Assembly (NCBI RefSeq): GCF_031199965.1 | Contig: NZ_CP133605.1 | Coordinates: 4,248,501 to 4,312,500, forward strand | Direction of reading: 5' to 3' | DNA: 64,000 nucleotides | Origin: Paenibacillus sp. D2_2 | GTDB lineage: Bacteria > Bacillota > Bacilli > Paenibacillales > Paenibacillaceae | Shown: one piece after another, positions 1 to 64,000 of the stretch | How the letters are laid out: the number at the start of each line of letters is the position of its first letter | Position numbering within the stretch: position 1 is the stretch's first letter | Made by a program: the position numbers and the translations under genes | The notes under the pieces: model-generated | The model's input: only the letters and a program-made list of their open reading frames with translations | What the model was told of the DNA's origin: nothing | Database searches by the model: none

Positions 1-1359
1 GACAGATACTCTATTCTGTTCCATGGATCGGCCTTGGACCTGCGCTGAAGATCTTGAATTGGACAGGGCTGAAGATTGTTCTGGCTCATCCCTTTGTTGC
101 CCTAGGTCCATAATTTCCGACCATACCGGCATCTGTCTAAATGTATTCTGATTCGTATCTTGTTTCCGCGAATCGGTAATGTCCTGCCTCACCCATCCTC
201 CATTCCAAGGCTCCTTCCAGTCTTCTGGTTCACCCTCATCCAGATCTTCATCCCCAGAAGAACGCAGGCTTATGCGACCGATTACTTCAGATACACTTCC
301 AGTTACCATATCGAATCCGCCCTTGCGAATAAGCAAAAGTGCAACAGCTAGAACAAGAGTTATGCCAATACAAGTATAGAGTCCCCATGAGCTGGGAGCG
401 TCAAGATACAAGAACTTCCAGCAGAACGCGACGGCCAGCACAACTCCGAGTATATAGTATGTAAATTTGCTGTTTTTTTTCACCAGTTCGCTATCGTCAT
501 CCATATCGGCAGCAGTGTCGGCAACAGGCGTATTCCACAACCCCGCAGATGGCTGCTCCAGATCGAGATCAGACCGCGCTTTATCATTCCCCCTTCGATT
601 CATCCCTCCTGCCTTTACAGGATCATGTTGCTGCTTTATAGAGTTTTGTCTATCTAGAGACTTAATCGACGCGGGCCGCTCCGGTGACTGAACGTACTCC
701 CTAATCATGACCGACGAATCAGACCACTCCCGTCTGGCGCCATTTCCATTAACCAGTTCTATATGTATAGCTTCTGATCTATGTCCGCCCAACAGATCAA
801 GCAGCATCGTTTTCAGAGTTGATGTGGAAAATAGCTCATCCCCGCAGAAGCTGACAATTCTCTGGATTCCGCTGCCTTCGACAACGGTTACACTGCTCAA
901 GATACGGGTAATCAAGGTCAACAGTGAAAGACCTAACCGCTCCTGACCAGCCACCGATTCACGTGTAGGAACATAGGTCAGGTACAACATCGCTGAAGCG
1001 AGCGGCTCTTCAACAAATATAAAATCCTCATTAATGATGAAATTATATGGAGACAACATGTACTGATGGCTATCGTCCAATATCACTACAATTTGTAGCA
1101 GCAGACTATAGAACTCCTGCGCGCTCAGCTTGTCATTCTTCAGACATTGGGATAACATGCGCTTGCCGGTAATCTCATAATGAAGACTAACCTCAAAATC
1201 AATCTCACGAAGGTCTAGTGGAAGCAGACCGGGAACCTCCACCGTGGCCAGCATCGTATGCTGAACGCGATTAATATCCTTGGAGTGCAGACCACCTTCA
1301 GCCTTCAAAATCATATAGGTACCGCCATTTCTCATAAAATCAACTTTAAACGCCGGCAT
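1..1359 (-). CDS. DUF6382 (FHA-associated) protein, 3' end outside window
   Basis: Last gene of the Tad pilus operon as far as the window shows. It reads from an ATG at 1359 and is still open at base 1 (453 codons). The first ~200 residues (start MPAFKVDFMRNGGTY) match my memory of the DUF6382 domain, which in Paenibacillus Tad loci usually precedes a C-terminal FHA phosphopeptide-binding domain. A polar linker follows, then two hydrophobic membrane segments at about residues 295-350 and an acidic, glutamine-rich tail. No FHA domain is visible; it would lie beyond the left edge. It starts 18 nt after the prepilin peptidase stop, so it is probably co-transcribed. Role in pilus assembly or signalling is inferred from position. 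Confidence 0.75.
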   Translation of the reverse strand, partial: MPAFKVDFMRNGGTYMILKAEGGLHSKDINRVQHTMLATVEVPGLLPLDLREIDFEVSLHYEITGKRMLSQCLKNDKLSAQEFYSLLLQIVVILDDSHQYMLSPYNFIINEDFIFVEEPLASAMLYLTYVPTRESVAGQERLGLSLLTLITRILSSVTVVEGSGIQRIVSFCGDELFSTSTLKTMLLDLLGGHRSEAIHIELVNGNGARREWSDSSVMIREYVQSPERPASIKSLDRQNSIKQQHDPVKAGGMNRRGNDKARSDLDLEQPSAGLWNTPVADTAADMDDDSELVKKNSKFTYYILGVVLAVAFCWKFLYLDAPSSWGLYTCIGITLVLAVALLLIRKGGFDMVTGSVSEVIGRISLRSSGDEDLDEGEPEDWKEPWNGGWVRQDITDSRKQDTNQNTFRQMPVWSEIMDLGQQRDEPEQSSALSNSRSSAQVQGRSMEQNRVSV

Positions 1360-1377
1360 CAAAGACCACTCCCCTTA

Positions 1378-1887
1378 CTAAGAAAAAGTCAAGATCGCAT
1401 ACACAGCTCCTGGGAGAACAGCTAACATAAAAGGCATCTGCAATTGCCTCTTAGCTCCCGCCTGGACCGGGCTTAAACTGTGCAGGATCAAAATTCCGAA
1501 CAAGCTATGCATAACATTGCGAATTCGCATAATAAACTCCCGTCGCAATAGCAATATGAACAATCCAATCACACCCGCAGCTAGAATAGAATACATGAGA
1601 ATGGATAGAGTCAGGCTAACCCCGAGCCACGCCCCAATTGCACCGAACAGCTTAACATCACCTCCCCCTACAGCTCTGAACAGATACATAATGAACATCA
1701 GTACAAAACCAGCTGCAGCCCCCTTTATAGCAAATAGAATTCCGTCCATTCCTCCGGTTACGGCATGATACGATATACCGATAATGAATCCGCTAAGTGT
1801 GATCTTATTAGGTATCTTCATCGATTTGATATCTGTAATGAATGCCGTAATCAGCATAGCTAGACAACCCCAATACTCCAATGCCAT
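1378..1887 (-). CDS. A24 prepilin peptidase (TadV/CpaA-like)
   Basis: Small integral-membrane aspartyl protease of 169 residues that would cleave the leader of the Flp pilin and TadE-like pseudopilins. Both active-site motifs are visible: an N-terminal Asp in TDIKSMKIPN near residue 20 and the GGGDVKLFG motif (GxGD type) near residue 95. Four to five hydrophobic helices span the protein. The N-methylation domain of full-length PilD is absent, as is usual for TadV/CpaA. An AAGGGGG ribosome site precedes the ATG. It lies between the TadE/G-like gene and the DUF6382 gene in the same operon. Confidence 0.9.
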   Translation of the reverse strand: MALEYWGCLAMLITAFITDIKSMKIPNKITLSGFIIGISYHAVTGGMDGILFAIKGAAAGFVLMFIMYLFRAVGGGDVKLFGAIGAWLGVSLTLSILMYSILAAGVIGLFILLLRREFIMRIRNVMHSLFGILILHSLSPVQAGAKRQLQMPFMLAVLPGAVYAILTFS

Positions 1888-1942
1888 AGCCGTTTGTCCC
1901 CCTTGTTCAAATCTTGGTTATCAGTACTGCCTGGTTCAGGCA

Positions 1943-2950
1943 TTATTTGCGTGGGCTCTCAACATCGAACTGAGCCGTTGTCTGTAACCCATCCTCGGTC
2001 TCGATGATAAATGTCCATGTACCTGGTGTCGTGTTCCCACCTACCAGCCAATTCCATTCCACCTTACCTTCCTCATTTGCAGTTGCGTCCCCTAAATATT
2101 TAGCCTGACTCACACCGCTCTTGTAGTACACCGTGAGTTTGGCTGTGGTTCCCGGTTTGATTAAGGCTGCGACAAGGGCGCGATGCCCAGCGTATGCTGG
2201 TTCCGGCTTGGACAGAATAACTGCGGGCTGACCTTCTGCATTCTCCCCGTCTCCACCTCCCTGATCAAGCTCATTCGTATCCCCAATCCATAACCGCTCC
2301 ACAGCCTTCGCTTGCAGTCTGATCGGTTTCTGCGTGAATGGCATTCGGATCGGCAATTCATAGCTGATCTCTAGGCCGAAATAAGGAGTTCGTCCGCTTT
2401 TGAAATCAGGTACGATTACACGGCTTACATGCAGTCTGTTCTCATTTAACTTCGTATCTGTCACAAAAGGGTGTAGCAGTGGCTTGATTACTGGATCGAG
2501 GACAGACTCCAGAACATTATTTTTCAGATTCTGCAGGGGCTCATCCCCTTTTCGTGCAGCGGCTCTGATCCAGTCAGAGATCGGCTCCGGTAAAGCATCC
2601 GCATACTGCTCAGCCCATTCTGTGAGCGACAGGCTCGGCATCTTCCAGCCCGATCCTGAATCTTCCTTACTTTTCTCCGTATCCTCCTTTTCATCGTTCG
2701 ATATGGCTGAGATCGCCAATGCGACCGGATATATATGGGATGACACCTGCTTCACTGAATTCGATGCTACAATCTGCATCTGGTTAGAGATCACGGTCAT
2801 CTGCACCATGTAAATAAAGAAGAAAATAACGATGATAAATACCGGCATGACCAAGGCGGCTTCAAGGACAATACTACCTCGAGAATCCCTACGCTGAAGC
2901 GAAGAAGGCCCCTTTGAATCAATAGGAGAAGTCCGCTTGTTTATCGACAT
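1943..2950 (-). CDS. TadE/TadG-like pilus assembly protein
   Basis: 335-residue protein with a polar basic N-terminus, then a single hydrophobic helix (about residues 27-50) directly after the pseudopilin-like GSIVLEAALVMP motif with its conserved Glu. This is the hallmark of TadE/TadG proteins, which are processed by the prepilin peptidase. The rest is an extracytoplasmic region, predicted here from composition only. The start overlaps the 3' end of the DUF5702 gene by 32 nt, implying translational coupling. Partners are the pilin and the two other TadE-like genes of this locus. Exact function within the pilus is unknown. Confidence 0.8.
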   Translation of the reverse strand: MSINKRTSPIDSKGPSSLQRRDSRGSIVLEAALVMPVFIIVIFFFIYMVQMTVISNQMQIVASNSVKQVSSHIYPVALAISAISNDEKEDTEKSKEDSGSGWKMPSLSLTEWAEQYADALPEPISDWIRAAARKGDEPLQNLKNNVLESVLDPVIKPLLHPFVTDTKLNENRLHVSRVIVPDFKSGRTPYFGLEISYELPIRMPFTQKPIRLQAKAVERLWIGDTNELDQGGGDGENAEGQPAVILSKPEPAYAGHRALVAALIKPGTTAKLTVYYKSGVSQAKYLGDATANEEGKVEWNWLVGGNTTPGTWTFIIETEDGLQTTAQFDVESPRK

Positions 2951-5132
2951 AATATCGACTTCCTTCCACTCTTCCTTTCAAGGCCCCAGAGGCTCCAAGC
3001 GTCTTCGCTACTCCCGGAAGGAACCATAGTGGCATCGAGACGCTTACTCCTCCTCTTAAGTAAGTCGCACGCTGTTCCACGGGAATTCCGGTATTCATAC
3101 GAATCAGCGCAAGCATCCGAGACAGCCTCCGCTCACTTGTTCCATGCATCAGCAGGAAGATACGCAAATGATCCCTATAGGTCAACTTCACCTTGATAAA
3201 TTCACTGAGCTCAATGCTTCCTTCCTTAGTTAGCGTCAACATGTCCTTCGTAGCATGCTGGATTCCATACAGCAAAGCAGCAGCAAGAATCAGCAGTGGA
3301 TTGCCTTTATTTAAATTTTTCAGCAATCCTTCCATCGTTCGAATTGCAAGACGCAACGCGAATATCTCTCCATAAGCCGCAGCAATGTTTCCCGTCGGAT
3401 TATGAAAACCGTACAATATGTATTCAACCTCTTGCTTTCCAGGCGCAAACGAGTCACCTATAGTGTCAATCACCCCAGAACCCTCACTGTGCATCAATTC
3501 ATCCAAGGTGCTTATATCAAATAGCGGATAGTAATGTACGACATATTCTCCCTGAAGAGCTGCATCTGTCATCGATTGTAGTACACTGGACATTCCACCA
3601 AAGAAGACATCCATCCCACTCATCGCCTCGGCTCCGGCATCGGCCGGATCACCCCTGTTCCAAACCCACCCTCATCCCCGGTGGAGAGTGATTGATTAAA
3701 CTCGAGATTATCGTTATATAAGGTCTGTAGCTCATCAAATTGCTTCTGTGCATCCACAAGTTTATCTTTGAGTGCGGAGATCTTTCCTATCAGCCCCTTC
3801 GCATCCTTAAGCGATGCTTCTGCTTGGTTCTCGATCGTTTTACGCTCCTGGTCAGAGGCGCGATGTTGTTCGAGCAGACTTTTGTTAGCATCAAGGATAT
3901 TGCTACTTCCCGAATCCACATATTTAAGTAAATAAACATCTGTTGAGTGGTCAAGACTGCTCACTGCTGAAGATAAAGAGTAGTCCGAGATTGAAGCTGT
4001 AAGAACCGAGCCCTCTAAACCTAGAAAAGAACTTACCTCGGCATAGAACAAATTAAAATCAGCTTCCTGCTGGCCGATATCCTTCTCCAAACCAGCAAGT
4101 AGTTCAGCGGTAAGAAGCAACGAACCACTCTGCTCGCGGATAGCGGCGATCTCATCATTGGTAACTGCCTCGTTATCACTGAGACCTTCATGTGAAGCTA
4201 CGTCATCGTAGCCATCAAGTACGGGTCGATGCTCTGCTTCTTCAATCGTCCTCTTCATCTGGTCATTGATAACGATAACTTCTTGAAGCAGTTTTCTCGC
4301 ATCAGGAAGAAGCACAGCATGACGCTCCGAAGCCTTCTGCCCACTGCGCCCAAACCGCTAAACACCCCCGAGGCCATCGATTGGTACTTTTGAATATAAA
4401 ACAAGTACTCCTCCTCTTCCTCAGGGTCCCTTAACTTTTCCTCTTTGTACCTTGCTGCATAGTTCGAATATTCCTGGGCTACGTATGAAGCTGTCGCTCC
4501 ACCGCCAGATGATCCACTAGAGGCACCAGAACGTGGGATTAGCACAGCAATATTATTCACGGTTAACGCCGCAGAACGCTGCTTCTCTAGCATCTCATCC
4601 AACTTGGCTTCCCGTTGATCGTACAACTTCTGCAACTTGCTAAGCAGGTCGACGGTATTCGAAGCTTCTTTCATTACCTTCGACATCGGCTTGAAACGAT
4701 TAATGATCTCTATTGCAAAATCTATGGGAGCCTTATATTTCATTTCTTCGCGGATCTGTTGTTCGAATACTTCATAAGTTCCTATCGGCCGCAGAAGTTC
4801 AACGGTCGATGAATCTAGCCTTGCTTTCATCAGCGGAATATCATCGCTCCGCTTCGATAAATCCATCTGGTCCTGCAACACCTTAGACATAATATAATTT
4901 GCATCAGTGTTCCCAAATGCAAATAAACCATATTGCTCCACCAGCTGCGGGTCATAAGAGGACAGGACCGACCTTGATGCAGAATGGGTCATCATCTCCG
5001 TCTTAGCCTGCAGCGCCGCCATTCTTGCAAAATCAATAAATATCGACACAAATGCGAATATCGAGGCGAATATAACGACTAGAAACACGGTAACAGCTCC
5101 GCTCTCCGCCTGATGTCGCTGTTTTTAAACAC
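2919..5132 (-). CDS. DUF5702-type Tad locus protein, three apparent frameshifts
   Basis: Reconstructed ~738-residue membrane-anchored protein. A GTG at 5132 follows an AGAGGGG site. Reading it requires one extra base at the A-run complementing 5122-5126 to give the start VFKKQRHQAESGAVTVFL, followed by a hydrophobic anchor (FLVVIFASIFAFVSIFIDF). A second break at about 4335 links ...GLGAVGR to KASERHAVLLPD. A third at about 3658 restores NRGDPADAGAEAMSGMD. Each is repaired by one added base in a short A run and no internal stop remains. Coiled-coil-rich middle, further hydrophobic stretches near the end. The family is known to me only as a conserved partner in Gram-positive Tad loci; function unknown. 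Confidence 0.75.
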
Positions 5133-5226
5133 CGGCTTCCCCTCTTTCGGAAATGAAATCACTTGGTTATCTCCTCATCCTTCATCAGTTGGTCGGTCAT
5201 TGCCTATTCACTTCAGCAGTCTGGAG

Positions 5227-5910
5227 CTAAGGCTTTTCTTCCTGCCTGCCGAATAACGTCAACGCTTTGCCTGCTTCCTTCTGATCCATCTTTTCCCCAC
5301 CGCTGCCTTTGAATTTAGCTCCGTAGTATCTTGCTAAATCCACTGTTCTGATCCACTCCACCGGATCAACTATATATGAGACGGCCTGTCCAGATTGAAT
5401 CACATCACCGATCACCCGTTCCAAAGGGACAAATGGGACAAGTCTATCCAATCCTACCTTGACTTTACGCAGTAGAAGCTTGTTCTCATATTGCATTCTG
5501 CCATGAATTGCAACAGGAATCGCCGAACCGGTTGTCGCAAGCTTCTTCAGAGGCAAAGATCCACCTCCAGACTCAGTCTGTTCAGCGGGAAGGGACAATC
5601 CTGAAGTGGGCAAATCGCTGGACCAGCCGAATATCGCCTGCAGCATACCATCATCCTTAAGCCGCCAATAGAGTGAATCATACTTTCCAGTCTCATAGGC
5701 GCCCGTTAAAGGCTTCCGATAGCTGTTATCCCAGGAATACGCACTCCGTTCAGCCGCGACAGCCGCAACCTGACCAAGTGCGGCATTTTGATATAAATAC
5801 AAACAGAAGAACAACAGAATTAAGATCGCTACGAATATGGACGGAAATACGAGTGAAGACTCGAGAATGAAACTCCCCTTCTGATCACGTAGTAGTCTCT
5901 TCATATTCAC
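5227..5910 (-). CDS. TadE-like pilus protein
   Basis: 227 residues, opening MNMKRLLRDQKGSFILESSLVFPSIF: a charged N-terminus, a G-S-F-I-L-E-S pseudopilin motif with conserved Glu, and one transmembrane helix to about residue 45. This is characteristic of TadE-family minor pilins matured by the A24 peptidase. GTG at 5910 immediately follows the pilin stop; an ATG at 5904 in the same frame is the alternative start. The rest appears to be an extracellular domain. It lies between the pilin gene and the DUF5702 gene in the same operon. Confidence 0.85.
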   Translation of the reverse strand: MNMKRLLRDQKGSFILESSLVFPSIFVAILILLFFCLYLYQNAALGQVAAVAAERSAYSWDNSYRKPLTGAYETGKYDSLYWRLKDDGMLQAIFGWSSDLPTSGLSLPAEQTESGGGSLPLKKLATTGSAIPVAIHGRMQYENKLLLRKVKVGLDRLVPFVPLERVIGDVIQSGQAVSYIVDPVEWIRTVDLARYYGAKFKGSGGEKMDQKEAGKALTLFGRQEEKP

Positions 5911-6111
5911 TTATGCATCTTCATCCATAAATTTCTCTGTTCTGCTCTTCGCTTTGCCAAGCAAGCTCTCTAGGATTTCCTTCAACTGCTTACGGAAAGC
6001 AATAGCCAAAATGACGATAACAGCGATGATCAAAATCATCTCCAGCATTCCTAAGCCATCCTCATCTTGAGAGAACGTTCTAATCTTATTTGCAAGTACA
6101 CTTAACATCAT
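5911..6111 (-). CDS. Flp1-type IVb pilin
   Basis: 66-residue pilin-like protein. The motif DEDGLGMLEMILIIAVIVIL has the processing Gly, conserved Glu at +5 of the mature form and the long hydrophobic assembly helix typical of Flp pilins, with a basic C-terminal half. It has a strong AGGAGG ribosome site 5-8 nt before two adjacent ATGs. It probably forms the pilus shaft, after cleavage by the peptidase at 1378-1887. It is separated from tadC by a small degenerate MITE copy (6145-6198). Confidence 0.9.
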   Translation of the reverse strand: MMLSVLANKIRTFSQDEDGLGMLEMILIIAVIVILAIAFRKQLKEILESLLGKAKSRTEKFMDEDA

Positions 6112-6144
6112 GTAACCCTCCTAGAAATTTCGCTTATAAATCCA

Positions 6145-6198
6145 CTTATAATGCTTGTTCAAAAAGTCCGGTTTTCAGCTTTTTAACTTCCTCTATAA
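6145..6198 (+). repeat. MITE-like repeat copy A, internally deleted
   Basis: 54-bp remnant carrying only the two ends of the ~185-bp element found at 10443-10641, 20730-20914, 24236-24536 and 55029-55220. Left end: TTATAATGCTTGTTCAAAAA followed by GTCCGGTTTTCAGC; right end: TTTTTAACTTCCTCTATAA. All of the middle is missing. The right end overlaps the tadC stop codon (6193-6195), which is TAG within TTATAGAGG on the minus strand. Confidence 0.8.
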
Positions 6199-7066
6199 TT
6201 CCATGATCATCAATGCAGGAGCACCTACCATAACAACGATAATGAGGAACAACAGCAGCATAGGAAATACCAGCTTAGCCGAGGCTTGTTCGCCGAGCGT
6301 CTTGCTCACAGCCTTGCGTCTTCCCACAAAGTATGAGACAGATCCATCAACGCCAACACAAAGTCATTGCCACCACGGCGATAATTAAGCAATACCGAGG
6401 TTACAAAAGCCGACACCTCCTGAACGCCTAGCCGTTTGCTAACTCCCTCCATCGCCTGTTGGAAGGAGTACCCACTCTCCCATTCCCGCTGCATTCTGAA
6501 CATTTCACGATACAACGGGTGTTGTTCTGCACCTGCCTTACGCTCCAGACAACGCTTGATAGCCTGCTGAACAGTAGAGCCCGCACCAACCAGCAGCACT
6601 ATTTTATTAAGCAGCTCTGGCAGCTCCAGAATAATCTCTCGCTCTCGCTTGGCGACTTTCTGATGTAAATCCCTTGCGAGTGCAACCGGAATAAGAACAG
6701 CCAGAAGGGCACCAAATATCATAACGCTGGGATCATCTCCAAGAAGCAGAGAAAACAAACTACCAGCGGTTAGAATAAGCCAGCCGTACGAGAGCATTTC
6801 AGCTAGGAACAGCAAAGTATATTCGCCCCGCGCTTATCACCACTAATCTTCTGGACTGAACGCTGTATTTTGAAGAAAAAAATCGGAAACCTTTGCGATA
6901 TTCTCAGCTTCTCTAACAGTAACAGCATTGGAGGAGCTATGATCTGCAGTCTGAGTCCATCCATCTTCATGTCCCGGCAGCCCTGATATTTATGGTGTGA
7001 GTTCCGGTACAGGATCAGCCAGGTCAGCACCAATATCGTAATTTCAGCGATGCTATAAACTATCAT
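6193..7066 (-). CDS. TadC-like inner-membrane platform protein, two apparent frameshifts
   Basis: Type II secretion F-domain protein, partner of TadB in the inner-membrane platform of the Tad system; ~291 residues when reconstructed. Start ATG at 7066 behind a TAGGAGG site. The frame breaks near 6825-6829 (a run of Cs on the plus strand), after which reading continues as EYTLLFLAEMLSYGWLIL. It breaks again near 6314, after LSHTLWEDA, continuing KAVSKTLGEQASAKLVFPML and a final hydrophobic helix ending ...MIMEL. Each break needs one extra base. The T2SF core lies around residues 130-260. The TAG stop lies inside the end of a MITE remnant, so the natural 3' end may have been altered by insertion. 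Confidence 0.85.
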
Positions 7067-7075
7067 CTTTGCCTC

Positions 7076-7897
7076 CTAGACCCGGATATCCATAATTTTG
7101 AGCATTAACCAGAAACAAAACGCGAACACGACCAGCGCACCGAACGAGATAGCCAGACCGATTCCGCTATGCATCGGCTCCATATAATCCGGTGAAGAGA
7201 ACTCCATAAATACGAGAAAAAATATTGGAGCGGCGGACATCGCCTTTGCTTCGAACCGTTTCTGGGCAATCATAACGCTGATCTCCTGACTAATCTCGAG
7301 CTTCTCGCTAATTATCGTTGACGTACGCCGAATGACTTCGACCAAATCCCCCCCGGAACGCTTGCAAATCGTAAAGACGTCAGCAAAGTTGCTAACATCC
7401 TCCAACCCGGCCCGCTCGCTGAAGTCGAACAGCGCCTCTTCAATCGGCTGGCCGTACTCCATACGGGTGCAGATGATACCAAGCTCAATGATCATATCGC
7501 TTGAATTGCCTGGATAGAGTAGCTGTAGATCTTCAATAGCTTCGCGAAATCCATTCTCTACCGAGCGGCCCGCTGCCAAAGAAGAGGAGAGCGAATAGAG
7601 TGCCTGCTTGAAATGGAGGCCGAGCGTCTCTCTTCTCTTACGGAGAAGATAACCGCTCCAATATTTCGGAGCAAAAGTCGCTCCACCGACGAGGACCAAG
7701 CTAATCAGCCATGAATGGAAGAAGATGTAACCGATAAGAAAGAAGCCTACTCCACCAACCAGTAATGCGGACAGCCTCTGTCTAGGTGATAGAACATAGC
7801 TGCGATAATCCGTCAATCTGGTTGGTTGCTGAGCATCGCTCCTCTCCGCCGCTTTTGCTGATGCTTTTAAGGTACTCGACCTCCCCAATCCGCTCAT
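7076..7897 (-). CDS. TadB-like type II secretion F family protein
   Basis: 273 residues, intact. Basic N-terminus, two early transmembrane helices (about residues 45-85), a cytoplasmic T2SF domain (HFKQALYSLSSSLAAGRSVENG ... CKRSGGDLVEVIRRT) and two C-terminal helices. It forms the membrane platform with TadC and interacts with the CpaF ATPase in known Tad systems. It begins 17 nt after the cpaF stop and ends 10 nt before tadC, consistent with a tight operon. Confidence 0.9.
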   Translation of the reverse strand: MSGLGRSSTLKASAKAAERSDAQQPTRLTDYRSYVLSPRQRLSALLVGGVGFFLIGYIFFHSWLISLVLVGGATFAPKYWSGYLLRKRRETLGLHFKQALYSLSSSLAAGRSVENGFREAIEDLQLLYPGNSSDMIIELGIICTRMEYGQPIEEALFDFSERAGLEDVSNFADVFTICKRSGGDLVEVIRRTSTIISEKLEISQEISVMIAQKRFEAKAMSAAPIFFLVFMEFSSPDYMEPMHSGIGLAISFGALVVFAFCFWLMLKIMDIRV

Positions 7898-7913
7898 CTC
7901 TTCCCACCCCCTC

Positions 7914-9145
7914 TCATAAGATCATCCCTTCTACAGAGATGCCAGCCATGTTAAGCTTGTCCGTATGCATCAGCCGATGCCCCGTTCTTCTCAAGCTGCC
8001 AATAACTCTCCCATTCTTCTCCGCTTCCTCCTCAAATACATAAAGCGGATTTAGCATCACCTCCCCATCCTTCATTCCGCATACTTCTGCTATTTCCAAG
8101 ACCCTCCGCGAGCGATCGCGGAGCTGGCTGAGATGGACGATGATATCGATCGCAGAAGAAATCTGCTGTCTGACGACCCCAAGCGGCAAATCCGCGCCGC
8201 TCAACACCATCGTCTCCAGTCTACTGATCATATCGACCGAGGAATTCGCGTGGCCTGTAGACAGAGATCCATCATGCCCCGTGTTCATCGCCTGTAGCAT
8301 ATCTAACGCCTCCCGGCCTCGGACTTCGCCGACGACAATCCGATCCGGTCGCATACGCAATGAGGAACGAATCAGATCACGGATCGATATCTCCCCTTTG
8401 CCTTCGGTATTCGCATTACGAGTCTCCAGGGATACCAGATTAGGTAATGTTACGATCTGCAATTCTGCCGAATCCTCAATCGTAATAACCCGTTCATCTG
8501 CAGGGATATATCGCGACAAGGCATTCAGAAATGTCGTCTTGCCAGAGCCTGTCCCCCACTAATAAAAACATTGTATTTACTACGAACGAGAGTCTGCATA
8601 AAACGGGCAGCCTCTTTGCTGAGTGATCCCTTCTCAATCAATTGCTCCATCGTTAGTGGGTGTTCGGGGAACTTACGGATCGTCATCGTTGGCCCCTTCA
8701 AGGCAATCGGAGGCAGCACGATATTAACCCGGGAACCATCCTTCAGTCTCGCATCTACGATCGGCGACGATTCATTCACCACCCGGTTGACTCCGGAGAC
8801 AATCGCTTGGATAATATCCTCTAGCCTCTCCTGGGATTCAAAATGGAGAGCAAGCTTACGTACTCTGCCATTCTGTTCTACGAAAATCTGCTCATGGCTG
8901 TTGATCATAATCTCCGATACCGAACGATCATCGACCAGTGGCTGCAGTACATCTAGGCCCCGGAACGAGTCATAAAGTCTCCGTACCCATTTCCGCTTCT
9001 CCGATGAAGTGAGGTTGGCCAGCCGGTAATCCTCAAGTACCCTCCGTTCGATGTATTCCATCAGTTGCCCGTCCTGAAGCGTCAACGTAACATCAAGTCC
9101 AGAACGGATCTCTGCCCGGAGCTGGGTGAACATATCCTCTGTCAT
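7914..9145 (-). CDS. CpaF/TadA secretion ATPase, frameshift in the Walker A motif
   Basis: Hexameric traffic ATPase powering pilus assembly; ~410 residues reconstructed. Start ATG at 9145 overlaps the cpaE stop (ATGA), so translation is coupled. The frame breaks at 8553-8557 (five Cs on the plus strand), exactly in the P-loop: reading ISGGQALARRHF stops, while one extra base gives ISGGTGSGKTTFLNALSRY and continues to the end. Downstream motifs are intact: the Asp box ITIEDSAEL, the His box region and DRIVVGEVRGREALDMLQAMNTGHDGS (Walker B and His box). The break falls in the most conserved part of the protein with nothing else damaged, which argues for a sequencing indel. Confidence 0.92.
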
Positions 9146-10287
9146 CGCTGTCCGCTGCCTCCCCTGAATACTTCGGAACTGCCATACAGCTTGCGGCAAA
9201 GCTGCTGCACATCACGTTGATAGAGTGGAGAATACATTGCGGAAGCCTGTCTGATCCCATTCTTCCAAGCAGATATGTACGAGAGCATCGATTCAAAGAC
9301 GATTTCGATCCCCGGTATGGAGGTATTTAATTCACCTGAGTACCGGTTCACTGCAAATAAGGATTTGCTCAAAATATGGTTATGCATGTCCGGATGGGAT
9401 CGCTCCAAATGGGTGAACCACAGACCGGCTCTTCCGCATAACGTTATCATCATCTGTTACGAGCCATACCAGCTTATCTGCCCGTTCCATCACTGCCTCG
9501 GTTCGTCCATTCGGATAAGAATCCGTATCGATCACGACAGCGTCGTACAATCCACTTGCCGCAATGAATTCGATTAGATCAATGGTCTCCTGACGCTGTA
9601 ACTCAAGCATCTCATTTAAATTGTCTAATGGAGCAAAGGTGTCCCCTTGAAGCAGCGGATGTCTACAAGCATAGGCCGATACGGGAAACTTCGGGGCCTG
9701 CTGCTCTTCTTCCGCGGACTTCAAATCGTATAGCAAACGAGCCAGGCCTCCCTGCTGCCCTTCACGGACATCCTGACCTTCAAAGATAAGTCTGTTATTC
9801 ACTGTCTCTAGATTCAAATAAAATACTTTAGTTCCTTCAGATGAGAGCTGCTTCGTGATATTCAGTGATACGGTGGTCTTTCCTAGGCCACCGACAGCCG
9901 AATACACACCAATTACGACCGCCCCACCTTCCGTATTCACCAGCTTATCTCTGTCTCCCCGAACGATATTCATGAGTGTGGACAGCAATTGGTACAAGGG
10001 CTGATATTTATTCAGACTCAAGCCTGAAGCAGACTCTCCTCTCACACATAGAGAGACCACGATTAGGCGCCCCGACTTCGGGCCCTGCCACACTTCCAGA
10101 AATGCAGGTTCTGCAAGTACGATATCCACCAGTTCCCCGAATCCTTCATATAGGTCTCAAAGGCATCCTGTTGGCTGAAACCCGTTACGATAATGCGCCG
10201 GTCGAACTCACTACAGTGGACGTATTGTAAAAATGGCTCTAAATATAACTCATCCTGTACAGCCAGAACCAATCTGAAGGGATTCAA
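9142..10287 (-). CDS. CpaE/TadZ-like MinD-family ATPase, two apparent frameshifts
   Basis: First gene of the Tad operon. I choose the TTG at 10287 (behind AAGGTGAAGG) because the protein then starts with the normal receiver-like fold (NPFRLVLAVQDELYLEPFL). Break one, at 10135-10138 (four Cs), is repaired by one base to read DSGELVDIVLAEPAF. Break two, near 9440, needs one base removed (or two added) to join NVMRK(S) to GLWFTHLERSHPDMH; it is the only apparent insertion in the window. The MinD-like domain has a deviant P-loop VGGLGKTT at about residue 135. About 381 residues. In known systems TadZ positions the pilus machine at a cell site. Confidence 0.8.
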
Positions 10288-10316
10288 ACCTTCACCTTCT
10301 TTCTTACTCGGAACAC

Positions 10317-10365
10317 AAAAAAGCACCGCCCAAATACCGACATATCGGTTAATTTGGACGGTGCT
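10317..10365 (-). terminator. Terminator-like hairpin in the tad operon leader
   Basis: On the minus strand AGCACCGTCCAAAT pairs with ATTTGGGCGGTGCT (one G-T), with an inner ACCGA/TCGGT stem, followed by six Ts at 10322-10317. It lies only 30 nt before the cpaE start and downstream of a good promoter, so it could act as an attenuator. Immediately 5', ACGGTAGCACCGT can form a competing small hairpin that uses the terminator's 5' arm. Confidence 0.7.
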
Positions 10366-10395
10366 ACCGTTCACGAGTTCCTAATATTTACAGTC

Positions 10396-10424
10396 AGAAT
10401 ATCACAGATCATTTCCCCAAGCAA
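10396..10424 (-). promoter_or_regulatory. Candidate sigma-A promoter of the tad operon
   Basis: TTGCTT (10424-10419), 17-nt spacer, TATTCT (10401-10396) on the minus strand. It would start a ~100-nt leader containing the terminator-like hairpin. Two mismatches from consensus, so moderate confidence. Confidence 0.5.
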
Positions 10425-10442
10425 GTCCTAAATATATATCAT

Positions 10443-10641
10443 AGACTACCTCTATAATTGCGAGTTTAAAAAGTCAGACTTTCAGCACCGAGAAGGTTGG
10501 ATGAAGCTAGGGCGTGAGGAGCGGAGCGTACGTAGTGTGTACGTGAGCACCGGAAGGCCCGGCTGAATTCAAGATTCGATGTCGAATAGCTTCATGATTT
10601 ACTTCGTGATCAAAGGGGAGCTTTTTAGACTACCTCTATAA
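10443..10641 (+). repeat. MITE-like repeat copy B
   Basis: Full-length copy. The core contains TTTCAGCACCGAGAAGG and GGCTGAATTCAAGATTCGA, shared by copies C, D and E. The 16-nt sequence TAGACTACCTCTATAA occurs at both edges (10443-10458 and 10626-10641), either as an end duplication or a tandem-copy remnant. The right end contains the stop codon of the DCC protein gene (10636-10638). Confidence 0.85.
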
Positions 10642-11064
10642 GTCTAAGAAGCGTTCTTTGATTCCGTTGGCAGGCAGCATGCACACATCGGATTTACCGA
10701 ACCAGCGGTACCTGTTGTTTGCGACCCAACGGTAAACTGCATCGCGTATGCCCTGGGGAACAATAATTAATGCATATAATAACGGCCAAGGGAATTTGAG
10801 CTTCTTGGCTATTTTGAGAGCTGCAGAGGAACGTGTGTACAAGCTTTCTCGCTCCAGCAGGTACATCGTATTCATCGGCTCGTCTATAGCTCGTGCTCCT
10901 CCATACTGTTGCAGTAGCCGCCTGCCGACATCAGATTGCAATGACGCGAACTTGAATTGGGCACCGGGATCATGCTTAATGATAAATTTAACGGCTCCCT
11001 GACACAAAAGACATACCCCATCAAACAATACGATCGCAGCCTGATCTGCATTCTTTCCTGGCAT
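10636..11064 (-). CDS. DCC family thiol-disulfide oxidoreductase-like protein (DUF393)
   Basis: 142 residues from an ATG at 11064 behind GGGGAGGG; an upstream in-frame TTG is less likely. It has the family signature VLFDGVCLLCQGAVKFIIKHD with a CxxC-like pair (D-G-V-C-x-x-C) near the N-terminus, and the C-terminal Y-R-W-V-x-N-x-R-Y-x-W-F-G-K motif of the DCC1/YuxK family. Substrate and partner unknown. The last codons (GAC TTA TAG) run into the MITE end, so the original C-terminus may have been slightly different. Confidence 0.85.
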   Translation of the reverse strand: MPGKNADQAAIVLFDGVCLLCQGAVKFIIKHDPGAQFKFASLQSDVGRRLLQQYGGARAIDEPMNTMYLLERESLYTRSSAALKIAKKLKFPWPLLYALIIVPQGIRDAVYRWVANNRYRWFGKSDVCMLPANGIKERFLDL

Positions 11065-11190
11065 CTGAGAACCCTCCCCGAGCAACTCATTACCTTAATC
11101 ATCCGCTATACTGTCAAAAACAAAAAGGATAATTATCAGCATCTATGCTCATGCTTCCATTGTACGTCTTTTTCGAACGCTTTATAGAGC

Positions 11191-11226
11191 AAAAAAATAC
11201 GAAGGAATCGAGCTCCTCCGTATTCT
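11191..11226 (-). terminator. Rho-independent terminator
   Basis: Minus-strand stem GAATACGGAGGA / TCCTTCGTATT with a short loop followed by seven Ts (11197-11191). It ends the small zinc-ribbon-like gene at 11241-11525. Confidence 0.8.
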
Positions 11227-11240
11227 TTATTCCACCAGGC

Positions 11241-11525
11241 TTATTCTGCCAGCAACTTCTCGATCATTTGATCGCCTACAAGCTGGCTATGGAAGTCTTC
11301 CTTAAAGCCCTCCATGCAGTTGCAAATGTAGTCCTTACGACATACCGGACATGGCGTCTTTTGCAGTCGATTGACATTCGTGAGGCGCCATTCTGGAAAA
11401 CGGTGATAAAATACTCTGCACTGCGTTCCATCGGCCAATTTCACAGCAAATTCGTACAATCCTTCCTTCTCGTTACTCCCGGCTATGGACACGTTCTGAA
11501 CACTTGGTCTGTAAGACATTGTCAT
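11241..11525 (-). CDS. Small Cys-rich hypothetical protein
   Basis: Up to 94 residues; the start could be the ATG at 11525 or 11519 (MSYRPSVQ). I do not recognise a named family. A C-P-V-C ... C-x-C cluster (TPCPVCRKDYICNC) near residues 62-74 suggests a bound metal or zinc ribbon. It has its own terminator and appears monocistronic. Confidence 0.6.
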   Translation of the reverse strand: MTMSYRPSVQNVSIAGSNEKEGLYEFAVKLADGTQCRVFYHRFPEWRLTNVNRLQKTPCPVCRKDYICNCMEGFKEDFHSQLVGDQMIEKLLAE

Positions 11526-11771
11526 CACCCGTTTTATTAAATTAGAAAACTTTTCAAGCGGAAGTTCAAAAAATCATCTTTCAATTAAAGCTTGACTTTT
11601 GGAACTCTCACTTTTAGTACTAAGACATATTAAATAATTTTTTAATACATGTCAACTTGAATCACATAGTCTAACCCCTTTAGATCCAAAGAATTCAAAA
11701 AAATAATAAATTCAAGCGTTTACATGAATGAATGCGGGCAAATTACATTATTATTATATTGTCCCAAAAAC

Positions 11772-11802
11772 AAAAAAAGATCCTTACTTCCCGTAAGGAT
11801 CT
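11772..11802 (-). terminator. tRNA-Leu terminator
   Basis: Perfect minus-strand stem AGATCCTTAC/GTAAGGATCT with a GGGA-type loop and a run of seven Ts, 18 nt downstream of the tRNA-Leu 3' end. Confidence 0.9.
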
Positions 11803-11820
11803 TTCCTCTGTTCTTCGTTA

Positions 11821-11903
11821 TGCGGTAGAGAGGACTCGAACCTCCACGGGCGTACGCCCACTACCCCCTCAAGATAGCGTGTCTGCCATTCCACCACTAC
11901 CGC
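11821..11903 (-). tRNA. tRNA-Leu(GAG), copy 1
   Basis: 83-nt class II tRNA. Acceptor GCGGTAG/CTACCGC with discriminator A, anticodon stem CTATC/GGTAG around loop TTGAGGG (anticodon GAG), long variable arm GGGCGTACGCCC and T-arm GGAGG-TTCGAGT-CCTCT. CCA is not encoded. Intact cloverleaf. It has its own promoter and terminator. A second copy lies at 19777-19859 with one difference in the variable arm. Confidence 0.95.
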
Positions 11904-11932
11904 ATGTTATTAAGTTTTTCAGCAACTCTGTT

Positions 11933-11961
11933 ATTATACACTGGCGATCGTAAAAAGTAAA
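11933..11961 (-). promoter_or_regulatory. Promoter of tRNA-Leu copy 1
   Basis: TTTACT, 17-nt spacer, perfect TATAAT on the minus strand, about 30 nt before the tRNA 5' end. Confidence 0.75.
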
Positions 11962-12025
11962 TAGGAATTTTATTAAAGCTAATTATCGCAAGCAAGTTCA
12001 TCCCGAATATCACGGATAATATCAT

Positions 12026-12062
12026 ATAAGCGCCTCCATCCAATGGATAAGAAGCGCTTTTC
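12026..12062. terminator. Probable terminator after the esterase gene
   Basis: AAGCGC...GCGCTT inverted repeat with an inner CCATCC/GGATGG-type stem, just beyond the esterase stop. The T-rich tail is on the plus side, so its strength for the minus-strand operon is uncertain. Confidence 0.45.
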
Positions 12063-12067
12063 TCATT

Positions 12068-13620
12068 TTAACTTGTCACACGACGCAGCATCGGGCTAAA
12101 TAACGAAGGCAGCAGCGATACATGTCCCTCATTGGGGACTTCGATCATCGAGACCAACTTTGGACCATATACGTCTTCCGTCATGAGTTGATACAAGTTA
12201 TGCGCGTCACGGACCATATTCGGCTTCTCTTGACTGCCCACACTCAAATGTAGCTCTATCTCCGTCTCATGAAGTGATATTTGCACTTTATTATTTTCCC
12301 ACAGCTGAAGCAGGGTTAGATTCTTCCACCAAATCGATGGACTAGCGGCAAAATAACGCCGGAACGTGCTCGGACGCTTAAATAGTGTATACAGAGTGAA
12401 AAATCCACCTAGCGAATGACCGAATAAAGACTGCTTAGCACGGTCGATTGGGAATTCCTTCTCGATCAGCGGCTTAAGCTCATATTCGATAAAATCGAGA
12501 AAAACCTCAGCCCCTCCTGTCAGCGGCCAAGCTGACCCGTCAGGTCTTTTCGGTAATTCGCTGTCGTCGGCAAAGACCGTGTAATCGTAGAAGCGCTCAC
12601 TCGTCACAATCGGATCATTGGAGTTATACCCTATGCCCACAATCACGAATGGAACCATGCCATGAGGGCCTCTGGTTTGCAGTCTGGCCGCTTCTGCCAG
12701 GGAACCGAAGGTGGCATTGGCATCCAGCGTATAAAGCACGGGATAACCGCCCTCAGGTGGCGGACCCATTGGCTCTACGATGTAGATCTGGTATTCCCGC
12801 CCAGACAAATGAGATTGGAGGTCCCATACCTGCGTACCGGGAACATGCATCTCCCCACTCATTCTCCTGAATTGGAGGTGCCCCTCTGAATTGCCAAAAA
12901 GCCACTTCAAGCTCTCTGGAAAATGCTTCATCATAAACAGATCGTCATGGGTACCTTCTGGCTCCACTGCCAGTTTCAACCCAGCTGCGCCCATGCCCTT
13001 ATCAAGCCACAGTTGGTGGGCCTCCTTGGTATGCTCCACCATATGACGCTGCCGCGTCTCTTTATAAATCCCTTCTTTATCTCCAACAGACATATACACA
13101 CGCTGAGTAGCCTCAAGACCGTCATGCTCCCGGATGAAATCGAGCACCCCTTCATACCAGAAGGAGGCCGATAGCAGACCGAGCCGTCCGAATGTATCCG
13201 GTCGCCAGCAACCCGCGAAGAAGGAGATGAGTCCCCAAGCGAGCCGCCGATGATCGCCGTCTCCTCGGCCTGTCTTTTTGTCCGGTAATGATGGTCGATA
13301 TAGGGCTTGATCACATCTGCAACTTCATCGATATAGGCATGTCCCCGGCCCGCAAAGGCTGGGAAGCTGTCCACCAGCGCGGCTGCTGGCCAAGGTGTAT
13401 ATTCATCATTACGTGAATGCGGCTCGATGCCGATTAGAATAACTTCTGCCAATTGACCGGATAAATACAAATGATCCAAATAATTCAGGCAACCGCCGAA
13501 TAGCTCGTCTCCATCCTGGACATACGCCACAGGATAACAGCGCCCTGATGTTTCATATGATGGAGGCAAATGGAGGACTAACTTCCAGTCTCCAACATTA
13601 AGCTGCTGATATCGGTTCAT
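12068..13620 (-). CDS. Tandem-domain siderophore esterase (YbbA-like plus BesA-like), one frameshift
   Basis: About 517 residues reconstructed from the ATG at 13620 (behind GGGGGAAAGT; ATG at 13632 also possible). The break at 13233-13236 (four Cs) interrupts the first nucleophile elbow: one added base gives IIGGSLGGLISFF and continues in frame. Domain 1 (residues ~1-245) has the GGSLGG elbow and a late His in GTHDD. Domain 2 (~260-517) has SLFGHSLGGFFTLY and a late His in PNEGHVSLL. Both look like PF00756-type ferric-siderophore trilactone hydrolases; in B. subtilis ybbA closes the feu operon and besA is separate. It probably hydrolyses imported Fe-bacillibactin-type siderophores in the cytoplasm. 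The fusion could be an artefact of another missing base near 12860-12900. Confidence 0.75.
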
Positions 13621-13637
13621 ACTTTCCCCCATCTTCC

Positions 13638-14660
13638 CTACGATCCTCTTGTACGAAGCAATAAATAAACGAAATACGGCACTCCGATGATCGACACGAC
13701 GATACCCACCGACAGCTCTGCCGGAGCAAATACGGTCTTGCCGATAAAATCGCCGATCAGCACCATAATCATGCCCACAAGCCCACTAACCGGAATGATT
13801 CGCATATGTCGCAAACCTATAAGCTGCCGGGCCAGATGAGGCGCGATCAAGCCAATAAAAGCAATACTGCCCGACACGGCAACGCTTGCGCTGACCAGTC
13901 CAATGCTGCAGAGTAGAAATATATTTTTCTCCCGTTCAACATTCAGCCCTACGCTCTTCTGACTATCCTCACTAAGCTGGAACAGATCGAGCTTATAAGA
14001 CCGAATACAGATCAACGGTAGAAGCAACAGCCATGGCAGCATCGTAACGACGAACTTCCAATTCGCATTGTGGAGACTTCCCGCAAGCCATACAACCGCC
14101 ATCTCGTAATCATTCGGATTCATCTTCAAAGATATAAACATTGTGAGCGCACCAAAGCCGGATGCAACTGCGATACCGACCAGAATCAGTCGCTGGGAAT
14201 CAAGCGTGCCATTCTCTTTAGCGAACATATATATCGCTACGGTAGCCAGTAAGCCGCCTGCAATTCCGAACATCGGCATCAGCATGACACCGAGCCACCC
14301 TGTCGCATTAATCACTCCCTGGAACAGGAACATGAACAACACGACAGCCAGGCCAGCCCCGGCATTAATGCCTAATATCCCCGGATCGGCAAGCCCATTC
14401 CGCGTGACCCCTTGGATGATCGCTCCGGCAGTACCAAGCGCGAACCCAACAAGCGCTCCTAATACAATCCGCGGCAGCCTGAACTCAAACACAACCAGAT
14501 TATGCTCTGGCTGAGGATTGATTTTTAGTAGAGTCTTGATCACATCCAATACCGACATATCGAATGTACCATTAGTCAAGCTAAGATAAGCAGACGCAAC
14601 AGCAAGAAGAATGCCGATGACTAATACTCTCCAGAATCTTCGCTGAGTTAAATTATTCAC
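13638..14660 (-). CDS. feuC: FecCD-type Fe-siderophore permease (FeuC-like)
   Basis: 340-residue, 9-10 helix permease with FecCD signatures: RLPRIVLGALVGFALGTAGA near residue 62 and the conserved EAA-type loop FIGLIAPHLARQL near residue 270 that docks the ATPase. Intact. The start overlaps the 3' end of the preceding permease by 8 nt. Pairs with FeuB to import Fe(III)-siderophore delivered by the FeuA lipoprotein. No dedicated ATPase is present here, matching B. subtilis feuABC, which borrows a general ATPase encoded elsewhere. Confidence 0.9.
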   Translation of the reverse strand: MNNLTQRRFWRVLVIGILLAVASAYLSLTNGTFDMSVLDVIKTLLKINPQPEHNLVVFEFRLPRIVLGALVGFALGTAGAIIQGVTRNGLADPGILGINAGAGLAVVLFMFLFQGVINATGWLGVMLMPMFGIAGGLLATVAIYMFAKENGTLDSQRLILVGIAVASGFGALTMFISLKMNPNDYEMAVVWLAGSLHNANWKFVVTMLPWLLLLPLICIRSYKLDLFQLSEDSQKSVGLNVEREKNIFLLCSIGLVSASVAVSGSIAFIGLIAPHLARQLIGLRHMRIIPVSGLVGMIMVLIGDFIGKTVFAPAELSVGIVVSIIGVPYFVYLLLRTRGS

Positions 14661-15659
14661 GGTGCGCCCCTCCCTTTGTCTTGATCAGATACAGGAAAAA
14701 TGGCACACCGATCAAAGAGGTAACAACTCCTACTGGAGTTTCAAATGGATAGTTAATGAAGCGGGCTGCAATGTCGCATGTTGCCAGGAAAATCCCACCG
14801 AGTACTCCGGAGACCGGAATGACCCAGCGATAATCGACACCCGAGAGGAGACGGGCAATATGTGGAATGATCAGACCGATGAAGGCGATTTTTCCAGCCA
14901 GCGCTACAGAGACACCGGTCAACAGCACGGTCGCAAGAATAGCCAATGCCTTGATGATCCAGGTACGGATACCCAGCCCTTGAGCCACCTCTTCCCCAGC
15001 GCAAGCGCCGAGATATACCTGGAGATCAGCATCGCTAACGTCAGTCCGACGAGTGCAAACGGAATGCTAAGCTTAATCATCTCTGGGTCCATCTGATGCA
15101 ATCTGGCATTATACCAGAAGCTGATATTTTGCGAGACTTGGAAATACGTCGACATCGCATGAGCCGTTCCGCTAAGAAAGGTACCGATGATCGAACCAAG
15201 AATCGCTAATTTGACTGGACTTAGTCCATTAGGAATAAGCCAGGCTAGCCCGAAGACAATAGCTGTTCCCAAGGCAGAGCCAATGAGCGAACTCGTGATA
15301 TATAAATTCGGACTGGCATTCGGTAAAAGTACCATGCACAGCGTAACCGCAAATACGGAACCATCCGATACCCCCATAATCGAAGGGGAAGCGAGGTAAT
15401 TCCGGGTCATACCCTGCATGAGGGCTCCAGACACAGCCAGGAATGCTCCGATTAGCATTGACCCGATAACACGCGGAAGACGGGAACTCATAATAATCTG
15501 ATGATCTACATTGTCTGGATCAAAGGCAATGATCGAGTTCCATACCTCGGCTGCCGTAATACTCTTGGCCCCATATAGAATTGAAGCAAGGATCAATAAT
15601 ACAATGACTGCCGGGGCCATTCCGAGAATGGCCACCGGCAGCTTTCGTTTTAATCGCAT
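14653..15659 (-). CDS. feuB: FecCD-type Fe-siderophore permease (FeuB-like), one frameshift
   Basis: ~335 residues. I choose the ATG at 15659 (AAGGCG 8 nt upstream) over the GTG at 15668. Conserved SSRLPRVIGSMLIGAFLAVSG near residue 60 and FIGLIIPHIARLLSG near residue 260. The frame breaks at 14994-14997 (four Cs on plus): one added base turns ALGKRWLKG into ALGEEVAQGLGIRTW and the permease continues normally. Forms the membrane channel with FeuC. Regulated with the operon by the Fur box at 16737-16757 and probably the Btr-like activator. Confidence 0.9.
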
Positions 15660-15693
15660 TGTCAACACGCCTTATATTAAACTGATGTATATT

Positions 15694-16697
15694 TTACTTG
15701 GTCAGATTAGCTACTGCAGCTTTCAAGAACTCAATCTTGCTGTAAGCTGTTCCCCTTGAGCAAGCGGATCAACGATGTTCACGAACACTTTCTCATTTTT
15801 GAAAGCATTCAAGCTTTTCATGATCGGATCTTGCTGGAAGTCTTCCAGTGCTTTTGGCGTGTCCTGGTTCTCATCCGTCGAGAATTGGATGAACAGATAA
15901 TCCGGATTCATCTCTGCGAGCTTCTCCTTCGAGATCAGCTCCTGAGCCTTAGCAGCTTGTACTTCTGCCGGAACAGTCATACCGAGATCCTCATACAATA
16001 CCGGGTTGAAGAATACCCCAGCCGGATAAATGTAAACTTCCCCGCCGCGGATTCGTACGGCCACGACTTTCTTATCCTTCAGACTATCTCCAATTTGCGA
16101 CTTAGCCGCATCCAGATCCGTCTTGTATTTGGCGATTTCCTGCTCAGCCTGCTCTTCTTTACCACTAAGCTCTCCAAGCAGTCTCAGATTTGCTTCCCAA
16201 TTCGTAGATATATGAGAATACGGGATGGTTGGAGCAATTTTCTCCAGTTTCTCATTGACCTCTGGTTTGAACTTGGTTGAAGTCAGAATGACATCCGGCT
16301 TAAGGGACAAAATCGTCTCAAAGTTCGGCTCCATCTTCTCACCAACAGACTTCGCTTCTGAAGTAACTGACTCGAACAAGGACGGGAACTTGCCAGAGAA
16401 TGAAATCGCACCGATCGGCTTCACATCCAATACGATCGAATCCTCCATCGCTTCAACGGCACCAGTAATAACGATCCGTTCAACCTTGCCCGGAAGTGTA
16501 TATTCCTGATCCAGGTATTTAATGACTCTAGTATCCGATGATGCCGGCTGCTCCGCTGTTTCCGCGGGCTGCTGTGCGGCGGTTTGGTTAGAATTTTGCG
16601 CTGCTGGAGACTCCGAGGACGAATTCTCCTTGCCGCAGGCCGATAGGACTACGGTTAACGCCAGAATTACCCCTAATAACATATTGAATCTTTTCAT
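15694..16697 (-). CDS. feuA: Fe-siderophore-binding lipoprotein (FeuA-like), C-terminal frameshift
   Basis: ~334-residue substrate-binding lipoprotein: signal peptide MKRFNMLLGVILALTVVLSAC with lipobox LSAC, a Gln/Ser-rich spacer, and a type III binding fold (RIVITGAVEAMEDSIVLDVKPIG ... LSLKPDVILTS ... FFNPVLYEDLGM). The start at 16697 is chosen because it gives a proper signal peptide. A break at 15752-15755 (four Cs) near the end is repaired by one base to QGGTAYSKIEFLKAAVANLT then TAA. First gene of the uptake operon, 40 nt from a near-perfect Fur box. Binds ferric bacillibactin/enterobactin-type siderophores in characterised homologues. Confidence 0.9.
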
Positions 16698-16736
16698 ATT
16701 CTTTCTAGCTTCTCCCTTCGACGACTCTCGTCTCAA

Positions 16737-16757
16737 TTGATAATGATTATCATTATT
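16737..16757 (-). promoter_or_regulatory. Fur box upstream of feuA
   Basis: GATAATGATTATCATTATT at 16739-16757 is a near-perfect classical 19-bp Fur box, containing the 15-bp palindrome TGATAATGATTATCA. It sits between the btr-like gene and feuA, so feuA has its own iron-repressed promoter. Confidence 0.92.
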
Positions 16758-16806
16758 ATTGATAGTAAAGGAGGATCGTCGAATGTACCATGGACAAATC
16801 GCCGAA

Positions 16807-18445
16807 TTAGCATGGACTTTTTCCAGTTAACAGTGCTGTTGCCGCTTCTGCCATTTGCTCCATTGCAGCCGGTGAACGCTCCCGCCACGGATAAGAAGTA
16901 ATAAGATGCATTTTCCCTCTCTAACCGCCTCAAGCGACATCCATGCTGCTGTGGACGACAGCTCTCTCCAATAGGCTAACGTCTCCGAATCCTGCCTCAC
17001 GAGAACAAAAATATGCTCCGCCCCGATCATCGCCAATTGATCCACAGTCAGCGGTACAAATGACTGTTCCCCTTCCAGATGAAGGGGGACTTCGCAGCCC
17101 AGGAGCTTATACAGCACTTCATTCACAGCTTGACTATTATAAAGTGTAAGCTGATCTTCAAAGACGCGCACCGCCACCACTGCCGGAGGCTGCATATACT
17201 GGATGATCCAAAGCCGCAGGCGAATGATACTCCGTTCAAAGGATTGCAACCACTGCTCCGCCTCAGCCTTTCTGTTTAACAGCCTGGCCAGTGCCATTAG
17301 TTCTCCTTTCCAATCCTCTGTCTCCAATGACAGCTCATAGATCGGGGCAATCTGCTCCAGTCTCTGCTTCTCCCAAGGCTCCAGCCCCTGGATACATATG
17401 ATCTGCTCCGGTTGAGTCTCTGCTAGCTTGTCGAGATTAGCTTCTTTGTTATGATTCTGCCGATAGGCATCCAGGTGAACAGGGATATCCGGGCCGAGTG
17501 TATGATATAGCTCAGATGACCATTTAGGATGCAACGGGGCAGCATAGGGGATTATCTGCAATGGAGTCAGATATCCGAGCAGCGAGGTAGAACCATATAA
17601 GGCGATCCTATAGCTCCGCTCCTTCATGTAGGCCGAAGGGGATAGACCTACCTCTTTTTAAATTTCCGACTGAAATAGAACTCGTCCTTGTACCCTACCA
17701 TTGGAGCGATCTCCTTCAACAATGCGCTGGAACTGAGCATCAACTGCTTCGCCTTAGCCATCCTTACCTGCGTCACATAATCCATGGCACTATGTCCGTA
17801 TGTCTTTTTGAACATATCTGCAAAATATTTCGGACTAAATTCAGCGACCTCAGCCAGTCGATTCAGCGTCAGTTCCTCGCCATAGTGTTCCTCTACATAC
17901 GTTCTGGCCCGTTCAAGCGCTTGAGCTTTATCCGTTTTGACTGCATTCCTGCTCTCAGCCGCCAGCTCGTACAACAGCTCCTCGAAATCAAGCTGAGCCC
18001 TCCACTGCTTATGCGGCTGGCTATGGTGGAAATGCCTGTACACTTTACGGCATACCGCATGTAGATTCTCTACCGGACTTGCACCTATGCTGTTCTCCCA
18101 CAGCGCACAATCTCCAAGTTCTCTAATTTCTGATAGAGACTCCTTACATGAGGCATCAGCCCGATAGAGAGTGAAATGGAACACGGCAGCTGTTACAAAC
18201 TCGCTCACGCTGCTCTTCACTCCAAATGTTCTTCCGCAAGGGCATAGCCAGGCACTCCCCTCACGAAGATGAACAGAGCGCCCTTCCAATTCGAGATTGA
18301 GCTCACCCTTTAGTACTATAATTAACGCATTTTGCACGGCCAACTGCTGCTCCAGATTTAACTCGGCCTGGCTAAATATTTCCGCGTACCACAATCTGAC
18401 CATGACAGCCTGAAGATCGGCTCGATTAAATTTTGCATTGATCAT
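16807..18445 (-). CDS. btr: Btr-like AraC regulator fused to a siderophore-binding domain, two frameshifts
   Basis: ~546 residues reconstructed. N-terminal cupin-like region, AraC double HTH at about residues 170-265 (RLAEVAEFSPKYFADMFKKTYG, MVGYKDEFYFSRKFKK), then a FeuA-like periplasmic-binding-type domain (residues ~275-546). The first break at 17655-17659 (five Ts) ends the HTH early; one extra base gives RKFKKEVGLSPSAYMKERSY and joins both halves. The second at 16911-16914 is repaired to REGKMHLITSYPWRERSPAA then TAA. The architecture and position next to feuABC match B. subtilis Btr, an activator that senses Fe-bacillibactin directly. A Fur box precedes the gene. Confidence 0.88.
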
Positions 18446-18469
18446 CTTTCATGTACCGCCTTTTTAATT

Positions 18470-18488
18470 GAGAATGGTTATCATTATC
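18470..18488 (-). promoter_or_regulatory. Fur box upstream of the btr-like gene
   Basis: GAGAATGGTTATCATTATC, close to the 19-bp Fur consensus, 25 nt before the btr-like start. Suggests iron repression of the activator itself. Confidence 0.88.
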
Positions 18489-18568
18489 ATGTGGATATCA
18501 TACCATAAACCGTTTTGTCTGCGATAAGGACTTTCAGTATGAACCTCTACTTCCTATAAAAATAAAAA

Positions 18569-18600
18569 AAAACCTTACTCCTTTCTAAGGAATCAGGTTG
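18569..18600 (-). terminator. Imperfect hairpin with A/T run, possible terminator
   Basis: Minus strand AACCTGATTCCTT / AAGGAGTAAGGTT with two mismatches, followed by a long T run. It lies between divergent genes; there is no obvious upstream gene on that strand except the distant tRNAs. It may insulate the btr promoter. Confidence 0.4.
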
Positions 18601-18694
18601 TTCCCAATATATCGAAAAGTAATCTTGTGATATATCTTAAAAATGTATAGACTTCAACATAAGCAGATACATCTCAATTAAAAGGGAGTGTCCT

Positions 18695-19716
18695 ATGAAC
18701 AATCATCGTATTACGACCTTTTCCGATTTACTTCATCCTAACGGGACCTTAATGCAGAAAGGCTATTCGACCAAGGCGGTCATGCGCTATAACCGCGGCC
18801 AAATCAAAGCGGCTCCATGGCGTATCAAAGAATGGGATTTCTATCAGGTGTCCAATGACGAGTTCTGTTTGCAGCTAACGATTGGGCATGCTTCCTATGC
18901 CGGTCAAGTATCGGTGATGCTGATTGATTTAATCAATAAACATACCTACTTCGTTACCGATATGCTCGTTATGCCTTTCAACCGATTAAACATGCCGGAG
19001 TCAGCCGAGCAAGGTAATCTGACTGTCAGTCGAAAAAACATCGATATACAGTTTGAAGTGTTTACCGGTGGGCGCCGCCTTCGCTGTAAAACCAATAATC
19101 CAAAGGTAGCGCATAACATGGAGATCGATATCGAACTGGTCCAGCCCGATTTGGAGTCGCTGGTTATCGCCACGCCATTTCATGAGAATCCAAGGCATTT
19201 TTATTACAATCATAAAATCAACTGCATGCCGGCTAGCGGAACAATCACGATGGGTGACAAGATTATATCTTTCGAACCGAATACGGCCTTCGGACTCCTC
19301 GACTGGGGACGCGGTGTATGGCCATTCAGCCATGAGTGGTATTGGGGCAACGGAAGCACCTGGGTAGACGGCAAACGGTTTGGCTTCAACATCGGATATG
19401 GATTCGGCAATACAGAGGCTGCTACTGAAAATATACTATTCTACAATGGAACTGCCCATAAACTGAGTCAGGTATCTGTCGATTTTGCCACAGGAGGCTA
19501 TATGTCTCCCAAAACTTTTACTAGCGACGACGGTCGTTTTGAAATGCACTTTAACCGGTATACGACCGCTACACTGAGTCCAAAATGTTGTTCGTTAACA
19601 ACAGCTGTCATCAGATTTTTGGCCTTTTCACGGGCAAAGCAGTCTTGGACGACGGAACGATAATCGAGGTAAAAGATATGATGGCTTTCATGGAGCATGC
19701 GGTGAATAATTGGTAG
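18695..19716 (+). CDS. DUF2804 family protein, C-terminal frameshift
   Basis: ~340 residues, preceded by AAAGGGAG. Sequence such as FGLLDWGRGVWPFSHEWYWGNG near residue 205 matches my memory of DUF2804 proteins, a soluble family of unknown function. The frame breaks at 19555-19556: one added C reads HFNPVYDRYTESKMLFVNN and continues to a TAG at 19714-19716; without it the protein ends at 19663 with unlike sequence. Monocistronic, lying inside the interval bracketed by the two tRNA-Leu genes. No siderophore link is evident from sequence. Confidence 0.75.
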
Positions 19717-19739
19717 ATCCGCACTAAGCGGACATACAA

Positions 19740-19770
19740 AAGAAGCACCCGCTATTCGCGAGTGCTTCTT
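19740..19770. terminator. Bidirectional terminator between DUF2804 gene and tRNA-Leu copy 2
   Basis: AGAAGCAC...GTGCTTCT stem with inner CGC/GCG pairs. On the minus strand it is followed by TTTTGT and ends the tRNA transcript; on the plus strand it closes the DUF2804 gene. Confidence 0.8.
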
Positions 19771-19776
19771 GTCTTA

Positions 19777-19859
19777 TGCGGTAGAGAGGACTCGAACCTC
19801 CACGAGCGTACGCCCACTACCCCCTCAAGATAGCGTGTCTGCCATTCCACCACTACCGC
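19777..19859 (-). tRNA. tRNA-Leu(GAG), copy 2
   Basis: Same 83-nt tRNA as at 11821-11903 except for one base in the variable arm (GGGCGTACGCTC here). Intact cloverleaf with anticodon GAG, no encoded CCA. Seven nt downstream of tRNA-Glu in the same transcript. Confidence 0.95.
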
Positions 19860-19865
19860 ATATTA

Positions 19866-19939
19866 TGGTGACCCGTAGGGATTCGAACCCCTGTTACCTC
19901 CGTGAAAGGGAGGTGTCTTAACCCCTTGACCAACGGGCC
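19866..19939 (-). tRNA. tRNA-Glu(TTC), T-arm one base short
   Basis: Acceptor GGCCCGT/ACGGGTC, anticodon loop CTTTCAC (TTC), discriminator A and encoded CCA (19866-19868). The T-arm reads AGGGG-TTCGAAT-CCCT: the 3' strand has four bases where five are needed, so a C is missing (three Gs at 19878-19880 on the plus strand). A real tRNA would carry CCCCT. Best explained as an assembly indel. Confidence 0.93.
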
Positions 19940-20145
19940 ATATTTAATTTGCTGTCAAAAGCAGCGACAAGATTGAGTATAGCAAAAAACAATAATCATG
20001 GCAAGAAGTTTTTATTTTTTTATTATCTATTTTTAAGTCTGCTAGATACTAGGAAATAAATGCCGCCGTTCAACCTAGAAGACGGTAGATTTTATCGTTA
20101 CTTCGCCAGTCGCGCGCATTAAAACTCTGTTTAGCTCCTATGCGT

Positions 20146-20335
20146 TGAAAATTCCTGCGGAAGTGCAGTTTTTTGATAGACTAAAATCCTATAAACCAGG
20201 AATTCCTGCACAAATGCAGTTTTTTTATATTAAAAAGCTCGATTTCAATGTTCTGACCGAAAATTCCTGCATATTTGCAGGAACTTGGATAGAATCAGCA
20301 AATCTGCAGCTTAAAAACTGCATTTTTGCATTTTT
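20146..20335 (+). repeat. Four-unit CTGC/GCAG mini-hairpin repeat
   Basis: Units at 20150, 20201, 20262 and 20302, spaced 40-60 nt. The first three read AATTCCTGC-six bases-TGCAG, the first two followed by a run of Ts and the third by GAACTT; the fourth is a degenerate CTGCAG...AACTGCA version. AT-rich spacers differ. There is no gene in 19940-20502 apart from this array and the tRNA terminator at its end. Confidence 0.7.
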
Positions 20336-20451
20336 TAGTGTGCTTACTGTCTTTAAGTATCCTCTAGCAGTCGTTACACCTACCAGTGGCATGCACTATA
20401 CTATCACTGGCATGCAGCGAAACACCGTTCTTAAGCGCTCCCCACAAACAG

Positions 20452-20483
20452 AAAAAAACTCCCGACGCATACGCGCGGGAGCT
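20452..20483 (-). terminator. Terminator after tRNA-Ser
   Basis: Minus-strand CTCCCGCGCGTATGCGTCGGGAG followed by seven Ts. It separates tRNA-Asn/Ser from tRNA-Glu/Leu, so the four genes may form two transcripts or be partly attenuated. Confidence 0.85.
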
Positions 20484-20502
20484 TCTTGACGTTGTATTCC
20501 AA

Positions 20503-20589
20503 CGGAGAGAGGGATTCGAACCCTCGCACCGCTTACGCAGTCTAACCCCTTAGCAGAGGGTCCCCTTATAGCCACTTGGGTATCTCTCC
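20503..20589 (-). tRNA. tRNA-Ser(GCT), 3' acceptor strand two bases short
   Basis: Class II tRNA with anticodon stem ACCCT/GGGGT around CTGCTAA (GCT), long variable arm and T-loop TTCGAAT. After the T-loop the sequence is CCCTCTCTCC-G, ten bases where 5 + 7 are required to pair with GAGGG and GGAGAGA. A TC dinucleotide appears to be missing from a TC repeat. Discriminator G; no encoded CCA. Confidence 0.9.
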
Positions 20590-20596
20590 AAGAAAA

Positions 20597-20671
20597 TGGC
20601 TCCCGAACAGGACTCGAACCTGTGACAACTCGATTAACAGTCGAGTGCTCTACCAACTGAGCTATCAGGGA
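20597..20671 (-). tRNA. tRNA-Asn(GTT), acceptor one base short
   Basis: D-arm AGCTCAGTTGGTAGAGCA, anticodon loop CTGTTAA (GTT), T-arm ACAGG-TTCGAGT-CCTGT, encoded CCA. The 3' acceptor strand is TCGGGA, six bases against TCCCTGA; TCGGGGA would pair throughout. So one G is missing (three Cs at 20602-20604 on plus). Confidence 0.92.
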
Positions 20672-20698
20672 ACATTAACAACTATCAGAATAGAACTA

Positions 20699-20727
20699 AT
20701 TTTATTACGCTTTCATCAGAAAGTCAA
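20699..20727 (-). promoter_or_regulatory. Strong promoter of the tRNA-Asn transcript
   Basis: TTGACT, 17-nt spacer, TAAAAT on the minus strand. The -35 box is only 2 bp from the end of MITE copy C (20730). Confidence 0.85.
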
Positions 20728-20729
20728 GA

Positions 20730-20914
20730 TATAAGAGGTTGTTCAAAAAGTCCGCTTTTGATCACGAATTGAATCAAGAAGTATCTGGACATCGAATCTT
20801 GAATTCAGCCGGACCTTCCGGTGCTCACGTAGGTTTTGCCTACGCTCCGCTCCTCAGTCCCTAGCTTCATCCAACCTTCTCGGTGCTGAAAAGCCTCTTT
20901 TGAACACGCATTAC
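20730..20914 (-). repeat. MITE-like repeat copy C
   Basis: 185-bp copy in reverse orientation relative to B and D. Right end TATAAGAGGTTGTTCAAAAA at 20730; core TCCGGCTGAATTCAAGATTC and CAGCACCGAGAAGGTTGG readable on the minus strand; left end near 20914. It lies between the tRNA promoter and the MFS promoter. Confidence 0.88.
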
Positions 20915-20965
20915 AAGAAGCGGACAAGCTAGGCAAAAAAAATTCAAAAAAATCTCACTTTCCTC

Positions 20966-20993
20966 TTGCCAAATTCCAAATCGTGGATATAAT
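20966..20993 (+). promoter_or_regulatory. Promoter of the MFS gene with AT-rich dyad downstream
   Basis: TTGCCA (20966-20971), 16-nt spacer, TATAAT (20988-20993). Two copies of AAAATATTTT follow near 21006-21016 and 21042-21052 before the start, a plausible operator for the ArsR-like regulator at 22453. Confidence 0.6.
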
Positions 20994-21062
20994 GATATCA
21001 ACGTCAAAATATTTTTAATGTTAAATAAAACTGAATGAGTAAAATATTTTACCGAGAGGAAG

Positions 21063-22355
21063 ATGTCTATGTCAGAAGCTATGCCTAAAGCCATGACTGA
21101 AGGTGCCTTAAGTAAAGAAAAGAAGCTCTCCAGTCTATTTGCTTTCAAATCATTTATTTACTTGCTCCTTGCCCGAGTTATATCCCACTTCGGCGATTCA
21201 ATCGACGCGATTGCTTACAGCTGGATGGTCTATAAACTCACGGGATCAGAAATCATGATGGGAACTTTATTCGCTCTTAATTATGTACCAGGGATATTAT
21301 TAAATTTCTTCTCAGGAGCTCTGGTGGATCGTTGGTCGAAGCGAAAAGTCCTCCTTGTCACTTATTCACTACGCGGCTCACTTGTCATTTTCACAGCGCT
21401 ACTGTATTGGTTGGGGTGGTTACTGCCTTGGCATCTGTATGTTATAACCCTCTTCATCGCCACCATTGAATGCTTCTCTTATCCCGCTGAAATGGCACTG
21501 GTTCCAAATCTGCTGCCCAAAGAAAAATTGCTGAGCGCCAACTCTATCAGCACTTCCGCAACAAGAACGGCCGAACTGGCCGGGCTCGCAATTGCAGGTG
21601 GTATTATTGCTTTTCTAGGGATTTCCGGAGCGATACTCATCAACGGAATCACCTTCTTCGCTGCTACTACACTTATAGTATTTATCCGCACTCATGAAGA
21701 AAAAACAGCCTCACCTGATAAAAACGAATCAACAGAGCCCCAATCTTTTTTCAAAGATGTCAAAATCGGATTAAAGTTCCTAGCTTCGAATCGTCTCATC
21801 ATCACAATAGTTATAGCGGCCGCTTACGTAAATCTATGTCTTGCCCCTTATAATGTTCTGACTCCAGTGTATGTGGCAGAGATTCTTAAATCCGGTCCGC
21901 AAGGACTCAGCATGCTCGGAATTGGTCTGATCAGTGGCATGATCGTGAGTTCATTATGGATCAGTCGGAAAGGTAGCAAATTCAAAAAGTGTCAGCTTAT
22001 TCTGATAGGCTATATGATGTTAGGGCTAAGTTATGCACTGTTATACTTACCTACCTTAGTCCATATAAATTCAATCTATTTAGCGATTATAATCACTTTT
22101 TGTATGGGTCTTTCAGTTTCACTTGTCAGCACCCCATCGTCCACTTATTTTATGGAGACGGTACCGAAGGAACTGCTCGGAAGAGTCGGTGCCATTTACG
22201 GCATGGTTTGCACGATTGCAGTACCGATTGGAGGTTCTTTAGCAGGCATTCTGGGAGGATGGATAAAGGTAGATATATTATTCCTTATTTTCGGGTTATT
22301 GATGATTCTGCCGTTCTTCTACTTATTGAGTCAGAAGAGCTTCCGGCAAATTTAA
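21063..22355 (+). CDS. MFS exporter (macrolide-efflux-like)
   Basis: 430 residues, twelve hydrophobic helices, intact. It resembles the MefA/YxaM-type drug-efflux branch: SHFGDSIDAIAYSWMVYKLTGS near residue 40, LVDRWSKRKVLL as the loop 2-3 motif A, and a central polar loop near residues 215-235. Start ATG 21063 or 21069 behind GAGAGG. The downstream ArsR-like gene suggests substrate-responsive control. The substrate cannot be read from sequence. Confidence 0.85.
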   Translation: MSMSEAMPKAMTEGALSKEKKLSSLFAFKSFIYLLLARVISHFGDSIDAIAYSWMVYKLTGSEIMMGTLFALNYVPGILLNFFSGALVDRWSKRKVLLVTYSLRGSLVIFTALLYWLGWLLPWHLYVITLFIATIECFSYPAEMALVPNLLPKEKLLSANSISTSATRTAELAGLAIAGGIIAFLGISGAILINGITFFAATTLIVFIRTHEEKTASPDKNESTEPQSFFKDVKIGLKFLASNRLIITIVIAAAYVNLCLAPYNVLTPVYVAEILKSGPQGLSMLGIGLISGMIVSSLWISRKGSKFKKCQLILIGYMMLGLSYALLYLPTLVHINSIYLAIIITFCMGLSVSLVSTPSSTYFMETVPKELLGRVGAIYGMVCTIAVPIGGSLAGILGGWIKVDILFLIFGLLMILPFFYLLSQKSFRQI

Positions 22356-22452
22356 GAGAGCTATCCTGTCTTGTGCTTTCCCTTACATGAGTTATACTAA
22401 ATAAAGCAGCAAATGCAGCAAATTCAATGCATAATGATTCGGGAGGCACGCC

Positions 22453-23100
22453 GTGAAGAAGGAACTCAAACTCAAAACATTGGAAGAGGTCCGGATTTAT
22501 TCCGATCCCTATCGCATTCAAATCATGAATGAATTTCAAAATTTCAATCGGCCTGCAACTATAAAAGAGGTAGCCGATGCTCTTCAGGAAGTGCCCGCCA
22601 AAGTGTATTATCACGCCAAGAAACTGGAAAGCATCGGTATGCTGCAATTAGTTGACACCAAACTGATCAATGGGATCACGGCTAAATATTATGAACCCTT
22701 TAAGGGGCAAGTCATCATTAACAAAAGTGGAGCCGATGAGAAGATACAGCAGGTCTTTCAATCCGAAACCGAGAAGCTCATCTCGAACTTATATGACGAA
22801 AATAAAAAGCGCTTCTTGCAAGTTTCCACCACCGGCAGACCGAAGGGGAATCTTACAAATACAAATGTTTATTTAACGGAGCAGGAAGTTGAAGCGTTAT
22901 TCGTGATGATCAACGAGTTCTGTGAACAACATGACAAATCTTCCGGTGAGGATGATCGTGAGCGGTTCGAAATGTTCTTCACCCTTTTCACAATGCGGAA
23001 ACAAAGTCCAAATAAAAAGAACCATCTTCTCCATAATAGGAACGATGGTTCTTATGTTTATTCCTGTTCAATTGCTCCAGCTTGCTCTTCGTCCGTCTAG
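22453..23100 (+). CDS. ArsR-like winged-helix regulator, probable C-terminal frameshift
   Basis: GTG start behind GGGAGG. N-terminal winged helix (residues ~8-75: YSDPYRIQIMNEFQNF ... VADALQEVPAKVYYHAKKLESIGML) of ArsR type, then an effector region. As written it reads to 23100, passing through a strong hairpin (AAGAACCATC/GATGGTTCTT, 23017-23056). One added A near 23000 would instead end it at TAA 23013-23015 (...MRKTKSK), just before the hairpin, which would then be its terminator. I favour the shorter version. Likely regulates the adjacent MFS exporter. Confidence 0.7.
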   Translation: MKKELKLKTLEEVRIYSDPYRIQIMNEFQNFNRPATIKEVADALQEVPAKVYYHAKKLESIGMLQLVDTKLINGITAKYYEPFKGQVIINKSGADEKIQQVFQSETEKLISNLYDENKKRFLQVSTTGRPKGNLTNTNVYLTEQEVEALFVMINEFCEQHDKSSGEDDRERFEMFFTLFTMRKQSPNKKNHLLHNRNDGSYVYSCSIAPACSSSV

Positions 23101-23203
23101 TTCTCATATCCACGAGAGCAAACTGACTCCGTTCCATCTCCGGATTACGTTTTCCTTCCCTTTCGCATTTTTGTCGGAATTTCTTCGCCTTCAATGTCGC
23201 CAT
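22988..23203 (-). CDS. Small basic hypothetical protein
   Basis: 71 residues, rich in Lys/Arg (MATLKAKKFRQKCEREGKRN). I recall similar unnamed small proteins in Paenibacillus but know no function. Convergent with and overlapping the 3' end of the regulator gene; the shared hairpin falls inside its last codons. Coding status rests on length and basic composition only. Confidence 0.5.
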   Translation of the reverse strand: MATLKAKKFRQKCEREGKRNPEMERSQFALVDMRTRRTKSKLEQLNRNKHKNHRSYYGEDGSFYLDFVSAL

Positions 23204-23259
23204 ACAAATATCACTCCTCCTGCTAATATGCCTTCAGTATAACATATAAAATTATATTC

Positions 23260-23721
23260 CTATATCGTATGCAGCTTCAAAGCACCTGAACATTTTCCGC
23301 AGCGATATCGTGCAGGATCTACCTTCCGTTTACGCATATATTCCATCCCGCAGCGGGCACAGATTAATTTATACCGATAAGGCAAGCTTCTCCGATTCGC
23401 GCTCCCCGGAAGTGACTGGCAATAACGGCTTCCATCAACCTTTTGCAGCAGAGCTTTGAACTCAGGATCGCGATGGCGGTAACCCCGTCCTGACAAGTGA
23501 AGATGATAATGGCACAGCTCGTGCTTGATAATCTTCTCTACCTCTTCCTTACCGTAGGTATGCAATTGTGCCGGATTGATTTCAATGTTATGGCTCTTCA
23601 GAAAATAGCGCCCTCCTGTCGTTCTCAGACGCCGATTGAAAGAAGCCTTATGACGAAAAGGAACGCCAAAGCTGTGCAATGAAATCGCCTCGATCCAGGC
23701 CTGAAGCTGAGTATCGTCCAT
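23260..23721 (-). CDS. SprT-like metalloprotease-fold protein
   Basis: 153 residues, intact. Zincin motif HELCHYHLH near residue 67 (HExxH) with a later His, and a C-terminal zinc ribbon with C-A-R-C-G and C-G-K-C pairs. This is the SprT-like family layout (B. subtilis YdcK). In eukaryotes relatives act on DNA-protein crosslinks; the bacterial function is not established. Faces the ArsR/MFS pair and has no obvious operon partner. Confidence 0.9.
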   Translation of the reverse strand: MDDTQLQAWIEAISLHSFGVPFRHKASFNRRLRTTGGRYFLKSHNIEINPAQLHTYGKEEVEKIIKHELCHYHLHLSGRGYRHRDPEFKALLQKVDGSRYCQSLPGSANRRSLPYRYKLICARCGMEYMRKRKVDPARYRCGKCSGALKLHTI

Positions 23722-23876
23722 AGTTGCAGTTTCTCCTCTTACTTAATTAATCCATCCGATTCTATCATACCACGGCCAACATTACTGCCTTTATGCTGCC
23801 GATTGTACTTGAATTTTAACTTCTTCTTACGCTACACTGTCAAGTAGTAATGACAGGACAAAGGAGATTATTTGTG

Positions 23877-24227
23877 ATGCCTTCGATGAGATATGTTATT
23901 TTACAGCAAAATGCAGATTTAAAGTTTGTTGAAATGCCTGAAGAATATGCCTATCAGCTTAGCGCACTTAATTTGCGTTTGAACAAGGAAATCGCCAAGC
24001 TTACCGCCGCTAATGTTCCAAGCTTGCCGCTAGCCATCGCGGAATGCGACCGCTTGGATCTGCTGCAACCATCCTTACATATCACCAGTGGAATCGATTA
24101 TATCAATGAATTGGAATCCGTCTTTGCAGCAATTCAAGAGGAGAACTATCCTCTCATCTCCTTGCTTACGGAAATTCGCGCATTACAGGCACAGCTCGAA
24201 CAATGGTACGAGGAAGAAGCTTTTTGA
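23877..24227 (+). CDS. Hypothetical protein, stop codon at a MITE junction
   Basis: 116 residues from ATG 23877 behind AAAGGAG; an in-frame ATG at 23850 lacks a ribosome site. Acidic, helical, no recognised domain (ILQQNADLKFVEMPEEYAYQ at the start). The final codons GAA GCT TTT TGA ACT TCC TCT match the MITE right end CTTTTTGAACTACCTCT, so the stop codon appears to be supplied by repeat sequence and the native C-terminus may be lost. Confidence 0.65.
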   Translation: MPSMRYVILQQNADLKFVEMPEEYAYQLSALNLRLNKEIAKLTAANVPSLPLAIAECDRLDLLQPSLHITSGIDYINELESVFAAIQEENYPLISLLTEIRALQAQLEQWYEEEAF

Positions 24228-24235
24228 ACTTCCTC

Positions 24236-24536
24236 TTGAAATACTTGTTCAAAAAGATCGGTTTTCAGCACCGAGAAGGTTGGATGAAGCTAGGGGCTGA
24301 GGAGCGAAGCGTACGTTTTGGGTACGTGAGCACCGGAAGGCCCGGCTGAATTCAAGATTCGAATGTCGAATCCACTCCCTGATTCACTTCGTGTTAGATA
24401 TAGAATTTATAAGTTATCAACGAAGTTGATGAAATTCTATATCGCAAGAAAACCTACCTTTGTATCGCGGTCGCTCATCCTTGAATTACTTCGATAGGTT
24501 TTCTTATCAAAAGCGGACTTTTTGAACTACCTCTAA
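24236..24536 (+). repeat. MITE-like repeat copy D with a 112-bp internal insertion
   Basis: Same ends and core as copies B, C and E. Relative to them, about 24394-24505 is extra DNA holding two hairpins: ATATAGAATT/AATTCTATAT (24398-24443 region) and AAGAAAACCTA/TAGGTTTTCTT (24448-24505 region). A right-end-like sequence also abuts the left edge (24219-24235). Confidence 0.85.
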
Positions 24537-24609
24537 GTTGAGGACCTGCACTTTTTCTGGCATTCCCCATATGCTAAACGTACTAAGAATGCCGGAGGAG
24601 GAGATATCA

Positions 24610-24759
24610 TTGCCAACTTGGCTAAGTAATCAGATCATGCGTGCCTTCCACAATCGGGACCGCCGTCAGATACGGTTGCTCAATGATTGCTGGTTCTTCT
24701 ACTATAACCATCAGGGACCTAATACGAGCTCGAATCATCTACATCGTTCCAAATCATAG
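24610..24759 (+). CDS. cmpA: Cortex morphogenetic protein CmpA
   Basis: Start TTG at 24610, 6 nt after GGAGGAGG, giving 49 residues. The core LPTWLSNQIMRAFHNRDRRQ followed by IRLLNDCWFFYY matches the short CmpA family (37 residues in B. subtilis), a sporulation protein that with ClpXP and SpoIVA controls cortex assembly. The C-terminal tail here is about a dozen residues longer. Followed by a good terminator. Marks the genome as a spore former. Confidence 0.88.
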   Translation: MPTWLSNQIMRAFHNRDRRQIRLLNDCWFFYYNHQGPNTSSNHLHRSKS

Positions 24760-24771
24760 TTACTAGAGTGA

Positions 24772-24799
24772 AGGGCAGAATTGTTTCTGCCCTTTTTTA
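24772..24799 (+). terminator. cmpA terminator
   Basis: AGGGCAGAA-TTG-TTTCTGCCCT followed by six Ts. Confidence 0.92.
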
Positions 24800-25040
24800 T
24801 TAAATCATATATGAAATATCAATACATATTGCATCACAATGGAACTAAAACGGCACAATTCTGCAAGGTAGTAAACGATAAATTTGTGCCGCCCTATCTC
24901 TCCCCCTTTGGCGTCACTCATTTTTCGGTGCCTCGTGCGTGCCTCGCCCGTCCCCACTCTTGCTCCCAGCGACTTCCCACCTGTCAATTCGCTGCATAAA
25001 GATCATCATCTGCACAGCAGCCAGATAGTTGCCCTCAAAC

Positions 25041-25228
25041 TCTAACGGTTGTGACAACGCTTATTTAACACAAAATGCCCTGATTCAGATTATAACGGTT
25101 ACGGGCGAGCTTATTTGGCTGTTTTTCACAGAAAACTCTCCATATTTGCCCAAATAACGTCAACCACAACCGTTAGAATTGCAACATCGATTATTTCCCT
25201 GTAATAACCTCTGTTACAACCGTAAGAA
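25041..25228 (+). repeat. Inverted cluster of four AACGGTTGT repeats
   Basis: Two forward units (TCTAACGGTTGTGACAACGC at 25041; TATAACGGTTACGGGCGAGC at 25091), each followed by TTATTT, face two reverse units (25148-25178 and 25188-25228). The inner pair can form a long stem (CTTATTTGGC / GCCCAAATAA). The gene-free stretch 24800-25411 holds nothing else I recognise. Confidence 0.75.
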
Positions 25229-25411
25229 CCTTATCGCTTCATATTCACTTTAACTTCGTGAGTCGATAGAGCGATATCGCTGTTTTCCGCTTTCCCCGTA
25301 CATCTCCAGATGTATCTGTCCGAGTAAAGATCAATACCGCGTAGGATTCAAGCTTCGTCAACCATTGATATTCTGTAATTAACTTAGAATATTAATGAGG
25401 TGGTATAAATA

Positions 25412-25867
25412 ATGGACAATTATACAAGTTATATCGTTATATTCCTTCTGATCCTTTGGCTGTCGGTAAGAGAAAAGACGGTGAAACCGAAAACCATGTG
25501 GATCATGCCGGCACTCTGGGCCTATATCATACTTCCCTCCATCCAGTGGCAGAATGTAGGCTTTACAACTCTCGCTTTATTTGCACTATGCTTGATAATT
25601 GGATTGGCGCTTGGCGTAATAAGAGGTAAACTGGAAAAAATGCGTTTTCGTCAAGATGGAAAGATTTCTATCCAAGGCTCGCTTTTCAGCATCCTTATTT
25701 TCGTAAGTGTATTGGTACTTCGGCTTACTCTCGAGTATTGGGGAAAAACGCATGCCCTCGTTAGTTTTGCAAATGCCCTATTGTTTATCTCACTCGGCTC
25801 CGTCAGTGCGCGCCGCTACATCATTTATCAGCGTTACCAAGCGATGCTGAATCGTCGCAGAGTTTAA
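25412..25867 (+). CDS. CcdC/DUF1453-like membrane protein
   Basis: 151 residues, four to five hydrophobic helices with a basic loop (VIRGKLEKMRFRQDGKISIQ) near residue 75 and a conserved-looking C-terminal SVSARRYIIYQRYQAMLNRR. It resembles the small CcdC-type proteins beside two-component systems in Bacillales. RBS GAGGTGG. Immediately upstream of the kinase/regulator pair, so probably co-expressed. Function unknown. Confidence 0.7.
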   Translation: MDNYTSYIVIFLLILWLSVREKTVKPKTMWIMPALWAYIILPSIQWQNVGFTTLALFALCLIIGLALGVIRGKLEKMRFRQDGKISIQGSLFSILIFVSVLVLRLTLEYWGKTHALVSFANALLFISLGSVSARRYIIYQRYQAMLNRRRV

Positions 25868-25939
25868 AGGATATTGGGTATAACAAAGACACGTTAGAAA
25901 AATCTTAAAAATCCGTAAGTGCTGTCAAGGAGGTGGATG

Positions 25940-27178
25940 ATGAACACAGGCGATACACCAAAACAACCCTCTGTATCCCTATTGCGACCTAGAACACTTC
26001 TGGTGAGCCTGCTGCTAGCCTTTCCTGTGATCCAAGACCTGCTACACGAACCGCTCCATAACGCTCTACCGGGCGCGCTATTAATCATCTATTGCATCTG
26101 TCTGCTCTGGTGGCCTACTGCCATACAGAAATATGGAATGGTTCTGGGTGCCGCCATTTTTGGCGTGATCTTCGCCTTTGCAGCTTGGCTAGGATTTGGC
26201 TTGAATGGGGCAATCGTTACTGTGTTTGCATTTTTGATCATCTGGGTGACATATAGATTGCCGACTGCGTATTCCGCAGGGTATACCGTAGTTACTGCTA
26301 TCATTGCTGCTAATATCTTATATTACGTCGAGCAGCATAGCTTCGAATCGCTGGTAACCTACACTTTAGCACTTGCAGCGATATATCTGATGTTATGGGG
26401 TAGCAGAACCAGAAAAGAAACGCGGCTCATGAAAGAACGCCATCACGAAGAACTAAAGGTCGCCCATCAACAACTCGAAAGTGCTTATGTACAGCTTCAT
26501 AAGGCACATCTGGAATTGGAAGAGGCCTCTGAACGATCGCTCCGTTATGCAGTTTTTGAAGAGCGAAGCCGCATTGCTGCAGATATCCATGATAGTATCG
26601 GTCACGGCTTGACCTCCGTAATCGTACAACTACAGGCACTTCCCTATATGGTCGAAGCTTCACCTGAAGAAGCCGGTTCAGCGCTGCGGAACGTCACTGA
26701 GATTGCACGCAGCTGCCTCCAAGATGTTAGATCCGTCGTTCATGAGATGGGGCTCTCCTATCAGATTTCCGGCCTTCATGAACTTCAGAAGCTGTCGCAC
26801 AACTTCAGCAAACAGAACGGGCTGCCTGTTTCTTTTGCCGCTGACATCCATGAAGAAGTCGCCCCTAACCAGATATATGTGTTGTATCGGATTCTGCAGG
26901 AAGCTTTGACCAATATTTCACGTCATGCGATGGCTTCAAGTGCCAGTGTATACCTTACGGAGGATAACGATTATATCATAATGATCATTCGAGATGACGG
27001 TCAGGCCCAGTCTGCCATTATACCTGGCTTTGGACTCACTGCCATGAAAGGACGATGCGATAAAGCCGGAGGCACCATGACCATTCAGCCTATACATCCG
27101 CATGGATTGGAACTCACTATACAGCTTCCACGATCTGTAAGCACAAAAAGCGAGGTGGTTAACATTGATGCAACCTGA
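25940..27178 (+). CDS. NarL-type sensor histidine kinase (DesK-like group)
   Basis: 412 residues from ATG 25940 (AAGGAGG 6 nt upstream). Five or six N-terminal helices (to about residue 150) with almost no extracytoplasmic loop, suggesting a membrane-embedded signal, then a coiled coil, the HisKA_3 phosphoacceptor RSRIAADIHDSIGHGLTSV near residue 212 and an ATPase domain (LYRILQEALTNISRHA; DDGQ; GFGLTAMKGR). Overlaps the response regulator start by 11 nt. Signal unknown. Confidence 0.9.
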   Translation: MNTGDTPKQPSVSLLRPRTLLVSLLLAFPVIQDLLHEPLHNALPGALLIIYCICLLWWPTAIQKYGMVLGAAIFGVIFAFAAWLGFGLNGAIVTVFAFLIIWVTYRLPTAYSAGYTVVTAIIAANILYYVEQHSFESLVTYTLALAAIYLMLWGSRTRKETRLMKERHHEELKVAHQQLESAYVQLHKAHLELEEASERSLRYAVFEERSRIAADIHDSIGHGLTSVIVQLQALPYMVEASPEEAGSALRNVTEIARSCLQDVRSVVHEMGLSYQISGLHELQKLSHNFSKQNGLPVSFAADIHEEVAPNQIYVLYRILQEALTNISRHAMASSASVYLTEDNDYIIMIIRDDGQAQSAIIPGFGLTAMKGRCDKAGGTMTIQPIHPHGLELTIQLPRSVSTKSEVVNIDAT

Positions 27179-27839
27179 ACGTATTCGTGTCCTGATCGCG
27201 GATGACCAGCCCCTTATTCGCAATGGGCTCGGGTTTATAATTAAAGTTCAAAAGGATATGGAGTGGTGCGGAGAGGCCAGCAACGGCCATGACGCCGTCA
27301 ATTTGGCCCTTAAGGAACGTCCTCATATCGTACTCATGGATGTGCAAATGCCCGAGTTGGACGGAATTGAGGCTACCCGCGAGCTAAAACGTCTGCTGCC
27401 TGATAGCAAGGTAATTATTCTGACCACCTTTGATCTGGAGGAATATGTATATGAGGGTATCCGCGCAGGTGCGGTTGGATATTTGCTGAAGGATGCCGAA
27501 CCGGAAGAACTACTGGGTTCGATCCGTGCTGCCAGCCGTGGTGAGGCGATATACCGCACCTCTGCAGCAGCCAAATTGATTACAGAAGCACTACACCAGT
27601 CCGCTCAAACCAAACAGCAATCAAATAGTCCACCCAATCTACCGGATCCATTAACCGAGCGGGAGCTTGAAGTACTCCAAGAGATGGCCTACGGGCTAAA
27701 AAATGAAGATATCGCCGCCAAGCTTCATATCAGTGAGAGCACCGTCAAAACACATGTTCACCGCATATTGCAAAAAATAGGTGCAGAAGACCGGACACAG
27801 GCGGTGGTCCTTGCTATTCGCAGCGGGTGGGTGACGTAG
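27168..27839 (+). CDS. NarL/LuxR-family response regulator
   Basis: 223 residues. Receiver domain with acidic pair VLIADDQ, phospho-Asp in VLMDVQMPE near residue 58, and Lys in LLKDAEPEE; C-terminal LuxR HTH (LTEREVLEVLQ-type start, GLKNEDIAAKLHISESTVKT) near residue 165. Partner of the kinase just upstream, by overlap. Targets are not evident; the upstream membrane gene or an unlinked exporter are candidates. Confidence 0.93.
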   Translation: MQPERIRVLIADDQPLIRNGLGFIIKVQKDMEWCGEASNGHDAVNLALKERPHIVLMDVQMPELDGIEATRELKRLLPDSKVIILTTFDLEEYVYEGIRAGAVGYLLKDAEPEELLGSIRAASRGEAIYRTSAAAKLITEALHQSAQTKQQSNSPPNLPDPLTERELEVLQEMAYGLKNEDIAAKLHISESTVKTHVHRILQKIGAEDRTQAVVLAIRSGWVT

Positions 27840-27847
27840 ACCTACAC

Positions 27848-27891
27848 GAAAAAAGACCTTCCTGATCAACAGGAATGGTCTTTTTTCGTCT
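27848..27891. terminator. Bidirectional terminator
   Basis: GAAAAAAGACCTTCCTG / CAGGAATGGTCTTTTTTC hairpin closing both the response regulator (plus) and tex (minus). Confidence 0.88.
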
Positions 27892-27932
27892 ATATACTCA
27901 CTATAGTTTAATCCTCTTTATAGCTGTACCGG

Positions 27933-30161
27933 TCAGTTACCAGAATCAGCAGGTTTGCGCATCGTTAAGCCAACTCTTCCCTTCTTGAGATCCACATTCA
28001 ATACCCAAACAGTCACATTATCCCCTACAGAGACAACATCCATCGGGTGCTTCACGAAGCGATCGCTAAGCTGTGAAATATGCACGAGACCGTCATTTTT
28101 AATGCCGATATCCACAAAGGCGCCGAAATCGATCACATTACGTACCGTACCTTGCAGTTCCATCCCCGGCGTCAGATCCTCGATCTTGAGTACATCGGTG
28201 CGGAAGATCGGCAACGGCAGTTCCTCACGTGGATCGCGGCCAGGGCGCTGCAAGCTGTCTACAATATCACGCAGCGTTGGCACGCCGACTTCCAATTGCG
28301 CTGCAACCGCCTCAGGCTGTACAGCACCCAGCTTACTATTCAGCTCTTTGGATCCGAGCTGTTCCTTATTTACGCCAAGTTCAGCAAATAACCGCTCCAC
28401 TACTTCATAGGATTCTGGATGAATCGGCGTACGGTCCAGTTCGAAGCTGCCGTCATTAATACGCAGAAAGCCGATGCACTGTTCATAGGTTTTAGCACCT
28501 AGGCGTGGCACCTTCTGTAGTTCCTTACGACTCTTGAACATCCCGTTCTCATCTCTATATTTCACAATATTCTTCGCAATCGTTGCATTAACGCCAGATA
28601 CATAAGACAGCAATGAAGGCGATGCCGTATTGACGTCGACACCAACATGGTTAACGGCAGATTCTACGACATTCTTCAAACTCTCATCGAGATGCTTCTG
28701 GGATACGTCATGTTGATACTGTCCTACACCGATCGCTTTAGGCTCGATCTTAACTAATTCAGCAAGCGGGTCCTGCAAGCGGCGGGCGATCGATGCCGCA
28801 CTACGCTCCGCAACATCCAGATCCGGAAATTCTTCTTGAGCTAACTTAGAAGCAGAATATACACTGGCACCCGCTTCGTTGACGATCAGATAAGCAAGTT
28901 CATTACCCTTACCCTTCCTTCCGGCGAGCACATCAGCTACAAATTGCTCCGTCTCCCGCGAAGCCGTTCCGTTGCCAATGACGATCAGCGATATCCCATA
29001 TCTGTCAATCAGTTGATTGAATGTAGCCTCAGCTTCCCGCTTCTTGTTGTTCGGCGGCGTCGGGTAAGTGACGGCAACCTCTAATAGCTTGCCAGTCTCA
29101 TCAACGACGGCGAGCTTACAGCCTGTGCGATAAGCCGGGTCAACACCAAGCACGCGTTGCCCGCGCACCGGAGGCTGCAAGAGAAGATTGCGTAAATTAC
29201 CGGCAAAAATATCAATCGCCTGCCCCTCCGCCTTCTCGGTCAATTCGCCGCGCACTTCTCGCTCAATCGAAGGGGCAATTAGACGTTTGTAAGCATCCTC
29301 AATGACAGCATGAAGCACAGCTTCCACGACCGAGCTGCCTTTGATCCAGCGTCCGGCAATATGGCGATGGATCGCTTCCGTCTCCACTTCCAATGACACC
29401 TTGAGCACATTTTCCCGCTCGCCGCGGTTCATGGCCAAGATACGGTGAGATGGCATTTTCTTGGCAGCTTCCCGATAATTGTAGTACATCTCATACACAG
29501 ACTCTTCTTCAGGCGTTTTCGCTTCGGATACCATGAACCCGTTATCCATCGTATAGAGACGTACCCAAGCACGGGTTGCCGCTTCATCGGAAATCTCCTC
29601 AGCAATGATATCCATTGCCCCTTGAATCGCTTCCTCAGCCGTTTCGGCACCCTTCTCAGTATCGATATACTGGGCTGCCTCTTGAAGTGGGTCCCCCTGC
29701 TTCGGCTGCGACAGTATCCACTTGGCCAGCGGTTCGAGTCCTTTCTCCTTGGCTACGCTGGCCCGCGTCTTACGCTTCTGCTTATACGGACGATATAAAT
29801 CCTCAACTTCCTGCAGCTTCACCGCTTGTGTAATCGACGCTGCAAGCTCATCGGTCAGCTTGCCCTGCTCTTCGATGATCCTCAGCACTTCGCGCTTACG
29901 TTCTCCTAGGTTGCGTAAATATTGCATCCGATCCGCAATATCCCGGAGCTGATTCTCATCAAGCTCCGCCGTCATTTCCTTCCGATAACGAGCAATAAAC
30001 GGAATCGTGTTACCCTCATCCAATAGTGATGCTGTCGTCCTCACTTGCTTGAGTGTCAGATTCAGCTCTTTTGCAATTTGGCGAACAATTTGCTCCTGCT
30101 CCTCGGCTCCTGAATATTCCTGATTTACTGTTGTAGTTGTTGTCATATCCGATTGTGGCAA
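27933..30161 (-). CDS. tex: Tex family RNA-binding protein
   Basis: ~742 residues, intact. N-terminal Tex helices (VRQIAKELNLTLKQVRTTASLLDEG), YqgF-like RNase H fold (VLGVDPAYRTGCKLAVVD near residue 330), helix-hairpin-helix motifs (~500-560) and a C-terminal S1 RNA-binding domain (ELQGTVRNVIDFGAFVDIGI ... DGLVHISQLSDRFV) at about 645-715. The start is uncertain: TTG 30161 has GAGGG 7 nt upstream; ATG 30146 and TTG 30191 are also in frame. Thought to act in transcription/RNA metabolism. Monocistronic. Confidence 0.93.
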   Translation of the reverse strand: MPQSDMTTTTTVNQEYSGAEEQEQIVRQIAKELNLTLKQVRTTASLLDEGNTIPFIARYRKEMTAELDENQLRDIADRMQYLRNLGERKREVLRIIEEQGKLTDELAASITQAVKLQEVEDLYRPYKQKRKTRASVAKEKGLEPLAKWILSQPKQGDPLQEAAQYIDTEKGAETAEEAIQGAMDIIAEEISDEAATRAWVRLYTMDNGFMVSEAKTPEEESVYEMYYNYREAAKKMPSHRILAMNRGERENVLKVSLEVETEAIHRHIAGRWIKGSSVVEAVLHAVIEDAYKRLIAPSIEREVRGELTEKAEGQAIDIFAGNLRNLLLQPPVRGQRVLGVDPAYRTGCKLAVVDETGKLLEVAVTYPTPPNNKKREAEATFNQLIDRYGISLIVIGNGTASRETEQFVADVLAGRKGKGNELAYLIVNEAGASVYSASKLAQEEFPDLDVAERSAASIARRLQDPLAELVKIEPKAIGVGQYQHDVSQKHLDESLKNVVESAVNHVGVDVNTASPSLLSYVSGVNATIAKNIVKYRDENGMFKSRKELQKVPRLGAKTYEQCIGFLRINDGSFELDRTPIHPESYEVVERLFAELGVNKEQLGSKELNSKLGAVQPEAVAAQLEVGVPTLRDIVDSLQRPGRDPREELPLPIFRTDVLKIEDLTPGMELQGTVRNVIDFGAFVDIGIKNDGLVHISQLSDRFVKHPMDVVSVGDNVTVWVLNVDLKKGRVGLTMRKPADSGN

Positions 30162-30265
30162 ATGGAATCCCTCTTTCGTCTCAAAGTACAATTGTCTCTA
30201 TTATCACAAACTTTCCGGCTCATTTCCAGCGTGTTGAACACCGGAGAAGCGATATCCTTATAAAA

Positions 30266-30298
30266 AAATAAAGCATCGGGCTCTCCCGATGCTCTACC
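30266..30298 (-). terminator. Terminator of the DUF4190 gene
   Basis: AGCATCGGGAGAGCCCGATGCT perfect stem then TTATTTTTTT on the minus strand. Confidence 0.9.
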
Positions 30299-30306
30299 GA
30301 ACTATT

Positions 30307-30675
30307 TTAGAAATTGGAGTATATCGTGTTGTCCACGCTTCCAGCGTAAATGATGAACACAAACAAAATGATGAATAGCAAAAGCCCATAAATAATAGTT
30401 CCTATAATGCCACAAACAAGTCCGGCAATGGCCAAGCCCTTTCCTTGCTCATATCTCCGCTTGAGTTCTTTTAAGGACAAGCTAGAGAAAATAATCGCCA
30501 TAATCCCCAGAAGAAAACCGACATAAGGAATCATGATCGATAAAATTCCCAATACCAAAGCCGCGATCGATTTGCCGTTCGTCTTCTGAACAACCGGAGG
30601 TCCCGGTGGGTACGGCGGTGGATAGTTATTCATCGTTGAATATTGATACTGCTGATCTGACGCATTTTGATTCAT
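30307..30675 (-). CDS. DUF4190 membrane protein
   Basis: 122 residues. Gln/Tyr/Pro-rich N-terminal 30 residues (NNYPPPYPPGPPVVQ), then two hydrophobic segments around a short basic loop (GKSIAALVLGILSIMIPYVG ... KELKRRYEQGKGLAIAGLV), the DUF4190 pattern, followed by a third helix. Strong AGGACC-type RBS region. Function unknown; single gene with its own terminator. Confidence 0.8.
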   Translation of the reverse strand: MNQNASDQQYQYSTMNNYPPPYPPGPPVVQKTNGKSIAALVLGILSIMIPYVGFLLGIMAIIFSSLSLKELKRRYEQGKGLAIAGLVCGIIGTIIYGLLLFIILFVFIIYAGSVDNTIYSNF

Positions 30676-30831
30676 TCAAAAAGGTCCTCCCCCAAAATAT
30701 ATAAATTCATTATAACAGATATCCCAAACTACGTATGAAAAAAATCCAATTCATTAACATTTTTCCAACACTTATTAATAGGAATACGTGAAATATATTT
30801 TGCCACTGTCAGGGCGGTAGACACTCCCGTA

Positions 30832-30869
30832 TTCAGCAAAGATTCAGCCTGCGTTCAGTTTACATTCAG
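30832..30869 (+). promoter_or_regulatory. Four TTCAG direct repeats at 11-bp spacing
   Basis: TTCAG begins at 30832, 30843, 30854 and 30865, exactly one helical turn apart, in the 344-bp gap before the MacA-like gene. This phasing is typical of binding sites for OmpR/PhoB-type response regulators. No such regulator is encoded in the window. Confidence 0.7.
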
Positions 30870-31019
30870 CTTAATTTCACGCTCCTTTCATACTTGCGAA
30901 ATACAATAACAACAGTTGAATTGCTAGGCGCATCATTAGATTTTTGCTTAATCGAAATATTCACCAAAAATCAGTGTTACTTGCGCAAAAAATTGATCTA
31001 AAGAAAGTTGGAATGATTC

Positions 31020-32488
31020 ATGAAGAAGAAATGGTTATGGATCGGAACTGGAATCATTGTACTGGCCATCGCAGTAACTGCAATACTGCTAACGCTTCCA
31101 AAAAAGAGCAATGATGCTGCGCCCCCAGAACAAAGAACGACCAAAGTCACCAAGGGGAATATTACTGAAAGTGTCTCCGGCTCTGGCTCAGTTATTGCCA
31201 CAGATAATGAGACCATTCGTACCAAAGATGAAGGAAAGGTCAAACAAGTGTTGGTAAAGGTCGGTGATGTCGTTAAAAAGGGACAAACCTTATTAACCTA
31301 TGAATCTCAGGATTTATCCGACAATCTCGAAGCCCAGGAAGCGACGCTACAAACGCAAAAATGGGATCTAGAGGATTTGCAGAGCCAATACAAAAGACAA
31401 GTACAGCAAGGTGCCTCCGATGATGAACTGAATCAAACCCAAAAATCGATTGATAAACAGCAATTAAATATGGATAAGACTAAAAAGGATATCGCCACTA
31501 TTAAAGAAAATATGCTTCCGCCCGATCCAATAATCTCACCGATCGAAGGTACGGTCACTGCCGTTAGTATTACCTCCGGCGAGCAAGCTAGGGCTGGCAG
31601 CGATTTATTTGCAATTACAGATTATCAAAATTTAAGCGTCAAAACACAAGTTGATGAACTGGATATTCCAAATGTCAAAACAGGTATGAAAGCAAGCATC
31701 CAGCTGGATGCTCTGCCGACTCGAAGATTGAAGGTGAAGTCTCCGATATTTCAAATGAGGGCTCCGCATCTAATGGCGTATCTCTGTTTGACGTAACAAT
31801 CAAATTGAATCCTACCGATGGAGTTCGCGTAGGAATGTCCGCCGAAGCAACGATTATTATCAATGAGAAACAAGATATCCTCACACTTCCGGTTGAAGCG
31901 GTGCAAAAAATGGGTGATAAATACGTCGTTATGCTCCCTTCGGATAATACCTCTGACTCGACGTCGAGCCAAGATACAACGAATAAGCAAGGGGCTACGG
32001 GCCAGATGTCTAGATTCGAAGGTAGCCCTACTGGCGCCAAAGGGACGGCCACCGAGGGTGGGACCCAAAGTAGAACTGGCAGATGGAATGGCAACCCAGG
32101 CAACACTCAAAATATAGGCAGCACTGGCGACACTAGTAATCCTGGTAACACCGGAAATACGAGCAACCCAGGCTTCGGAAGACGTGGTCAGCTTGGCAAT
32201 GTTAAGGAAGTAGAGGTTGGAGTTCATAATGAGAACTATATCGAGATCGTCAGTGGCCTGAGTGAAGGCGATGAAGTCGTGCTCCCAACAGTTATGGCGT
32301 CCTCAACGAGCAATGCACAAAAGGATCAGATGATGCAGGGCGGAGGATTTGGCGGTATGGGTGGTGGTAACTTCCGTAGCGATTTCGGAGGCGGAATGTC
32401 TGGCGGAGGCGGAATGTCTAGCGGCGGTATGTCAGGTGTACCTAGAAACAGCAGTACAGGCGGCATGACCAGAGGCGGTGGACAATAA
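31020..32488 (+). CDS. MacA/YknX-like efflux adaptor, one frameshift
   Basis: ~489 residues. N-terminal anchor helix, barrel-sandwich/biotinyl-like segments (TKDEGKVKQVLVKVGDVVKKGQTLLTYE), a coiled coil (residues ~100-165), a beta-barrel region and an unusual C-terminus: a Ser/Thr/Gly/Asn-rich stretch (~300-385) and a Gly-Met-rich tail (GGGFGGMGGG...). The frame breaks near 31724 (TCGAAGATTG): one added A turns LPTRRLKVKS into LPTRKIEGEVSDISNEGS and restores the rest. Stop overlaps the ATPase start (TAATG). It links the ABC transporter to the extracellular face in this three-gene operon. Confidence 0.88.
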
Positions 32489-33249
32489 TGTCTAGCACAA
32501 CGTCTCAACATCCCTTGATTCAAGTCAAACAACTCGGGCACGGTTACATGATGGCCGGCGAGATGATGAGCGTGCTTGAGGATATTACATTTACGATTAA
32601 TCATGGTGAATTCGTAGCAATTATCGGGCCCTCAGGCTCTGGCAAATCAACGCTCATGAACATGCTTGGCTGCCTTGATATTGCTAATATCGGAAGCTAT
32701 CTATTGGATGGACTAGATGTCAGGAAGCTGTCGGATAATAAGCTGGCTACAATCCGGAATGAAAAGATCGGCTTTATATTCCAGTCCTTTAATCTGCTCT
32801 CCAAATTAACAGCATACGAGAATGTGGAGCTTCCACTCATTTACCGGAATGTCTCTCATAAAGAACGAAGAAGAATCGTAGAACAATCGCTAGATGTCGT
32901 TGGCCTGAATGACCGCATGCATCATAAACCCTCCGAACTATCTGGTGGTCAACAGCAACGTGTGGCGATTGCTAGGGCTATTGCTGGAAATCCCCCGATC
33001 CTTCTAGCTGACGAGCCTACGGGTGCACTGGACAGTAAAACCGGAGTAGAGGTTATGGAGCAAATGAAGAAGCTCAATGCCCTCGGCCATACGATCATCA
33101 TCATTACGCATGATCTAGCCATCGCAGAACAGGCTAAGAGAGTTATTCGCATTCAGGATGGCAGAATCGTAGAAGATCGGGGAATGCGGTATGAACCTGT
33201 TGCAGAGCATCAAAATGGCCTGGAAGAGCATTATTGGGGCCAAGGTTAG
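32488..33249 (+). CDS. MacB/LolD-type ABC exporter ATPase
   Basis: 253 residues, intact. Walker [16 protein letters not shown] near residue 50, Q-loop FIFQSFNLLS, signature LSGGQQQRVAIARA, Walker B ILLADEP and the H-loop ITHD. The MacB-class marker is the length and the SKLTAYENVELPLIYR segment. Overlaps the permease gene by 59 nt, indicating tight coupling. Confidence 0.95.
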   Translation: MSSTTSQHPLIQVKQLGHGYMMAGEMMSVLEDITFTINHGEFVAIIGPSGSGKSTLMNMLGCLDIANIGSYLLDGLDVRKLSDNKLATIRNEKIGFIFQSFNLLSKLTAYENVELPLIYRNVSHKERRRIVEQSLDVVGLNDRMHHKPSELSGGQQQRVAIARAIAGNPPILLADEPTGALDSKTGVEVMEQMKKLNALGHTIIIITHDLAIAEQAKRVIRIQDGRIVEDRGMRYEPVAEHQNGLEEHYWGQG

Positions 33250-34371
33250 ATCTCTATTGACGATGCTTGGGATCATCATCGGGGTATCCTCAGTCATTAT
33301 ACTCGTCTCGGTCGGCCAAGGTACCACTTCACAAATTACGTCCCAACTGGAGGGACTAGGAACTGATTTATTGACCGTAAACATTATGGGAAGAGGAAAT
33401 ACTACTTCACTTTCGCTGGACGAGGCGATGGATTTGGGTCAGATCGAAGGCGTCAAAGCGGTCTCCCCGATCATCAGCGGTAGTGTTACGGCCAAAAAAG
33501 GGACGATCAACGATACGGTATCTGTTGAAGGCATCGTTCCTTCCTATGAGCAAGTTCAGAACTTTCATGTCCAATCTGGTCGTTTTATCCTTGACTTGGA
33601 CAATGATTTCCGTATGAAAGTTGCTCTGATTGGCACCGAGACAGCTAATACCTTTTTGGAACCGAAAATCCAGTTGGTCAGACGATTCAATTAAATGGCA
33701 CCAGTTATAAGATCGTCGGCCTTCTGGAATCGAAAGGCTCCAGCCTAACGGCTTCGAATGACAAGAAAATACTCATTCCGGTAACAACCGCGGAACGCTC
33801 GCTAAGAACAGGAGGAATTCGTTCTATAACAGTGCAAGTCGATGATTCGAAGCAAATAAGCAGTGTAAAAACGGCGCTGCAGTCGGATCTGGATAAAAAA
33901 TTCCAGAATGCGAACAATTCTTATAACATTTTCAATTCACAGGATATGCTAGATACCCTGAATTCCACGACACAGACTCTCTCACTAGCCTTAGGTGGAA
34001 TCGCCGGCATTTCGCTCTTAGTAGGCGGAATAGGAATTATGAATATTATGCTCGTATCCGTCAGCGAAAGAACGAGGGAGATTGGTATTAGAAAAGCAAT
34101 AGGAGCAAAAAAACGGAATATACTGCTGCAATTTATGGTAGAATCCACTTTCCTTAGCGGATTTGGCGGAATCGTTGGAATTGGGTTAGGCTATGGGGGA
34201 AGCGCCCTGATCGGTCATTACACCTCCCTAACTACGACCGTTCCCTACTATATCGTAACGATTTCATTCGGCTTCTCCTTGTTGATCGGAATCATCTTCG
34301 GCATGATCCCAGCGAATAAAGCGGCTAAGCTTCGCCCGATTTATGCATTACGTACCGATTCAGCCGGTTAA
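33191..34371 (+). CDS. MacB-like ABC permease (FtsX family), one frameshift
   Basis: ~393 residues, four helices in MacB topology: one N-terminal (RSLLTMLGIIIGVSSVIILV) and three C-terminal (GGIAGISLLVGGIGIMNIML ... SGFGGIVGIGLGYGGSAL ... FSLLIGIIFGMIPANKAAKL), flanking an extracellular domain. The frame breaks at 33653-33657 (five Ts): one added T gives NTFFGTENPVGQTIQLNGTSY and a continuous protein. Exports a peptide or lipid-like substrate in known relatives; B. subtilis YknYZ gives resistance to a sporulation toxin. Substrate here unknown. Confidence 0.9.
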
Positions 34372-34399
34372 TAGACAGACATACTCTTATAAGTCATAC

Positions 34400-34440
34400 A
34401 GAACCCCTACCTATGGTTAATCCATAGATAGGGGTTCTGT
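34400..34440 (+). terminator. Terminator of the macAB-like operon
   Basis: AGAACCCCTACCTATGG / CCATAGATAGGGGTTCT long hairpin just after the permease stop; weak T tail. Confidence 0.6.
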
Positions 34441-34454
34441 TCGTTCACCCATAA

Positions 34455-34484
34455 AGAAAAAAGCACCCGAATCATCGGGTGCTA
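34455..34484 (-). terminator. Terminator of the ndoAI-ndoA genes
   Basis: AGCACCCGATGATTCGGGTGCT followed by six Ts on the minus strand. Confidence 0.9.
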
Positions 34485-34515
34485 GCTCGAAGGCTTCCGC
34501 CTCCAAGCTATATCA

Positions 34516-34866
34516 TTAAAAATCAATCAAACCTAGACTGATCAACAATGCATCATTTACTTTCTTCATCGTCTCATCGTCTAAATGTGTGATTTTATCG
34601 GTTAATCTTTGTTTGTCGATCGTTCGAATCTGTTCCAGCAAAATGACGGAATCACGATCAAATCCGTGCGTCGCTGCGTCAATTTCAACGTGAGTCGGCA
34701 GCTTTGCCTTTTGAATTTGAGCTGTGATGGCAGCAACGATCGCCGTAGGGCTAAATCGATTGCCGATATCGTTCTGGATGATTAGCACCGGTCTTACCCC
34801 TCCCTGTTCAGAACCAACTACAGGGGAAAGGTCTGCAAAGAATACGTCACCGCGCTTTACGATCAA
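34516..34866 (-). CDS. ndoA: EndoA/MazF endoribonuclease toxin
   Basis: 116 residues, intact. Opens [23 protein letters not shown] and continues [18 protein letters not shown], essentially the conserved MazF/PemK fold of B. subtilis EndoA (116 aa), which cleaves mRNA at UACAU-type sites. Catalytic Arg (in GGVRPVL) and Thr region present. Starts 3 nt after the antitoxin gene, as in B. subtilis. Confidence 0.97.
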
Positions 34867-34869
34867 TGG

Positions 34870-35142
34870 TTACACCCCGCTTACTAGGCGGTCCAGAGTG
34901 ATGTCTGCATCTTCCTCTGCTTGGAACGCTTCAGAGGCCATGGATAGGTTAATTTTTGCCATTTCCATATAACCCCGCTGCATCGACTCGCGAATAAATC
35001 TCTTCTTCCGCTCATTCAGATACAGCTTCATGGCTTGTCGAATCAATTCGCTGCGATTGGAATTCTCCATCGCCACGATCCCATCTACCTCCTGTAAAAG
35101 ATGATCCGGTAAACTGATCATGATTCGTTTGGTATTGTGCAT
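34870..35142 (-). CDS. ndoAI: EndoAI antitoxin (ribbon-helix-helix)
   Basis: 90 residues from ATG 35142, behind AAAGGTGG; upstream in-frame codons to 35196 lack a ribosome site. N-terminal RHH motif NTKRIMISLPDHLLQEVDGI and a C-terminal acidic tail that would wrap and inhibit NdoA. Matches B. subtilis EndoAI (93 aa) and its position downstream of alr. Confidence 0.95.
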   Translation of the reverse strand: MHNTKRIMISLPDHLLQEVDGIVAMENSNRSELIRQAMKLYLNERKKRFIRESMQRGYMEMAKINLSMASEAFQAEEDADITLDRLVSGV

Positions 35143-35395
35143 ATTGGCCACCTTTACTTCCACCCCCAAAACCTTATCGACCCATAACCCTTGCATTAAA
35201 ACTCAGTATAGCATTATTCAAGGGAATTTATACAAGAAAATATATGCCGAGAGTATATCAAGTATGCTGCATATCATTATAAACAAAAATGATAGTAGCG
35301 TACATACCTGATTCTTTCCATATTTTTATCATTCGATAACCTTGGCATAAAATCCTTCCATGTCATAAAAAGTTTTGTAGGTTTTTGTCAGGTTT

Positions 35396-36584
35396 TTACG
35401 AAAGCAGCGGATTTAGCACTAATTCCGTCACACCTTGGCGTGTATATACCCGTGCAACTCGATGAGCCAACATACATACCAGTTCATAATTAATCGTTCC
35501 AAGCAAATCAGCCAACTCTTCAGCGGTAATTTCCTCGCCTAATTGATGACCGATGAGTACAACCTCTTCGCCGGCTTGAATTTCTTCAGCATTTTCAGCC
35601 AAAGATTGTAATGACACCATACATTGATCCATACAAATCGTTCCTACAACAGGGGCACGGCGTCCGCGTATCAATACCTGCGCCTTACCGCTCAGCATCC
35701 GGGAATAACCATCAGCGTAGCCGATCGGAAGAGTAGCAATTCTCTCTTCTGCATCGGTGACATACTTGGCCCCGTAGCTAATGGCTGAACCGGGCGGTAC
35801 CGTTTTTACCCAGACAGCCTGCGTCTTCAACGACAAGATCGGCTTCAACTGAATCTGCTCCTTCATAACTTCGTCTGAAGGATACAGACCATATAAAGCA
35901 ATACCGACTCGAGCCATCTGGCAGGTCAATTCCGGTACATCGATTGCGATAGCGCTATTGCCCGTATGTATTATAGGAATATGCATTCCTTGATCCCGAA
36001 GCGCATCTACCATGCCCTGAAAACGTTCGTATTGTTCCAATGTATAGCTTTTGTCTCTTTCATCCGCGGTTGCAAAATGGGTAAACATCCCTTCCACTTC
36101 CACATGCGGTATTTGCATCGCCCGACGAATGAAATCAACGGCTTCTTTCCCGGCTTCAGACCAAGACGTCCCATGCCGGAATCAATTTTGATATGGACCT
36201 TCAGCTCATTCGTAAATTCTACTGGATCCAGCGTCGCAATCGTATCAAGTACTTCCTCACTGAACACGGTAATCGTAATATCGTGTTCCCAAGCGATACG
36301 CACTCCATGCGGGGGCGTATATCCGAGGATCAGAATCGGCAGGGTAATTCCCGCGTTTCTTAGCTCTAATGCTTCGTCCAAGAATGCAACGCTAAGATAA
36401 TCTGCTCCCAGCGCCTCGAGCTCTCGGGAGATCGGAACTGCTCCGTGACCATAAGCATTTGCCTTTACGCAAGCTAACAGCTTGATTCCTTCAGGCAGTC
36501 TGCCTCGAAATGCTTCATAATTGGCACCGAGTAAATCCAGATCTATTTCCGCTCGTGTGGTCGATAGTTTACTTGCACTTTCAA
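35396..36584 (-). CDS. alr: Alanine racemase, two frameshifts
   Basis: ~396 residues of PLP-dependent alanine racemase, making D-Ala for the cell wall. Start TTG 36584 behind GGAG. The first break near 36559 is repaired to VNYRPTRAEIDLDLLGANYEAF, the second near 36157 to GLEAGKEAVDFIRRAMQIP. PLP Lys in LLACVKANAYGHG (residue ~39), substrate Tyr in AISYGAKY, C-terminal CMDQCMVSL and DLLGTINYELVC. Gene order alr-ndoAI-ndoA is the B. subtilis arrangement. Essential-type gene broken twice with no other damage: a strong sign of base-calling error. Confidence 0.95.
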
Positions 36585-36717
36585 GTCACCTTCTCCATTG
36601 TTTTAAAAAAGTCCATGCCAAACGATACAATTATCGTAATGTTATGAGGTTCTCATGTCAATTCCGCTACAAGCCCCATATTTGCAATTATGTGAAGTAA
36701 TATTTTGGACAAGAATA

Positions 36718-36785
36718 AAAAAGACGGAAATACGCTGTCCCGCCGGGAAAAACTTCGTCGGGCTAAACCGTATACCGCCTTTTTT
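36718..36785 (-). terminator. Probable terminator of the YdcC-like gene
   Basis: GC-rich nested hairpin (GGCGGTATAC...GTATTTCCGTC with inner CCCGACG/CGGCGGG pairing) followed by six Ts on the minus strand. Pairing is imperfect. Confidence 0.55.
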
Positions 36786-36789
36786 GCCA

Positions 36790-37922
36790 TTATTTACCTG
36801 TCTGATCCTGCATCGAGGATGCGATCTTCACCATCTCTGTAACAGGTAGATTATCACTTGTAATTCGGAATTCAAGTCCATCAATCGTCCAGGTCAAGGT
36901 CTGCAAATCATCGCCTGTGAGCCACCCCGTCGTGAAGCCCAGGTCTACCACTTCACTTTGAACAAGCGATGTAGCTCGATCGGCCGCTCTTGTCTCAGTG
37001 ATCGTATATTGATAGGCCCCATCATATCTTTGTATGACAATACTGCGATCACTGTCTTCCGTTGCCTTACTGTCCTTATATATTACTCCTTCTGGGTAAT
37101 AAGTCGGAACTATGACTCCGAACGGTTCTGACAGTGCAGGCAAAGATGGTTCTTCTGTCCCTTGTCCTCCCACCGCAGCGTCCGGTGAATCTGTTCCCAT
37201 TCCTGCCCCTGTCTCATCAGCCGACGGTACCTTCTCGATCAGCATTCCGTTCTCATCAACCTCAAGCAAGGTACCCTTCGAATCCTGTGCGGCTTTTTCT
37301 AAGTTACGCTGCATATCAAATGACTTGTCATCGAATTTGGGATTAAAGTCAAACTTATCGAACTTCACTTGTACAACAACTTTAGCCTGGGCATCCGATA
37401 CCTGAACCTGCTTCGGAGCATAGTTCTCTTTGCTCAGCCAAATCTTCTGGCGTACTAAAGCATGGGTATTGTAATTCGCCGCTACATCGAATACATAATT
37501 GTCCTTATCACTTACAAACTGCCTTGAGCTATCGCTTAGAATGCTGCGTATCAACGTCTGGTACAAATACACCTGGCCTTGATTCTCCGGCCAGTCACTT
37601 TGGAAGCGGAAGCTCTTGTTGAGGCTCGGCGTCAGTACATAGACGCCCTGATCGTTGCGTAGCACGATCTGAGTGACATTTTTCTGGGCGTTCGTGAGTG
37701 CTATCCGGTAGTACGATGGCTTCTGATGCCATACCTCCACCTTGTATTCCTGTGGAGTATCACCGGTATACAAGGTCATCGTCCCTGAAGTCTGGTAGCT
37801 CTCTAATTTAGTTACGACTTTGTCCAAATCCTTAACGACACCTGCGGCGTCTTTTTCCCGCATGCGGTCATTACGATGCTAAACACTATTATGATAGTCA
37901 GCATCCACGTGATCCGACGCAT
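36790..37922 (-). CDS. ydcC: YdcC-like (LolA-fold) sporulation-associated lipoprotein, one frameshift
   Basis: ~377 residues. ATG at 37922 behind GAGGGG begins a lipoprotein signal MRRITWMLTIIIVFSIVMTA with lipobox TAC. The frame breaks at 37852-37856 (five Ts): one added A gives ACGKKDAAGVVKDLDKVVTK. The mature protein has the LolA-like fold (YYRIALTNAQKNVTQIVLRN, YVLTPSLNKSFRFQSDWP) and an acidic insert near residues 215-250. Homologues sit upstream of alr in Bacillus and are expressed in sporulation; biochemical role unknown. Confidence 0.85.
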
Positions 37923-38223
37923 GAGATCATCCCCTCTGCAGTTTGATTTCCTAAACTGATACATGTCTATGAGGGAACTTGGCCGATTATGCAGACTAGC
38001 TTGACAAGCCGGAGAGGGCTGTACATAAATCAGGCGAATACAAGGGCAACGACTGATCTAAAAACGATGAAATAGCCTATAGAACAGTTTGTAGGAGTAC
38101 AGCATACTGTATGTCAGATCATTCAATTTGGCTTTCAGCATTCATTTTTCATTCGATTTAATACAAAAAAAGATGTTGACAAATGAAAAAATAAGGTCTA
38201 CGATGACGTTGGAAATTAAAGAC

Positions 38224-38395
38224 GTCCTCGTTAGGTGAGGCTCCTATATAAACACAGGCCACTGCCCAGAAATATCGAAAGATGCCTATGGGTAGAACAG
38301 GGATTGCCGGATTAAGGCTTTTCATAAGGTGGCTAAGAGGTCGAAGCTCGACTTTCTTTACGTTGTATAGTGCCAAAACTCGACTAGGGGGAAGC
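38224..38395 (+). promoter_or_regulatory. M-box (ykoK) magnesium riboswitch
   Basis: Conserved M-box core is readable in order: CCTCGTTAGGTGAGGCTCCT, ACTGCCCAGAAATATCGAAA, ATGCCTATGGGTAGAACAG, TAAGG, and the closing TATAGTGCCAAAACTCGAC. It senses Mg2+ and here sits in front of mgtA, with a terminator as expression platform. The preceding 37923-38200 stretch holds no gene I can support. Confidence 0.95.
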
Positions 38396-38423
38396 AGGCT
38401 CAGTTTATTTGTGTGTCTACTAA

Positions 38424-38454
38424 TCCCTCTAGGTGAATGCCTGGAGGGTTTTTT
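38424..38454 (+). terminator. M-box expression-platform terminator
   Basis: CCCTCTAGG-TGAATG-CCTGGAGGG then six Ts, 30 nt after the aptamer. Mg2+ binding should favour it. Confidence 0.9.
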
Positions 38455-38476
38455 AATGCAAAAGGGGGAACAAACA

Positions 38477-38635
38477 GTGGACAGTAGTCCGAGTTATCGA
38501 TTATGTAAATTCACTTTCAAATCTGTACTGGGGGAGATACGTTCACTTGCCCTCCTATCAATACCTTACTTATTCCTCCCGCGAAAAAAATCTTTTCTCA
38601 AGGGTCTATTTAAGTACGCGTATATGACATGGTAA
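38477..38635 (+). CDS. Putative 52-codon leader peptide between M-box and mgtA
   Basis: GTG start 8 nt after a strong AGGGGG site, reading VDSSPSYRLCKFTFKSVLGE and ending ...KYAYMTW, TAG-free to TAA/TGG-adjacent stop at 38633-38635. Basic with a hydrophobic middle (RSLALLSIPYLFLP). It lies after the first and before the second terminator. An ATG at 38456 is also in frame. Not a family I know. By analogy with Salmonella mgtL it may couple translation to a second attenuation step, but this is inference. Confidence 0.4.
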   Translation: MDSSPSYRLCKFTFKSVLGEIRSLALLSIPYLFLPRKKSFLKGLFKYAYMTW

Positions 38636-38656
38636 TGCATCGGAACGGTTCAGATC

Positions 38657-38690
38657 AGGCTCTCTCTGGAAACAGAGAGGGCCTTTTTTT
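38657..38690 (+). terminator. Second terminator upstream of mgtA
   Basis: GGCTCTCTCTG-GAAA-CAGAGAGGGCC then seven Ts, only 57 nt before the mgtA start. mgtA transcription from the M-box promoter must pass it, or a second promoter exists between 38690 and 38748. Confidence 0.88.
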
Positions 38691-38747
38691 GTGTCCTCCC
38701 AACTGAACTGAGTAAGCGGCGTATCGTACGCCCAAGGAGGAATTGTT

Positions 38748-41393
38748 ATGAACAAATTGAACAAGTTGAAAAAAGACAAAATGACGAAAGAAATTGCTGA
38801 ACGTCTCATTCAAGCATCGATTTCTATGGAAGAGGATATTCTGGATGATCTCCAGACCCAGCATCAAGGACTTAGTGAAGCGGAAGCTAAAAAAAGACTT
38901 GAGACAACCGGAAAAAATGAGATTGCCCACGATAAGACACCAGCTTGGTATATCCAACTGCTTGCCTGCTTTAAAAATCCGTTTATTCTGATCTTGCTAT
39001 TCCTGGCTGCATTCTCCTATTTCATGGACGATGATATTGAAGCGGTCGTCATCATCACTACGATGGTTACCATCAGCGTTATCATTACATTTACGCAAGA
39101 GTTTCGTTCGTCGCGGACAGCAGAGAAACTAAAGGCGATGGTTAAAACAACCTCAGCCGTGACCCGTCAATCGGCACAAAAAGAAATCGATATGGAGCTT
39201 CTAGTACCTGGCGACATTATTCATTTATCGGCAGGCGACATGGTACCTGCTGATGTAAGGCTACTCCAGTCTAAAGATTTACACGTTGGTGAATCAGCTC
39301 TGACCGGGGAAGCTATGCCTGTTGAGAAGTTGGATACAATTCCGCGCGGAACATTAAAGATGTATAACAAGCCGCATAATAAACCGCTGAATGCTCTAGA
39401 GCTTAACAATATTTGTTATATGGGCACCAATATCATCAGTGGTTCGGCCACCGGCGTTGTCTTATCGACCGGATCCGATACTTACTTCGGATCGATGGCC
39501 AGTACACTTGTCGGAAAACCGCCTCTCACTAGCTTTGATAAAGGCATTAAGAGCATTACCTTCGTCCTGGTTCGCTTTATGATGATCATGGTTCCTATTA
39601 TTTTTGTCATCAATGGGTTCACCAAAGGGGACTGGTGGGACGCCCTCTTGTTTGGCTTATCAATTGCAGTAGGATTGACCCCAGAAATGTTGCCTGTAGT
39701 TGTCGCCGGAAATCTCGCTAAGGGTGCAGCTACCATGGCTAAAAATAAAGTGGTTGTGAAGCGCCTTAATGCGATCCAAAACTTAGGCGCGATGGATATT
39801 CTGTGCACCGATAAAACGGGAACATTAACCCAAGATAAAATTATTCTCGAAAAGCATCTAGACATTACAGGCAATGAAAATAAGAAGGTGCTAGAATACG
39901 CGTATTTGAACAGCCATCATCAAACCGGACTTAAAAATCTGCTCGACGTCGCCGTGCTGGAGCATGCCGAGCTTAACCAAATTACAGGAGTAGAGGATAA
40001 CTATATTAAAATCGATGAAATTCCATTTGATTTTAACCGCCGTCGCATGTCGGTCGTGCTTGAGAAAAAAGGAAACGGCCACACCCTAGTCTGTAAGGGA
40101 GCGATGGAAGAAGTACTTGGTATCTGTTCATATGTAGAGGAGAACGGAGCATATATCCCATTGACTGAGGAATATATCAACAAAGTACAAAGCCTCGTCG
40201 ATCACATGAATCATGACGGCTTGCGGGTACTTGCTGTTGCCGTAAAACATAGCGGAGCCAGAGAAGAAGCCTACGGTGTAGCGGATGAGAAGGAGCTTGT
40301 TCTTGTCGGCTTCCTTGCTTTCCTTGATCCACCAAAGGAAACTGCCAAAACAGCCATTCTTGCCCTTAAAGAAAACGGCATCGAAGTAAAGGTAATCACA
40401 GGCGATAATGAAGCAGTTACCAGAAAGGTTTGTAAAGATGTAGGAATTAAGATCAACGATTTGCTGCTAGGCAGCGCCATTGATGAATTAACAGATGAAC
40501 AGCTTGCTGAAGTTGCAGAGCGGACAACGGTATTTGCCAAGGTGAATCCATTGCAAAAAGCAAGAATCGTTCGGGTATTAAAGAGCAAGGGGCATACTGT
40601 CGGCTTTATGGGAGACGGAATCAATGACGCCGTATCTTTAAAAGAAGCAGATGTAGGGATTTCCGTAGATACGGCCGTCGATATTGCTAAGGAATCTGCA
40701 GATATTATTCTGCTCGAGAAGAGCTTAATGGTCTTGGAGCAAGGCGTCATTCAAGGTCGTATCACCTTCGGCAACATGATCAAATATATCAAAATGACAG
40801 CGAGCTCGAACTTCGGAAATGTGTTCAGCGTGCTGGTTGCTAGCGCCTTTATTCCTTTTCTTCCGATGCTGCCTATTCATTTGCTGATTCAAAATTTGTT
40901 TTATGATATTTCGCAGCTCTCCATCCCTTGGGATCGAATGGATAAAGAATATTTGCGTAAGCCACAAAAATGGAATGCTAAATCTGTTAGCCGATTCATG
41001 ATATTTATTGGTCCGATCAGTTCCATTTTTGATATCACAACCTATGCATTAATGTGGTATATCTTCTCGGCGAACTCCATCGATCATCAAACTCTGTTCC
41101 AATCTGGATGGTTTATTGAAGGTTTGCTGTCACAAACGCTCATCGTTCACATGATCCGGACCGAGAAAATACCGTTCTTGCAAAGCAGAGCCAGTGCCCC
41201 TGTCATTCTGTTAACCGCTTTGATCATGGGATTGGGTATTTTCATTCCATTCAGCAGCTTCGGATCTAGCCTCGGTCTTGAGCCATTGCCGATGAGTTAT
41301 TTCCCTTGGCTCGTAGTAACCTTGTTGTGCTACTGCGTGTTAACCCAAATTATCAAGAAGTGGTATATCCGTAAATTCAACGATTGGCTGTAA
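38748..41393 (+). CDS. mgtA: Magnesium-importing P-type ATPase MgtA
   Basis: 881 residues, intact. P-type ATPase class III B: phosphorylation motif ILCTDKTGTLTQDK at residue ~355, TGE in GESALTGEAMPVEK (~185), hinge GFMGDGINDAVSLKEADVGI (~625), and ten predicted membrane helices. The start has AAGGAGG 7 nt upstream. Imports Mg2+ when it is scarce. Controlled by the M-box and the second terminator described above. Ends 12 nt before the reading frame of a trpS remnant. Confidence 0.97.
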   Translation: MNKLNKLKKDKMTKEIAERLIQASISMEEDILDDLQTQHQGLSEAEAKKRLETTGKNEIAHDKTPAWYIQLLACFKNPFILILLFLAAFSYFMDDDIEAVVIITTMVTISVIITFTQEFRSSRTAEKLKAMVKTTSAVTRQSAQKEIDMELLVPGDIIHLSAGDMVPADVRLLQSKDLHVGESALTGEAMPVEKLDTIPRGTLKMYNKPHNKPLNALELNNICYMGTNIISGSATGVVLSTGSDTYFGSMASTLVGKPPLTSFDKGIKSITFVLVRFMMIMVPIIFVINGFTKGDWWDALLFGLSIAVGLTPEMLPVVVAGNLAKGAATMAKNKVVVKRLNAIQNLGAMDILCTDKTGTLTQDKIILEKHLDITGNENKKVLEYAYLNSHHQTGLKNLLDVAVLEHAELNQITGVEDNYIKIDEIPFDFNRRRMSVVLEKKGNGHTLVCKGAMEEVLGICSYVEENGAYIPLTEEYINKVQSLVDHMNHDGLRVLAVAVKHSGAREEAYGVADEKELVLVGFLAFLDPPKETAKTAILALKENGIEVKVITGDNEAVTRKVCKDVGIKINDLLLGSAIDELTDEQLAEVAERTTVFAKVNPLQKARIVRVLKSKGHTVGFMGDGINDAVSLKEADVGISVDTAVDIAKESADIILLEKSLMVLEQGVIQGRITFGNMIKYIKMTASSNFGNVFSVLVASAFIPFLPMLPIHLLIQNLFYDISQLSIPWDRMDKEYLRKPQKWNAKSVSRFMIFIGPISSIFDITTYALMWYIFSANSIDHQTLFQSGWFIEGLLSQTLIVHMIRTEKIPFLQSRASAPVILLTALIMGLGIFIPFSSFGSSLGLEPLPMSYFPWLVVTLLCYCVLTQIIKKWYIRKFNDWL

Positions 41394-41405
41394 GTCATAT
41401 CTGAA

Positions 41406-41740
41406 TTACTCTAGCAGCCTTAGTTCGATCAACTGCCGAACTAGGGCTGCTTCCGGATATTTGTCCAATCTACGCCTATCATCATGCTTTCCGGCCCGAA
41501 GGGGCTGCCGAGATTCACGCTGAATGCACTAAAGGAACGATCGGTTGTACCGAGTGCAAGGAGCGACTTTGCACAGCGCTGAACATCCTGTTGGAACCAA
41601 TGCGTGAACGCCGTTCCTTCTACGAATCCAGACCAGGTGATGTTGATGATATACTCGGCTCGGGAACACGCAAGGCCTGTGAGATCGCCCGAGAGACCAT
41701 GCAGGAAGTTCGAGAAGCGATGGGTATGAACTATTTCTGA
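41406..41740 (+). pseudogene. trpS: 3' remnant of a tryptophanyl-tRNA synthetase gene
   Basis: Open frame without a start, ~110 codons. From about 41456 it reads DICPIYAYHHAFRPEGAAEI, then HAECTKGTIGCTECKERL, EPMRERRSFYESRPGDVDDI and MQEVREAMGMNYF, stop TGA at 41738. This is the C-terminal anticodon-binding end of class I TrpRS of the type with an IGCxxCK segment. The catalytic domain is missing and mgtA lies directly upstream, so the 5' part was displaced. The first ~16 codons overlap a GCAGCC/GGCTGC-type hairpin. Confidence 0.8.
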
Positions 41741-41745
41741 TATAC

Positions 41746-41799
41746 GAAAAAAGAGGGTGTCCCCGGGCCATGGTCATGGCTTGAAGGGACACCCTCTTT
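41746..41799 (-). terminator. Strong terminator of the SLH surface-protein gene
   Basis: AAAGAGGGTGTCCC / GGGACACCCTCTTT, perfect 14-bp stem with a second internal GCCATG/CATGGC hairpin, six Ts on the minus strand; also closes the trpS remnant. Confidence 0.92.
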
Positions 41800-41805
41800 G
41801 ATTGA

Positions 41806-44800
41806 TTATCGGTTCATAGCAACATAGATCATTTTAGCAACTTCCGCACGAGTAAGCTCGCCCTGCGGGTCAAATTGATGATTGCCTTTGCCATTGATGA
41901 TATTTTGCGCCTGCAGACGATTGACCGCTTCCTTCGCCCAAGCTGAGATCTCAGCGCTATCTGTGAAGACCGTATCTACCGTGCCTACCGAAGATTTATG
42001 CAAGTAGACATCCAGCGGTCAATAACAACAGCCGCTTCCTCACGCGTAATCTCTGCCTGAGGACGGAATGCTCCTCCGCTTCCTTGGATTAGTCCAAGCT
42101 CTGCAGCCACTGTCACATAACCTCCGTAGTAGGTGTTCAAGGCTACATCATTAAATGGCGAAGCTCCTTCTTTCGCTTGCACCCCCGATGCCCGGACGAG
42201 AAGCGTGACGAAGTCGGCACGGCTAATCTTCTGATTTGGCTGGAAATGCTGCGAATCAACGCCGGTGATCACATGCTTGGCCGTCAGCTTCTGAATGAAA
42301 TCCTGGGCCCAGTTACCTATTACATCCGCAAAAGTCTTATGGTACTCAAGTACAGCGAATGATGATAGCTGATCGGTTGTAAATTCCAGGCTGCCTTGAT
42401 CAAAGGTACAGCCTAAATATGCAGATTGACCGCCAGAAATCCGATAAATACCGGCATAGTCCCAGTTAAGCTGTTCTGGAGCGAGTGTTCTCTTTACCTT
42501 AACTGGTCCACCAAGACGCTCAATTGGTATCTCTTGGCCTGCTTTCACGGCAATCATTCGCAGTGTATAGACAAGACCCGCGGAGCGATAATCTGGATTA
42601 CTGTTTAAAACTTTTTGTAAATCAGTTTGAAGAGATGCATTGGTAATCGTCTCGATATACAAAGTGACCTTATCCGCTTCGATTGCATCGCTCGTCAGTG
42701 ACGTTGCAGGAATCGTGAGACTAACAGACCCGGCTTCAATTCGAATCATCAGCTTGCGCTGTTGTAATTGTCCTAATAGTGCTGCGTCCAAATCAAGCTT
42801 GGCCGTCTCACCCGCACCCTGCAATTGAATTAGGATTGTTCCATCTGCGGCTTGGAACGCTTGCTCCAGAACTGGCTTACTGACAAAATAAGCGCCATCT
42901 TTACCCGCTTCAGCTACAATAACTCCATCTTTCAGCTGGCTTAGGGGATCCGGATTTGGGGTACTTCCTCCATTGTTGCCTGAGCCCGGAGTTGATGTTC
43001 CCGGATTTGGAATTGGGTCTGGCTTCGGATCAGGATCAGGACGACTTGGCTCTGTTGCGCTCCCTGTATAGAATCCCCAGATATCGGATGTAGCACTGCC
43101 GCTGAACCCGTCATTCGCTCTAGCATACCACTGGTAATAACGGTCGGATGTTAGACCGTTCCAGGTTACTGAAGCATTTGTACCGCTCTCTACCTGCACC
43201 TTTTGTCCGATAAGCTGATCAGTATAAACCTTAACGCCGATATAATCTGTGGCGACACGCTTCATCTTCGGCTGCAGATCAAGATCCAGTGAGAACTCGT
43301 CTTTACCCGGGTATATCTCCGGGTCATAATAGTTGTAATTATCCAGGTAAGGAGAATAAGTCTTAATGTGTAGCTTATTATTTTGCATATCGAACTGCAT
43401 CAAGCGGATATATCCCAGTCCACCCTCCTCTGCACCTTGATAATCGGCGAGCATTTGATATACCTTACGATCACTCACTCCATCTCCATCATCATCCAAC
43501 TCATCGACTTTCAGCTGTGCATCATGATAATGGCCGCTTAAGGCCGCAATTACGTTCTTGTTAGGTTTAATGACCTTCTCGAAGATTTGATCCGCGATTG
43601 GAGCACGATTGTTCGATACGAGCAAGTATTCATGCAAGGCCAGAATCGCCTTTCTCTCCGGATATTTCGCGACGACCTGATTCATCCATTCGATCTCTTT
43701 GTCACCCAGTCCCCAGCCCATATAGACGATGATAAAATCATTGCCACCTGCAGATACAAGATCATAGTGACCGCGGTTATTATCGTACGAGCCGGCGAAT
43801 GTCGGCATCTTCTTGAATCTGTCCTCCCCAAAGTATTTCCAGTAGTTTGTATAGTCATTTTGTTGGTGGCCTACATCATGATTGCCAGCCAGTACGCCAT
43901 AAGGAATGTTGGCATCCTCAAGCACCTTCATATCCTTATCCGCTTCTAGCCACTGATATTCCTGGTACTCCTTATCAACGATATCCCCGGTGTGAATCAC
44001 GTATTTCAATTTGATCTTATCCTTATTTTCGGCGATCCACTGCACATTCTTCTGATAAATATACGGATAGTCCTGTGAGTAATACTGTGTATCCGACATC
44101 CATAAGAAAGAGAAATCATAAGGATCATCACTGACCGGCCCTGATTTTGAGGCAGCAGCGATCTCATCTTGAATCATGATCTGTATCGTATTGGCTTTCG
44201 CCTGTTTGATCATGTAGTCGCCTGCGAGAACAGTAGCGCTAAGCTCGAAATCCTCTGTTCCAGCAATCTTGTAGACAAGCTGCTTCCATTGCTGAGCAGG
44301 CTCGCTCCAAGCATACAGACTCACTTTCCGTCCTTCAAGAGAATGCCCGTTCCATACAATATCTACTTGGTCGGACGGCTTGATAGACGGATCCAAAGTA
44401 ATCTCATAACGCTGATATGGGAACTGATCCACTGCATCATTCACCAAATACTTACCGTCTACCGCGCGGATATCTTCATATTCCTGTGCAGTCAAAGCTT
44501 GCTCACCTTGCGGAACCATCATCTTTGGCGGTTCGGTATCGGAGGAATTCTTATAACCTGTGAATCCCTCCGAACGGTTTCCGTCATATTTAAATCCTCG
44601 ATAGAAGGATACATCCATCGGATCTTCAGTCGGGTCCGTCACTTTCACAGTCAGATCTGGATGAAGCGATACCTTCTCCTGGCCCTGCTGCGGAGATACA
44701 AGCTCCGGCTGGTTCGGATTCTCATTCGGCACACTAAAGCGAATAGTCTTTTGCGACTTATTGCCCACTTTATCGGCGGCTTCCAGGAAGAGAACATGCT

Positions 44801-47800
44801 CTCCACCCTTTAATTTCCCGGACGAAGTGGCATAAGGCAAGGCAATGGATTGATCATCCAGCTTCGCATCAAGCCGATCTAACCCTGCTCCGTGATCCTC
44901 CGCACTCGCATCGATTGTGAACTCACCGCGATATTCCTTACCATCCTCCACAGTTGCCTGAATGGAAGGAGCGGTATTATCAACAATAACCGTAGACGTT
45001 AATTCATCGGTGTTATGCAGCAGCTCAACAGTATGCTCTCCATCGGCTACTTTACGGGTATCCCATGAATAAGCCTTGGACTTAAGCATCTCTGGCGTCA
45101 AATTGAACTGGAAGCCAATCCATTCTTGTTTGCCGGAGCTGTCTCCCATCTTGATCTCTTTATCGCGTACCGCATATTTTGGATCCCATATTTCTGTGCC
45201 ATCGGCGAGAAGCAGCCTGACATTTTTAATCTCGAAATCATCCTTGTTCTCCTCGACCCGATCGTCAAATGGCGAGGACTTGGAGCCGGAGCGAATATAT
45301 ATAATATTATCGTCTCCCAATTGCAGGCGACTAGCATCAATCGGGAATGATAGTGTCGTGTAACTGGTGATTGGATCCATGAATGTATATAAGATCGTCT
45401 TGTCTTTTAATGCTGGATCGCCCATCGTAATCGCATTTTTAAAATAATAATCCACACTGTTCGCTTCAAATACGAAGTAAGCGTCCTGCTCGAGCGCCGG
45501 GAAAGTATTCTGCTTGTTCAAGGCTTGTCCATCTACGCGAAGCTGCAATTCATCCGGACCTGCTTGTTCGGCTGTACCTTTGATCGTCAACTCTCCGTGG
45601 ACAACCTCCCCATCCTTCACATTCAGACGAAGCGGTGAATGATCCGGACCGCCCACCACGTTAACCCGTATTGGGTTAGACTGAATCTCATTCGTACCGT
45701 CCGAGACTACGAAATAGTATTCAATATAGGAGCGACCGATTAAATCGGCTGATGTTAATTTATAGTGATACAGCTTGTCGTTATAGTCCTCTGTCAAATT
45801 ATGTCCAACGTAATCCGTCTGCTTGTCGGAGTGAATAAATACCTGCACAGAGGCGATCTGCCGATCATCCTTGGCAAAGGCCTTCAAATGGAGCGTATCC
45901 GCCTGATCAACTTCAGTCACTCCAGTCATGTCTTCTAATTCCGGTTTGATCGTATCTGGAACCACATGAACCGGAACAGCCGGGACCTGAGCAGGATCTA
46001 CCGTGCCAGGGGTAGGTGCATTGATGCCTGAGCTAACTTTAATCATTGTCGTACTGCCATCTACAGGATATTTGAACTCAATTGCCTTATCTTCTTTCGT
46101 CTCATCTCCCACAGTTCCGCCATCATAGAGTATAGCGCTGTTATAATAAGCGGCTGAGACTTCTCGCTCCGTATTCGTCTTGATCACGACGCCTCTGGAG
46201 CCTGAGTTGGCCATTCCATCGCTCTGAATCTGGAATAGATTATCATTCAGTACTAAATTGGTATGATAGAAATTGTTGAAATCGTCTACTGTATAATCGC
46301 TGTTCATGCTATTGATGATCCAGAAGACCACCGACTTCTGAGCTGGAATTACAAAATCAGATTTGGTCGAGGCCCACTTCACGTCTGATCCAACGCCCTT
46401 ATCAGGATAGCGATAGTAGATTTTATAATTATTGAAGTTTACTGGTTGATCGGTATTATTATATATTTCGATAAATTCATAAGCATCGGAAGAAGTCCCG
46501 GTACATTCGTTGAGTTCGGTACAAGCTCTGTCACCAGCAATTGAGGGGCTTGATCCGCGTTAAATTCCGGGGTATTCACGTTTACAGAATAGCTCTCTAC
46601 CGTGCTTCTAACACGGATCTTATAATCTAGTTTGGACTCTACCAGAGCAACTGCCGGAATCGTAGCGCGATACTGCTCGCCGCCGGAATTGCTCATAGTA
46701 ATCATTGTATAACGCGCTTGTGCAGGCGTCTTGTACAGTAACTGGACTTCCGGAATAGGATTGACACCATCGTTAAGGTTCTTCACAATGGCCAAGATCT
46801 CCAAGTCCTTTACATTTACAGTTCCTACCGGAGAGTGAATAATCTCAGGCAGAGTTCCCTGCGACCTCTGAGTCAACTGTTCATCCTGCACAATCCCTGG
46901 TGTTGCCGGGTTCTTCCCGGCGGTTGGAAGCAAGACCATGTCCGTGCTGTTCGTATCCGGAAGCTGGTACTCGATCCCCTTATTTACCGAGACATGTTCT
47001 TTATCGTAAGAAGCTGAGACGATCACACTGTTATCAACTACACTACGGATTTGAATATTGCGGGATGCGGTATTGGCCATCCCCCCGTTACCATTGATCC
47101 GGAATAGATTGACCCCTTCTACAAGATCAGCAGCCGCATTGAAATTACGGATAAAGTCCCTCTCATCAATCGTCTCGTTCACCCCATTCATAATCCAGAA
47201 TACAATAGGTGAACGTGCTGGAATCGAGATACTAGAAGCCGGTGTCCATTTGTCTTTATTGTTATAATAGAAGTAATAGTCCTGACCGAATTGAATCGTC
47301 TTGTCCGTATTGTTATATACCTCTACATATTCATAAGCATCCGAGCCAGACACATTGTCCGTATCCGGCACTAGCTCCGTGATTAACAGTTTGGGAGAGC
47401 TTAGCCTCTCTCTATCCCTACGCTTGTCTGCTGCAGTTCAACGTGGTATGTCTCCGACTGAACTGGCGCTCCGTCCTGTTCAGTCACTTCAATATAATAA
47501 TCGAGCTGCTGACCGTCTAGCTTATCCGCCGGGATAACAGCCTGATATGTACTCTCTTCTATCCAATCTAGTGAAATCGAAGCTTGAGGTTGTGCATCGA
47601 CGACATAATACACCGCTGCCGTTACTGCTTGTCCCTCACTAGTAATAGCAGCATCAATCGTATAATCCTGCTGCTTATATGCAGTAGTAGGGACATGATT
47701 GATCTGCAATTCCATTTCCATTGCCTTCGCCAATCCAGCTGGAACGACCAGTCCTAACAGTAAGCAGCTCATAACGAGCAATGAAATCCACCGTGTGCTT

Positions 47801-47817
47801 CGTACTAAAATCTTCAA
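41806..47817 (-). CDS. Giant lamin-tail / metallophosphoesterase / SLH surface protein, three frameshifts
   Basis: ~2004 residues reconstructed. Signal peptide (residues 1-32); beta-rich region; two lamin-tail domains (~150-305 and ~430-595), each with a LLxTELVP...Y-E-x-x-E-x-Y-N-N motif; several Ig/Big-like segments; a calcineurin-like phosphoesterase (~1240-1480) with WMSDTQYYS, IHTGDIVD, LAGNHDVG and LSGHYHDAQ metal-binding motifs; a Pro/Asp-rich linker (~1590-1620); and three SLH repeats (~1830-2003) that bind pyruvylated wall polymer. Breaks near 47405 (to VGIERRLSSPKLLITELVP), 46497 (to VPGTSSDAYEFIEIYNN) and 42002 (to DRWMSTLHKSSVGTVD), each one added base. Cell-surface phosphohydrolase; substrate unknown. 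Confidence 0.85.
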
Positions 47818-47981
47818 GATCCTAACACTCTCCTTAGTCCGTAATGTAAGCTAGTTTAATACCTTGGCATTTCTAATAGGGTACTATTGGTGTATTTGGA
47901 CAGTATTATGAAAGTGTTAAAAATAGATTTACTAAAAACTTTATGATATATCAGAAATTCATAGAATTGGCTCTTCCTCAA

Positions 47982-48017
47982 AAACAAAACCTGCGGATAT
48001 ATGCTCCGCCGGTTTTG
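47982..48017 (-). terminator. Terminator of the small LSm-like gene
   Basis: AAAACCGGCGGA-GCATATA-TCCGCAGGTTTT then GTTTTTG on the minus strand. Confidence 0.75.
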
Positions 48018-48059
48018 CACTCAATCTTAATATATTCTACGTGTCCTTCTTACGGATCC

Positions 48060-48293
48060 TTATAACAAAAGGATAATAGCCAGCAAATCGAATAATACGA
48101 GCGGTAAAATGAAGGGGAAGAAAGTAGCGTGCGCCTTGCTGCCCTTATGATGAACCCCGCTCACCTTGAGATACACCTTCTTATCCGAGACTTTGATGAT
48201 CGTCCCATACAGAACTGCGCCCGTCTTCATCTTAATTTTAACACGTTTATTCACATATTTACGGGCTTGCTTATATCCGACTGGTGTCGCCAA
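48060..48293 (-). CDS. Small membrane protein of unknown function
   Basis: 77 residues from TTG 48293, preceded by AGGAGG 10 nt upstream; an ATG at 48335 lies ahead of that site and is less likely. N-terminal beta-strand pattern (KYVNKRVKIKMKTGAVLYGT) recalls an LSm/SH3-like barrel, and the last 17 residues form a hydrophobic helix (FPFILPLVLFDLLAIILLL). No named family recognised. Own terminator; stands alone. Confidence 0.65.
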   Translation of the reverse strand: MATPVGYKQARKYVNKRVKIKMKTGAVLYGTIIKVSDKKVYLKVSGVHHKGSKAHATFFPFILPLVLFDLLAIILLL

Positions 48294-48380
48294 ATGTGCC
48301 TCACCTCCTGTAGTGTTGGCACAATATATGCGCATATCCCCAGGGAAGTGTGGGCTAACACCGACAACATCAATATGATA

Positions 48381-49604
48381 TTAGGCCTCCGTATCCCCAA
48401 TAGTTCGTTGCAGTTGCCGATGTGCTCCGAGCAAGAAGGGAATACCACACACCGTCGTTAACGCCAATATGGCGAAGATCAGTGTAGCGGAAGCAGCGCC
48501 CAAGGAATTAAGCAGCAGTCCGCCAAGTAATGGAGCCATTACATTCCCCAAATTGTTAAAACCGAACATCCCAAAATAGGTGCCACGTAAATCTGGTTTA
48601 GCAATACGGTCGACAAGTACATCTGTCATGGTAAACATCAGCACCTCCCCGACCGTGAATATGATAACCCCGAGCATAAATGACCATATCTGATGGAAGC
48701 TACCAAATACCAGCATGCTTATAGCAACTAATAGATTGCCTGTTATTAGAGGAAGTGCTGGGGAGAAACGACTGGCGAATCTGACAATCGGGAACTGCAC
48801 GATCAGCACAACCACGGCATTCAATGAGATCATATAACCGAACCATTTCGCACCGTCTGTGACATATGGACTCATCTCCATATACTGAGCTAACGTAGAG
48901 TCAAAATGCCCGTAACCGAGTACACAAAAAATCATGCCAATCAGCACATACATAAAAGTGCGGTCTTTACCTGTTACTCGGAAAGCCTCCGATAGTGTTA
49001 ACCGTTCACTACCAGATGACTTCGCACCGCCGATCTCACGATGAACAAAAAACTGTACGACTAGAACTACCCCATAGCTCAGATACACTATACCCGCGAT
49101 AAGAAACCCGAGGCCAGATTGCGTCGTTCCTAACCACATACCGAGCAGTGGTCCGATAACCACCCCGATATTAATCGCCGCGTAACGGAGATTGAAGACG
49201 AGCAACTTACTCTCTCGCGACGTAATATCAGCTAGTAGCGCTCTGGAGGTTGGTTCGAACATTGCCCGGCATAATCCGTTCAGAGCGTTCATAATGAAGA
49301 AGAGCCAGATTCGGTCTGCGGCCGCAAAGCCGAAGAAGACAAGCACCCAGCCAAACACCGAAATGAATAGAACCGCCTTACGCCCGATGACATCGGAAAT
49401 ATAGCCTCCATAGAAGCTGGCGAAGACACCAATCAGAGAGCTGACCGCGACGACCATCCCCGCCTCTGCCGGAGTCGCATGCAGAAATCTAATCAAATAA
49501 ATCGATAAAAAAGGAATACTCATCGAAGTAGCCATCCTGCCGAAGATCGTTCCGGCAATAATGGTCCAGCATAGTGGGTGAATCTGCTTCAGGTGTAATT
49601 TCAT
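48381..49604 (-). CDS. MFS transporter
   Basis: 407 residues from ATG 49604 (GAAAGAGG upstream), twelve helices, intact. Motif A in loop 2-3 reads GGYISDVIGRKAVLF, and an antiporter-type RAMFEPTSRALLAD follows in TM4-5. Resembles the YttB/MDR-type exporters of Bacillales. Substrate unknown. Monocistronic between the small membrane gene and the YesM-like kinase. Confidence 0.85.
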   Translation of the reverse strand: MKLHLKQIHPLCWTIIAGTIFGRMATSMSIPFLSIYLIRFLHATPAEAGMVVAVSSLIGVFASFYGGYISDVIGRKAVLFISVFGWVLVFFGFAAADRIWLFFIMNALNGLCRAMFEPTSRALLADITSRESKLLVFNLRYAAINIGVVIGPLLGMWLGTTQSGLGFLIAGIVYLSYGVVLVVQFFVHREIGGAKSSGSERLTLSEAFRVTGKDRTFMYVLIGMIFCVLGYGHFDSTLAQYMEMSPYVTDGAKWFGYMISLNAVVVLIVQFPIVRFASRFSPALPLITGNLLVAISMLVFGSFHQIWSFMLGVIIFTVGEVLMFTMTDVLVDRIAKPDLRGTYFGMFGFNNLGNVMAPLLGGLLLNSLGAASATLIFAILALTTVCGIPFLLGAHRQLQRTIGDTEA

Positions 49605-49693
49605 TGAATGCCTCTCTTTCATGAAGTTAGTATTCTATCAGATTCCTCACTAAGTTAAATTATGTAAACAAAATGATAACGCCAATAATAGCA

Positions 49694-49728
49694 AAGGGCC
49701 TGGCATACCGTCAAGCAGCTGCCATGGC
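49694..49728 (-). terminator. Terminator of the YesN/YesM-like operon
   Basis: GGGCCATGGCA ... TGCCAGGCCC stem on the minus strand ending in TTTGCTATT, 10 nt past the kinase stop. Confidence 0.7.
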
Positions 49729-49737
49729 CCAATCAAT

Positions 49738-51509
49738 CTATGTCTTGCCTATTTTTCTAGCAGGAATAACGATCTGCACAGTTGTACCGATCCCACGCCC
49801 ACTTCCGATCGTTACCCCATAATCACTGCCAAAATGAAGTTGAATCCGACTATGCACATTGCGGATCCCAAACCCGGTGTTGAGCCCTTCGATAGGATCG
49901 AAGATCTGTCTAATCCTTTCCGCAGGCATTCCTACCCCGTTATCGATAATTTTGAATATAATCTGTTCCTCTTCAAGACGGCCGACAATGCGAATATTGA
50001 GGGAATCCCCCATCCGGGCATGCTCGAACGCATTCTCTATAAAGGGTTGTAATATCAGTTTGATCGTCTCATATTTACCGATGGCCGGATCAATATCATA
50101 ATCAATCGTTACCGCATCACCGAATTTCGTCTTCTGGATGCTCATGTAAGCCTCAGCTTGCTCAAGCTCGCTACGAACGGGAATCAAGGTTCTCCCCTCA
50201 TTCAAGGACAGTCGGTAAAACTTGGCCAGATCGAGTACCATTTGCTGCAGCTTGTCGATCTGACCGAACTTGGCCAGTCTGCTGATTGATGACAATGTGT
50301 TATACAGAAAATGTGGGTTGATCTGCGCTTGCAGCGACTCAAGCTCCGCTTCTTCTTCTCAATCTGGGTCACATATACTTCCTCAATCAGATGATTGATA
50401 TTTTGCCCCATCTCATTTAAGGCCAAAGCGATCTCCGAGAACTCATCTTTCCCGTGATAGCCCATCCGCTTATGCAGTTCTCCTTCTCGATAGGCGTTCA
50501 GCACAGAGACAACCTTATTCATCCGAATCGAGAAATAGCGTGAAATGAACATACCAGCAAAGGTAAATACGACGAGACAGAGTAGGCAGATCGCGATGAT
50601 GAACATTGTTACCCGGGCCGAATCTTGTTCCATGACCGTCATCGGTACATAGGCGACCAGTTCCCAATTCTGATGGCCAACATTATCTTTTATGACCAGG
50701 TAATTATTTTGATTCACAGTGCCATTCACATGATCAATCATATCCGGCAATTTCCCGGATTGATACATAATACCCCCGTTCTCATCTTTAATAAGAAGAG
50801 CACCGCCCTCACCAATCTTGGTATAATCCACTGCTTGGAACAATTCCTGTTTGCGTACGCTGAAGCGCATGAATCCAATTTCCTTTAAGTTTAATGGACT
50901 TTTCATGTCAACTAGGCGTCTGAGCAGTGAAATTCGGCCTAGCTCATTGTCGCGCTCCACCTTTTGCCAGACCATCGTCTGCCCTATCTTCTCCGCAGGG
51001 AAATTGCGATGCCAGTTCTTGTCCTCTATACGGTCCAAATGATATAGGTTATAGGTCTTCATGCGTTCTAAGAGATCTGGATTCTCATTATCAATAAAAC
51101 CATAATATTTCTCCGGGAGCGTGTCATTGTCAAGAAATATGTACATAGCGATATTCAATCCCGTCGCATTTAGAGCAATATCGAATTTAGGCATAATAAT
51201 TTTCGTAATCCGCTCATGGTTGTCCCATCCCATCTTGTAGCTCCTGAGCTCGGTAATTAACGAATAATCATCATACAGCATATTAGAGATGCGCTCCACA
51301 TCGTCCATTTTATATTCAATATTATCTTTGATCTGGGTAATCGTCCCTTGAATATTGCTCCTTGTCTGCTTGCGGATCGAGTCCTGATACATCGTATGTG
51401 AGAAATAACCGATCGCAATGACCGGTATAATGATAAAGACCATATATGTCAACATCAGCTTATATCCAAAAGGTATAAACTTTGCTCTCTGCACATTTGG
51501 GGTTGGCAT
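49738..51509 (-). CDS. YesM-family sensor histidine kinase, one frameshift
   Basis: ~590 residues from ATG 51509 (GGAGG 7 nt upstream). TM1 ~16-38, large extracytoplasmic sensor, TM2 ~296-320, HAMP, then the His_kinase motif. The break at about 50351-50356 lies in the KKK region: one added A gives QIEKKEAELESLQAQINPHF followed by LYNTLSSISRL, the classic YesM phosphoacceptor. ATPase domain with DNGVGM and GFGIRNVHSRI. Follows the response regulator gene by 2 nt. Likely senses a sugar or a sugar-bound lipoprotein for the adjacent importer. Confidence 0.92.
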
Positions 51510-51511
51510 AT

Positions 51512-53114
51512 TCACCCTCCATCATCATTCACGTTTGCGATATTCGGCCGTGTCATTCCGAAGGTCTCTCTGAATTGTTTACTGAAATACGGTATATATC
51601 GGTATCCGACCTGGTCGGCAACCTCGTAAATCTTCAATGTTGGATCCTTCAACAACTCGCGCGCCCGTTCCATACGCATTGTTACAAGCACCTCACTGAA
51701 GCTCTTACCTACTTCTTCCTTAAATAAATACCCTAAATAATTCGGAGAGAAGAAAACTGCTGCGCTATATCCTTCAAAGTGATATTCTCATGCAGCCGTC
51801 CTTTGATAATCTTCATAATTTCCCCGATCAATCGGCTGTTTTTGGATTCTTCCTTCTGATGAATCATTTCGGAAATTTCAAACACACGTCTTACTAGCCA
51901 GGAACGGATATCCTCCATCATTTCAAACTTCAATACGACATCAAGACTATCCAATTCCATCCCAAGCATCTCGAACAAGTCCTGGTCTAAGGTATGTAAA
52001 TATTGATCCAATTTGAATATGATATAGGTGGTCAAATTGTAGATTGTGAACTTGGATCGCAATGTCGATACAGACAGAAATAAATTGTCGATCTCATCAT
52101 GGATTCGAACTAGATCATAAGTAACCATCGCCTTGAACAGGGCATCTAGGCGAATATCGAGCGTTCTGGCATCTTTGAGCTCGGGAGCCTTGCGGACATC
52201 CTCATACTTGATCAACTGGCCGCGCCGGAAGAACATTTTACCGTCCAGCGCTTCAAGCGCCTCTTTATAGGAAAGTGATAATTGAAAAATATCGTCGACA
52301 TTTCTGCCCAGGCCTATTGTAATAGGTACGGATAGTCCCTGGTCCAGAGCAGTGCGCATTCTATCAATCCTTCTCTCAATTAGCGGGCTGTGAAGCACGG
52401 CCGCCAGCCGGTAGCGGGACAATTTGCACCAATGCACTCCCTGATCCTGAACAATTTCTTGTAGCTGCTGTAGACACTGATCTGGCAAGGAGTAGTCTGC
52501 AGATTCATGAACCCTGTTTCGTTCGCTTGGGCCTGACAGCAGATTCAGCTCATCGATCTCCAACACCGCTACACATAACGGAGCTTCCAGATAATTCAGT
52601 CCGTAAGCGGAGACCAGCTTCATCATCTGTTCGTTCTTCCCCAGGCCTGCTCACCTTCAAGTAAACGGAAGAGCAGATCGTTCTTGGCCATCGGCTTAAG
52701 ATGACCGAATTGCTCCTCAGCCTCCTTGCGGCGTTCCTCCTCTATGAGCTCCTGAATAATGCTTTTTAGTGATGCGATCAATTCATTATCATCCATAGGC
52801 TTAAGTACATAGCTGCAGGCCTTCAGCGACAGCGCTTGCTTTACATAATGAAAATCCTGATACCCACTTACAAAAATAATCCGAATATTGGAACTTTTTT
52901 CTATCGCGATTCGAGCTAGTTCAAGACCAGTCATATTCGGCATGTTCACATCAGTGACTAAAATATCTATATCCTGTCGTTCCAGCACTTCGCAAGCGGA
53001 GAATCCATTGCTTACTGCGGCGACAACTTCAAGTCCCAGGTCAGACCAGGGGATAAACTGCTTCATGCCCTCAAGGTCCAGCATTTCATCATCAGCCAAC
53101 AATACTTTATACAT
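51512..53114 (-). CDS. YesN-family response regulator (receiver + AraC HTH), two frameshifts
   Basis: ~534 residues. Receiver (1-120): VLLADDEMLDLEGM, phospho-Asp in ILVTDVNMPNMTG, Lys in VLKPMDD. Middle YesN-type region, C-terminal AraC double HTH (~430-534). The first break near 52645 is repaired to EGEQALGKNEQMMKLVSAYG. The second at 51753-51756 is repaired to DIAQQFFLSPNYLGYLFKEE, continuing through DPTLKIYEVADQVGYRYIPY to TGA 51512. Controls the neighbouring Lpl-like transporter, judging by operon position downstream of its binding protein. Confidence 0.92.
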
Positions 53115-53225
53115 GCTGACAAAGCCTCCCGATGGTTGGTTGTATATTCCAGTATACTCTGTCCAATTCTTCCTGAATAGACATGCATATGTATCAGATC
53201 AATACGACTGCGACAAATTAGCAAA

Positions 53226-53253
53226 GAAGGGACCCATAATAACGAGTCCCTTC
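53226..53253 (-). terminator. Terminator of the sugar-binding protein gene
   Basis: GAAGGGACTCG...GGGTCCCTTC stem then TTTGCTAATTT on the minus strand. Confidence 0.8.
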
Positions 53254-53263
53254 CAGTTAATAA

Positions 53264-54955
53264 TTAATTACCGTTAATCATTGCTTTGTTCTCATTCCAT
53301 TTTTGTACGTAGAAATCAAGCACCTTGTCGAAGCCTGCAGACATCGTATCATCATAGGCTTTGTCCAGAAGTGCGAGCGTTTCTTCATCCGACTTCGTGT
53401 ACAGTGTTTGTGCTCTGACCTGCAGCCAGATATCACGTGCACGCTGGTATGAGATACCTTCCTCTGAATCCGGCATTGGTGTCATATTTACGAATTGTGT
53501 TCCATCACCCTGTGTTTTCCACGTAATTTGATATTGCCAATACGTTGCCCAGTTACGATCCTGCTCCGCCAATGTCGATTCATACTTACCTTTCGTGTCA
53601 TCCGCAAATACCGTGTTACCAACCCACATAATTGGGTCCATCTTTGTCTGATATTCGCTCAATTGATCTCTTTGCGTTACATATTTCTCAGTAAATTTAG
53701 GTGTATATCCATCTGCCTCAAGACCTTGCCAGTATTCCCCTTCAACACCCCAGAATTGAAGCGTCGTTCCCTCTGGACCGGTCCAGTAATCGAGGAATGC
53801 GAATACGGCTTCAGGATCCTTGGCGCTTGTCGTAATGACAGCAGCGTTCCAACCTAATTTGTTATAAGTCCCCGGATAAATCTTGTCCTTGTCAAGCCCT
53901 TCCTTGTGAATCGGCCATACCATGAAATAGCCATCTTCTGGGTCTTTCTTTCTCAGTTCTGAATCGGCCGTCATTGCATATACGGTAGGGTTAGCGGATG
54001 CATACACAGCTACACGTCCGTTAATCAACTTCTCATCTACTTGGTCTCGTGTCTGCGTCATCGCATCCTGCGTCATCAAGCCTTCACGGAATAATTTCGC
54101 AGCGTATACAACGGATTCACGGAACGCTTCATCTTTATAGATCGGCTTCATTTTTTCTCCATCTGGTACAGCGAAGAATCTTTGGAAACCGAGGTTATCT
54201 TCCTTAAATGCGGAGTAAATTTGATCTAAGCCATGTCCATCTTTCGCCAGGTCAGTTTCAAACGGAACCACCTTAGGGAACTTCTCCTTAACCTGTTTCA
54301 AATAAGCGTACAGATCATCGGTTGTCTCCAGCTTAGGCTCGCCAAGCTCCTTATAAATCTTCTTGTTAACTACCCAGCCTGCGTTCCCGTTCGGGCGATT
54401 CGTATACCAGTTCGGGAATTGATACAACTTGCCGTCCGGTGAACGGAGCATATTCATAGCAACCGGGTCAAGCCATTTTTTCAGGTTCGGATATTTATCG
54501 ATATAATCATCCAATGGTACGAGTAGACCTGCATCACGCAGCCGCTCTACGTCGGTTCCACGATCACCCCAAATAATATCGGGGAGTTCACCGGAAGCGA
54601 TCATCGTGTTCAGTTTTTGTGCAGTGTTGCCTCCATTAGGAATTTCAGTAATCGTTACCTTCTTGTTGTCTTGTACCCATTTAGTAGTCGGGTCATCGCC
54701 CCATTTCGGCATTGTGTACCAGTCGTAATTGCCGTACAAGGTAATATTTAGCGGATCTTTACCCAATTCATAAAGTTTTGGGCCTTCATTCTCTGCAGTG
54801 TTCTGCTCCTGCGTATTCCCAGCACTAGAGCTATTAGGCTCTGGCGTCTGAGCACTGTTGCCACCTTTACCGGAACAACCTGCTAGAAGTGCGACTATCA
54901 TCAATACCGACAAGACATTAACGATCAGCTTACTCCTTTTCTTCATACGCTGCAT
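53264..54955 (-). CDS. LplA-like extracellular solute-binding lipoprotein
   Basis: 563 residues, intact. Signal with lipobox (VALLAGCSGKGG, Cys ~26), an Asn/Ser-rich spacer, and a long family 1-type binding fold (WVQDNKKVTITEIPNGGNTA ... IIWGDRGTDVERLRDAGLL), length typical of LplA-type oligosaccharide binders in Paenibacillus. Delivers a sugar ligand to the permeases at 55250-57134. Separated from them by MITE copy E, so the transcript may be interrupted. No ATPase in the cluster; such importers share a general MsmX-type ATPase. Confidence 0.9.
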   Translation of the reverse strand: MQRMKKRSKLIVNVLSVLMIVALLAGCSGKGGNSAQTPEPNSSSAGNTQEQNTAENEGPKLYELGKDPLNITLYGNYDWYTMPKWGDDPTTKWVQDNKKVTITEIPNGGNTAQKLNTMIASGELPDIIWGDRGTDVERLRDAGLLVPLDDYIDKYPNLKKWLDPVAMNMLRSPDGKLYQFPNWYTNRPNGNAGWVVNKKIYKELGEPKLETTDDLYAYLKQVKEKFPKVVPFETDLAKDGHGLDQIYSAFKEDNLGFQRFFAVPDGEKMKPIYKDEAFRESVVYAAKLFREGLMTQDAMTQTRDQVDEKLINGRVAVYASANPTVYAMTADSELRKKDPEDGYFMVWPIHKEGLDKDKIYPGTYNKLGWNAAVITTSAKDPEAVFAFLDYWTGPEGTTLQFWGVEGEYWQGLEADGYTPKFTEKYVTQRDQLSEYQTKMDPIMWVGNTVFADDTKGKYESTLAEQDRNWATYWQYQITWKTQGDGTQFVNMTPMPDSEEGISYQRARDIWLQVRAQTLYTKSDEETLALLDKAYDDTMSAGFDKVLDFYVQKWNENKAMINGN

Positions 54956-55028
54956 CTTTCCCCTTTCAAATACACAATTTTATTTATGTTTAAAGCAATA
55001 GCTCTAAACTCTACCAAAGTGATGCTCA

Positions 55029-55220
55029 TTATAGAGGTTGTTTAAAAAATCCCACTTTGATCACGAAGTAAATCATGAAGCTATCAAGGGGCATCGAATC
55101 TTGAATTCAGCCGGGCCTTCCGATGCTCACGTACAAACTACGTACACTCCGCTCCTCAGTCCCTAGCTTCATCCAACCTTCTCGGTGCTGAAAGTCTGAC
55201 TTTTTAAACTCGCACTTATA
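55029..55220 (-). repeat. MITE-like repeat copy E inside the sugar importer cluster
   Basis: 192-bp copy, reverse orientation: TTATAGAGGTTGTTTAAAAA at one end, CAGACTTTCAGC-type left end at 55200-55220. Lies between the second permease gene and the binding-protein gene of one importer. Confidence 0.88.
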
Positions 55221-55249
55221 ACATCGGGAATTTCATAATAAATTGAAGG

Positions 55250-56143
55250 CTACTCTTTCAGCGAACCTACTAAAACACCTTTTACGAAATACTTCTGTAC
55301 GAACGGATATACACAGATGATCGGAAGTGTCGCTACCATCATTGTAGCCATTGACAACGATTTACTAGTTACAGTCTTAGCCTTTTGCAAATGAGCAAGT
55401 GAGGCAGAATCTATACTGGTTGCTTGCTCACTGACGATATTGGATAACAGAATCTGCCGAAGTATCGTCTGAATCGGATATAGCTTCTGATCCGAGATAT
55501 AAATCCCTGCTAAGAACCATTCATTCCAGTGAGCTACTGCCGTAAACAATGCTAGCGTTGCAATAACCGGACCGGACAAAGGAAACACAATCCGGAAGAA
55601 GGTACCCCAGTTGCCGCAACCGTCGATCTTGGCCGATTCTTCAAGGCCGTTAGGCAGGCCGAGGAAGAAGGTTCGGAAGATGATCATATTCCATACTCCA
55701 ATCAAGCCTGGGATGATAAAGACCCAGAAGGAGTTCATCAAGCCGAGATTGCGAATCAGCATGAAGGTAGGAATCAATCCACCTCCGAAGTACATCGTAA
55801 TAATACACATGACCATATAATATTTACGGCCCATCAGCTCGCGCTTAGACATACCGTAAGCGAATATTGCAGTGCATAGAATCGATGAGATGGTACCGAC
55901 TATCGTACGCAGCACGGAAATCACAAACCCGCTCATCAATCGTTCGTCCTTGAACACGACCTTATAGTTCTCAATTGTAAATACTCTAGGCCAGATTGTG
56001 ATCCCGCCTTTGGAGGTATCTAGCCCCTGGTTGAACGAAATGGCCAGGGCATTCAAAAATGGATATAACGTACTTACTGCGAACAATATCAAGAAAATAT
56101 AGATGCATATGATCATAATACGGTCCCCAAGGCTATCGCGCAT
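55250..56143 (-). CDS. LplC-like sugar ABC permease
   Basis: 297 residues, intact, six helices. Family signature EAA loop ESAKIDGCGNWGTFFRIVFP (~residue 170), typical start IMIICIYIFLILFAVSTLYP. Ends FVQKYFVKGVLVGSLKE, the standard C-terminus of this family. Second membrane component; starts 30 nt after the first permease stop. Confidence 0.95.
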   Translation of the reverse strand: MRDSLGDRIMIICIYIFLILFAVSTLYPFLNALAISFNQGLDTSKGGITIWPRVFTIENYKVVFKDERLMSGFVISVLRTIVGTISSILCTAIFAYGMSKRELMGRKYYMVMCIITMYFGGGLIPTFMLIRNLGLMNSFWVFIIPGLIGVWNMIIFRTFFLGLPNGLEESAKIDGCGNWGTFFRIVFPLSGPVIATLALFTAVAHWNEWFLAGIYISDQKLYPIQTILRQILLSNIVSEQATSIDSASLAHLQKAKTVTSKSLSMATMMVATLPIICVYPFVQKYFVKGVLVGSLKE

Positions 56144-56173
56144 GTCCCAATTCCTCCTCTGATCTTGTGCCTT

Positions 56174-57134
56174 TTACCATAAGCTGTTGCCGCTCCTTCT
56201 GGCCACGAAGTTCGCCATTGTGAGTAAGCCGACGCTAATTACTGCCTTAAACACGCCAACAGCAGTCGCATAAGAATAACGGAAATTGTTAATACCGACC
56301 CGAACGACATAAGTATCAAGCACGTCGGATACGTCGCGAAGCGCTGGATTAGCAGCGAGAATCAGAATATCCTCAAACCCTGCACTAAGCAGGTTACCAA
56401 TTTGCAGAATCATAAAGATAGCTACGACTGGCATAATCGATGGAAGTGTGATCAAATAGATCTGCTTGAAGCGGCTCGCACCGTCGATTGACGCTGCTTC
56501 ATAAGTGTGGGGATCTACCCGGCAATCGCGGCCAGATATACAATGGAGCCGAATCCGATTTCTTTCCACACATTCGTCGATACGAGAATTCCCAGAAATA
56601 TTCAGGCAACGACAGGAAATTTATCGGTTTATCGATTAAATGTAGCTTCTCCAGCAGCATATTGACACTGCCACCATCCACCGCCAACAAGGAGCCAACC
56701 AAGCCGCCAAGGATAACCCAGGACATAAAGTGTGGTAAATAGGTAATGGTCTGTACAACGCGTTTGAACGCCATCTTTCTCACTTCATTCAGAATTAACG
56801 CCAGAAAGATCGGTGCTGGAAATCCAATGCAAAATTTCAGCAAGCTGATCACGATCGTGTTGCGCATGACCGTTCCAAATTCAGGCGAGTGGAAGAAATA
56901 AACGAAATGCTTCATTCCCACCCAAGGACTGCTTGAAAAGCTATGTCCGATCTTGTAATCCTGAAAAGCAATCAAAATCCCATACATCGGTATGTAACTA
57001 AATATAAAGATTAAGATTAAAGCGGGTATAACCATTAGTTGCAAATCTAGCTGCTTGTAAAACCGGACAAGCCCCGCCTTAAACTTCCCCTTCGGCTCAG
57101 ACTTGATCGTCTGATTCACGGAAAGCTGTGCCAT
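56174..57134 (-). CDS. LplB-like sugar ABC permease, two frameshifts
   Basis: ~320 residues. Opens with ~20 polar residues then six helices. The first break near 56596 is repaired with one T to SLPEYFLGILVSTNVWKEIG, the second at 56518-56520 with one G to LAAIAGVDPHTYEAASIDGA, which restores the EAA signature (YEAASIDGASRFKQIYLITL). Both breaks flank the coupling loop. First gene of the importer operon; divergent from the amino-acid permease. Confidence 0.92.
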
Positions 57135-57325
57135 GACTAGTTCCTCCCCAATATCATTCTCCGTCTACACTTCATTTTAGAGAAGTATGAAACCGTTTAC
57201 TACCTGACCAATCAACGAAATGTGATACTTATCAACAAGAGTTATATCACTTTCTACGAATTGCAATTTGTTGTATGATGAGACTCGATATATTTTTTTC
57301 ATTACAACACCTGGGAGGAATCTCA

Positions 57326-58691
57326 TTGAACAACACTAACAACGAAGAACCATCATCCTTGCAGAAGAAACTGCTTCCGCGACATATTAGCTTTATGGCC
57401 ATGGGCGGCGTAATTGGCACAGGCATATTTAAAGGAAGCGCTGAGACGGTTGGTATCGCCAGCCGGGGGTCATTTTTTCTTATATTTTCGCAGGTCTCCT
57501 GCTCTTGGTCGTTATGAGCGCAATCGCTGAAATGGCAACGATCTATAAGGGAAAGAACATGAAGGAATTCATCCGCGAAGCATTTGGAGAGCGCTTCTCC
57601 TTCGTAATCGGCTGGTTGTATTGCTTCATGTGGCTGGCGGTCTGCGTAATTGAAGTCATCGCAGCCGGGAGCTTCTTGCAATTCTGGATGCCGGATGCTC
57701 CTCTTTGGCTATTAAGCCTGGCCTGCGCCGCGTTTATAATCATCATTAATACGTTGAGTGTTAGTACCTATGGTGAATTTGAATTTTGGCTGGCTGGAAT
57801 CAAGATTGCCATGATTATTGTCTTTATCGTGCTGGGGCATGTATTTTGTTCGGCATCATCCCTGGCTCGGATGCACCATTGCTTCACAACTTCACAAATA
57901 ATGGCGGCTTTTTCCCGAATGGCTGGACGGCCATCTTCTCCGCTCTCTTGGTCGTTATGTTCTCATACGGCGGCTCAGAGCTAATCGGCCTGACGCTGTC
58001 GGAGACGCAGGATGCAGAGAAGGTACTGCCTCGTGTCGTGAAAAGCTTCATCTTAAGAGTGATTCTGTTCTATACCTTGCCTATTCTAATTATTTGTGGG
58101 TTAATTCCGTGGAATAGCTTGAATGAGCATACAAGTCCGTTCGTACAGGTACTCACTTCAGCCGGTCTACAGGGTGCGGCCCATATTATTAACTTCATTC
58201 TGATCACCGCAGTGTTGTCCGCCGCGAATTCCGGAATTTACGGAGCAACGCGGATGCTGCATTCGATGGCTAAAGACGGTGAAGCCCCTGCTGCTCTCGG
58301 TCGCCTGTCCCAGAGAGGTGTACCGATTAACAGTCTCAAGCTGAGTGCAATTGTGCTAGTTGCTGGTTCCATGATCGCCTATATTACGCAGGACGGATTG
58401 TTTAGACTGCTGATGGCGGTTCCGGGATTTGTCGTGATTCTAGTATGGGTCAGCATTTGTATGGCCCAGTTCAAGCTCAGAAAAAACTATCCGCATGAGC
58501 CTAGCTTCAAGGTATGGGGATACCCCTATATCACTCTGATCACTATCTTCTGTCTATCCTTGATCGCCCTAATGTTCATATTCGATGCTAGAAATCGTAT
58601 CAGCATTGGTGTATGCCTGGGAGTACTCTTCATTCTGATCATCTATGCTTTCATTAAGTTCAGAACCAGCAACAAGAGGACAAACAGTTAA
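57326..58691 (+). CDS. Amino-acid permease (APC family), two frameshifts
   Basis: ~455 residues from TTG 57326 behind GGGAGGAA. Conserved start LLPRHISFMAMGGVIGTGIF. The first break at 57463-57464 is repaired by one C to GIASPGVIFSYIFAGLLLL, the second at 57834-57837 by one G to IVLGACILFGIIPGSDAPLL. Downstream: FFPNGWTAIFSALLVVMFSY, GGSELIGLTLSETQD, typical of lysine/arginine-type APC permeases. Substrate not certain. A lone MITE end lies after its stop. Confidence 0.9.
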
Positions 58692-58714
58692 AGAGGCGGC
58701 AATCTCAGCTTCAT

Positions 58715-58731
58715 TTAACAACCTCTATAAG
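58715..58731 (+). repeat. Solo MITE right end
   Basis: TTTAACAACCTCTATAA, a one-base-shorter match to the copy E right end (TTTAAACAACCTCTATAA on its own strand), ~20 nt after the amino-acid permease stop. Confidence 0.55.
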
Positions 58732-58815
58732 AATGGAAGTATTTTTATTCTTTTCTCCTTTGAATCTCCCGGACTAAAAATGTTACAATAATGTCATCTA
58801 AGGACGGGAGAAAAT

Positions 58816-61068
58816 ATGGATTTACAATTACAAAATGAATTTTCTTTACGGAAACCGCCGCTTCGTTCAAGAATTATGCGCCGTATCCGGCGTACATATC
58901 AATACGATACACGCTTCTGGAGAATAAGCATTGCCGGTCCTTGGGCGGCCGGCATGTTCGCTTTTGCTCTTGCTGCACTTGGTCTGCCGACTGGACTCGG
59001 TCTGGGAATGGATCTGCTCATGTTCCTCTTCACCGCGACTATAGCGATGTTCCTCGTCGCTCATGGGGTCGCTGTTCTGCTGGCCTTAACCGGATTACCG
59101 GCACCGCGGCTCTTTATCGGCACTATATTGTTTGATCTTGGGGCCGTCTTCTTTATTTTCGATGGTGATGAGTCCCTTGAGATATCAATCGCCGTAGCGA
59201 TAATCCTGACGCTAATTGGCGTCATTACAGGTCTTATGGCTGGACTTATCTTTAAGATCTATAACAGCAGTCCAGCTGGAGGGCGACTCAGAACAGGGAT
59301 ACGAATCATGTGTGCACTTTGTATATGTGTCGTGGTATGGTCAGTGATTAGCGGGAGCACTAAATCAATCCAGAGCGTCGCCGATTCGGATGAGGCTATG
59401 AACAGTCCTGCTGAGCCGGGCACCTATGCTGTTACTACTTTTAATTACGGTAGTGGTAAAGATATGTGGCAGCCGGAGTTCGGTGCGTCGACAGACTTGG
59501 TATCTCAACCTGTCGATGCCAGCGCTTATATTACGAAATGGTCCAAATACCGCACATTATATCTCGGATATGATCAGAAGGCACTGCCGTTGAATGGCCG
59601 CGTGTGGATGCCTCAAGGAAGCGAAGATGAGACCTATCCGCTCATCCTGATCGTTCACGGCAACCATCTGATGGAGGATCGTTCGGAAGCGGGTTACGCC
59701 TATCTAGGTGAACTGCTAGCCAGTCGGGGGTTCATCGCTGTATCCGTCGATGAGAATTTTCTGAATTACTCGGCATGGACGGGAATTCCTGATAATGACA
59801 TGAAGGTAAGGGCATGGGTATTGCTGAAGCATCTACAACAGATCCATACCTTTGCACAGTCTCCCGGCACCCCCTTCTTCGACAAGGTTGATATGAACAG
59901 CATTGCCCTGATCGGCCATTCGCGCGGCGGGCAAGCGATCGCGATGGCAGCGGACTATACAAAATGGTTCAAATCCGACACTACCCTCGATAACGTGAAG
60001 CAGTTCAACATCAAGGCGGTTGCCGCAATTGCCCCAACGGATAAGAAAGTGGACGGCATGAATGCCAAATTAAAGGATATCAACTACTTGACCATTCAGG
60101 GTGCTAATGATGGCGATGTCAGTGATTTCGATGGAGATCGCCAGTACAACCGGACCTCCTTTACGAAGGGAACAGATTCCTTCAAAGCTTCTTTATACGT
60201 ACAAGGAGCGAATCACAGCCAGTTCAATACGGATTGGGGATTGCGCGATATTAGCTTTCCGACAGGTATATTATTAAAGAGGGATAATTTCCTGAGCGGT
60301 GTAAATCAGAGAATGGTTGCTAAATTGTATATCTCCGCTTTCATGGAGACATCTCTGCATGGACAGGAACAGTATATGTCATTTTTCCGTGACTACCACG
60401 AAGTTCTTCCCATGCTACCAGAGACGACCTATATTAATCAGTATGAAGATGGTCATTTCACAATATGGACGCGGTTTGAAGAGGACTCAAACCGTAAATC
60501 TCTTCCGAAGAATGGTATTGCCGATGGCAAGAATATCATTTGGCGGGAGGAGGAGACGAAGAACCGCGGTAAATCCAACAAGGGGGATCACGCCCTAATC
60601 CTAGAGAGAAGTCATCCTTCATCTGAGGAGTCTGTCTACAGCATGAGTTGGCCAAATCGAGCGCCGCAACCAGCCGGCGGTCCACCTCAAGCGCTCTCCT
60701 TCGCGTTAGCGGATCAGAGCAAGACGCTGGACGAGATACAAGAGAAAGCTAATTCAGACAGTTTCGCTGTTGAAATTGAGCTTATGGATAAACACGGCAC
60801 AAAATCGCGTCTACCTCTATCCCATTTTAATGATCTACCTGAGTTATCAGAAGTGCAATTTACACTTCATCCTTGGCTCGAGCTTCATATGTCGGATGGG
60901 AAATTTAACAATCCTACAGAAGCAATATTTCAGACATATACATTACCGATGACTGATTTTATAAGTGCCAACCCCGAATTTGCTCCTGAAGAAGGCATCA
61001 AATCGCTCTCATTCATTCTCATAGGTGATCGGGGTAAAATTATGCTCGATGATATTGGTATGTATTAA
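58816..61068 (+). CDS. Membrane-anchored alpha/beta hydrolase
   Basis: 750 residues, intact. Five hydrophobic helices (~37-185), then an extracytoplasmic alpha/beta hydrolase: oxyanion region LILIVHGNHLMEDRSEAGYA (~275), nucleophile Ser in ALIGHSRGGQAIAMA (~366), acid candidates around GANDGDVSDFDGDR (~430) and His in VQGANHSQFNTDWG (~464). The fold resembles platelet-activating-factor acetylhydrolase/PET-hydrolase-like enzymes. A further ~250-residue beta-rich C-terminal region follows (560-750). Substrate unknown. Monocistronic. Confidence 0.8.
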   Translation: MDLQLQNEFSLRKPPLRSRIMRRIRRTYQYDTRFWRISIAGPWAAGMFAFALAALGLPTGLGLGMDLLMFLFTATIAMFLVAHGVAVLLALTGLPAPRLFIGTILFDLGAVFFIFDGDESLEISIAVAIILTLIGVITGLMAGLIFKIYNSSPAGGRLRTGIRIMCALCICVVVWSVISGSTKSIQSVADSDEAMNSPAEPGTYAVTTFNYGSGKDMWQPEFGASTDLVSQPVDASAYITKWSKYRTLYLGYDQKALPLNGRVWMPQGSEDETYPLILIVHGNHLMEDRSEAGYAYLGELLASRGFIAVSVDENFLNYSAWTGIPDNDMKVRAWVLLKHLQQIHTFAQSPGTPFFDKVDMNSIALIGHSRGGQAIAMAADYTKWFKSDTTLDNVKQFNIKAVAAIAPTDKKVDGMNAKLKDINYLTIQGANDGDVSDFDGDRQYNRTSFTKGTDSFKASLYVQGANHSQFNTDWGLRDISFPTGILLKRDNFLSGVNQRMVAKLYISAFMETSLHGQEQYMSFFRDYHEVLPMLPETTYINQYEDGHFTIWTRFEEDSNRKSLPKNGIADGKNIIWREEETKNRGKSNKGDHALILERSHPSSEESVYSMSWPNRAPQPAGGPPQALSFALADQSKTLDEIQEKANSDSFAVEIELMDKHGTKSRLPLSHFNDLPELSEVQFTLHPWLELHMSDGKFNNPTEAIFQTYTLPMTDFISANPEFAPEEGIKSLSFILIGDRGKIMLDDIGMY

Positions 61069-61080
61069 TTCTGATAAACA

Positions 61081-61148
61081 AAAATAGCCTCTGCCTGTGC
61101 GAAAAAGCGCTCATTGATTAGGCGCTCGCAAAGGCGAGGCTATTTTTT
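61081..61148 (+). terminator. Terminator of the hydrolase gene
   Basis: AAAATAGCCTCTGCC ... AGGCGAGGCTATTTTTTT with an inner GCGC stem. Confidence 0.85.
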
Positions 61149-61184
61149 TCATTGCTTAAACCCTTTAAATTGAATAAGGTCATA

Positions 61185-61733
61185 TTACTCTTTTGGCACT
61201 AGGTCAAAAATCTCACCGTTCTCCATCGCATCAATCAGACGGTCAAGCCAGCTGTAGTATTTAACTGCCTCATTCATTTTGTGAACATCCTCTTCAAGGA
61301 CACTCCGCAGAGATGGTTCAATATCCTCCGTTAAGTACTTGCTCATTTCCTTGATGGAACGCTTTAGCACCAGAATATTTCCCTCTACTGCCTTCCGCCA
61401 TTTAATCGCGAAGAAGTCAGTAAACGTCTGATACCAGTCATACTCCACTTCGTATAAGTCCTTGCGAGAGCCCTTCTCCCACACTTTATTGACCATCTTC
61501 ATATCGAGCAAGGTTCTTACTCCTGTACTCATGCTCGTCTTGCTCATTTTCATTCCCATACCCATTTCATCGAGGGTCATAGGTTTATCAGCAAAAAAGA
61601 GCAAACCATACAAATGTCCCGTTGATAACGGAATTCCATATAGATTCATATTCCTTCCTATCGCTTCTATAACCCGTTTACGCACGTTAAGTACCGCGGT
61701 TTGCTGTTCCGGGCTGAGCTGGTCCAAGCTCAT
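61185..61733 (-). CDS. gbsR: GbsR-like MarR-type repressor
   Basis: 182 residues, intact. Winged helix with YGIPLSTGHLYGLLFFADKP and LDEMGMGMKMSKTSMSTGVR (HTH ~residues 55-90), then a long alpha-helical C-terminal region. Sequence and divergent position next to a glycine betaine importer match GbsR/OpcR-type choline-responsive repressors. Probably represses the opuA-like operon via the palindrome at 61899-61918. Confidence 0.88.
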   Translation of the reverse strand: MSLDQLSPEQQTAVLNVRKRVIEAIGRNMNLYGIPLSTGHLYGLLFFADKPMTLDEMGMGMKMSKTSMSTGVRTLLDMKMVNKVWEKGSRKDLYEVEYDWYQTFTDFFAIKWRKAVEGNILVLKRSIKEMSKYLTEDIEPSLRSVLEEDVHKMNEAVKYYSWLDRLIDAMENGEIFDLVPKE

Positions 61734-61898
61734 GCTTGCAACCTCCTATCGTTCCGATCAAGCTATCTTGGTTGTATTACCTTTTGGTTAACATATTCAT
61801 TTTAATGATATTTTTATCTTAAGAAAAGCATGCCCAAAAGTAAAGAAGCGAATCATACCGCAATTATGAGTAAACGGCAGTATTCGTAAGATTCTATT

Positions 61899-61918
61899 CG
61901 TACAGTTTTTTCTGTACG
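61899..61918 (+). promoter_or_regulatory. Candidate GbsR operator
   Basis: Perfect inverted repeat CGTACAG-TTTTTT-CTGTACG, with a second TACGTACG palindrome 7 nt on, between gbsR and the opuA-like operon, 24 bp upstream of its -35 box. Confidence 0.6.
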
Positions 61919-61941
61919 TTCTATACGTACGGATATTAACG

Positions 61942-61971
61942 TTGATTAATTTTCTATCCATTTGTTACACT
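61942..61971 (+). promoter_or_regulatory. Candidate promoter of the glycine betaine importer
   Basis: TTGATT, 18-nt spacer, TACACT; gives a leader of ~125 nt before the ATPase start. Confidence 0.5.
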
Positions 61972-62102
61972 ATAGAACAGCGAAGCATGTTAAATCATAT
62001 CGTCGTAACTTATGTTCAAATAAAGCAGTTGCGAATTACAGAGAACTGAGAGGAACTCGCAAATCCAGCTATCTGTTAAGTGGAACTCTAAGGGGTGAGT
62101 AT

Positions 62103-63278
62103 ATGGAGCAAAATATTCTTGAGATTAGAAAGCTGAGTAAACTGTTCGGTCCTAATGCAGAACAAGGCGTTCGGCTACTAGAACAAGGCTATAACAAAGT
62201 GAAGTTAGCCAATGAAAAAGGAATAACCGTTGGGGTTAACCAAATGAGTCTCAGCGTCCATAAAGGAGAAATATTCGTCATCATGGGACTATCCGGTAGC
62301 GGCAAATCGACGCTCGTCCGGATGTTGAACCGACTCATAGAGCCGACTGCAGGAGAGATTCTTCTACATGGCCAAGATTTACTGAAGATGAATAAAGCAC
62401 AATTAAGAGAAGTGCGACGCAAGAAGATTACGATGGTATTCCAGAAATTCGCGTTATTTCCGCATCGTACAGTACTCCATAACGTGGAGTATGGACTTGA
62501 GATCCAGAAAGTCAATAAGGAAGAACGTAAGCAAAAGGCGCTGCAGGCGTTGGAACTCGTCGGACTTAAGGGTTGGGAGAACAAATTGCCTGATCAACTA
62601 AGTGGTGGTATGCAGCAACGGGTAGGTCTTGCTAGAGCACTCGCAAATGATCCGGAAATATTGCTTATGGACGAAGCCTTTAGTGCGCTCGATCCATTGA
62701 TCCGCCGCGATATGCAGGATGAACTACTGGAGCTACAGGAGAAAATGAAGAAGACGATCATCTTTATTACGCATGATCTAGATGAAGCACTACGGCTTGG
62801 AGACCGCATTGCACTCATGAAGGATGGAGCGCTCGTACAGCTTGGTACGCCGGAAGAGATGCTAACACAGCCGGCTGATCGCTATGTTGAACGATTTATT
62901 GAAGATGTAGACCTATCGAAGGTCATTACTGCTTCAAGGGTTATGCGTCGTCCCGAGACAGTGGCCCTTGATCGCGGACCTCGTGTCGCGCTTCAGTTGA
63001 TGCGTGAAAGAGGAATTTCCAACCTGTTTGTCATCGATCGCGGTAAACGTCTACTCGGCGTTATTACTGCCGAGGATGCTTCCAAGGCCTTGAAAGCGGG
63101 ACAAGGATTACAAGACATTCTGATTACAGATGGTCCGCGGGTATCGCCGGATACATTACTTGGCGATCTGTTCGAAGTGACGAGTTCTGCTAAAGTGCCT
63201 CTTGCGGTCGTAGCGGATGACAATCGGTTGCTCGGCGTTATCGTACGCGGTGCTGTTCTGGGGGCGCTCAGCCGGTGA
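62103..63278 (+). CDS. opuAA: Glycine betaine/proline betaine ABC ATPase (OpuAA/ProV)
   Basis: 391 residues. Start ATG 62103, AAGGGG 8 nt upstream; a longer reading from 61962 has no ribosome site. Opens with [20 protein letters not shown], the ProV/OpuAA-specific N-terminus, then Walker [15 protein letters not shown], signature [14 protein letters not shown], Walker [13 protein letters not shown], and two C-terminal CBS domains (~275-390) that sense ionic strength in OpuA. Energises osmoprotectant uptake. Confidence 0.95.
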
Positions 63279-63316
63279 GCTTAGCGATGAAATTAGCGAT
63301 TTGGAGGTGAAGGAAC

Positions 63317-64000
63317 ATGGACAAGATTCCTAAAGTACCAATAGCGGATTGGGTTGAAAATGTCGTTGATTGGATGGAAACCTCACTAGGTGGATTTTTT
63401 GACGGCCTGGCAACGGTCATTGAGTGGATCGTCAATTTATTCTCCGATCTGTTCCTTCTTCCGCACCCTCTATTATTTATCGCTATCCTGAGCGTGCTTG
63501 CCTATCTCGTCGGCCGATGGTCGCTTACGATCTTCACAGCCATCGGCTTCCTATTAATCGATAATCTCGGCTATTGGACAGAAACGATGAATACGCTCGG
63601 ACTTGTTATTACCGCAGGGCTAATCTCAATTTTAATCGGGATTCCGATCGGCATTTGGAGCGCCTACAGCAAGACGGTACATCGGATCGTGTTCCCACTG
63701 CTTGATTTCATGCAGACGATGCCTGCATTCGTGTATTTGCTTCCCGCAGTTACTTTCTTCAGCCTCGGTGTCGTTCCAGGTGTGATTGCCTCGGTTATCT
63801 TCGCCATCCCGCCAACGATCCGCCTGACTACACTAGGAATCCAGCAAGTATCCGGCGAACTGGCTGAAGCGGCAGATGCCTTCGGCTCAACCTCATGGCA
63901 GAAGTTATTCAAGGTTGAATTGCCACTAGCCATGCCAACAATGATGACTGGTGTTAATCAGACCATTATGCTATCGCTCTCTATGGTCGTTATCGCCTCC
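63317..64000 (+). CDS. opuAB: Glycine betaine ABC permease (OpuAB/ProW), 3' end outside window
   Basis: 228 codons visible, open at the right edge. ATG 63317 behind GGAGGTGAAGG. Signature MPAFVYLLPAVTFFSLGVVP and the coupling loop ELAEAADAFGSTSWQKLFKV near residue 185. Seven-helix ProW type. Partner of the ATPase 38 nt upstream; a binding protein is expected just beyond the window. Confidence 0.95.
   Translation, partial: MDKIPKVPIADWVENVVDWMETSLGGFFDGLATVIEWIVNLFSDLFLLPHPLLFIAILSVLAYLVGRWSLTIFTAIGFLLIDNLGYWTETMNTLGLVITAGLISILIGIPIGIWSAYSKTVHRIVFPLLDFMQTMPAFVYLLPAVTFFSLGVVPGVIASVIFAIPPTIRLTTLGIQQVSGELAEAADAFGSTSWQKLFKVELPLAMPTMMTGVNQTIMLSLSMVVIAS

Follow-up and report, generated by a model that had tools for sequence, protein, structure and literature searches.

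A Paenibacillus mgtA leader in which an M-box is followed by a candidate leader-peptide attenuator

Switching of the M-box at a terminator-type expression platform is established for this riboswitch family. The enteric mgtA leader has a family of its own in Rfam, Mg_sensor; its leader peptide MgtL acts via a Rho-dependent terminator, and neither its gene nor the mgtCBR leader nor mgtQ is known to carry an M-box. In attenuators of the trp type, a uORF overlaps the antiterminator ahead of an intrinsic terminator, and the amino acids of the pathway are sensed through their codons. According to the sections of the source that concern MgtL, the ribosomes translating it drop off at EPDP under low Mg2+, and mgtA comes on (PMC11282234). 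Asp2 and Glu5 of mgtQ promote mgtB (excerpts of PMC8092293), and such translation abortion is suppressed by high Mg2+ (PMC9718836, also in excerpt). A conserved uORF of Mycobacterium tuberculosis is under the control of an M-box that works with a translational platform and Rho, and its peptide, Rv1805A, is reported to be specific to mycobacteria (PMC12810186). In the open-licence PMC literature, a scope that leaves subscription papers and preprints mostly outside, we found no report linking the M-box with ribosome-destabilising leader peptides.

The leader of mgtA in the window

The window is a stretch of 64,000 nt of Paenibacillus sp. D2_2 (NZ_CP133605.1, positions 4,248,501 to 4,312,500), and coordinates refer to it. 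The parts of the mgtA leader are as follows.

38176-38204, + strand: putative promoter (TTGACA, 17 nt, TACGAT) upstream of the M-box; sigma-70 consensus match only
38220-38397, + strand: M-box, ykoK-type Mg2+ riboswitch aptamer (RF00380, 144.4 bits, E 1.1e-32)
38425-38454, + strand: terminator 1, the predicted M-box expression platform (stem 38425-38448, then U-run; terminator scan)
38463-38469, + strand: Shine-Dalgarno (SD) sequence of the uORF, AGGGGGA (SD duplex -10.9 kcal/mol)
38477-38635, + strand: uORF, GTG start at 38477, TAA end at 38635, 52 codons, peptide MDSSPSYRLCKFTF... (from the list of ORFs)
38528-38658, + strand: proposed antiterminator, a long imperfect hairpin with its base formed by 38528-38555 (in the uORF) and 38631-38658 (folding; covariation in relatives)
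38602-38627, + strand: conserved linear motif GGGTCTATTTAAGTACGCGTATATGA, within the 3' strand of the antiterminator (comparison of relatives)
38657-38690, + strand: intrinsic terminator 2 (12-bp stem 38657-38684, U-run to 38690; -22.0 kcal/mol)
38734-38740, + strand: SD sequence of mgtA, AAGGAGG (from the sequence)
38748-41393, + strand: mgtA, Mg2+-translocating P-type ATPase, 881 aa (TIGR01524, 1326.6 bits; PF00122)

The preliminary description, made from the letters of the window, had named an M-box ahead of mgtA, a 52-codon ORF of no known family with a strong ribosome site after the M-box terminator, and a second terminator only 57 nt ahead of mgtA, and all of these were recovered. The RF00380 match covered the model over its full length (1-169) against a gathering score of 44 bits, and the genome carries a single M-box at the search threshold. 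By analogy with the family, terminator 1 is the predicted Mg2+-switched platform of this M-box. AGGGGGA lies directly upstream of the uORF, whose N-terminus, MDSSPSYRL, holds one acidic residue and one proline among its first ten residues (Asp2 and Pro5); the peptide gave no Pfam or NCBIfam match at E 0.001. The U-run of terminator 2 ends 57 nt ahead of the mgtA start at 38748. Between 37000 and 39500, terminator-like matches numbered 6 vs 2.1 expected from shuffles, of which three were overlapping versions of terminator 2 and one lay on the opposite strand. The sigma-70 consensus scan of the same region listed one site vs 5.1 expected by chance, and none in 38690-38748, where a separate promoter of mgtA had been named as a possible objection; such a scan is weak at excluding promoters. 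At gathering scores, cmscan over the window returned RF00380 and four tRNAs only, with no match to the enteric mgtA leader family.

The 3' base of the proposed antiterminator, 38631-38658, corresponds to the flank of terminator 2 and the first bases of its 5' arm, and most of the hairpin is covered by the uORF. When the transcript 38455-38668 was folded, a structure of -47.4 kcal/mol was obtained, in which 38528-38555 pairs with 38631-38658; here, in the absence of the 3' arm, part of the 5' arm of terminator 2 (38661-38667) pairs with the SD of the uORF. With the uORF part blocked, the same transcript folded at -27.3 kcal/mol. After synthesis of the 3' arm the equilibrium lies about 20 kcal/mol on the side of terminator 2, so that antitermination would need to be kinetic and the choice would be made while RNA polymerase sits between the two arms.

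The uORF, terminator 2 and the proposed antiterminator in relatives

M-box places were gathered with RF00380 in 47 of 394 genomes of the same family, in 25 of 104 genomes from a second family of the same order, and in a class sample (101 of 299 genomes) and a phylum sample (88 of 249). The first three samples gave 219 loci for analysis (80 + 29 + 110). In the same-family sample 79 of 80 rows were used, one weak place being left out, and G074 from another family was added; in the second family 29 of 40 places were used, one being under the cut-off and 10 without loci. The class sample contributed 110, and seven were left out: two were present in the set before, G672 was one member of a tandem pair, and the scores of G717, G654, G718 and G726 equalled those of kept genomes. 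From the phylum sample 30 loci were analysed. A leader was called long when the main gene starts at least 150 nt past the M-box, as in 185 of the 219 loci. Some loci carry more than one M-box: L124 and L149 (G164) are two places in one genome with tandem M-boxes about 324 nt apart, and in L104 two M-boxes stand back to back (4161-4335 on the - strand, 4506-4678 on the + strand) before divergent genes, the + strand one leading to a uORF and a terminator. By eye, M-box leaders also precede response regulator-, RodA/FtsW-like and class I aldolase-like genes, and therefore the controlled gene set seems wider than transporters.

From every long leader we took the small ORF whose SD was strongest, ignoring its codons, with a cut-off of -8 kcal/mol. 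Such an ORF was found in 169 of the 185 long leaders, and in this unselected set codon 2 was acidic in 126 of 169 (Asp 113, Glu 13). The controls gave 14 of 214 for the main genes, 13 of 112 for other SD-preceded ORFs (top three) of the same leaders, and, on the reverse strand, 17 of 177 at any SD and 2 of 29 at an equally strong SD. After removal of near-duplicates the count was 117 of 152. The phylum sample behaved alike: 20 of its 30 loci had long leaders, 19 of these a strong-SD uORF, and 16 of the 19 uORFs an acidic codon 2, with N-termini such as MDADPEP, MDADPDD and MESDDD. Among the 43 of 169 with a non-acidic codon 2, some are of the EPDPEP or IDDHPEP type.

The N-termini seen include MDGSPS, MDPEPN, MDPDPS, MDSSPEP, MDADPEP, MDADPDD, MESDDD, EPDPEP and IDDHPEP, and the N-terminus of the window's uORF recurs in relatives as M-D/E-S/G/D-S/G-P/S-S. 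Past codon 2 the 169 uORFs were not enriched in acidic residues (0.074 vs 0.058 in the main genes at residues 3-6, and 0.089 vs 0.136 at residues 7-12), and therefore only some of the families clearly show an acidic run that would destabilise the ribosome. What marks residues 3-6 is Ser/Gly (0.55 vs 0.044 in the main genes) and Pro (0.126 vs 0.015).

Terminator and antiterminator were analysed in 138 leaders picked for an SD-preceded uORF with an acidic codon 2, a set that takes in some likely chance ORFs (e.g., L076 and L205). Terminator 2 was present in 78 of the 138, and not found in the other 60, vs 4 of 48 long leaders without such a uORF. L089, L098 and L206 were removed by hand from the 78, leaving 75 loci. 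Across these, terminator 2 lies 185.7 nt (sd 9.3) from the uORF start and 38.2 nt (sd 14.4) from its stop, and the uORF itself has 32 to 62 codons. The leaders with an acidic uORF and terminator 2 are represented by 47 cluster representatives, in which codon 2 is acidic throughout (GAC 30, GAT 12, GAA 5) because the 138 leaders had been picked for it. In these, frame 0 was open for 31 codons in all 47, and the other frames in 14 and 3; codon 5 was Pro in 20, with all four Pro codons used, and Ser in 18, and conservation was limited to about six N-terminal codons.

The 26-nt motif found at 38602-38627 in the window recurs in 59 of the 75 loci in any reading frame (31, 20 and 8 in the three frames), and its consensus contains stop codons in two frames. 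A peptide-level constraint over the entire uORF was rejected, since this motif near the uORF end is read in three frames. TTNTTT is the NusG pause motif (excerpt of PMC8060035); as an account of the conserved motif it is weak, the first T of TTNTTT being present in 25 of 59. A small hairpin inside the motif was, by eye, broken in several rows. A perfect 6-mer complement of the motif core was found within the uORF in 11 of 34. In 42 of 47 the whole region 70-26 nt ahead of terminator 2 outdid shuffled sequence in pairing with the uORF, and the motif seems to be conserved beyond what pairing alone needs.

RNAalifold, run on an mgtE and an mgtA group, suggested a pairing between the central part of the uORF and the flank that directly precedes terminator 2. 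When the duplex of uORF positions +55 to +125 with the 26 nt before terminator 2 was calculated for the representatives, own partners gave -16.6 kcal/mol vs -12.5 for swapped ones, and own beat swapped in 43 of 47 (p 4e-11). With the flank and the 5' arm together the count was 38 of 47 (p 1e-8). When only the 5' arm was used it was 29 of 47 (p 0.0075), and this pairing is weakly specific because the 5' arm and its uORF partner are both nearly invariant. The intended control, uORF 20-55 with flank and 5' arm, was itself weakly positive (own better in 30 of 47, p 0.011), and therefore shuffles were used, against which the pairing of uORF nt 1-55 with the flank was flat. Against shuffles the duplex of uORF and flank was better in 41 of 47 (p 3e-10), and three control segment pairs were flat (p 0.86, 0.47 and 0.78).

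The folds agreed with the duplexes. For the stretch between uORF +50 and the terminator's 5' arm the mean z was -3.28, with z of -2 or lower in 37 of 47, vs a mean of -0.26 and 6 of 47 for length-matched coding controls. In 47 of 47 the uORF paired with 10 nt or more of flank and 5' arm; the fraction with at least 17 nt was 0.89 observed, 0.24 shuffled and 0.40 swapped (47 representatives), and that with at least 4 nt of the 5' arm was 0.96, 0.33 and 0.70, respectively. Pairs that were changed and kept include GUUCUCCUUAC with GUAAGGAGAAC in L054 and GGAACUCGUU with AACGAGUUCC in L063. Hence, in relatives, the predicted antiterminator and the intrinsic terminator would be mutually exclusive; the antiterminator of the window is among the weaker ones (fold z -1.52, duplex z -1.23), and for the window alone the signal is weak. 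Both the peptide (Asp2, Pro5) and the antiterminator of the window are weaker than those of the group.

Comparison of the relatives shows that the uORF, the acidic codon 2, terminator 2 and the predicted antiterminator pairing go together. Conservation of the ORF and of the second terminator had been proposed as a check of the two-step description, and both recur in the M-box leaders of relatives. The likeness to the dual control of enteric mgtA, built here on an M-box, is thus supported by the association of terminator 2 with acidic uORFs, by the conserved antiterminator overlapped by the uORF, and by the many N-termini that resemble the EPDP drop-off motif of MgtL.

In ten leaders with EPDPEP-like peptides, the consensus fold joins GGCAGUCGGG of the uORF to CCUGACUGCC; judged by eye, the latter has the SD region of the main gene as its other partner, and a translational version of the control is possible in this group. 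In the EPDPEP-like leaders L043, L044, L045, L065-L067, L074, L075, L086, L143 and L144, alternative helices may either mask the main gene's SD or expose it. In the family f24, the uORF MDSPHSSMSEE extends as far as the SD of mgtE, whose product, from its N-terminus, we take to be like MgtE of B. subtilis.

Proposed mechanism and rival explanations

We propose that the leader consists of two transcription attenuators in series, both serving the control by Mg2+, and give this reading a probability of roughly 0.6. The steps would act in series because the uORF lies downstream of terminator 1. In step 1, the Mg2+-bound M-box would let terminator 1 form, and under low Mg2+ RNA polymerase would read on. 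In step 2, ribosomes would load on the uORF. If the uORF were translated in full, terminator 2 would form and mgtA would be off, because the translating ribosomes would melt the antiterminator hairpin, which the later half of the uORF makes with the stretch leading to terminator 2; if translation aborted or stalled in the first codons, the hairpin would form and capture the 5' arm of the terminator, so that mgtA would be transcribed. Abortion would take place at the Asp or Glu of codon 2 with the Ser, Gly and Pro that follow, as in MgtL-like leaders, and would be favoured by low Mg2+. The acidic start followed by Ser/Gly/Pro suggests, by analogy, a Mg2+-dependent destabilisation of the ribosome. 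We infer that Mg2+ triggers step 2, that the response runs in this direction and that the uORF is translated in the cell; the case for a Mg2+ response of the uORF is strongest where a relative carries several acidic residues.

The chief rival to the Mg2+ trigger is some other signal that acts through the ribosome. The leader would then be a leader-peptide attenuator of the same build that responds to amino-acid or tRNA supply, to slow initiation or to general translation stress, and the early Asp, Ser, Gly and Pro codons would be the stall or drop-off site for that other signal. The evidence for antiterminator and uORF fits this account equally, and it would also suit residues 3-6, which are rich in Ser/Gly and Pro and not in acidic residues. 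However, the uORF start appears to be tied to Mg2+. When its start and SD pattern was searched for with no M-box required, 20 stretches were found among 84,980 genomes, and 9 of these had an M-box just upstream by Rfam (L104, L105, L106, L108, L109, L110, L112, L114 and L120; labelled Brevibacillus in three cases, Paenibacillus in three, and Cohnella, Paenibacillaceae bacterium and 'Bacillus sp.' in one each). Of the 11 stretches without an M-box, five (L107, L111 and L117-L119, four labelled Clostridium and one Hathewaya) are the starts of proteins of about 430 residues that begin MD[SG]SPS behind a G-rich SD; those of L107 (1596-2891) and L111 (5703-7001) match CNNM and CorC_HlyC in Pfam, and the other three are alike by eye. 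The CNNM/CorC_HlyC family is linked to Mg2+ transport, and these five stretches, like the nine with an M-box, argue against a trigger other than Mg2+. So do the acidic and proline runs of several families, e.g., EPDPEP, DADPDD and ESDDD. We consider such a trigger unlikely, at somewhat better than an outside chance. The remaining stretches (L113, L115, L116, L121, L122 and L123) are short ORFs or lack the usual start. The MD[SG]SPS start of the CNNM/CorC-like proteins may be chance, or a drop-off signal heading a main gene.

Three further accounts are each much less probable. The uORF could encode a small protein whose target is the transporter or lies elsewhere, terminator 2 being incidental; the strong SD would suit this, and for the mycobacterial M-box uORF Rv1805A a functional peptide has been proposed (PMC12810186, in the section cited). 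Only about six N-terminal codons are conserved, however, the later part crosses the motif in three frames, and the length varies between 32 and 62 codons in 75 loci, all of which make this account improbable. We regard as slightly less probable still that terminator 1 is followed by another riboswitch with a ligand to bind, the ORF being a by-product. The conserved linear motif and the strong structure would be expected of one, but a permissive Rfam scan of 38390-38760 returned only two matches, both under gathering scores (an L10 leader, E 0.049, over terminator 1, and a flavivirus element, E 4.9). In addition, the ORF is open in a frame-specific manner with Pro and Ser codons mixed, and the helices vary in sequence, yet their own partners fit best. 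The same very low probability is given to terminator 2 as a back-up terminator of the M-box behind an untranslated uORF. In the window, terminator 2 is indeed more stable than its competitor; against this account stand the SD, the open frame, the constant spacing, the antiterminator and the association of terminator 2 with acidic uORFs.

Comparison with known leaders

The two-attenuator reading of the window extends to a wider proposal, for which we put the odds just short of even. Throughout Bacillota, M-box mRNAs would commonly have a second Mg2+ sensor, this one based on the ribosome: a leader peptide with acidic and proline residues, encoded a short way past the aptamer. In lineages like Paenibacillus this peptide would control an intrinsic terminator; in others, among them genomes like that of Bacillus subtilis with their mgtE leader, it would probably act on the SD of the main gene. 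What textbooks describe as the M-box would then make up the first half of a switch with two sensors, and Gram-positive bacteria would have arrived at the MgtL strategy by convergence. If this were true, one transcript would check Mg2+ twice, via RNA folding and via the stability of the ribosome, and the MgtL strategy would reach beyond enterics. M-box reporter data that cover the downstream leader would need to be re-examined, tests of the rules that govern ribosome drop-off could draw on a large natural collection of candidate Mg2+-destabilised peptides, and there would be a testable hypothesis for the role of the mycobacterial M-box uORF Rv1805A.

With the M-box family (RF00380) the window shares the aptamer and terminator 1, whereas the downstream uORF and the second terminator lie outside the family model. 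As in the MgtL leader of E. coli and Salmonella, in the sections of the source that deal with it, a short ORF stands ahead of mgtA, with early acidic and Pro residues that in the window come down to Asp2 and Pro5, and the logic proposed here is the same: mgtA stays off when translation is completed and comes on at drop-off (PMC11282234). Unlike MgtL, the window has an intrinsic terminator and an M-box, and its peptide carries one early Asp and no EPDP; the leader is therefore likened to the MgtL type in its working, and is not placed as a member of it. The mgtCBR leader of Salmonella has tandem attenuators, as proposed here (PMC3641672, in excerpt). The likeness to mgtQ would lie in the destabilisation of the ribosome, which in mgtQ takes place at Asp2 and Glu5, although mgtQ is intergenic and works on the translation of mgtB (PMC8092293, in the part cited).

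The M-box uORF2 of M. tuberculosis pe20 (Rv1805A) also follows an M-box, its N-terminus is its conserved part and it has a Pro at position 7, but it works with a translational platform and Rho, and its mapped leader ends, as given in the cited excerpt, are not at canonical intrinsic terminators (PMC12810186). In the ilvB leader the uORF overlaps an antiterminator ahead of an intrinsic terminator, as is proposed here; that uORF differs in sensing the supply of amino acids through codons of those of the pathway, as the cited part of its source describes (PMC11109978). The proposed arrangement is that of a leader-peptide attenuator joined to an M-box: both parts are of known kinds, and within the open-licence PMC literature their combination appears to be new.
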